A stretch of DNA of 33,188 bases, from NCBI GenBank assembly GCA_002689135.1, contig NZEU01000009.1, positions 1 to 33,188 of the forward strand, in the 5' to 3' direction. Made by a program: the position numbers and the translations under genes. The DNA is from Porticoccaceae bacterium (lineage in GTDB: Bacteria > Pseudomonadota > Gammaproteobacteria > Pseudomonadales > Porticoccaceae). Below, in pieces: positions 1 through 33,188 of the stretch; the first letter of the stretch is position 1, and each line of letters starts with the position of its first letter. The notes beneath the pieces are model-generated. The model saw nothing but the letters and a program-made list of their open reading frames with translations. It searched no databases and had not been told where the DNA came from.

Positions 1-413
1 GTTACGCCTCTGGAATTTGCGGTCACGTCAGAACCTATTTGAGTTGCTCCATTGAGTTCAACCCTCACATTCGCAATACCTCGTACAGCAATTTCTTCTC
101 CCTCTCCGAAGTCTCTTCCAATCTGCACACCCGTTATGCGTTGGAGGGCCTCGGCAACATTTCTGTCGGGAAGCTTTCCAATATCTTCAGCATTGATGAT
201 GTCTCGTATGTCTTGAGCATTTCTTTTTTTGTTGATGGCGTCGAGTAGAGATGCTTTGACCCCTGTGACAACAATCTCATCGATTTCACCGCTCTGTTCC
301 GTGTCTCCCTCATCTTGCGCGATTGCAGATGTTGAGCCTATTGCAACAAAAAATGCATATACCGAAATGCGAATTGTTTGTAAAAATATTAGCGATGTTG
401 ATGGATGTAGCAT
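1..413 (-). CDS. TonB-dependent receptor, N-terminal part (cut by window edge)
   Basis: This reverse-strand ORF is not in the supplied track. It starts with ATG at 413 and runs off the left edge after 137 codons. Residues 1-32 look like a Sec signal peptide (hydrophobic core, then TSAIA before QDEG). A TonB-box-like EIDEIVVTG follows. The start of the plug domain is then clear: DIINAEDIGKLPDRNVAEALQRITGVQI and EEIAVRGI, typical of the TonB-Xanth-Caul receptor family (TIGR01782) that imports plant or algal glycans in Xanthomonas, Caulobacter and marine gammaproteobacteria. Its divergence from a glycoside symporter and a GH43 xylosidase suggests outer-membrane uptake of xylo-oligosaccharides, which is inference. 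A G-rich stretch (GGGGGGA) just before the start could act as ribosome binding site. The barrel lies outside the window, so intactness cannot be judged. Confidence 0.88.
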   Translation of the reverse strand, partial: MLHPSTSLIFLQTIRISVYAFFVAIGSTSAIAQDEGDTEQSGEIDEIVVTGVKASLLDAINKKRNAQDIRDIINAEDIGKLPDRNVAEALQRITGVQIGRDFGEGEEIAVRGIANVRVELNGATQIGSDVTANSRGV

Positions 414-496
414 ATTTCCCCCCAAAAAGGTCGTTTTACAGGATGCGCCTTAAACTAATGGAATGTGGTTTAAAGAGCCAATTTTTTTTTTGTGTT

Positions 497-502
497 ATTA
501 TA
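497..502 (-). promoter_or_regulatory. Candidate -10 box for the TonB receptor gene
   Basis: On the minus strand this reads TATAAT, a perfect sigma70 -10 hexamer, about 84 bases upstream of the receptor ATG. The matching -35 position (GTGGCT with a 17-base spacer) is weak, which fits an activated promoter but is also compatible with chance. A run of ten T on the plus strand lies just before it. Confidence 0.35.
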
Positions 503-620
503 CTTATGGTAGCGCAGACAGCCACAGAAACCCAACAATTCACGTTGTCATAGGCCAAATTATTTGTCAATAGTTTGTTTAACCAGTATTAAACATTAGA
601 ACAGATACCGATGCACAAAT

Positions 621-644
621 TTTTGAGTTCAACTGCGCTCAAAA
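621..644. promoter_or_regulatory. Candidate operator palindrome between the TonB receptor and the symporter
   Basis: TTTTGAG (621-627) and CTCAAAA (638-644) form a perfect 7-base inverted repeat with a 10-base spacer. It ends just before the -35 position of the TATACT box at 668-673, so it sits where a regulator of the symporter/xylosidase genes would bind. The gap 414-781 otherwise holds AT-rich sequence with no convincing gene. Which protein binds here is unknown; the Nudix-type regulator at 3814-4614 is the obvious local candidate. Confidence 0.35.
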
Positions 645-667
645 TAGTGGTTACGATCTTATTTTTG

Positions 668-673
668 TATACT
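668..673 (+). promoter_or_regulatory. Candidate -10 box for the symporter-xylosidase operon
   Basis: TATACT matches the sigma70 -10 consensus at five of six positions, about 110 bases upstream of the symporter start. The -35 region (TAGTGG at 17-base spacing) is poor, and the palindrome at 621-644 lies directly upstream of it. Confidence 0.3.
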
Positions 674-781
674 CTGCTTGTGTAGGATTTTTCAATAGCA
701 TTTGGTCTTCAGCGTGGCAACGAAATTTTACCTGAGATCTGAGATAAGAATAAAAATTTGATATTTACAATGAGGTGTGTG

Positions 782-2137
782 ATGTCTTGGGGAATGCTAA
801 GTGTAAGGGAAAAAATTGGGTATGGTCTAGGCGATGCTGGGTGCAACGTCGTCTTTCAAGTGGTGATCAACTATCTGGCAATCTTTTACACAGATGTTGT
901 TGGAATCTCTGCGGCATCTTTAGCTACGATGATGCTGTGTGTCCGGCTGATTGATGGGTTTACAGATCCAATTATGGGAAGCATTGCTGATCGCACTTCA
1001 TCCTCGCTCGGCAAGTATCGGCCCTACTTGATATGGCTTGCTATACCCTATGCCGTTCTTTTTGTGGTGACATTTTTATCTCCAGATCTTAGTGACCAGG
1101 GTAAGATGATATATGCCTTCACCACATATGCGCTACTAATGCTTTGTTATACAGGCATCAATATCCCATACTCCGCACTCGGTGGGGTGATGACTAAAAA
1201 TATTACAGAGCGAGCCTCCCTCCAGTCGTATCGAATGGCATTGGCAATGGCGGGAGGCGCTGCGGTGGTCTACACTGTTCCAATTCTGGTTGAAAACTTC
1301 GGGGCGGGTGATGATGCAGCTGGATATCCCCTCGCAATATTTGTGATGGCTCTCGTCGCCATAGCCTGCTTCTTTTTGTGTTTTATCAGCTCCGAAGAGC
1401 GGGTGACTCACGAACCCAATCAGGGCGCTGGTGTAAATATAGCACTGGTGTTTAAAGACTTCTTATCCCTTCGGCAGAACTCGCAGTTGATTTTAATCTC
1501 TTTTTTTACATTCCTTATCCTCGTTGCAGTGGTGATGCGGGGCACAGTCACTGCCTATTACATAAAATATTTCTTCGGCCGAGAGGACCTGATTAACGAG
1601 TTCATTACCTGGGGTATGCTTGCTGGGATTGCAGGGGCTCTTACAACAAGTTGGCTAACAAAACGTTTCTGCAAGGTCATACTCTTGCGGCTTGGCATGG
1701 TGGCTATGATTGCCTTACACCTTCCCTTCCTGCTCCTCACCGGGGAGGATGTCTCCTACGCATTTTGCCTTGCAATCGCTGCCAACTTCCCCCACATGAT
1801 GGTGATGGCTCTTCTCTTTGCCATGGTACCTGATACGGTTGAGTACGGGGCGCACATGGTGACGGAAAAAGTGAATAACATGGCTCTTGCTTTTTCGGGA
1901 CACCTGCTGGCGCTGAAGTTTGGCATCGCTGCGGGTGGTTCATTGGCCTTAGCTTGTCTAGCTTACTTCGGATATGTGGCCAATGCTGAGCAGACTGAGC
2001 GTGCCCTAAATGGCATCATGCTCACATATGTAGCTGGACCGGTAATATGTGGGTTTCTTGTGCTAATGTTCCTACCACGATACGTGTTATCGAATGAGAA
2101 GATGCTTGAGATTGGGGCATTAAAGAAGGTAATCTAG
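782..2137 (+). CDS. GPH-family glycoside/oligosaccharide:cation symporter (XynP/MelB-like)
   Basis: This is an integral inner-membrane transporter of about 452 residues with roughly twelve hydrophobic segments. It carries the GPH signature near the N-terminus: GYGLGDAG, then DGFTDPIMGSIADRTSSSLGKYRPYLIW, as in MelB and XynP/XylP-type carriers, which co-transport glycosides with Na+ or H+. The ORF track starts at a TTG at 758, but GAGGT at 772-776 is well spaced from the ATG at 782 (MSWGMLSVREK), so 782 is preferred; 794 is also possible. The next gene, a cytoplasmic GH43 xylosidase, begins 38 bases downstream and probably shares the transcript. Import of xylobiose or larger xylo-oligosaccharides is the likely role, inferred from context; the family alone does not fix the substrate. 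Confidence 0.9.
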   Translation: MSWGMLSVREKIGYGLGDAGCNVVFQVVINYLAIFYTDVVGISAASLATMMLCVRLIDGFTDPIMGSIADRTSSSLGKYRPYLIWLAIPYAVLFVVTFLSPDLSDQGKMIYAFTTYALLMLCYTGINIPYSALGGVMTKNITERASLQSYRMALAMAGGAAVVYTVPILVENFGAGDDAAGYPLAIFVMALVAIACFFLCFISSEERVTHEPNQGAGVNIALVFKDFLSLRQNSQLILISFFTFLILVAVVMRGTVTAYYIKYFFGREDLINEFITWGMLAGIAGALTTSWLTKRFCKVILLRLGMVAMIALHLPFLLLTGEDVSYAFCLAIAANFPHMMVMALLFAMVPDTVEYGAHMVTEKVNNMALAFSGHLLALKFGIAAGGSLALACLAYFGYVANAEQTERALNGIMLTYVAGPVICGFLVLMFLPRYVLSNEKMLEIGALKKVI

Positions 2138-2175
2138 GCACAAAATTTTGTTATGCTTTATCGAGTACCCTCCCT

Positions 2176-3789
2176 ATGATGACTTCGAAAAACCAAAATC
2201 CTATTTTGAAAGGCTTTAACCCTGATCCGTCGATAGTGAGGGTGGGTGAGGATTACTATGTGGCAACATCCACATTTGAGTGGTACCCCGGGGTGCAGAT
2301 TCACCATTCTCGGGATCTAGTCAACTGGAGGGTTGTGGCGCAGCCCCTAAATCGTGCGGACCTCCTTGACATGACCGGAAATCCTGACTCATGCGGGATT
2401 TGGGCGCCATGTCTTTCCTATGATAATGGACTTTTCTATTTAATTTATACCGACGTAAAGAGACACTGTGCAAGCTTCAAGGATGCCCATAATTATCTGA
2501 CGACATGCCCCTCAATTGACGGGAATTGGAGCACAAGGACCTACCTCAATAGTAGCGGATTTGACCCCTCGCTGTTCCATGATGATGGGCGTAAGTGGCT
2601 ACTGAACATGGTGTGGGATCACAGGCCTGGAAAGAATCCTTTTGGCGGCATATATATTCAGGAATATGATCATAGGACCAGGGTGCTAAAAGGGCCCGTA
2701 ACCAATATCTTCGAGGGAACCTCGCAAGGTCTGACCGAGGCACCCCACATATACAAGCGCAATGGCTATTACTATCTCGTGACAGCGGAGGGGGGTACGG
2801 AGTATGAGCATTGCATGGTATTTGCGCGCTCGAGATCGATAACCGGCCCTTACGAGGTTGATCCTGATGGGTATTTTTTGACTTCAAAGGATGACTCACT
2901 ATTGCCTCTGCAACGCTCGGGACATGGCGACATAGTCGAAACACCCGAGGGTGAGACTTATGTCGTTCATCTGAGCAGTCGCCCGATATTAGGGACAAGA
3001 AGGAGCCCGATGGGACGTGAGACAGCAATTCAGAGGGCAAATTGGGGGCATGACGGTTGGTTAAGATTGGATGGCGGCGGTAATAAGCCTGATCTAGAGC
3101 TACCAAAGGTCGATATCCCCTTGCATCCCTGGCCCAGGATTCCTGAGCGGGAAGATTTCGATGGAGATGTTTTGCCGAATCACTTTCAGTGGCTACGGAA
3201 TCCTGATCCAAGTACTTTTATCGATCTGTCGGCTCGCCCCGGACACCTACGCCTCCTGGGCAAGCAGTCACTTGGAAATTGTTTTGAGCAGGCACTCATC
3301 GCAAGGCGTCAGCAGGCGTTTTGTTTTACTGCAACCACTTGTATTGACTTTGCTCCTTCAACCTTCCAACACATGGCTGGTCTCGTGTGTTACTACAACG
3401 GGCATAAGTATCACTACCTATACATGTCCTATGACCAAGAAAACGGCCGACATCTTGCGGTCATGAGTTGTGCTGGAGATGTTTCGATGACAGCACATTT
3501 CCCGCTTTACGACGCGGATCCCATTGTCAACACAATCAGGCTTAAAGATGACAAACCGGTGTTTTTGCGGGCGAGTGTAGATTACGCCCACTTACAGTTC
3601 TTATGGAGCTTGGACGGATCAACATGGAAGGAATTAGGAATTTTATTAGATTACAGTGTTATTTCAGATGAGGCTGGCAAAGGTGCCGGAAACAGTTTTA
3701 CAGGAGCCTTTATCGGCGTTTGTTGTCAGGATATATCTGGTCGAGATCACCCAGCGGACTTTGATTTTTTTGAGTATGTAGAGTGCTGA
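2176..3789 (+). CDS. GH43 beta-xylosidase (subfamily 11 type), cytoplasmic
   Basis: The 537-residue length is that of two-domain GH43 beta-xylosidases such as the Selenomonas enzyme SXA (about 538). The N-terminal five-bladed propeller carries the expected catalytic triad: Asp in NPDPS (about residue 17, general base), Asp in GFDPSLF (about 130, pKa modulator) and Glu in LTEAPH (about 188, general acid). The C-terminal ~200 residues form the usual beta-sandwich. The start NPILKGFNPDPSIVRVGEDYY aligns with the family start, and no signal peptide is present, so it acts in the cytoplasm on oligosaccharides brought in by the upstream symporter, releasing xylose. Some relatives also have arabinofuranosidase activity. 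Its 3' end faces the Nudix regulator gene with only about 24 bases between them. Little Shine-Dalgarno sequence is seen before the ATG, so translation may be coupled to the upstream gene. Confidence 0.93.
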   Translation: MMTSKNQNPILKGFNPDPSIVRVGEDYYVATSTFEWYPGVQIHHSRDLVNWRVVAQPLNRADLLDMTGNPDSCGIWAPCLSYDNGLFYLIYTDVKRHCASFKDAHNYLTTCPSIDGNWSTRTYLNSSGFDPSLFHDDGRKWLLNMVWDHRPGKNPFGGIYIQEYDHRTRVLKGPVTNIFEGTSQGLTEAPHIYKRNGYYYLVTAEGGTEYEHCMVFARSRSITGPYEVDPDGYFLTSKDDSLLPLQRSGHGDIVETPEGETYVVHLSSRPILGTRRSPMGRETAIQRANWGHDGWLRLDGGGNKPDLELPKVDIPLHPWPRIPEREDFDGDVLPNHFQWLRNPDPSTFIDLSARPGHLRLLGKQSLGNCFEQALIARRQQAFCFTATTCIDFAPSTFQHMAGLVCYYNGHKYHYLYMSYDQENGRHLAVMSCAGDVSMTAHFPLYDADPIVNTIRLKDDKPVFLRASVDYAHLQFLWSLDGSTWKELGILLDYSVISDEAGKGAGNSFTGAFIGVCCQDISGRDHPADFDFFEYVEC

Positions 3790-3813
3790 CCTTCGTCTTA
3801 GCAGTGGGCATCG

Positions 3814-4614
3814 TCAGATTATTGAGTTGTACCTCATTAGTCCCTCCTTGCTCAGTTGCTGATACCGACAAGGATTAAACTTAAATAGGGATGCTGCACG
3901 ATGAGCACCTCCGAGTTGCTTCTCGTTGCAATCCAGCAATAATCCCGCCTTCATTATTTTTCTCCGGAAATTCGGTTTGTCAAATGACATCCCTAAAATG
4001 GACTCATAGAGCCTTTGTAGCTCTAGAAGTGTAAATTTTTCTGGTAGAAGATGGAGGCCAAAAGGCTCGTGTTGGGTCTTATATCGGAGCCGTGTCAGAG
4101 CCCACTTGAGGATTTTGTCATGATCAAAAATCAGGATCTGTGTCTCTTCGATAGGAAACCACTTAACCTCAAGCTCGTCCTCGCCAAGGGCCAGCTGATA
4201 ATCGTCTGGTCGGATGAGGGCGTAGAATGCTGTCGTAATTGTGAGATCGTCTGGATACCTGTCTATGCTACTGAAACTTTGAAGCTGTTCTAGGTGAATA
4301 TTGCCCAATCCAGTCCTCGCTCTGAGTACCCTTATAGCACCGTGTTCCAGGGTCTCGTTATCTCGTAACCAATCACCGGGCAATCCCCAATATCCTGCAG
4401 TTTTCCCGGATGCATGTTTTATCAAGAGTACTTTAAGCTGGGATACTTCACAGCCAAACAATACATTATCGACACTGACCATCCGCCTTGCACCTGGACT
4501 AGGTGAATCACAAGTTTTTTGATAATTCTCGACGGAATAACTGTCTGTTGAAGAGACCAATGATGTTGCGTATCCAAGTTTATTATTGAAGTGGCTAGAC
4601 CAATTTACATACAC
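3814..4614 (-). CDS. Nudix-fold transcriptional regulator of sugar use (NrtR/AraR-like), degenerate Nudix box
   Basis: The protein has an N-terminal Nudix-like domain (VSVDNVLFG, LKVLLIKH, YWGLPGDWLRDNETLEHGA) and a C-terminal winged-helix region (EKFTLLELQRLYESILGMSFDKPNFRRKIMKAGLL), the layout of NrtR-family regulators including Bacteroides AraR. The catalytic Nudix motif REUxEExGU is replaced by RVLRARTGL: all three glutamates are gone, so hydrolysis is unlikely and the domain probably serves as a ligand sensor. It lies between a xylosidase and a sugar porter and is divergent from the latter, so pentose-responsive control of this locus is a reasonable inference. The start is uncertain. The track start (GTG, 4614) has no visible Shine-Dalgarno and adds 44 residues before the Nudix fold; an ATG at 4482 with AAGG/AGGTG upstream would give a 222-residue protein of more usual length. 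Confidence 0.85.
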   Translation of the reverse strand: MYVNWSSHFNNKLGYATSLVSSTDSYSVENYQKTCDSPSPGARRMVSVDNVLFGCEVSQLKVLLIKHASGKTAGYWGLPGDWLRDNETLEHGAIRVLRARTGLGNIHLEQLQSFSSIDRYPDDLTITTAFYALIRPDDYQLALGEDELEVKWFPIEETQILIFDHDKILKWALTRLRYKTQHEPFGLHLLPEKFTLLELQRLYESILGMSFDKPNFRRKIMKAGLLLDCNEKQLGGAHRAASLFKFNPCRYQQLSKEGLMRYNSII

Positions 4615-4653
4615 AATGGTACTACTGACAAGTATTAAAGAGCAACAGCTACT

Positions 4654-4678
4654 GAGTTAGAGATTTTATTTATAACTC
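4654..4678. promoter_or_regulatory. Candidate operator between the Nudix regulator and the sugar porter
   Basis: GAGTTA (4654-4659) and TAACTC (4673-4678) form a perfect 6-base inverted repeat with a 13-base AT-rich spacer, in the divergent gap between regulator and transporter. Its position suits autoregulation and control of the porter. It shares only a TGAGTT half-site-like core with the 621-644 palindrome, so a common regulator is not shown. Confidence 0.25.
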
Positions 4679-4731
4679 TATACACTCTCATATCGGTGAA
4701 TAAATCAGGATACAAAAACGGGAGAGTTTTT

Positions 4732-6135
4732 TTGAATACACAAGCGGATGAAGACAATAAAATATTTATCGTTGTAATAAGTGTAGTCGCTACGATAGGT
4801 GGCTTCCTTTTCGGTTTCGATAGTGGGGTAATTAACGGCACGATTGACGGATTACAAAGCGCTTTCGACTCAGATAGTGCAGGTACCGGTTTCAATGTGG
4901 CTAGCATGCTTTTGGGCTGCGCTTTTGGTGCATTTTTTGCGGGTCGTTTGGCCGATCGCTTCGGTCGACGTACATTACTTATTTGCTCGGCCATCTTCTT
5001 TATTATTAGCGCTTGGGGTTCTGGCATGGCAACAGGCTCTGTAGAGTTTGTTTTTTATCGTATTTTAGGTGGTCTTGCTGTTGGCGCAGCCTCAGTGATG
5101 TCACCGGCGTATATCAGCGAAGTTGCTCCTGCTCGCTATAGGGGTCGTTTAACGACTGTCCAGCAAATCGCAATCATAAGCGGCCTATTTATGGCTTTTG
5201 TGAGTAATTATTTACTGGCTAATCTTGCGGGCATCTCGACGGCTGAACTTTGGATGGGTTTTTCTGCGTGGCGCTGGATGTTTTGGATAGAGCTGGCGCC
5301 TGCCACGATATTTCTGCTGGCATTATTTTTTATCCCTGAAAGTCCGCGGTTTTTGATCGCGTCGGGTCAGCGGGAGGCTGGAAAGAAAGTTTTAGTGAGA
5401 CTCTATGGTGAGGCATTGGGATTAAACAAAGTTTATGAAATTGAGCAGTCTCTTGAGGGCGATCACCAACCTCGCCTTATGGATCTGGTGGACCCATCAA
5501 CCGGAAAGATAAAAGGTATCCTTTGGATCGGCATCGGGCTTGCGGTCTTTCAACAGCTAGTGGGTATTAATGTTGTTTTTTATTATGGTGCCGTATTGTG
5601 GCAGGCGGTAGGATTTTCTGAGGCAGATGCTCTTCTCATTAACGTGATAAGTGGTGCCGTTAGTATCGCAGCATGCCTGGCCACGATTATTTTAGTAGAC
5701 CGGATTGGGAGAAAACCACTGTTACTGTGGGGTTCAGTGGGTATGGCAGTAACGCTGGGCATGATGGTACTTGCATTTGCCAACGGAAAAGTTTTGGATT
5801 CGGGTGAGCTTGATGTGGGTCCTTGGGGTCCCTTAGCGCTTATCTCTGCAAATGCCTATGTGTTTGTGTTCAATATGTCATGGGGTCCGGTTATGTGGGT
5901 AATGCTTGGAGAAATGTTTCCCAATCAGCTTCGTGGATCGGGTCTTGCAGTAAGTGGCATGTTCCAGTGGACTGCCAATTTTGCAATAACCATGACTTTT
6001 CCAATGCTCCTCGTGGGTATTGGACTGGCAGGCGCCTATGGTTTTTACGCACTGAGTGCCGCTGTTTCGGCACTCTTTGTTATCAGCTTTGTGCGGGAAA
6101 CTAAGGGCATTGAACTCGAAAAAATGGTTGGGTAG
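4732..6135 (+). CDS. Sugar-porter family MFS transporter (XylE/GalP-like pentose:H+ symporter)
   Basis: This twelve-helix inner-membrane carrier has the sugar-porter signatures: GGFLFGFDSGVINGT in helix 1, GRLADRFGRR in loop 2-3, PESPRFL before the central loop, FQQLVGINVVFYYG in helix 7, DRIGRKPLL in loop 8-9 and VRETKGIELEKM at the end. These place it with XylE, GalP and AraE. The track uses GTG 4696, but GGAG at 4721-4724 is spaced 7 bases from the in-frame TTG at 4732, giving a 467-residue protein of normal length (MNTQADEDNK). Xylose (or arabinose) is the likely substrate given the xylosidase and symporter alongside, but the family does not decide this. No xylose isomerase or kinase is present in the window, so downstream catabolism must be encoded elsewhere. 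Confidence 0.9.
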   Translation: MNTQADEDNKIFIVVISVVATIGGFLFGFDSGVINGTIDGLQSAFDSDSAGTGFNVASMLLGCAFGAFFAGRLADRFGRRTLLICSAIFFIISAWGSGMATGSVEFVFYRILGGLAVGAASVMSPAYISEVAPARYRGRLTTVQQIAIISGLFMAFVSNYLLANLAGISTAELWMGFSAWRWMFWIELAPATIFLLALFFIPESPRFLIASGQREAGKKVLVRLYGEALGLNKVYEIEQSLEGDHQPRLMDLVDPSTGKIKGILWIGIGLAVFQQLVGINVVFYYGAVLWQAVGFSEADALLINVISGAVSIAACLATIILVDRIGRKPLLLWGSVGMAVTLGMMVLAFANGKVLDSGELDVGPWGPLALISANAYVFVFNMSWGPVMWVMLGEMFPNQLRGSGLAVSGMFQWTANFAITMTFPMLLVGIGLAGAYGFYALSAAVSALFVISFVRETKGIELEKMVG

Positions 6136-6232
6136 TGTAACGAAAGACAATGGCGGTAAATATCATTACATCGAAAATATGAATGAAAGCTGAGGGTTGT
6201 CATACGCAGACGCAGTTTATGGATGGTGGTAG

Positions 6233-7168
6233 ATGGAAGGTTGGCTCTATGTAATGTCAAATGAAAGCCTGCGGCCGGGATTAGTGAAAATCGGTCGTAG
6301 CAACGATCTACGTCAACATGCCAGAGATTTATATACGAGGGGTGTTGCTGCACCCTTCAAGATCGCATACAGAGGTTTTGTAGAGGAGTGCGAGGCAATT
6401 GAAAAAAAGGTCCACCTTGCATTGGAAGATTGCCGACTTAGCTCAGAGCGTGATTTCTTTGAGTGCTCGATAGCAAAAGCCATCCTGACGATTCAAGAAT
6501 CAAGTCACATAATGAGTGAGGATGTTTATGTCAAGGATGAACACCAACTTGAGGAAGAAAAGAAGGCAAGAAAACAGGATAAGTTGTTATTACAATATAA
6601 CGAAAAAACCAAGAAAGATCGAAAGCAATATATTGAAGACGAAGGTATTTGGTTAGACAAACCAAGCTTCTATATTACGATATTTCTCGGCTTGGTGGCG
6701 TTTATTCTTTTTCCTCAGATGGATGAATACTTTCGTGATAACAGCGCTATAAAATGGTTTCTTGCGGCTATTCCTCCCTACATCTACTGGCATTTTGCGT
6801 CAAAAAAATATTCTCGGAATTACCGGGAGCTAGAAACCAAGGCAGAAAAACTTTATCCACTGGCCAGTAGTTACGACACGATAGCGCCCCCAGAGAGTAG
6901 TGATGGTAGCTCAGAGATTACAGAGGATGGACAGCGTTCTACACCTGAGGAGCGCCTTATAGAAGAGTTAACGTTTTCTGAGGTAAAGGATAATTCTAAC
7001 GAAGCTAATCTAACGGAGAGTGAACCGGATGCACTGGTTGCCCAAGTGACTCAGCCGAAAATCAGCTGGGTATGTCATTACTGTGCGACAGACAATTCAT
7101 CCGAGCCGGCAAATCAGGTTGTTTGTATCCGATGCAATAGGGCCTCCTCTATGGAGCATATTTTGTGA
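6233..7168 (+). CDS. Membrane-anchored GIY-YIG (T5orf172/MUG113-like) protein with C-terminal zinc ribbon
   Basis: Residues 1-90 resemble the T5orf172/MUG113 branch of the GIY-YIG nuclease fold: GWLYVMSN, then LVKIGRSNDLRQHARDLYTRG, an E/H pair in EAIEKKVH (E57, H61), and RDFFEC. A charged, probably coiled helix follows (about 100-135, rich in K and E). Two hydrophobic segments come next (about 145-161, ITIFLGLVAFILF; about 172-188, IKWFLAAIPPYIYWHF), then an acidic linker. The end is a four-cysteine ribbon, WVCHYC...VVCIRC (C281, C284, C298, C301), with the W-x-C spacing of RanBP2-type zinc fingers. The predicted topology is a membrane protein with the nuclease-like head and zinc ribbon on the same side, presumably cytoplasmic. 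The function is unknown. T5orf172 domains are found in phage and mobile-element proteins, but nothing around it is recognisably phage. Confidence 0.75.
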   Translation: MEGWLYVMSNESLRPGLVKIGRSNDLRQHARDLYTRGVAAPFKIAYRGFVEECEAIEKKVHLALEDCRLSSERDFFECSIAKAILTIQESSHIMSEDVYVKDEHQLEEEKKARKQDKLLLQYNEKTKKDRKQYIEDEGIWLDKPSFYITIFLGLVAFILFPQMDEYFRDNSAIKWFLAAIPPYIYWHFASKKYSRNYRELETKAEKLYPLASSYDTIAPPESSDGSSEITEDGQRSTPEERLIEELTFSEVKDNSNEANLTESEPDALVAQVTQPKISWVCHYCATDNSSEPANQVVCIRCNRASSMEHIL

Positions 7169-7211
7169 TGGTGCTACTAAATAACTTTAACGTTCTTATC
7201 AGAATCAGTTG

Positions 7212-7538
7212 TTACGCTCTGGCGCGCTTCTGCTTAAGCATAAACACCTTTATCGCATCTACATGTACGCTGAGCCAACCGATTTCGGTGTCCATAGAGA
7301 CGGTCTCTCGGGCATGGTTATCCCAGTAGGTGAGGTATATCGCATCACTGTTGGACTCGCGTATATAAACCCTAAGACTCATCGAGAGGTTTGCCTCAAA
7401 ATTGAGTCGTAAAAACGCTGAGAAGTCTGTCGCAATCATGCTCTCTATAAAAAAGCCAAGCTGAGTCGATTCAATCAGCATTTTTTCAAAACGATCATTC
7501 ATGTTTCGAGCTTCGCTGTAAGCACTGACTGTGTTCAT
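7212..7538 (-). CDS. Hypothetical protein, 108 aa
   Basis: Not recognised. The ATG at 7538 has a GCGAGAG ribosome binding site about four bases upstream. The sequence is soluble in character with no signal peptide or membrane segment; it has an N-terminal helical stretch (SEARNMNDRFEKMLIEST), then beta-rich sequence (SMSLRVYIRESNSDAIYLTYWD) and a basic tail (KQKRARA). It converges with the GIY-YIG gene (gap about 43 bases) and points away from the flagellin gene. A shadow ORF on the plus strand at 7209-7412 has no start signal and was not preferred. Confidence 0.5.
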   Translation of the reverse strand: MNTVSAYSEARNMNDRFEKMLIESTQLGFFIESMIATDFSAFLRLNFEANLSMSLRVYIRESNSDAIYLTYWDNHARETVSMDTEIGWLSVHVDAIKVFMLKQKRARA

Positions 7539-7995
7539 AAACTCTCGCTAAGGCTGTTAAATTTTGAAATCTAGTTAGTGGGATATTGATCTAAGTTTTT
7601 TTAAAATCCAAGTGTTATTTAATACAGTACAAGATAGGCTGAAGAGCTGACTAAAAACCTAAAACACTTATCTAAACTAATGATCCCTCTACGTTAATCG
7701 ACACATAATCACTTTTTTTTAGGCTGTTTAAGCGTACTTTTTTAACTTTCGAAGCTTCTTTGCCAGAAGTAAGATTTCTAACTATTTGAGGAGCTTTCAG
7801 TAGAAAAATCAGGATGTTATTAGTTACGCTAGTATTTTCGAATTCGGTATGCATCGTTGAAAAAAAAGTGATTGAGTTTTATGCGTCATATTTGTTTTTT
7901 AAGTCCCCAAGGCTAGATCGGTAAGTGATTGCCAAAATTTCACTTGGCCGGCGGAGGCAACAACTATTTCGTTTTCACTATATCTCGGAGGAAAG
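7539..7995. other. AT-rich intergenic stretch without a convincing gene
   Basis: About 450 bases between the hypothetical gene and the small ORFs upstream of flagellin. A 60-codon minus-strand ORF (7672-7854) lies here but lacks a Shine-Dalgarno and looks like no known protein. A weak sigma28-like arrangement (TAAGTCCC, then ATCGGTAA, near 7898-7925) has the wrong spacing. No terminator or repeat was identified. Confidence 0.4.
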
Positions 7996-8067
7996 ATGTC
8001 CAGCCTTACCCCCAGAGATATCAATTTAGAGGATAATTATTATGGTTCTGGCATTGGAACTAGATAG
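7996..8067 (+). CDS. Possible 23-aa leader ORF upstream of flagellin
   Basis: An ATG at 7996 follows a textbook Shine-Dalgarno (GGAGG, then AAAG). The ORF reads MSSLTPRDINLEDNYYGSGIGTR and stops with TAG. It is below the track's length limit. It overlaps the next small ORF by 26 bases in another frame. The strong start signal is what can be seen; expression is inferred only. Confidence 0.3.
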   Translation: MSSLTPRDINLEDNYYGSGIGTR

Positions 8068-8221
8068 ATTGGACCCTTTTGATCCCACGAGTGATTTGTG
8101 TTTCAAAAAAATTTTTTCGGCAAAAAGTTGCCACGTGTCTAAACTTTGGAGAAATAGTGACGTTCTCTTTTATGTAGTAACTCAAAAACATCTTCTTGGA
8201 GAACACTTGAATGGATGTTAA
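8042..8221 (+). CDS. Possible 59-aa ORF overlapping the flagellin start
   Basis: This ORF (MVLALELDRLDPFDP...HLNGC) starts at ATG 8042 with GAGG about nine bases upstream and stops at TAA 8219-8221, overlapping the flagellin ATG (8211) by 11 bases. It falls just under the 60-residue cutoff of the track. No family is recognised and no membrane segment or signal peptide is seen. It may be a coupled upstream gene, or chance coding in the flagellin leader. The leader also contains the perfect inverted repeat GGCAA-N4-TTGCC near 8119-8132. Confidence 0.3.
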   Translation: MVLALELDRLDPFDPTSDLCFKKIFSAKSCHVSKLWRNSDVLFYVVTQKHLLGEHLNGC

Positions 8222-9038
8222 CACAAATAGCTCCGCTCACCGCGCGGCTAGTTATGTAGCAAAAAATGAGCGTGTAACGACAGAAGTTATGCATAGGCTG
8301 TCAACTGGAGTAAAGATCAACTCGGCTATCGATGACCCGGCTGGGTGGACGATCTCTTCGAAAATGACGTCTGCACTGATGAGTATGAAACAAGCCCTGA
8401 GAAATGCTTATGATGGCATATCAATGCTAGAAACAGCGTCTGGTGCAACAGCTGAGATGGGTAACATGGTCCAGCGCGTCCGGGAGCTGACATTACAAGG
8501 AATCAGTGACAGCTCAACCCCGGCCCAAAGAGCAATGATGCAAAACGAGGCAGATGAGTTGATTGCGGAAATCGAGAATATCGCCAGAGATACCCAGTTT
8601 AATAATCGAAACTTGCTGGATGGAAGTAGTGAAAACGTTAAAATTCAGACTGGTTCTGTAGCGGGTCAGACTTTTGACGTATCCATTTACTCCCTGACCA
8701 CCGAAGATCTCAAACTTAAGGGACTAGACATCATCACTAACCCGTCAGAGGCTTTGGCCAAGGTTGATGCAGCGGTATCCCAAGTCGTTGGCGCACAATC
8801 ACAATTTGGGGTAAATGTTGCTTTGCTAAATCAGGCTGTTGAGAGTCTACTTAATAGTTCGTTAAGTTTTGAGGCAGCGCGCGGACGCATCATCGACGCG
8901 AATTTTGCACATGACACGACAACATTGGCGAGTAAGACTATCATGGGTGAAGCCGCTATGGCGATGGTTTCTCAGGCTAATCAACAGCCGAAAGCCGTCC
9001 ACCATCTCTTGAAAGTTGAGTCTAATAAGAGCTTTTAA
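8211..9038 (+). CDS. Flagellin, short and divergent
   Basis: At 275 residues this is a minimal flagellin with only the D0/D1 parts. The N-terminal domain has HRLSTGVKINSAIDDPAGWTIS, matching the canonical RLSSGLRINSAxDDAAGLAIS with several substitutions; RVRELTLQG and DTQFNNRNLLDG follow. The C-terminal domain has EAARGRIIDANFAHDTTTLASKTIMGEAAMAMVSQANQQPKAVHHLL, the usual terminal helix, but with about nine extra residues (KVESNKSF) beyond the normal LLR end. The middle variable domain is almost absent. GGAG precedes the ATG at a normal distance. Flagellins polymerise outside the cell into the filament after type III export. No other flagellar gene (fliD, fliS, flaG) lies nearby, so this is an isolated copy and may be a minor or alternative flagellin. 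Confidence 0.88.
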   Translation: MDVNTNSSAHRAASYVAKNERVTTEVMHRLSTGVKINSAIDDPAGWTISSKMTSALMSMKQALRNAYDGISMLETASGATAEMGNMVQRVRELTLQGISDSSTPAQRAMMQNEADELIAEIENIARDTQFNNRNLLDGSSENVKIQTGSVAGQTFDVSIYSLTTEDLKLKGLDIITNPSEALAKVDAAVSQVVGAQSQFGVNVALLNQAVESLLNSSLSFEAARGRIIDANFAHDTTTLASKTIMGEAAMAMVSQANQQPKAVHHLLKVESNKSF

Positions 9039-9090
9039 AAAATGCTTAGCCCCCGCGATTTCGGGCGAAACATTTTAAAGGTCACGGAGT

Positions 9091-9420
9091 TTATGTTTTA
9101 TATAGCGGAAGAAACTCAAACGGAACGGATTCGTAAGGATGGGCATTAATGATAGCTTGCGCAACCCTTTTGACGGTAGCAATCGGACACAACATTTCGA
9201 TGCGATATTCAATTACGTGATTTAAGTTATTTTTGCTACCACAAAACGGGTTAGTTTCGGGAGATGGTAGGAACTGGCCACGACCTTTGGTTTCCCAACA
9301 ACATTGCTCATATTCGTCTTGTTGACCTGCTCCAGCCGCAAATGCTGATGATTTTACTGATTCCTTGTGCGATTCAGGGACAAAAACGACTAGCTTTAAT
9401 GTATCGGGATCTAAATTCAA
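9091..9420 (-). CDS. YqfO/NIF3-like small protein (CutA-like fold)
   Basis: At 109 residues it matches the stand-alone version of the domain inserted in YqfO/NIF3 proteins: KLVVFVPESHKESVKSSAFAAGAG, then YEQCCWETKGRGQFLPSPETNPFCG, then EYRIEMLCP and AIINAHPYESVPFEFLPL. The start is a TTG at 9420 with a good Shine-Dalgarno (GAGGGTG, about eight bases upstream), giving MNLDPDTLKLVV; an ATG is not available at the right place. The protein is cytosolic; relatives are small and trimeric or bind metal, and the biological role is not settled. It converges with the flagellin gene (52-base gap). Confidence 0.85.
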   Translation of the reverse strand: MNLDPDTLKLVVFVPESHKESVKSSAFAAGAGQQDEYEQCCWETKGRGQFLPSPETNPFCGSKNNLNHVIEYRIEMLCPIATVKRVAQAIINAHPYESVPFEFLPLYKT

Positions 9421-9492
9421 AGAAACACCCTCTAAAATGATTATTTAGATCAAGTTTGCTTTATAAGTACGTCATGTCAAGGATTTATTTAA

Positions 9493-9528
9493 GGGACTAG
9501 CTGTCCCGGGGGAACAGGATCGGTATCC
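9493..9528. repeat. Cluster of overlapping inverted repeats upstream of the lipoprotein gene
   Basis: Three palindromic elements are packed into 36 bases: GGGAC-TAGCT-GTCCC (9493-9507), the overlapping CTGT-N9-ACAG (9501-9517) and GGAT-CGGT-ATCC (9517-9528). They lie in the divergent gap between the YqfO-like gene and the lipoprotein gene. The middle element resembles a LexA box (CTGT-N8-ACAG) but is one base too wide. They could be an operator or a folded leader; no poly-T follows, so a terminator is unlikely. Confidence 0.35.
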
Positions 9529-9644
9529 CAAGACACTGTTTGTCAACACGAAAGAAAAAAAATTTTCCTCACACTAATGGACTGTTTGCATATTTACTAT
9601 GATTTTGACACCATGAATTACTCAAACATATGGAGGCTTGCGTC

Positions 9645-10889
9645 ATGGGTTTTTCAAATCGCATAGATTTCAGACAAAGGTTGCGTTTTATTGTCGCTAG
9701 TTTTTTTGTTCTGACCACCGTGTCTTGTAGCGGTCCTATAGAATTATTGAAAACGCCCAAGGTTTCAGAAGATCAGATGCACCCCAAAGATCGTTTGCAT
9801 GCATATGATAGAAAAATTGAGAGGGTTTTAGCCGTCGGTAAATGTATTGCAAACGGATCTCGATCGATTAAGCGATCGCTAGAGTACTCAACTCTCGACC
9901 TCTCGATTCTGATTTTAGAATTTGAGGAGTTACGCAGGAAGCAAAAAATACTTGGTCTGGATCGTCAGAGAATTCGCGATGTGATATATAATACTACTCC
10001 GAACCCACAGAAACTTATGCAACCGTATTCTCACTTGCAACCATATGCTCAGCTTTGGTACGAGAGTATTACGTCAAAGGACTGGCTTGCAATTGATGAG
10101 CGGTATGATCAACATATTTCGTTTCTTTATCGGATGGCAGAGATGGTGATGGATTATCATGACGAAATATCATGGCAGGATCCCGATTTGGATCGGAGCT
10201 CACTCCTCAAGCCTATGTTTTGTAGCACCGCACTTGAAACATTGCTATACGGTAATAAACTCGATCATCCTGCATTTTTTGATCAGATTTTGCTACATAA
10301 TGAGTTGGATAATGGTTCTAAAACGACACGCTGGAAAAAATATGTTCCAGATTTTTTCGCCGGCTCTAGTTTGAAAATTGGCGTTACAGGGGAATCTCAT
10401 GTCAAGTGGATTAACCAGTTAGGAGCTTACAGAGATTCGTGTGACTGCAATAGACAAGCCCAAAAAAAATACAAAATATCCGGGGCTCGTTTCTTTAGTC
10501 AAAGTCAAGTTTTTGGGGACCTTCTTTGCAGATCATTGTCAGATCAAGAAGTAACCCTCCTAGAAACATATAAACGAGAACAGATAAGTGCAGTAAACGA
10601 AAAAAAATCTCAGCCTATCAGCGAACAACGTGACTTACTGGATTTCTTTAAGACGGTGTCACCTAACCTTACTCAGGAAGAGCGAGCTTTATATTACCAA
10701 CAGAATTTTCAGAGGCACTACGTGTCGTTGTTTAATGTGGCGCGTGCTCAGTTTGCAGACTCCCTAAAAAATAGGGAGCAAAGCTCCCTCCAGCACTCCA
10801 GGGACGCGTTGGTATGTTTGTATGATGCACGTGCAAAGATGCGTAAGAACCAATATTTAGCAGCTGATTTTGTTAGCTCTAACAAATAA
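9645..10889 (+). CDS. Unknown lipoprotein, 414 aa
   Basis: Not recognised. The N-terminus is a lipoprotein signal: basic region (RIDFRQRLR), hydrophobic core (FIVASFFVLT), lipobox TVSC with the cysteine at residue 28, then S-G-P, so it should be lipid-anchored on the periplasmic side, probably at the outer membrane. The track start is ATG 9630, but GGAGG lies inside that start and is spaced eight bases from the ATG at 9645, which is preferred. The mature part is mostly helical and rich in charged and aromatic residues, with a cysteine-rich middle (SCDCNRQAQ, LLCRSL) and a long amphipathic helix near the end (QERALYYQQNFQRHYVSLF). A function cannot be given. Confidence 0.7.
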   Translation: MGFSNRIDFRQRLRFIVASFFVLTTVSCSGPIELLKTPKVSEDQMHPKDRLHAYDRKIERVLAVGKCIANGSRSIKRSLEYSTLDLSILILEFEELRRKQKILGLDRQRIRDVIYNTTPNPQKLMQPYSHLQPYAQLWYESITSKDWLAIDERYDQHISFLYRMAEMVMDYHDEISWQDPDLDRSSLLKPMFCSTALETLLYGNKLDHPAFFDQILLHNELDNGSKTTRWKKYVPDFFAGSSLKIGVTGESHVKWINQLGAYRDSCDCNRQAQKKYKISGARFFSQSQVFGDLLCRSLSDQEVTLLETYKREQISAVNEKKSQPISEQRDLLDFFKTVSPNLTQEERALYYQQNFQRHYVSLFNVARAQFADSLKNREQSSLQHSRDALVCLYDARAKMRKNQYLAADFVSSNK

Positions 10890-10987
10890 AATAGATTTGC
10901 TGAATTTTCCTAGTCGTACTACTATATTTTGCTGTTCTCGCGAATACTTTGCAGAGTGCTCTCAGCATTGGAAAATGACGATGCCTG

Positions 10988-11269
10988 GTGTTCGTCGTGG
11001 ATCGTAAGAAGTTGTTATTAATTGATGTTCGCTCTCCCCAGGAATGGTCGGAGGGGTACTTAGAGTCTGCTATCAGAGTCGAGTGGCACGATATTTCTGT
11101 AGCGATATTGTCGCTTGCAAAGACATTAGACCAGCCCATAGTGCTGTATTGTCGGAGTGGGCATCGTTCGGGCAAGGCAAAAATGATATTAGAGAGTATG
11201 GGATTTACGCGAGTTGTGAACGGTGGTTCTTTGGCCGAAACCGAAGAGTTTCTCAACTCAGAGTACTGA
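10988..11269 (+). CDS. PspE/GlpE-like rhodanese domain protein, probably lost its signal peptide
   Basis: A single rhodanese domain: LLIDVRSPQEWSEGYLESAIRVEW, active-site loop LYCRSGHRSGKAK with the sulfur-carrying cysteine, and MGFTRVVNGGSLAE. Rhodaneses move sulfane sulfur; length and pattern are closest to PspE, which is normally exported. The GTG start at 10988 has no clear Shine-Dalgarno. In the same frame upstream (10904-10975) there is a signal-peptide-like stretch, IFLVVLLYFAVLANTLQSALSIGK, cut off by TGA at 10976-10978 and lacking its own start codon. The gene may thus be a cytoplasmic remnant or a pseudogene of an exported rhodanese, or the sequence may hold an error. The catalytic domain itself is intact. 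Confidence 0.7.
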   Translation: MFVVDRKKLLLIDVRSPQEWSEGYLESAIRVEWHDISVAILSLAKTLDQPIVLYCRSGHRSGKAKMILESMGFTRVVNGGSLAETEEFLNSEY

Positions 11270-11312
11270 ACATAGCGTTTGCTATCAGCTTAAATTTGCG
11301 AGGTGATGGATT

Positions 11313-11462
11313 ATGTTAGATAGTTTTCTGTTGTTACTCCTTATTGCAATTGTTTTAATGATTGCAAGTTTGTTGGTTCTGGTACACAAGGTAAAGGATG
11401 TAGAGCAACGTATAAATAGCGGTGAAATCCAACATTGGACCGATCGAAGAGAAGAGCAATGA
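11313..11462 (+). CDS. Small single-span membrane protein, 49 aa
   Basis: This ORF is too short for the track. It has a strong ribosome binding site (GAGGTGATGGA) just before ATG 11313. The sequence MLDSFLLLLLIAIVLMIASLLVLVHKV is one transmembrane helix, followed by a short charged tail (KDVEQRINSGEIQHWTDRREEQ). It begins about 43 bases after the rhodanese stop and may be in the same transcript. It resembles small inner-membrane helper proteins in general design, but no family is recognised. Confidence 0.6.
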   Translation: MLDSFLLLLLIAIVLMIASLLVLVHKVKDVEQRINSGEIQHWTDRREEQ

Positions 11463-11640
11463 CATTACATATTTTGTTTCTAAGCGATTAAAGCTTATTG
11501 AAAAGGATAGAGAACGTTGGCCAATGCATTATGGGTTTCAGGCGAAATTAAATACTGGTAATTTTGACTTCAACGTGTGTGCTAACTATTTTGATCCACT
11601 AAACTTGCTTGGCGTCCACGATACCAATGTAAAAAGGTAG
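11422..11640 (+). CDS. Doubtful hypothetical protein, 72 aa
   Basis: The ORF (MKSNIGPIEEKSNDITYFVSKRLKLIEKDRERW...) is hydrophilic and looks protein-like, but its GTG start at 11422 lies 41 bases inside the preceding small membrane gene and has no Shine-Dalgarno. There is no ATG until the middle of the frame. It could be a real gene coupled to the preceding one, or a remnant. No family is recognised. Confidence 0.3.
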   Translation: MKSNIGPIEEKSNDITYFVSKRLKLIEKDRERWPMHYGFQAKLNTGNFDFNVCANYFDPLNLLGVHDTNVKR

Positions 11641-11704
11641 ATTTGATTTCTGAGGGTTAATTTTTCAGTATTTTCGTGTTTCGACAGGAGCTAGTGTAAG
11701 AGCA

Positions 11705-12106
11705 ATGTTTAAAAAAAGATATTTTGTTGTCGTTTCGGCTCTCTTCGTAGTGGCCTTCATAACCACCATAGCAACAATGGAGGCACCCAATCACGGATCT
11801 GTGGTTCATCTTTCGTGTGATCGTATAGATAGGGAGGCCGATGGGACATTAAAAACTGTAATTACCGTAAATTCAAAGAACAATACTATGACTTGGAATG
11901 GCGGAACATTCGATAACCTTATTATAAATGAACATCAGTATCAGATTAGAGCGGTGCCCCGCGATCAGTGTAAAAGTAAACTAAGTTGCCCAGATGCTAC
12001 TATGATTGTCAATAGGATTACTCTAGTGGCCAGCAAAGACAGGTATCAGGGATTGCAGCAGGATCGAAATCGGCGATACCAGTGTGCGAAGTCTGAGAGA
12101 GTTTGA
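11705..12106 (+). CDS. Small exported or membrane-anchored hypothetical protein, 133 aa
   Basis: The N-terminus MFKKRYFVVVSALFVVAFITTIATMEA is a signal peptide or signal anchor, placing the rest in the periplasm. The mature part is beta-rich with four cysteines (LSCDR, DQCKSKLSCPD, YQCAKS) that could form two disulfides outside the cytoplasm. An AGGAG lies about 14 bases before the ATG, farther than ideal. It converges with the next small exported protein. Not recognised. Confidence 0.6.
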   Translation: MFKKRYFVVVSALFVVAFITTIATMEAPNHGSVVHLSCDRIDREADGTLKTVITVNSKNNTMTWNGGTFDNLIINEHQYQIRAVPRDQCKSKLSCPDATMIVNRITLVASKDRYQGLQQDRNRRYQCAKSERV

Positions 12107-12130
12107 TTTCAAGGCCCTTGCACTTGACTA

Positions 12131-12481
12131 CTACTGTCGTCGCTTCATTACGGAATGCGAACAGATGTCGTATAGCTTTCCGGCCTTATCGCCACTGAAT
12201 AAAATCTTCGAGAAAACATAACGACCCCCGATTTCTTTGACAGATAAACAGCACTGTCCAGCCCCAGCATAAATTTTTATGTTTGCGTCACTGAAGGGAT
12301 CACAGATACCTTTTCCTTGCTCCCAAACACCAGATACTCTTTGGGAGTTAGCCATGCCCGTGTAGATATTTGTCCTGCCAAATTCATGCATCCTTGAGGG
12401 AGTTATAGATTTATACTCACCGCTGAACTCCGCATGAACCATCCCAGTGATGAAAAACAGTATGATTGTTTTTTTTAACAT
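12131..12481 (-). CDS. Small secreted hypothetical protein, 116 aa
   Basis: A clear Sec signal peptide (MLKKTIILFFITGMVHA, then EFSG) is followed by a ~100-residue periplasmic domain with four cysteines (GICDPF, GQCCLSV, YDICSH). AGGA lies about ten bases upstream of the ATG on the minus strand. The motif GVWEQGKGICDPFSDANIKIYAGAGQCCLSVK suggests a small disulfide-bonded fold. No known family is recognised. It ends 24 bases from the convergent gene at 11705-12106. Confidence 0.6.
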   Translation of the reverse strand: MLKKTIILFFITGMVHAEFSGEYKSITPSRMHEFGRTNIYTGMANSQRVSGVWEQGKGICDPFSDANIKIYAGAGQCCLSVKEIGGRYVFSKILFSGDKAGKLYDICSHSVMKRRQ

Positions 12482-12536
12482 AATCTAAGTATCCTTTCCA
12501 AATTCTTTGTCATTTATGTTGGATAGTAAGATAAAA

Positions 12537-12768
12537 ATGTCTGAATTCTTTAGAAAAATTATACAATCTCTCCAAAAAAAAAAAAGAGAGTATGCGCTCT
12601 TATTTGAGGACCAACAAGAGTATTTTGTCGAGCTTCCACTAATACCCATGAGATTATTTGAGGATTTTTTATGATGGAGATCGAGTTCTTGTCACATTAG
12701 ATTTTCATAAAAAGCCGCCGAAGAGGTTGTGTCTAGTGACAAAAATGTTTATAACATTAGATGGATAG
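12537..12768 (+). pseudogene. Small ORF split by a one-base frameshift, with a 12-A tract
   Basis: The first frame runs from ATG 12537: MSEFFRKIIQSLQKKKREYALLFED...PMRLFEDFL, stopping at TGA 12672. Removing one base from the T6 run at 12665-12670 joins it to an open frame reading YDGDRVLVTLDFHKKPPKRLCLVTKMFITLDG, which ends at TAG 12766-12768. The joined product would be about 76 residues and reads smoothly across the junction. The coding part also contains twelve consecutive A (12574-12585). It may be a pseudogene, a phase-variable gene or a sequencing error. The joined frame overlaps the ATG of the next gene by eight bases, as in a coupled operon. The ribosome binding site is weak. Confidence 0.4.
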
Positions 12769-13660
12769 CGGACATTGCATGATTAAAATGAATATTAACT
12801 ATAAGTTGTTAGATAATGTAAATCAGTTGCCTCTTGACAGGTTCGAGGTGAAGCCTGATGCAAGTATTTTTGAGAGCTGGGACTTTCTTCAATTAGGACA
12901 TGGAGAAAACAGTAAATACTTTAGTCGGGGTAGGCCAGGAAATCCTCATGCTCGGGGGAAGCAATTAAAAATAGAAATAGATCTGACAGACTGGCAAAAT
13001 CAAGACCGGTCTAAGACTTATCTTGCTATCGCTCATAAGTTAGATCTTACACGCCAATCTGAGTACGTGGGCAAAATAACGAAATGCGATGTTCTTTTTC
13101 CGCATGAGCAGTATAGTTTTGTTTCAGATAACACTGGTGATGCTTCATGGGCTGGTGAAATTACCCCTGGTCTAACCGATGATGCAACTGTGAGTGTGGA
13201 GATATGTCACGTGCAAGATCAAGAGTTGAATGCTACTGCAAGTGTAAAATGTGGCTGGCAGGGTAGATTTTATGTGGTCTCCCGAATCCTGGTTGATAGA
13301 AGTCTTATGGAGACGATATCTGGAGATATAAACTCTGGTAATTTTCATCGGTTAACAGTGAGTGTGCTTATCAGCCCATGGAGACTTCTTGAGGGCACTT
13401 TTAAAAATTTGGTTCCGACAGATGATGCACTTGACTATGGAGATGGATACGATTTTCCTAAGATATCGGAAACATGCTGTAGTGATATGTTTCGCTTTAC
13501 TTTGGAACCTTCGGTGGAAGAAAAAGAGAGTGAGGATCAAATGTCTCACCAATCCAATCGAATAAAAGAATTAGTTGAGATTAGTCGACATTTGAGAACA
13601 TTTGTTATCGTGAACTCCGTGCTCCTCCTTGCACTAGTCTTTGCTACGCTGAGTCAATAG
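12761..13660 (+). CDS. Tail-anchored hypothetical protein, 299 aa
   Basis: Not recognised. The first ~245 residues are soluble and beta-rich with no signal peptide; then comes a charged, helical stretch (EEKESEDQMSHQSNRIKELVEISRHLR) and a single transmembrane helix at the very C-terminus (about 280-297, FVIVNSVLLLALVFATL), leaving two residues beyond. This is a tail-anchored design with the bulk in the cytoplasm. The ATG at 12761 overlaps the end of the frameshifted ORF; ATGs at 12779 and 12788 are alternatives, since none has a strong Shine-Dalgarno. Confidence 0.6.
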   Translation: MDSGHCMIKMNINYKLLDNVNQLPLDRFEVKPDASIFESWDFLQLGHGENSKYFSRGRPGNPHARGKQLKIEIDLTDWQNQDRSKTYLAIAHKLDLTRQSEYVGKITKCDVLFPHEQYSFVSDNTGDASWAGEITPGLTDDATVSVEICHVQDQELNATASVKCGWQGRFYVVSRILVDRSLMETISGDINSGNFHRLTVSVLISPWRLLEGTFKNLVPTDDALDYGDGYDFPKISETCCSDMFRFTLEPSVEEKESEDQMSHQSNRIKELVEISRHLRTFVIVNSVLLLALVFATLSQ

Positions 13661-13923
13661 GTGGCGGGCCAACAACCTTTGATGTACCTAAGTACCCGAT
13701 TTCCTGAGGTCCTTTCGGGAAAGCGAATTGCCGCATAGAGAAAATACAGGATTTTATTCATGGACCGATCTCTTTCACAGCTTACCTTGTGGGATTGAGA
13801 TAGATCCAATTATCAAATTCATGCGAACTAATTGAGCGAAAAGTTTTCGCACAACAGAGAATGTTCCAGCTTAAATTTGGTAAAGAATTATGCTTAACGC
13901 CATATGTTAGTGGGGAAGGTGAT
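13661..13923. other. Intergenic stretch without a recognised gene
   Basis: About 260 bases between the tail-anchored protein and the small leader ORF. No ORF with a start signal, no convincing promoter and no poly-T hairpin was seen; a small CTTTC-GG-GAAAG stem occurs near 13709 but is too short to call a terminator. Confidence 0.4.
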
Positions 13924-14004
13924 ATGCAAAAAGTTACGCGACAATATGTGGATACGACGTTTTTGAAACAAAATAAAGCACTTTTGAAACAAAAAAGCGA
14001 CTGA
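13924..14004 (+). CDS. Possible 26-aa leader peptide ahead of the esterase, with a repeated LKQ motif
   Basis: ATG 13924 follows GGGGAAGGTGAT, a very strong Shine-Dalgarno. The peptide reads MQKVTRQYVDTTFLKQNKALLKQKSD and stops at TGA 14002-14004, five bases before the esterase TTG start, which lacks its own ribosome binding site. Two near-copies of TTTTGAAACAAAA(T)AAAGC, 21 bases apart, encode FLKQNKA and LLKQKS. Translational coupling to the esterase is plausible. Confidence 0.4.
   Translation: MQKVTRQYVDTTFLKQNKALLKQKSD
13961..13998 (+). repeat. Tandem direct repeat, period 21
   Basis: TTTTGAAACAAAATAAAGC (13961-13979) is followed by TTTTGAAACAAAAAAGC (13982-13998). The period of 21 bases keeps reading frame and repeats within the small ORF. 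Confidence 0.6.
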
Positions 14005-14008
14005 TGTC

Positions 14009-15838
14009 TTGAAAGGTATCATACTGTGCTGGTACTTAATTATTACAATGGCCCTACAAGGGTGCGTGCTAGCTTCGCGTGAGCCTCCGATTATCTTGGT
14101 TCAAACTTCAGGTGGATTAGTTTCCGGCTATGAGTCTAACATCGGTGGAAAGCCCTTCAAAGAGTGGATCGACATCCCGTATGCGCAACCTCCAATAAAG
14201 GATTTGCGATGGCGAGCCCCGCGCGCGTTAGCCCACACTTCGAACGAAATCACTCCGCCGAAAGTAACGTTTTGCGTACAAGAGTCCAGCACTTACGGTG
14301 CTGTTCAAGGGGATGGGATCGTTGGGAGTGAGGATTGTTTGTATCTAGATGTCCGATCACCGATCAATAAGAAACATGAGCCGCTTCCCGTCATGGTCTG
14401 GATTCATGGTGGAGGGAACGTGACGGGTTCAAAGGATTACTATGATTTCTCTCGCTTGGTTGTTGAAGAGAACGTGGTCATAGTGAGTATTAATTACCGG
14501 TTAGGGGCGCTGGGATGGATTACACACCCAGCGATTCAACAACTCCAAACAGGTGAGGATCAGACCTCCAACTTTGGGATTCTGGATATTGTTGAGGCAC
14601 TCAACTGGATAAAGCAAAACATTGATAAATTTGGAGGAAACCCCAAAAACGTTACGATTTTCGGTGAGTCGGCTGGAGGGCATAACGTTTTGGCGTTGCT
14701 TGTTTCTCCCTTTGCAAAGGGGTTGTTTCACAGAGCGATCATTCAATCTGGTTATACCAGCAGTGCCTCATTAGAAAGCGCTTACAACAAAAACGCTGTG
14801 GACCCCCTTGTTCATCGGGGATCTTGGCAGATGATTCAAAACCTTCTGCCACATATACAACCATCATTACCCGATTCCCGTGAGGGTCGAAAACAGTTGA
14901 ATGTCATCCGAGATAGCCTGAAGGCGTTGGATGCTTCAGATTTCATTAGTTTGTATGTCGAGCACCGAGAGGAGGACTATATTCCTCTTACCACAGCGGA
15001 TGGGATTGTCATTCCAAAAGAAGGTCTGCAAAAAGCTCTTCAAAACCCAATGTATAGAAAGGATGTTGATGTTATTGCGGGTAGCACAAAGGATGAGCTG
15101 TCATTCTGGCTTGGATCGCATAGATACTTTATTGAAGAGTATCATCCCTACACGAAGTTACTTCCGAAGGGTTTGAGATTGAAAGATAAAGAACTTTATA
15201 AATTCTGGCTAGGAATCCGTTCACATGCATGGAAGTTACGAGGTGTTGATTATGTTTTAAATGCGTTAGAGGAGGCTGGCTATAAATCGTTATATGCGTA
15301 TCGATTTGATTGGGACGATCAAAAAAGTTCTATGTTTGCAGATATCCCCGAGATCATGGGAGCTGCACATGCCACAGATGTCGCTTTTCTGACTGGACGC
15401 TACCTATATGGACCTATTGGAAGTTACATGTATCCAAAGAGTCGATCTCGAGATCAAATGGAAAGGACGATGATGACCGCTTGGAGTGATTTTGCACGTT
15501 CTGGTAGCCCCAGCGAACGGCTACCGTTGGATTGGGAAAAATATAATCGAGAAGGGGCTAAGTTCTTAAAGTTAGACAAAGATGACGCTCTAAAAATGGA
15601 CTTTGAGACTGAAACTATGGATTCTTTGTTGAATAAGGTTGCGGATTCTGTTGTTTTAGGGCCGATCCAAAAATGCCTCCTCGTTTGGGAGTCACTTGTG
15701 AATATCGGTGATCCAGACATCAACCGTTTTAACGTTTGGGAAGGCGGTATGTGCTCAGCCTATGATATCGCATATGAGAAAAAAAGAATTTCCGCGCAAT
15801 TAAAACGGGAACATGGTGGAATTACAGTTTTCGAATGA
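14009..15838 (+). CDS. Carboxylesterase type B family lipoprotein
   Basis: An alpha/beta-hydrolase of the carboxylesterase/cholinesterase family. Diagnostic segments: GSEDCLYLDVRSP, MVWIHGGGNVTGS (oxyanion hole), FGGNPKNVTIFGESAGGHNV with nucleophile Ser221, acid Glu363 in STKDELSFW, and His454 in AAHATDVAFLTG. Length (609) is slightly above the bacterial average of 500-560. The N-terminus (LCWYLIITMALQGC) is a lipoprotein signal with lipobox LQGC, so the enzyme is probably tethered in the periplasm or outer membrane. The start is TTG 14009, needed to include the signal; it has no Shine-Dalgarno and follows the stop of a small leader ORF by four bases. It would hydrolyse carboxylic esters; the substrate is unknown, although esters on plant polymers would suit the xylan locus, which is speculation. 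Confidence 0.88.
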   Translation: MKGIILCWYLIITMALQGCVLASREPPIILVQTSGGLVSGYESNIGGKPFKEWIDIPYAQPPIKDLRWRAPRALAHTSNEITPPKVTFCVQESSTYGAVQGDGIVGSEDCLYLDVRSPINKKHEPLPVMVWIHGGGNVTGSKDYYDFSRLVVEENVVIVSINYRLGALGWITHPAIQQLQTGEDQTSNFGILDIVEALNWIKQNIDKFGGNPKNVTIFGESAGGHNVLALLVSPFAKGLFHRAIIQSGYTSSASLESAYNKNAVDPLVHRGSWQMIQNLLPHIQPSLPDSREGRKQLNVIRDSLKALDASDFISLYVEHREEDYIPLTTADGIVIPKEGLQKALQNPMYRKDVDVIAGSTKDELSFWLGSHRYFIEEYHPYTKLLPKGLRLKDKELYKFWLGIRSHAWKLRGVDYVLNALEEAGYKSLYAYRFDWDDQKSSMFADIPEIMGAAHATDVAFLTGRYLYGPIGSYMYPKSRSRDQMERTMMTAWSDFARSGSPSERLPLDWEKYNREGAKFLKLDKDDALKMDFETETMDSLLNKVADSVVLGPIQKCLLVWESLVNIGDPDINRFNVWEGGMCSAYDIAYEKKRISAQLKREHGGITVFE

Positions 15839-15977
15839 TATTGAGCTATCTTGTTTAATAGAATTCATAAAGTCGAAATACTATGTTACTGAGGTGATAG
15901 TGTTAAAGTCAACTGGGTGTACTAATGTTCGGAAACTTTGTAGCTTCCAGAAATACCTGTGATTATTGGAGAATCTT

Positions 15978-17756
15978 ATGGATGAGTATCGTGCACCTCA
16001 AAGAGATATTGCTTTTATTTTAGAGGAATTGGTTGGCTATGAGGAACACTGCAAGTTGCCGGGTTTCGAGCACGCAACGGTAGACGTTGTGAACGCAATT
16101 TTGACTCAAGGTGCAAAATTTTTTGAAGATGTTGTTGCTCCAACTAATTCCATCGCGGACGTCGAGGGTGCCGCTCTCATTGAGCACGGAGTTCGAGCAG
16201 CACCGATATTTCAACGCGTATACAGGCGGATGGTCGATGAGGGGTGGTATTGTTTGAACGGTGATGTTGATTTTGGTGGCGCTGGATTGCCTAGTGTCGT
16301 CGATCTAGCCAATCAAGAGATGTTGCAATCCTCGAATATGTCGCTTAGCCTTTTGCCTATGCTTTCACGCGGTGTAATCCATGCCCTAAATTTGTTTGGC
16401 TCAGAGGCCCAAAAGAACAAATATTTAGGAAAACTGATCACTGGTCATTGGACAGGGGCTATGAACCTTACCGAGCCCCAGGCAGGCAGTGATCTCTCGT
16501 TAATTCAAACTAAGGCTCGGCAATGCGGAGATCATTATTTGATTAGTGGGCAAAAAGTATACATAACGTGGGGTGATCATGATTTATCAGAAAACGTAAT
16601 CCATCTTGTGCTGGCAAGATTGCCAGGTTCCCCCGCGGGTAACGGTGGAATATCACTCTTTCTTATTCCAAAGTTTCTTGTCGATAATGACGGTAACATC
16701 GGGTTACGTAACGATGTCTTCGCGATAGGACTTGAAAAAAAGCTGGGTATAAACGCGTCTCCGACTTGTACGATGTCCTTTGGAGGAACAGATGGGGCAG
16801 TTGGATACTTGGTTGGTAAAGAAAATGAGGGTCTGATGTGTATGTTTGCGATGATGAATAATGCGCGATTGTCCGTCGGTCACCAAGGAGTAGCCATCGG
16901 AGAGCGTGCATTCCAGAAGGCGGTCCATTATTCGCTTGGTAGAGTCCAGGGTACGCTAGCTGGTGGGCGTAGCCCTGTTCCGATCATTAATCATCCGGAT
17001 GTAAAGCGAATGCTTTTGTTAATGCGTGCATTGACCGATGCTGGTCGAGCATTATCTTTTTTCACTGTTGCCGCCGAAGACAGGAGTACCCGTCACCCAA
17101 ATGAATCAGTAAGAGAAAGAGATTCTATGCGGGTAGAAATATTAACCCCTTTGGTCAAAGGGTGGTGCACTGAGATGTCGATGGAGGTTACTTCTTTGGG
17201 CATTCAAGTTCATGGTGGTATGGGTTTTATAGAGTCGACAGGTGCTTCGCAACTAATGCGTGACTCTCGCATTTTACCGATTTACGAGGGTACGAATGGT
17301 ATTCAGGCGCTTGATTTTATTGGGAGAAAATGCATACGTGATGGGGGCTACGGATTGTCCTCTTTAGTCGACGAAATGTGTAGCACCGTCGAGGCTACGA
17401 AATCAGAGAGTGGCAGTCTAATCAAATTGATCGATTCTCTGAAATTTGCCGCCAATCAGTGTGCAAATGCAATTAACGCAGTTCTGACTCGGCCAACGCG
17501 GGGTCCTGAAATAGCGTATAATTTTTTAATGGTCTTTGGAAACTCTATAAGTTTTTGGTTGCTTGTAAGGTTAGCTATCTCAGCGCAGCGTAACATTGAT
17601 CAGGGATTTCAGGATCCGCTTTATGAGCAAAAGATTGTCACTGCTCAGTTTTTTGCGGAGCATATACTAAGCCGAAATGGTGGGTTTCTTAAAAGTATTC
17701 TTACTGAAGATAGTGTTCTTAGTGAAATGGGTAGCGATCATTTTATTAGACCATAA
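15978..17756 (+). CDS. Acyl-CoA dehydrogenase, DmdC-like long form
   Basis: An FAD enzyme of about 592 residues, the length of the DmdC-type branch (3-methylmercaptopropionyl-CoA dehydrogenase and relatives) rather than the usual ~380. The start MDEYRAPQRDIAFILEELVGYEEHCKLPG is typical of that branch. NLTEPQAGSDLSLIQTKA marks the FAD/acyl-CoA site, HGGMGFIESTGASQLMRDSRI is the conserved C-terminal core, and the catalytic base is Glu437 in IYEGTNGIQ. GGAG is well spaced from the ATG at 15978, so the track's TTG at 15966 is rejected. It introduces a double bond into an acyl-CoA. Some branch members act on DMSP-derived thioesters, many on ordinary acyl-CoAs; without other dmd genes in the window the substrate stays open. 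Confidence 0.9.
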   Translation: MDEYRAPQRDIAFILEELVGYEEHCKLPGFEHATVDVVNAILTQGAKFFEDVVAPTNSIADVEGAALIEHGVRAAPIFQRVYRRMVDEGWYCLNGDVDFGGAGLPSVVDLANQEMLQSSNMSLSLLPMLSRGVIHALNLFGSEAQKNKYLGKLITGHWTGAMNLTEPQAGSDLSLIQTKARQCGDHYLISGQKVYITWGDHDLSENVIHLVLARLPGSPAGNGGISLFLIPKFLVDNDGNIGLRNDVFAIGLEKKLGINASPTCTMSFGGTDGAVGYLVGKENEGLMCMFAMMNNARLSVGHQGVAIGERAFQKAVHYSLGRVQGTLAGGRSPVPIINHPDVKRMLLLMRALTDAGRALSFFTVAAEDRSTRHPNESVRERDSMRVEILTPLVKGWCTEMSMEVTSLGIQVHGGMGFIESTGASQLMRDSRILPIYEGTNGIQALDFIGRKCIRDGGYGLSSLVDEMCSTVEATKSESGSLIKLIDSLKFAANQCANAINAVLTRPTRGPEIAYNFLMVFGNSISFWLLVRLAISAQRNIDQGFQDPLYEQKIVTAQFFAEHILSRNGGFLKSILTEDSVLSEMGSDHFIRP

Positions 17757-17895
17757 CGGTTAGTTAGAGGCGTCGGGGACTAATTCTGGCAGAGAGTTAA
17801 TAAACATTTTCCTGAATCTTGTGATAGACTCACTCACCGGGAAAACAGTAGCTTCTCTGAGACGAAAAGTTTGATATATTGATTGGGAATCAGCA

Positions 17896-18480
17896 ATGCA
17901 AAATGTAATGATTACTGAAGCTGCTCAAGAGTATTTAGCCAGTTTGTTAAAGAAACAGGATTGCCAAGATATCGGTATCAGGATGTTCATCAGTGATCCT
18001 GGAACCCCCAAAGCAGAGACGTGTATCGCTTACAGCCGACCGGGTGAGCATAATGAAGATGACCTTGTTGTTGAATACGGGGCGTTTAACGCATATTTTG
18101 AACAGCGTAGTATTCCATTTTTGGAAGATGCCAAGGTAGATTATTCGGCCGATAAATTTGGTGGCCAACTCACTATAAGGGCGCCCAACTCTCGTCTTCC
18201 AAATGTCAGTGATGATAGTCCTGTCGAGGATCGAATTAATTATTTACTTTACAGTGAGATAAATCCCAGCTTAGCCGCCCATGGAGGCGAGGTGTCACTC
18301 GAAAGTATAGATGATGGATTCGCAGTGTTAAGGTTTGGCGGTGGTTGTCAGGGGTGTGCAGCGGTTGATATGACTCTCAAGGAAGGCGTTGAAAAGAATT
18401 TGCTGGAAAAGATACCCGAACTTAAAGGCGTGCGAGACGCTACGGATCATAGTGATAGCACAAACGCATATTTTAGGTAG
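17896..18480 (+). CDS. nfuA: Fe-S biogenesis protein NfuA
   Basis: At 194 residues it matches NfuA (E. coli 191). The N-terminal half is a degenerate A-type carrier domain ([34 protein letters not shown]). The C-terminal Nfu domain has [45 protein letters not shown] with the CxxC pair (C151, C154) that holds a bridging [4Fe-4S] cluster in the dimer. It delivers clusters to apo-enzymes; aconitase is a known client, and acnB is the convergent neighbour here. The C-terminal tail ([14 protein letters not shown]) is family-like. No promoter was clearly identified in the 139-base upstream gap. Confidence 0.96.
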
Positions 18481-18495
18481 ATTTTATTGCTTTCA

Positions 18496-18521
18496 GATGT
18501 TGATGGCTCGGTCTCAACATC
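18496..18521. terminator. Hairpin between convergent nfuA and acnB
   Basis: GATGTTGA (18496-18503) and TCAACATC (18514-18521) form a perfect 8-base stem with a 10-base loop in the 75-base gap between two converging genes. There is no poly-T run on either side, so it would be a weak or factor-assisted two-way terminator, or a 3'-end stabiliser. Confidence 0.45.
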
Positions 18522-18555
18522 AATCTTAACTCGCCTCAATCGACTTAAAGATTTT

Positions 18556-21162
18556 TCAAACTGTCACGATCTGATTGGCCGCAATTAGTTGTCCTTTATC
18601 CGCTGCTTTTTGAAAAGACTCAATTTGATTGAAATTCATATAGTTGTAAATTTCCGCTGCCATCGGATCAATTTGAGATGCAAAAGTAAAATATTCCGCT
18701 GGAGTAGGTATCCTTCCCAGAATACCCCCCACTGACGCTAACTCAGCAGAGGCAAGATAAACGTTTGCGCCATCACCAAGGCGATTTGGAAAGTTACGCG
18801 TTGATGTTGAGAGTACTGTCGCTCCCGCCAAAACTCTGGCTTGATTGCCCATGCATAGAGAGCATCCCGGCATTTCCGTTCGGGCACCGACTTTTCCGAA
18901 AATATTGTAGTATCCCTCTTGCATAAGGGTATGGGCATCCATCCTTGTTGGAGGACATATCCAGAATCTCGATTTAACTTCTGTGGCGTTATCAAGAAGC
19001 TTTCCGGTTGCTCTGAAGTGGCCTATATTCGTCATGCAAGAACCGATAAAAATTTCGTCGACAACGTCTCCAGCCACTTCAGATAAAGGTCTAGCGTCAT
19101 CCGGATCATTTGGACAGCAGACAATTGGCTCCCTAATCTCAGATAAATCTATTTCTATGACGCTGGTGTATTCAGCATTCTGGTCAGCCCTCAAGAGCGT
19201 TGGATTTTTCAACCACTCTTCCATTTTCTGGACTCGTCGCGCTAGGGTTCTTACGTCGCCATAACCCTCGGATATCATCCAGCGAAGAAGTACCACATTT
19301 GATGTTAGGTACTCTGCAACAGATGTTTCGCTTAATGAAATGGTGCAACCCGCTGCGGATCGTTCAGCGGAGGCGTCTGAGAGCTCAAATGCTTGTTCTA
19401 CCGTGAGTGACTCTAAACCTTCGATTTCTAGAATTCTACCAGAGAAAATGTTTTTTTTACCTTTTTTATCTACAGTGAGGAGGCCATTTTGGATTGCAAA
19501 ATAAGGGATCGCATGTACCAAATCTCTAAGTGTTATCCCTGGTTGCATCACTCCTTTAAAGCGTACCAGCACAGATTCTGGCATATCCAGTGGCATCACA
19601 CCGGTTGCCGCAGCGAAAGCAACGAGACCAGAACCCCCAGGAAAAGAGATACCCATTGGAAATCGCGTATGAGAGTCTCCACCTGTTCCAACAGTGTCCG
19701 GCAGTAACATTCGATTTAACCAGCTGTGAATAATGCCATCGCCAGGCCGGAGCGAGACACCTCCTCTGTTAATGATGAAATCCGGCAGAGTATGTTGGGT
19801 ATCAATATCTACTGGTTTTGGATAGGCAGCGGTGTGGCAAAATGACTGCATTACAAGGTCACTAGAGAACCCAAGACAGGCAAGATCTTTCAGTTCATCG
19901 CGAGTCATTGGACCCGTGGTGTCTTGTGAACCGACCGTCGTCATTTTAGGCTCACAGTAAGTTCCTGGTCGCACACCTTTTGTGCCACATGCTTTGCCCA
20001 CAATTTTTTGGGCTAGCGTGTATCCTTGATTAGAAACTTGAGTTACGGCTGGCGTTCTGAAAATGTCAGATACTGGAAGCTTTAAGTACTCCCTTGCATT
20101 ATGAGTTAAACCTCTACCAATTATGAGGTTTATCCTACCTTGTGCCCGCACTTCATCTAGAATTACCTCCGATTTATGTTCGAAGTGGGTCAATTTTGCA
20201 CCATTTGCATCAAGAATGAGGCCTTCATACGGACGAATCTCAATTATGTCACCGTAATGTATGTTTTCTACTGGCGCCTCAATAGTCAGGGCACCCGCAT
20301 CTTCCATAGTATTGAAAAAAATAGGAGCGATTTTACTCCCTATACAAATTCCACCTGATCGCTTGTTAGGCACACCAGGCATGTCATCACCGAAAAACCA
20401 AAGTACCGAATTTGTCGCAGACTTTCTGGATGAGCCGGTCCCAACCACATCACCGACGAATGCGACCGGTAAACCTTTGCTGAGGATTTCATGTATTTGT
20501 GCTAATGGACCAATACTGCCGGGTTCATCTGGATTTAATCCATCTCGAGACATTTTGTACATAGCGCGAGCATGAAGAGGAATATCCGGCCGTGACCAAG
20601 CATCTTGCGCTGGTGATAAATCATCGGTGTTGGTTTCTCCAACGCATTTAAATACGACAGCTTTTATGCTTTCGGGCAGAGGTCTTTTGCTTGTGAACCA
20701 CTCAGCATTAGCCCAAGACTGAATTACGTCCGCAGCATAAGGATTTCCCAGATCTGCTTTTGATGCAACATCATGGAAGGCATCGAAAATCAACAAAGTT
20801 AATTTTAATTGTTCAGCGGCAAGCTCAGCTAGTTGGTTATCACTCAACAGATTGATAAGTGTTTCAACATTATAACCCCCATGCATCTGACCGAGAAGGA
20901 CTACCGCCTCCTCACGACCAATGATGGGGCAAATCGTTTCTCCTTGGGCTATCGCAGTCAGAAATCCCGCTTTTATGTACGCAGATTCATCAACGCCAGG
21001 CGGAACACGGTTGGTGATGAGATCAATTAAATATTCTTCTTCCCCAGAAGGGGGATTTTTGAGCAATTCTATTAATTGAGATGTCCATTCAGGACTGAGA
21101 GGTTTCGGGGGAATACCTAAGCCTCGTCTCTCTTTAATATGTGCACGGTACGCTTCTAGCAA
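18556..21162 (-). CDS. acnB: Aconitate hydratase B
   Basis: The 868 residues match AcnB (E. coli 865), with the AcnB domain order (HEAT-like domain, domain 4, then domains 1-3). The N-terminus MLEAYRAHIKERRGLGIPPKPLSPEW aligns directly with the family, fixing the start at TTG 21162, preceded by GAGGT about eight bases upstream. The [4Fe-4S] ligands are visible in GSCMTNIGHFRATGKLLDN and GCSLCMGNQARV. It isomerises citrate to isocitrate in the TCA cycle; the family also includes the methylisocitrate step and iron-responsive mRNA binding in E. coli. It lies on the strand opposite miaE, with a 391-base divergent gap. The TTG start may limit its translation. Confidence 0.97.
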   Translation of the reverse strand: MLEAYRAHIKERRGLGIPPKPLSPEWTSQLIELLKNPPSGEEEYLIDLITNRVPPGVDESAYIKAGFLTAIAQGETICPIIGREEAVVLLGQMHGGYNVETLINLLSDNQLAELAAEQLKLTLLIFDAFHDVASKADLGNPYAADVIQSWANAEWFTSKRPLPESIKAVVFKCVGETNTDDLSPAQDAWSRPDIPLHARAMYKMSRDGLNPDEPGSIGPLAQIHEILSKGLPVAFVGDVVGTGSSRKSATNSVLWFFGDDMPGVPNKRSGGICIGSKIAPIFFNTMEDAGALTIEAPVENIHYGDIIEIRPYEGLILDANGAKLTHFEHKSEVILDEVRAQGRINLIIGRGLTHNAREYLKLPVSDIFRTPAVTQVSNQGYTLAQKIVGKACGTKGVRPGTYCEPKMTTVGSQDTTGPMTRDELKDLACLGFSSDLVMQSFCHTAAYPKPVDIDTQHTLPDFIINRGGVSLRPGDGIIHSWLNRMLLPDTVGTGGDSHTRFPMGISFPGGSGLVAFAAATGVMPLDMPESVLVRFKGVMQPGITLRDLVHAIPYFAIQNGLLTVDKKGKKNIFSGRILEIEGLESLTVEQAFELSDASAERSAAGCTISLSETSVAEYLTSNVVLLRWMISEGYGDVRTLARRVQKMEEWLKNPTLLRADQNAEYTSVIEIDLSEIREPIVCCPNDPDDARPLSEVAGDVVDEIFIGSCMTNIGHFRATGKLLDNATEVKSRFWICPPTRMDAHTLMQEGYYNIFGKVGARTEMPGCSLCMGNQARVLAGATVLSTSTRNFPNRLGDGANVYLASAELASVGGILGRIPTPAEYFTFASQIDPMAAEIYNYMNFNQIESFQKAADKGQLIAANQIVTV

Positions 21163-21553
21163 AATAATAACCTCTTATTCGTTGGAGGTGGTAGATTGAA
21201 CAATATGAAACTGACTTTGTGGCAGGTGATATTTAAGAAGCATATCTAATCTTTCCTCTGGTTAACAGAGCCTTATGTGTGTTGTTTATAAAATTAAGGA
21301 CCGTTGCTGTCCTTGACTGATGCTTTCCCGATAGTACTCGCGTCCTTAAAAATTTTTTTGTTCGCAAATTCATTCAGGATATCGCCAGTGGGCTTGCTGG
21401 ATTATCAATTGGGTACATGATGAGCCTGCTAGCGAACTTTTCATTAACTCTCATATGCTAGATGACCGATAGTAAACCAATTTGTCAGCGCAAAACTATA
21501 GGAGATCATGTTAGACTCTAGAAATTGTTTTTGCAAAGTTTTGTGAGAGTTGC
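21163..21553. promoter_or_regulatory. Divergent control region between acnB and miaE
   Basis: This 391-base gap has no convincing gene. It holds an imperfect hairpin with AAGGAC (21296-21301) and GTCCTT (21309-21314) as its perfect core, extendable to about eight pairs, at roughly 135-150 bases from the acnB start. No clear sigma70 pair was found on either strand. The hairpin has no poly-T tail, so it is more likely a leader structure or operator than a terminator. Confidence 0.3.
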
Positions 21554-22165
21554 ATGTCACCGGAACTATCAGAGATTTTAGCGTTTTTGCCTTGTTCCAC
21601 CCCGAAAACCTGGGTCGAAAACGCAGTGGAAAATCAAGAGCTTCTCTTGATAGATCATGCTAATTGTGAAAAAAAAGCTGCCATTAACGCGATTCAACTC
21701 ACCTTTCGTCAAAATAGCGACTTCGGGTTCCTCAACAAAATGTCTCGCCTTGCTCGGGAGGAGATGAGACATTTCGAGCAAGTAATTGCCATTATGGAAA
21801 AGCGAAAGATTACATACCGGCACTTATCCGCATCTCGTTATGCCTCTAACTTACATAGTATGATTCGAGATGGACACACGGAAAGGTTGGTGGATCTCCT
21901 CATTATAGGAGCTTTCATAGAAGCGCGTTCGTGTGAACGCTTTGCAAGAATTGCCCCTGAACTCGATAGTGAGTTGTGTAACTTTTACCAGTCCTTGCTG
22001 AAATCAGAGGCGCGTCATTACCAAGATTATCTTAGGCTTGCGCGACGGTTGACTTGTGAATCAATTTTGAACGAGAGAATCAAAACTTTTAGATATCGCG
22101 AGCAAGAAATGATCGAAACCCCGGATAAAGCGTTTCGATTTCACTCGGGCCCTGTTTTAGCTTGA
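21554..22165 (+). CDS. miaE: tRNA hydroxylase MiaE
   Basis: A ferritin-like di-iron monooxygenase that hydroxylates the 2-methylthio-N6-isopentenyl group on A37 of tRNAs reading U-starting codons. The length (203) and sequence agree with the family: WVENAVENQELLLIDHANCEKKAAINAIQL, EEMRHFEQV and EARSCERF, and SEARHYQDYL, supplying the Glu/His di-iron ligands. The protein is cytosolic. Oxygen is a substrate, so the modification reports aerobic growth in Salmonella, where miaE mutants fail to grow on TCA intermediates; its position between acnB and gltA is therefore suggestive, although that link is inference. GAGAG lies shortly before the ATG. It converges with gltA (gap 82 bases). Confidence 0.93.
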   Translation: MSPELSEILAFLPCSTPKTWVENAVENQELLLIDHANCEKKAAINAIQLTFRQNSDFGFLNKMSRLAREEMRHFEQVIAIMEKRKITYRHLSASRYASNLHSMIRDGHTERLVDLLIIGAFIEARSCERFARIAPELDSELCNFYQSLLKSEARHYQDYLRLARRLTCESILNERIKTFRYREQEMIETPDKAFRFHSGPVLA

Positions 22166-22247
22166 TGAAGCTCGCCCTACCAGCCGAAATTTGTCCCGAT
22201 CAGTTTACGACGGTAGGCTGTCTCGCTGAAAGTATTGTCTTGTGGAA

Positions 22248-23525
22248 CTAACCAACCGGGAATTCTCGGGTTTTAGCGCCCGTGTATAGTTGCCTTGGCC
22301 TACCTATTCGGTATGGATTACTAATCATTTCATTCCAGTGAGAAATCCATCCGACCGTTCGCCCAGTCGCAAATATTACGGTAAACATTTCAACTGGTAT
22401 TCCAATTGCTTTTAGAATTATACCTGAGTAAAAGTCAACATTCGGGTACAGTTTTTTCTCGACGAAATATTCGTCCTCGAGCGCTATATGTTCCAGTTTT
22501 TTGGCGAGTTTGAACAGAGGATCATTTTCTAGACCCAGGACAGATAACACCTCATCACAGCTCTCTCTCATCACGGTTGCCCGAGGATCATGATTCTTAT
22601 ATACCCTATGACCGAACCCCATTAGACGGAATGGGTCTTGCTTATCTTTTGCTCGTTTGAGATATAGAGGGATATTTTTTTCGTTACCAATTTCGTTTAG
22701 CATGTTGAGCACTGCCTCATTAGCCCCTCCATGGGCTGGACCCCAGAGCGCTGCAATACCCGCCGCTATACATGCAAAAGGATTAGCTCCCGACGATCCG
22801 GCTAATCTGACCGTTGAGGTGGAGGCATTTTGTTCATGGTCTGCATGGAGAAGGAATATTCGATCCATTGCCTTTGTCAAGGCTGGGTGAACTTTGTACT
22901 CTTCACATGGTGTTCCGAACATCATATGTAAAAAGTTTTCTGCATAAGATAACGAGTTATCTGGGTAGACATATGGTTGTCCTATAAAATGCTTGTGACA
23001 CATTGCGGCCATGGTTGGCATCTTGGCTATTAACCGATGAGCTGAAATTGTTCTTTGCTGTTGGTCGGTTATATCTAGAGAATCATGATAAAACGAGGAC
23101 ATTGCGCCTACCAGTCCGCATAGCATAGCCATTGGATGCGCATCATAGCGAAATCCACTGATGAAAAGCTCAATTGAACGATTTACCATTGTGTGATAGC
23201 GAATTGTTCGTTCGAAATCTACTTTTTGTTGGTCAGTCGGCAAACTCCCCTCAAAAAGCAGATAGCAGACCTCAAGGTAATCAGATTTTTCAGCTAATAC
23301 TTCAATGGGATATCCACGATGCAACAGGATGCCTTTATCACCATCGATATACGTGATATCAGATTGGCAAGCTGCGGTGGAGGAAAACCCCGGATCATAT
23401 GTAAAAAGACCATGACCACCGAGCCGTCCGATATCAATTACGTCGTAACCCAGTGAACCTTGCAGTATTGGCAGCTCAATGACCGCCTGCCCATCAACCG
23501 ACAGTTTTGCGGAACGTTTTGTCAT
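22248..23525 (-). CDS. gltA: Citrate synthase, type II (GltA)
   Basis: This condenses acetyl-CoA and oxaloacetate to citrate. The protein has about 425 residues, as in hexameric, NADH-sensitive proteobacterial enzymes (E. coli 427). The N-terminal beta-domain is present ([26 protein letters not shown]). The catalytic residues sit in [12 protein letters not shown] (His), [13 protein letters not shown] (His) and YPNVDFYSG (Asp); [14 protein letters not shown] binds substrate. The track begins at ATG 23543, but GGAG at a spacing of nine and family alignment point to ATG 23525 ([13 protein letters not shown]). It is divergent from the sdh-suc operon, as in Pseudomonas, and has its own consensus-like promoter in the shared gap. 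Confidence 0.97.
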
Positions 23526-23576
23526 ATACCCTATCTCCGTCATTAGTCATTCATTGTTTTTACCACCAGTATCTCA

Positions 23577-23604
23577 ACTATAGATACTCCGATTAGATTG
23601 TCAA
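23577..23604 (-). promoter_or_regulatory. Sigma70 promoter of gltA
   Basis: On the minus strand TTGACA (a perfect -35) is followed after 16 bases by TATAGT (five of six -10 matches), about 50 bases upstream of the gltA ATG. Inverted repeats overlap it: TACTCC-N16-GGAGTA (23585-23612) and TATCT-N7-AGATA next to the -10, which could be operator sites. Confidence 0.65.
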
Positions 23605-23741
23605 CTGGAGTAAATTTTTTCATCTCTTTTGATTGTAAAGGTATTTTGATTATATGCTCGATTTTAGTTTGCTCTCGCGGCCTAAATTATTATTTATGTC
23701 GTTACTTCAAAGAAACTTGAATCGTAAGTAAGTTCAGATAA

Positions 23742-23770
23742 TTGAAATCTTACTGCGTCCAAATTATACT
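23742..23770 (+). promoter_or_regulatory. Sigma70 promoter of the sdh-suc operon
   Basis: TTGAAA (23742-23747) and TATACT (23765-23770) are spaced by exactly 17 bases, with five of six matches in each box. Transcription would start near 23777, leaving a leader of about 110 bases before the sdhC GTG. Confidence 0.65.
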
Positions 23771-23814
23771 CAGCGCGCGCCCGGAAAGTAATCACAAATG
23801 TGCTGAATTTAATG

Positions 23815-23831
23815 AAGTGTGTGAGACACTT
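23815..23831. promoter_or_regulatory. Palindrome in the sdh leader
   Basis: AAGTGT-GTGAG-ACACTT is a perfect 6-base inverted repeat with a 5-base spacer, in the leader about 57 bases before the sdhC start and downstream of the promoter. It is followed by TTTTGC. It could be a repressor site or a small RNA hairpin; the binding factor is unknown. Confidence 0.4.
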
Positions 23832-23887
23832 TTTGCAGCTTTCCTTTTTTTTGCATCTTTTATCAACAGTTATTCGAGGCTTCGTCA

Positions 23888-24265
23888 GTGGAAAAAAAGA
23901 GACCAATGAACCTTGACCTTGGTACGATAAGACTCCCGATAACCTCTTATGTTTCCATCTTACACCGAATCTCTGGTGTCATTATGTTTTTTGCGGTTGC
24001 GGTGTTAATTTGGCTATTTGATATGAGTTTGTCTTCCGAAGACGGATATTTGTTTGTGGTTGAGATTTTTAATTATCCTCTTGCTCAAATTGTAATTTGG
24101 AGCTCGTTGTCAGCACTCTCATACCACATATCTATGGGGATGCGACATCTCGTAATGGACTTTGGCTTTGCTGAGGATTTTCGAGCGGGTCAGATTTCTG
24201 CGGTAGTCGCACTTTTAGGTGCTGGTATTTTGATTGTTTTATTAGCTGGATGGATATACATATGA
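23888..24265 (+). CDS. sdhC: Succinate dehydrogenase cytochrome b556 subunit SdhC
   Basis: Membrane anchor subunit of complex II with three transmembrane helices. It matches the family in RPMNLDLGTIRLPITSYVSILHRISGVIMFF (quinone-site region of helix I, with the conserved Ser and Arg) and in SYHISMGMRHLVMDFG (helix II end, with the histidine expected to bind haem b). Length 125 (E. coli 129). The start is GTG 23888 with GAGG about nine bases upstream. Its TGA overlaps the sdhD ATG (ATGA). Confidence 0.95.
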   Translation: MEKKRPMNLDLGTIRLPITSYVSILHRISGVIMFFAVAVLIWLFDMSLSSEDGYLFVVEIFNYPLAQIVIWSSLSALSYHISMGMRHLVMDFGFAEDFRAGQISAVVALLGAGILIVLLAGWIYI

Positions 24266-24630
24266 GCGGATTGATTTTATTTTTTTCTCGCAGTGGAACG
24301 AGTAAGTGGCTCTTGCAAAGATTTGCAGCGATGATCGTATTGTCCTACATAATATTCCTAGCTTGTATCTTTATAACTCACCGCGAAATGGATTACTCTG
24401 AGTGGCTTAATTTAAATAAATCAATGTCAATGCGCTTTTTTAGTTTTTTGACTGTCCTTTCGTTGTCTGTGCATGCGTGGATTGGTATGTGGTGCGTTCT
24501 CACAGATTACATAACAGTCAGGTTGATTGGCCCAAAGGCCGATTTTATTCGTAGTATCTGTGTAAAGTTTTTAACGTTGATTATTACTTTGTACATGCTT
24601 TGGGTTTTGCAGGTGCTGTGGAGACTATAA
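24262..24630 (+). CDS. sdhD: Succinate dehydrogenase membrane anchor SdhD
   Basis: Second membrane anchor of complex II, three transmembrane helices. The segment [18 protein letters not shown] carries the histidine of the haem-b site and the Asp-Tyr of the ubiquinone site; [18 protein letters not shown] is helix I. The track begins at 24250, but the ATG at 24262 overlaps the sdhC stop in the classic ATGA arrangement and leaves a family-length protein (122 residues; E. coli 115), so translation is likely coupled. Sequence is divergent, as usual for SdhD; the position settles the call. Confidence 0.92.
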
Positions 24631-24631
24631 A

Positions 24632-26398
24632 TTGATAAGAACGCTCAGTTTCGACGCGGTGATAGTTGGTGGTGGAGGGTCCGGCATGCGCACTGCTCTT
24701 CAATTATCACAGTCTGGCTACAAGACAGCCGTGATCACAAAGGTGTTTCCCACTAGATCCCACACTGTGTCAGCGCAGGGTGGCATTACTTGCGCGATAG
24801 CGAGTGACGACCCCGACGATCAATGGCAGTGGCACATGTATGACACGGTAAAAGGCTCAGATTTTATTGGGGATCAAGAAGCTATTGAATATATGTGCTC
24901 AACTGGACCTGAGGCAGTTTTCGAGCTCGAGCACATGGGTCTTCCGTTTTCTCGCACTGAGTCAGGGAGAATATATCAAAGACCGTTTGGAGGGCAGTCG
25001 AAAGATTTTGGGAAGGGCGGGCAGGCAGCGAGAACATGCGCAGCGGCGGATAGGACCGGTCACGCTTTGCTTCACACGTTGTACCAAGGAAATCTTAAAA
25101 ATAAAACTCAGTTTCTCAACGAGTGGTTTGCCGTAGATCTTGTTAAAAATGATGATAACGCTGTGGTTGGTGTAGTGGCGCTTGACATAGAGAGTGGCGA
25201 AGTTGTTTTCGTGAAGAGTAAGGCGACAGTGTTTGCTACTGGAGGTGCGGGGCGCATCTATGCTTCGACGACAAATGCGCACATCTGTACTGGCGATGGT
25301 ATTGGTATGGCTCTTCGGGCAGGGTTTCCGGTGCAAGATATCGAGATGTGGCAGTTTCATCCGACCGGAATTGCGGGTGCGGGAACTCTTGTGACCGAGG
25401 GTTGTCGTGGCGAAGGGGGTTACCTTATAAATAAACATGGTGAGAGGTTTATGGAAAGGTATGCGCCAAACGCGAAAGACTTAGCCGGGCGTGATGTTGT
25501 CGCTAGGTCTATGGTGATGGAGATTCTCGAAGGAAGAGGATGTGGGGAATCTGGCGACCATGTGTTTTTAAAGCTAGATCATTTGGGGGAGGACATCTTG
25601 AATGCGAAACTACCGGGAATCTTGGAGTTGTCTCGGACATTTGCTCATGCAGATCCAGTAGTCGAGCCTATTCCTGTTGTGCCGACTTGTCACTATATGA
25701 TGGGCGGGATTCCAACTAACATAAATGGACAGGCCTTGACAGTAACCGCTGATGGGTCTGACGAGATTATTGAAGGTTTCTATGCATGTGGGGAGGCAGC
25801 GTGTGTATCGGTGCATGGAGCCAATAGATTAGGAGGAAATTCGCTTCTTGACTTAGTAGTATTTGGTAGAGCCTCAGGTTTGTTCATTGAAAACGCACTG
25901 CGCGACGGCATACAGCTTAGGGAGCCGACAAAAGAGAATATTGAAACAGCTACTGTCGGTCTGGATGCCATCAACGCGTCTGTTGGAGGAGAACAGGCGT
26001 CAACTCTGAGAGCTGAATTGCAAACTATCATGCAGAATTTCTTTGGAGTATTCCGGAGGGGTGACTTGATGCGTGATGGAATTCTAGAGTTACAGTCTTT
26101 AAAGCACCGGATTGATAATGTGGCTCTTGACGATAAAAGTATGGTTTTTAACACTGCGAGAATCGAGGCTCTTGAGTTGAGAAATTTATATGCAGTGGCG
26201 GAGGCAACCGCGATAGCGGCAGAGGCGCGTACTGAGAGCCGAGGAGCGCACGCACGTGAGGACTATCAGGAGCGAGATGATAGCAATTGGTTGTGCCACT
26301 CAATGTTTTATCCAGATGAAAAGCGCGTGGGGAAAAGGAATGTCAATTTCTCCTTAAAGTCGCGAGAGCCTTTCGAGCCAGCAGTCAGGACCTACTGA
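24632..26398 (+). CDS. sdhA: Succinate dehydrogenase flavoprotein SdhA
   Basis: The catalytic FAD subunit oxidises succinate to fumarate. Length 588, identical to E. coli. [19 protein letters not shown] is the dinucleotide fold; [14 protein letters not shown] contains His44, which binds FAD covalently; [13 protein letters not shown] and CHYMMGGI form the substrate site. The start is TTG 24632, one base after the sdhD stop, with GGAG eight bases upstream; no ATG or GTG is available before the FAD fold, so the TTG is nearly forced. Confidence 0.97.
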
Positions 26399-26428
26399 TC
26401 CTGGAGGGCTGAGATAGGAGCTATTGTT

Positions 26429-27133
26429 ATGATCACCGTTAGCGTATACCGTTATGACCCAGAAACTGATGAGCACCCGTACATGCAAGACTTTGAGTTT
26501 GATGCGGTCGGAAAGGACTTTATGGTGCTGGACGTTTTAGAGAAGTTAAAGATTGAGGATCCAAGCCTGGTATTTCGCCGTTCTTGCAGGGAAGGAGTAT
26601 GCGGTTCAGACGGTATGAACATATCAGGTAAGAATGGTTTGGCATGTATTACTCCATTATCTGAGGCTGTTAGGAACAACAAGATTGTCATCAGACCACT
26701 TCCTGGACTTCCGGTCATCAGAGACCTTGTGATTGATATGAAGCAGTTTTATGCTCAGTATGAGAAAATCGAGCCATACATGGTTAATGATAGTCCTGCT
26801 CCTCAAACCGAACGTCTGCAGTCGCAAGAAGAGAGGGCTAGGCTAGATGGCCTTTATGAATGCATCTTGTGTGCTTGTTGCTCTACGGCCTGCCCATCAT
26901 TTTGGTGGAACCCTGAAAAATTTATCGGTCCATCGGGACTGCTTCAAGCATATCGATTTTTGGCCGACAGTCGCGATACCGCTGCAAAAGAGAGGCTGTC
27001 AAAATTAGATGATCCGTTTAGTGTTTTTCGTTGTCATGGAATCATGAATTGCGTTCAGGTATGTCCCAAGGGCCTTAACCCAACGCGAGCTATCGGCCAC
27101 ATACGTAATATGTTGATTAGAGGAGCGACTTAG
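26429..27133 (+). CDS. sdhB: Succinate dehydrogenase iron-sulfur subunit SdhB
   Basis: It carries electrons from FAD to quinone. The [2Fe-2S] site is RRSCREGVCGSDGMNISGKNGLAC; the [4Fe-4S] and [3Fe-4S] sites are CILCACCSTACPSFWWNPEKFIGP and CHGIMNCVQVCPKGLNP. The length (234) is close to E. coli (238). ATG 26429 has GGAG about eight bases upstream. It is followed by a 74-base gap before sucA, in which no terminator with a poly-T tail was found, so read-through is likely. Confidence 0.97.
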   Translation: MITVSVYRYDPETDEHPYMQDFEFDAVGKDFMVLDVLEKLKIEDPSLVFRRSCREGVCGSDGMNISGKNGLACITPLSEAVRNNKIVIRPLPGLPVIRDLVIDMKQFYAQYEKIEPYMVNDSPAPQTERLQSQEERARLDGLYECILCACCSTACPSFWWNPEKFIGPSGLLQAYRFLADSRDTAAKERLSKLDDPFSVFRCHGIMNCVQVCPKGLNPTRAIGHIRNMLIRGAT

Positions 27134-27207
27134 GGTTTAATTTGCCATCGTTTACACCCGCTGATGGGGCGTTAGGGTAATTTTTCACCCAAAAGGAAAG
27201 TCTTCAA

Positions 27208-30042
27208 ATGTCCGAAAGCCTTATGGCCCAGTTTCTTTCCTCCTCCCATTTTTCTGGAGGCAACTCCGCATATGTAGAAGACCTCTACGACGACTATCTG
27301 CATGAACCGGCTGCGGTCTCTGAAGAGTGGCGGACATTCTTTGATCGGCTCCCGAAGACTAATGGTTCATCTAGGTCTGACGTTTCGCATGCTACAATCG
27401 TTAAGCATTTTGAGTTGCTTGGTCGACGTAAGGCGCGACCAACTCCCGCGCCCGGGTCGGGTGGCATATATCTCGAGCACGAGCGAAAGCAGGTTCGTGT
27501 AGTTCAATTGATAAGCTCTTACAGGTTTCGGGGTCATCAAAAGGCAAAGTTGGACCCACTGGGCTTGATGGTGCGGCAAAAAGTACGCGATCTTGAATTA
27601 AATTTTCACGGCTTTACTCCTGCCGATTTGGACACCACATTTCAGACATCTCCCCTTTACATCGGCAAGGAAGAAGCTCCTCTTAGGGAGATTATAGAGA
27701 CGCTTGAGGAGACATATTGCGGAAATTTGGGTCCAGAGTTTATGCACATCACTTCGTTCGATGAAAAGCAGTGGCTCGCTCGTCGTTTTGAAAGTGTCAA
27801 GTCAAAACCGACCTACGATGATGCCGCTAGAATAGACGTACTCAGTCGACTCACTGCGGCCGAGGGTTTGGAGAAACACTTAGACTCCAAGTACCCCGGA
27901 ACCAAGCGTTTTGGCCTTGAAGGCGGAGAAAGTTTGATTCCAATGCTTGATTGCTTAGTGAGAAGATCGGGTCAATATGGGTGTAAAGAAATAGTCCTGG
28001 CTATGGCCCACAGGGGGAGATTGAATGTTTTGGTAAATATCTTGGGCAAAAATCCCGCTGAGATGTTTGAAGAATTTGAAGGGAAAAGGCTTGTGAATAC
28101 GTCTGGAGATGTAAAGTATCACCAGGGTTTTTCCTCTAATGTTATGACACCTGGAGGAGAGATTCATCTTGCACTAGGGTTCAATCCATCTCACCTTGAG
28201 ATTTCATGTCCCGTTGTAGTTGGCTCAGCAAGAGCGCGGCAAGATAGACGTCAAGATGCTGAAGGGGAGCAGGTTGTACCGATCTTGATTCATGGCGATG
28301 CTGCATTTGCGGGTCAAGGGGTTGTTATGGAGACGTTTCAGCTATCCCAGACCAGAGCCTATAAGACCGGTGGCACCATTCATGTTGTCATAAACAATCA
28401 GGTTGGATTTACGACCAGCCGTCAGGATGATGCTCGTTCGACTGAGTATTGCACAGATGTTGCAAAGATGGTCCAGGCTCCGATTTTACATGTCAATGGA
28501 GATAATCCAGATTCAGTGATGTTCGCAGCTATGCTGGCAATGGATTACCGATACGAGTTTGGAAAAGACATTGTTATTGATCTCGTGTGTTATCGTCGTC
28601 GCGGCCACAACGAGACGGATGAACCGTCCTCTACACAGCCAATAATGTACAAAGCGGTTCGAAACCATCCTACGACAAGGACATTATATGCACAAAAGCT
28701 GATTCAGGAGGGTGTGTTGAGCTTGGAGAAGGCAGATGAAATGAGTAGTCATTATCGCTCTAGCCTAGATCGTGGCGAATTTGTTGTTCATAACTTAGTT
28801 CGTGAACCCGATCATAGTTTGTTTGTTAATTGGAATCCCTATTTGGGACACCAATGGCGAGCAGTAGGGGATACAACTTTTCCGTTAGCAAAATTAAAAA
28901 AAGTAGGGGAAGCTTTAAATCGGATACCAGATGAGATAGATGTTCAAAGGCAGGTATCGAGGGTGTATCAGGATCGGGTCAAAATGTCGGCTGGAAAAGC
29001 TCCGCTTAACTGGGGTATGGCCGAGCTTTTAAGTTATGGCTCGTTGATCGAACAGGGGTACCCGATTAGATTTACGGGTCAGGATGTTAGACGCGGTACA
29101 TTCTCTCATAGACATGCGGTGGTGGTTAATCAGGCCGATGGGAAAGATTACATTCCTCTGCAACACATGAGCGATGATCAAGTAAATTTCGATTTGTTTG
29201 ATTCACTACTATCTGAGGAAGCTGTACTAGCCTTCGAGTACGGATATTCCACTACAATGCCGAATGGACTGGTCATCTGGGAGGCACAGTTTGGTGACTT
29301 TGCTAATGGCGCTCAGGTAGTAATAGATCAATTCATCACTAGTGGAGAACATAAGTGGGGTCGCTTATCCGGCTTGACTATGCTTTTGCCACATGGGTTT
29401 GAGGGTCAGGGTCCTGAACACTCTTCGGCTCGTTTGGAGCGGTTTTTGCAACTGTGCGCTGAGCATAATATACAAATCTGTATACCGACAACACCAGCAC
29501 AAATCTTTCATTTATTGCGTCGTCAGGCGATTCGACCGATGAGAAGACCCCTGATGGTTATGAGTCCAAAGTGGATCTTACGTCACAAACAGGCTACCTC
29601 GAGTTTAGAGGAGCTGGCGTCTGGTTGTTTCGAAAATGTGCTTCCAGATCATAATCTTGATCCCGTAAATATCAAGCGACTCGTTCTATGCGCGGGTAAG
29701 GTCTACTATCATTTACTTGAAGAACGAGATAGACGAAATGTTGATAACATTGCTTTAGTTCGGTTGGAACAATTATACCCGTTTCCCAATGTTGAATTAG
29801 ATGAAATTTTGGCTTCGATGTGTAACCTTGAGCAGGCAGTATGGTGTCAGGAGGAACCAATGAATCAAGGAGCGTGGTACAGCAGTCAGCATCATATGCG
29901 TAATGCCTTAAAAAGGCACAAGACTAATTTAGTTTTGGACTATGTTGGTCGCAAGAGTTCGGCTGCCCCCGCGTCCGGATACATGTCAGTCCATCTTGAG
30001 GAACAAGCCCAATTTATTGATCAAGCGTTGACAATCAATTAG
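27208..30042 (+). CDS. sucA: 2-oxoglutarate dehydrogenase E1 component SucA
   Basis: The thiamine-diphosphate subunit decarboxylates 2-oxoglutarate and passes the succinyl group to SucB. Length 944 (E. coli 933). The N-terminal segment [33 protein letters not shown] is the family E2-binding start. [15 protein letters not shown] and [24 protein letters not shown] mark the ThDP region, where GDAAFAGQG begins the diphosphate motif and [11 protein letters not shown] continues it. [12 protein letters not shown] and [20 protein letters not shown] are substrate-site segments. It has AAAGGAAAG before the ATG and sits 20 bases from sucB. Confidence 0.97.
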
Positions 30043-30061
30043 AACCGACAGGAAGAGAATA

Positions 30062-31264
30062 ATGGCTACAGATATAAAGGCGCCGAGCTATCCAGAATCT
30101 GTTCAGGAGGGGACACTTTCTCACTGGCATGTTAAAGCTGGAGATTTTGTAACCCGAGATGACCTCGTAGTGGATATTGAGACTGATAAGGTAGTGTTGG
30201 AAGTTGTGGCTCCTGTCACGGGTACGTTAATAGAAGTATTTAAACAGGTGGGTGACATAGTTCTCAGTAATGAGTTGGTGGGAAGGATGGAGGAGATTAC
30301 AACCACTGGTTCTCGTGTAGTCGTTTCAAAACCAGAGGAGCCGACAAGTAACATAGATAATGACGGGTTGGTGAATCCTGCTGCGAGGAAGTTGGCGGAA
30401 GAGCGAGGTATAGATTTACTTCGTGTCAAAGGAACTGGGCGGGGGGGTCGAATTACAAAAGAAGACGTCGTCAATCACGACGCTACACAGGATAACCCGG
30501 TTAAGGAACAGAGACAGGAAGCATCTCAAGGATCAAGTTTGGTAGCTCTTGGAGGCGACGAGCGCGTGGAGCGTCGCGTTGCCATGACTCGAATGCGGTC
30601 GCGAATTTCAGAGCGTTTGCTTGAAGTTACTCAGACGACGGCCTCATTAACTACTTTTAATGAAGTGGATATGAGTGCTTTGATTAATTTGCGCAAGCAA
30701 TATCAAGACGAATTTACCAACATGCATAACGGCACTCGGCTGGGGTATATGGGTTTTTTTGTAAAGGCCGCTGTTGAGGCTTTGAAGAGGTTCCCCTTGG
30801 TTAACGCATCGATCGATGAAAACGATATCGTGTACCACGGCTATCAAGACATAGGTGTTGCCGTTTCTACCGATCGTGGTCTAGTTGTTCCGGTATTGAG
30901 AAATGCGGAAAATATGAGCATTGCGTCTGTTGAGAATGGTATCTCTGAATTTGCTGCGAAAGCTCGGGATGGCAAATTAACTATAGATGAAATGACTGGT
31001 GGAACCTTTACCATAACCAATGGGGGAGTCTACGGATCTCTCTTATCCACGCCAATAATTAATCCACCGCAGACTGCCATTCTTGGAATGCATAAGATAC
31101 AAGAGCGTGCCGTTGCGCATGAGGGGCAAGTAGTTATTCGTCCTATGATGTACTTAGCACTGTCTTATGACCACCGACTAATAGATGGAAAGGAAGCAGT
31201 TCGTTTTCTTGTTACATGCAAAGAGCTCCTTGAGGATCCCGCTAAAATTTTATTAGAAATCTAA
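30062..31264 (+). CDS. sucB: Dihydrolipoyl succinyltransferase E2 component SucB
   Basis: Core of the 2-oxoglutarate dehydrogenase complex. Domains in order: lipoyl domain ([11 protein letters not shown], lipoylated Lys43), a short linker, the peripheral-subunit-binding domain ([32 protein letters not shown], about residues 100-140), a second linker, and the catalytic acyltransferase domain ending with [13 protein letters not shown], where His371 and Asp375 are catalytic. Length 400 (E. coli 405) with one lipoyl domain, as expected for the 2-oxoglutarate type. AGGAAGAG precedes the ATG. Confidence 0.97.
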
Positions 31265-31280
31265 ACTTCAATATTAATAA

Positions 31281-32729
<1,449 letters not shown>

Positions 32730-32797
32730 ATTCAATGTTTGAGATATAAGCGAATGTCATCCAGTAGACAAAATTTTCTTTTTTGGGATTAGAAAGT

Positions 32798-33188
32798 ATG
32801 AATTTACACGAATATCAAAGTAAGGAGCTTTTTGCACAGTATGGATTGCCGGTCTCAGAGGGAGTGACTGCACGAACCGTCGATGAGGCGCTTTGCGCTT
32901 TAGATACTATAGAAGGTGATTGCTGGGTGGTGAAGACGCAGGTTCATGCCGGAGGACGGGGTAAGGCTGGCGGTGTTAAATTGGTGCGGTCTAGCGCGGA
33001 AGTGGAGAATTTTGCCAAAAATTGGCTTGGAAAAAAATTGGTGACATATCAAACAGATTCCGCGGGACAACCTGTTAGTAGAATATTGGTTGAGCCTTTC
33101 GTTGATATCGCAAATGAGCTTTACCTCGGTGCGGTTATTGACCGATCAACCCAACGTATTGTTTTTATGGCTTCCACAGAAGGCGGCG
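32798..33188 (+). CDS. sucC: Succinyl-CoA synthetase beta subunit SucC, N-terminal part (cut by window edge)
   Basis: About 130 codons are present from ATG 32798 to the right edge: [22 protein letters not shown], then [18 protein letters not shown], the ATP-grasp nucleotide-binding start of SucC. It couples succinyl-CoA hydrolysis to ATP or GTP formation. It is the next step in the cycle after the upstream complex, and sucD would be expected beyond the window. The ORF is not in the supplied track because it lacks a stop. The 68-base gap after lpdA has no clear terminator. Confidence 0.96.

What the first reader, a model, noticed from the sequence alone, without database searches (positions are those of the whole stretch)
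6233..7168. Membrane-tethered GIY-YIG-like protein with a C-terminal zinc ribbon
A T5orf172/MUG113-type GIY-YIG head, a charged helix, two membrane helices, an acidic linker and a RanBP2-like four-cysteine ribbon in one 311-residue protein is an unusual combination. The cysteine spacing and hydrophobic segments are visible in the translation. A nuclease-like domain held at the membrane could act on incoming DNA, on RNA or as a non-catalytic binding module.
Basis: partly seen in the sequence, partly recalled or inferred. Interest (0 to 1): 0.65.

Follow-up and report, generated by a model that had tools for sequence, protein, structure and literature searches.

The report
Membrane-anchored GIY-YIG protein, altered active site
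A group of marine bacteria all carry a membrane protein that holds a nuclease-like DNA-handling domain against the inside of the cell membrane, much as the phage-defence protein SNIPE does, but it is built in a different order and has swapped one residue needed for efficient cutting, so it may now grip DNA more than cut it.

Summary
ORF 6233-7168 encodes a T5orf172 (GIY-YIG superfamily) head, a long charged helix, a two-helix membrane hairpin, a variable acidic linker and a four-cysteine ribbon. All except the linker are under strong purifying selection in one Porticoccaceae genus (11 genomes); hairpin and ribbon are the most constrained. No full-length homologue was found outside the genus. 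The gene sits among core genes, in synteny: a vertically inherited resident, not a defence-island or mobile gene.

First, the catalytic Arg position is His29 in 11 of 11 orthologues, but Arg in every other T5orf172 domain aligned (51 bacterial/plasmid, 72 viral); Tyr6, Lys19, Glu57 and His61 are kept. Second, the closest parallel is SNIPE (PD-Lambda-1), a membrane-bound nuclease that cuts phage DNA during injection. This protein is not SNIPE: no DUF4041, reversed domain order, no PD-Lambda-1 match, separate branch.

Best explanation: a cytoplasm-facing, membrane-tethered nucleic-acid-binding module with reduced or altered cleavage (function inferred, confidence about 0.4). "RanBP2-like" is only a resemblance (14 bits, cut-off 27). 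New variant of a known kind, moderate interest.

The parts
6233..7168 (+). whole gene, 311 aa membrane-anchored T5orf172/GIY-YIG protein with zinc ribbon
   Evidence: orthologues in 11 genomes of the genus
6233..6508 (+). T5orf172 (GIY-YIG superfamily) head, residues 1-92
   Evidence: PF10544 E 1.3e-10; AlphaFold/Foldseek
6317..6319 (+). His29 at the catalytic Arg position (I-TevI R27 equivalent)
   Evidence: His in 11/11 orthologues, Arg in 51/51 and 72/72 other T5orf172 domains
6401..6403 (+). Glu57, metal-binding catalytic Glu (column of the Glu that corresponds to SNIPE E414)
   Evidence: invariant in all T5orf172 domains aligned
6539..6643 (+). long charged helix, residues 103-137
   Evidence: AlphaFold helix H103-137
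6665..6721 (+). membrane helix 1, residues 145-163
   Evidence: hydropathy, conserved in all orthologues; pN/pS 0.09 for the hairpin
6743..6799 (+). membrane helix 2, residues 171-189 (aromatic-rich, weaker); both ends predicted cytoplasmic
   Evidence: WW octanol -5.8 to -10.8 in 11 orthologues; K/R 5 after, 1 in loop
6884..7045 (+). hypervariable acidic linker, residues 218-271
   Evidence: pN/pS 0.83; net charge -13 over 208-270
7061..7141 (+). C-terminal four-cysteine ribbon, residues 277-303 (C281, C284, C298, C301)
   Evidence: invariant W-x-C-x2-C-x3-N-x9-C-x2-C; pN/pS 0.12
7212..7538 (-). convergent neighbour, 108 aa, unknown function; genus-restricted like the target and next to it; possible functional partner (not shown)

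Best explanation
A genus-core inner-membrane protein that displays a T5orf172 (GIY-YIG-fold) domain and a zinc ribbon on the cytoplasmic face, joined by a membrane hairpin with both ends inside. The head binds nucleic acid, most likely DNA, at the membrane. Because the catalytic Arg has become an invariant His, cleavage is probably weak, altered or absent, while metal- and DNA-binding residues are kept. The ribbon, on a flexible acidic tether, most likely recruits a partner protein or nucleic acid. The principle (confining a GIY-YIG module to the membrane) is that of SNIPE, but this is a separate lineage with a reversed layout. Shown by computation: domain identity, hairpin and ribbon conservation, Arg-to-His, vertical inheritance. 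Inferred: topology, zinc binding, DNA binding, reduced cleavage, partner recruitment.
For: T5orf172 match and fold. His29 in 11/11 against Arg in 51/51 and 72/72. The whole stretch N24-H29 is invariant in the clade, so the change is fixed and maintained rather than decaying. Tyr6, Lys19, Gly21, Glu57, His61 retained. In R.Eco29kI, R104A leaves about 2% cleavage with DNA binding largely kept (Kd 43 against 16 nM; PMC1952068). Purifying selection on head, hairpin and ribbon, near-neutral linker. Positive-inside pattern: 1 K/R in the loop, 3-5 after helix 2. Syntenic core locus among sugar-uptake, flagellin and TCA-cycle genes, no sign of mobility. Membrane-tethered T5orf172 has an experimental precedent (PMC13190303).
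Against: R-to-H keeps a polar, possibly charged side chain and could still support catalysis; Arg is proposed to migrate to other positions in some GIY-YIG enzymes (R.Hpy188I family, PMC2630997), and Arg27, invariant in the clade, could stand in. Retention of Tyr6 and Glu57 would also be expected of an active enzyme. No direct evidence for DNA as ligand. The confident model covers the head only; full-length AlphaFold was poor (pLDDT 36.8), and coordinates could not be inspected for active-site geometry.
Confidence: 0.4

Rival explanations
1. A fully active SNIPE-like entry nuclease: His29 or Arg27 does the job of the lost Arg, and the protein cuts incoming phage (or transforming) DNA at the membrane; tethering spares the chromosome.
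For: Same principle as SNIPE (PMC13190303); Tyr, Lys, Glu and His61 kept; Lys in place of the second Tyr also occurs in the R.Hpy188I restriction enzyme, and Arg migration is proposed in its family (PMC2630997); the head resembles PDC-S57 defence-candidate proteins (E 2.4e-24).
Against: Loss of the Arg that is universal in all surveyed relatives; fixed genus-core gene in a metabolic neighbourhood, unlike the patchy spread reported for SNIPE; no DUF4041.
Confidence: 0.25
2. An RNA-binding or RNA-processing module at the membrane, with the ribbon as RNA reader (RanBP2-type ribbons can bind RNA).
For: Ribbon shows W-x-C-x2-C-x3-N as in RanBP2-type fingers; sub-threshold Pfam match 14.1 bits.
Against: Score far below the cut-off of 27 bits; equally weak matches to other ribbons (TackOD1, A2L, FtrD-like); spacing between Cys pairs 13 instead of 10; no T5orf172 protein seen here or in the papers read acts on RNA.
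Confidence: 0.12
3. A two-gene genus-specific unit with the convergent 108-aa gene at 7212-7538: the T5orf172 protein works with, or is held in check by, that partner.
For: Both genes are restricted to the genus and adjacent in every genome where both can be seen, 10 of 10.
Against: Convergent orientation, not an operon; no domain match for the partner; adjacency could be mere synteny, since flagellin and other neighbours are kept too.
Confidence: 0.1
4. A decaying relic of a phage or homing-type T5orf172 gene without function.
For: Head family is common in phages; catalytic Arg lost.
Against: Strong purifying selection on head, hairpin and ribbon; intact in 10 of 11 genomes, the 11th being cut by a contig end.
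Confidence: 0.02

Closest known systems
SNIPE / PD-Lambda-1 (PMC13190303)
   Same: T5orf172/GIY-YIG domain tethered to the inner membrane and facing the cytoplasm; a long helical segment between membrane and nuclease domain; conserved catalytic Glu.
   Different: SNIPE: N-terminal single TM, DUF4041, C-terminal nuclease. Here: N-terminal head, C-terminal TM hairpin, acidic linker, zinc ribbon, no DUF4041, catalytic Arg replaced by His, genus-core instead of patchy. SNIPE rows form a separate 100/100 branch.
PDC-S57 candidate defence proteins (PADLOC)
   Same: T5orf172 head at the N terminus (E 2.4e-24 over residues 2-115).
   Different: Full-length members seen here are soluble proteins of about 210 aa with a different C-terminal half, and keep the catalytic Arg.
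Odn (ICP1 Gp88) T5orf172 nuclease (PMC8263062)
   [quoted passage not shown] catalytic Glu.
   Different: Odn has a RepA-like DNA-binding N domain, retains the catalytic Arg and cuts PLE replication origins.
Slx1 / HIGLE structure-specific endonucleases
   Same: GIY-YIG fold; top PDB hits for the modelled head (E 0.11-0.26), and Slx1 also carries a C-terminal zinc-binding domain (from general knowledge).
   Different: Soluble, catalytically complete, act on branched DNA; no membrane segment.
Other T5orf172 + TM proteins (L036, L089, L035)
   Same: Head at or near the N terminus followed by one or two TM segments.
   Different: No ribbon of this type; catalytic Arg present; weakly and uncertainly grouped with this clade (L036, L089; 80/74, long branches) or apart from it (L035).

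Membership tests
T5orf172 domain family (PF10544, GIY-YIG superfamily) | Profile match above the curated cut-off | tested here: met
   42.1 bits against 20
T5orf172 domain family (PF10544, GIY-YIG superfamily) | GIY-YIG fold | tested here: met
   AlphaFold head mostly 71-91 pLDDT per block; Foldseek to T5orf172 models E 1e-7, GIY-YIG nucleases top in PDB but not significant
Catalytically complete GIY-YIG nuclease | First Tyr and metal-binding Glu | tested here: met
   Tyr6 and Glu57 invariant
Catalytically complete GIY-YIG nuclease | Catalytic Arg in the first helix | tested here: not met
   His29 in 11/11; Arg in all other T5orf172 domains aligned
Catalytically complete GIY-YIG nuclease | DNA cleavage | not testable with these tools
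   needs biochemistry
SNIPE / PD-Lambda-1 | PD-Lambda-1 profile match | tested here: not met
   no match at E 0.1; true members in this survey score 300-590 bits
SNIPE / PD-Lambda-1 | DUF4041 between TM and nuclease | tested here: not met
   no PF13250 match; found in L065
SNIPE / PD-Lambda-1 | N-terminal TM, C-terminal nuclease | tested here: not met
   order reversed
SNIPE / PD-Lambda-1 | Nuclease domain in the SNIPE branch of the T5orf172 tree | tested here: not met
   SNIPE rows 100/100, target clade separate 94/96
PDC-S57 (PADLOC) | Match over the whole profile | tested here: not met
   positions 5-119 of 212 only; L025 matches 2-208
RanBP2-type zinc finger (PF00641) | Profile match above cut-off | tested here: not met
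   14.1 bits against 27 for residues 267-311
RanBP2-type zinc finger (PF00641) | W-x-C-x2-C-x3-N motif | tested here: met
   W279, C281, C284, N288 invariant; motif definition from general knowledge
RanBP2-type zinc finger (PF00641) | ten residues between the cysteine pairs | tested here: not met
   thirteen residues here

The most novel reading that the evidence does not exclude
A pseudo-nuclease counterpart of SNIPE: a vertically inherited, catalytically repurposed GIY-YIG protein that holds DNA (chromosomal, incoming phage or transforming DNA) at the membrane without efficient cutting, with its ribbon recruiting the effector. It would show that membrane-tethered T5orf172 proteins have been domesticated from defence into a core cellular role at least once.
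Probability: 0.2. Interest if true: 0.65.

Novelty: new variant of a known kind. Interest (0 to 1): 0.45.

Why it matters
SNIPE has just shown that putting a GIY-YIG nuclease on the membrane lets a cell tell incoming DNA from its own. This protein shows a second, differently built membrane-tethered T5orf172 lineage, fixed as a core gene in an environmental marine genus and with the catalytic Arg swapped for His. It offers a natural test of whether membrane tethering of this fold is useful without full catalysis, and of how defence-type modules become resident genes. The survey also suggests that T5orf172 domains have been joined to membranes several times in different layouts.

Tried and rejected
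Defence-island or mobile-element setting: rejected by synteny with core genes. SNIPE membership: rejected. Full-length homologues in phages or plasmids: none, head only. Full-length AlphaFold with nine orthologues: useless (pLDDT 36.8); replaced by a 68-row alignment of residues 1-215. Profile search of solved structures by sequence: only spurious matches. Ribbon profile against the own genome: no second protein with this ribbon. Rfam and tRNA scans of the window: nothing. Promoter scan: no better than shuffles. Laying the whole genome in the Python box: not available. Absence in three genus genomes as true loss: not supported, they are 68-78% complete and also lack the neighbouring gene.

Full report
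OBSERVATION. The ORF at 6233-7168 (+, 311 aa) is real. The head matches T5orf172 (PF10544, E 1.3e-10, 42.1 bits against a cut-off of 20) and MUG113 (E 6.9e-07), and phage families of unknown function (phrog_16524, E 4.4e-19). A model of residues 1-215 on a 68-row alignment has a confident head with strand-strand-helix-strand-helix order, a long helix 103-137, and helices 143-159 and 171-207. Foldseek finds viral T5orf172 models at E 1e-7 and 1.1 A and, below significance, the GIY-YIG nucleases Slx1 and HIGLE first in the PDB.

CONSERVATION. Eleven of the 14 genomes held for the genus carry the gene, once each; named relatives are Porticoccaceae/Cellvibrionales MAGs. The three without it are 68-78% complete and also lack the neighbouring gene, so the region is probably just missing from them. 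No full-length homologue was found in the rest of the family (112 genomes in all), the class sample (369), plasmids, phages or viral contigs. Across orthologues (59-83% identity) the mean pN/pS is 0.19 for the head, 0.09 for the hairpin, 0.12 for the ribbon and 0.83 for the linker.

MEMBRANE AND RIBBON. Helix 1 (145-163) is clearly transmembrane; helix 2 (171-189) is aromatic-rich and weaker by Kyte-Doolittle but favourable on the Wimley-White scale in every orthologue. Charges (1 K/R in the loop, 3-5 after helix 2) suggest both ends are cytoplasmic (inference by the positive-inside rule). The ribbon W-x-C-x2-C-x3-N-x9-C-x2-C is invariant but scores only 14.1 bits for RanBP2 (cut-off 27), about as weakly as several other ribbons.

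ACTIVE SITE. Aligned with 14 other heads from outside the clade, with 51 bacterial and plasmid domains (a few are duplicate fetches) and with 72 viral domains, Tyr6, Lys19, Gly21 and Glu57 are essentially universal and His61 nearly so. The catalytic Arg column is Arg in every outgroup with a residue there and His in all 11 orthologues. The block N24-H29 is invariant in the clade. The tree puts the 11 orthologues in one clade (94/96), so one change at its base is the simplest reading. In R.Eco29kI the R104A mutant keeps about 2% cleavage with fair DNA binding (PMC1952068), and I-TevI R27A also keeps residual activity according to the same paper; R.Hpy188I has Lys in place of the second Tyr, and its family is proposed to move the Arg elsewhere (PMC2630997). 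So reduced or altered cleavage is likely, abolition is not shown.

CONTEXT. The gene lies in conserved order between a sugar-transport/NUDIX-NrtR cluster and flagellin, with aconitase B, NfuA, citrate synthase, succinate dehydrogenase and 2-oxoglutarate dehydrogenase genes further on. In one distant orthologue (L009) about 3 kb separates it from the transporter gene, and in another (L010) the flanks differ. There are no defence, phage or mobile-element genes nearby in the window. The convergent 108-aa gene (7212-7538, -) is also genus-restricted and adjacent in all ten genomes that show it.

KNOWN PARALLELS. SNIPE (PD-Lambda-1; PMC13190303) is a membrane-bound GIY-YIG protein with N-terminal TM, DUF4041 and C-terminal nuclease that cuts phage DNA during injection; E414A abolishes defence and removal of the TM makes it toxic through host DNA damage. 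The catalytic Glu of its homologues falls on Glu57's column. SNIPE homologues turned up in this survey, including one in the same family (L048), and form a separate branch (100/100). The target fails every SNIPE membership test that could be run. Its head resembles PDC-S57 defence candidates (E 2.4e-24), but only over the head.

MECHANISM. Most likely the hairpin fixes the head and, on a long acidic tether, the ribbon to the cytoplasmic face; the head binds nucleic acid at the membrane, with weak, altered or absent cleavage; the ribbon brings a partner. The anatomy, conservation and residue change are shown by computation; ligand, catalysis level and biological role are inferred. The strongest rival is an active SNIPE-like entry nuclease with Arg27 or His29 standing in. 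The genus-core distribution argues for a resident role but does not exclude a fixed immune function.

VERDICT. Observation confirmed; interpretation partly supported; a new variant of a known kind (membrane-tethered T5orf172), with an unexpected active-site change. Interest 0.45.

Noticed in passing
7212-7538 (-): 108-aa gene of unknown family, 79-96% identical across the genus (more conserved than the target), found only in this genus and always next to the target.
   Followed up: partly
8211-9038 (+): A short (275 aa) flagellin gene standing alone among non-flagellar genes, conserved in place across most of the genus.
   Followed up: no
L036 (class Gammaproteobacteria), L089, L035: Other T5orf172 proteins with C-terminal membrane segments (two TMs; one TM; one TM plus SH3-like domain), suggesting repeated membrane tethering of this domain.
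   Followed up: partly
L049 (same family as the window): A 183-aa T5orf172 protein flanked by zinc ribbons on both sides and without a TM.
   Followed up: partly
L048 (same family as the window): A genuine SNIPE/PD-Lambda-1 homologue in the same bacterial family (PD-Lambda-1 E 1.4e-92).
   Followed up: partly
L007 / G013: Record titled 'Flavobacteriaceae bacterium TMED48' carries a close orthologue and is placed in the same genus by the genome set: the record name looks wrong.
   Followed up: no
9630-10889 (+), 12131-12481 (-), 12761-13660 (+): Conserved genes without clear family match; the 419-aa one diverges to 33-36% in distant genus members while its neighbours stay more similar.
   Followed up: no
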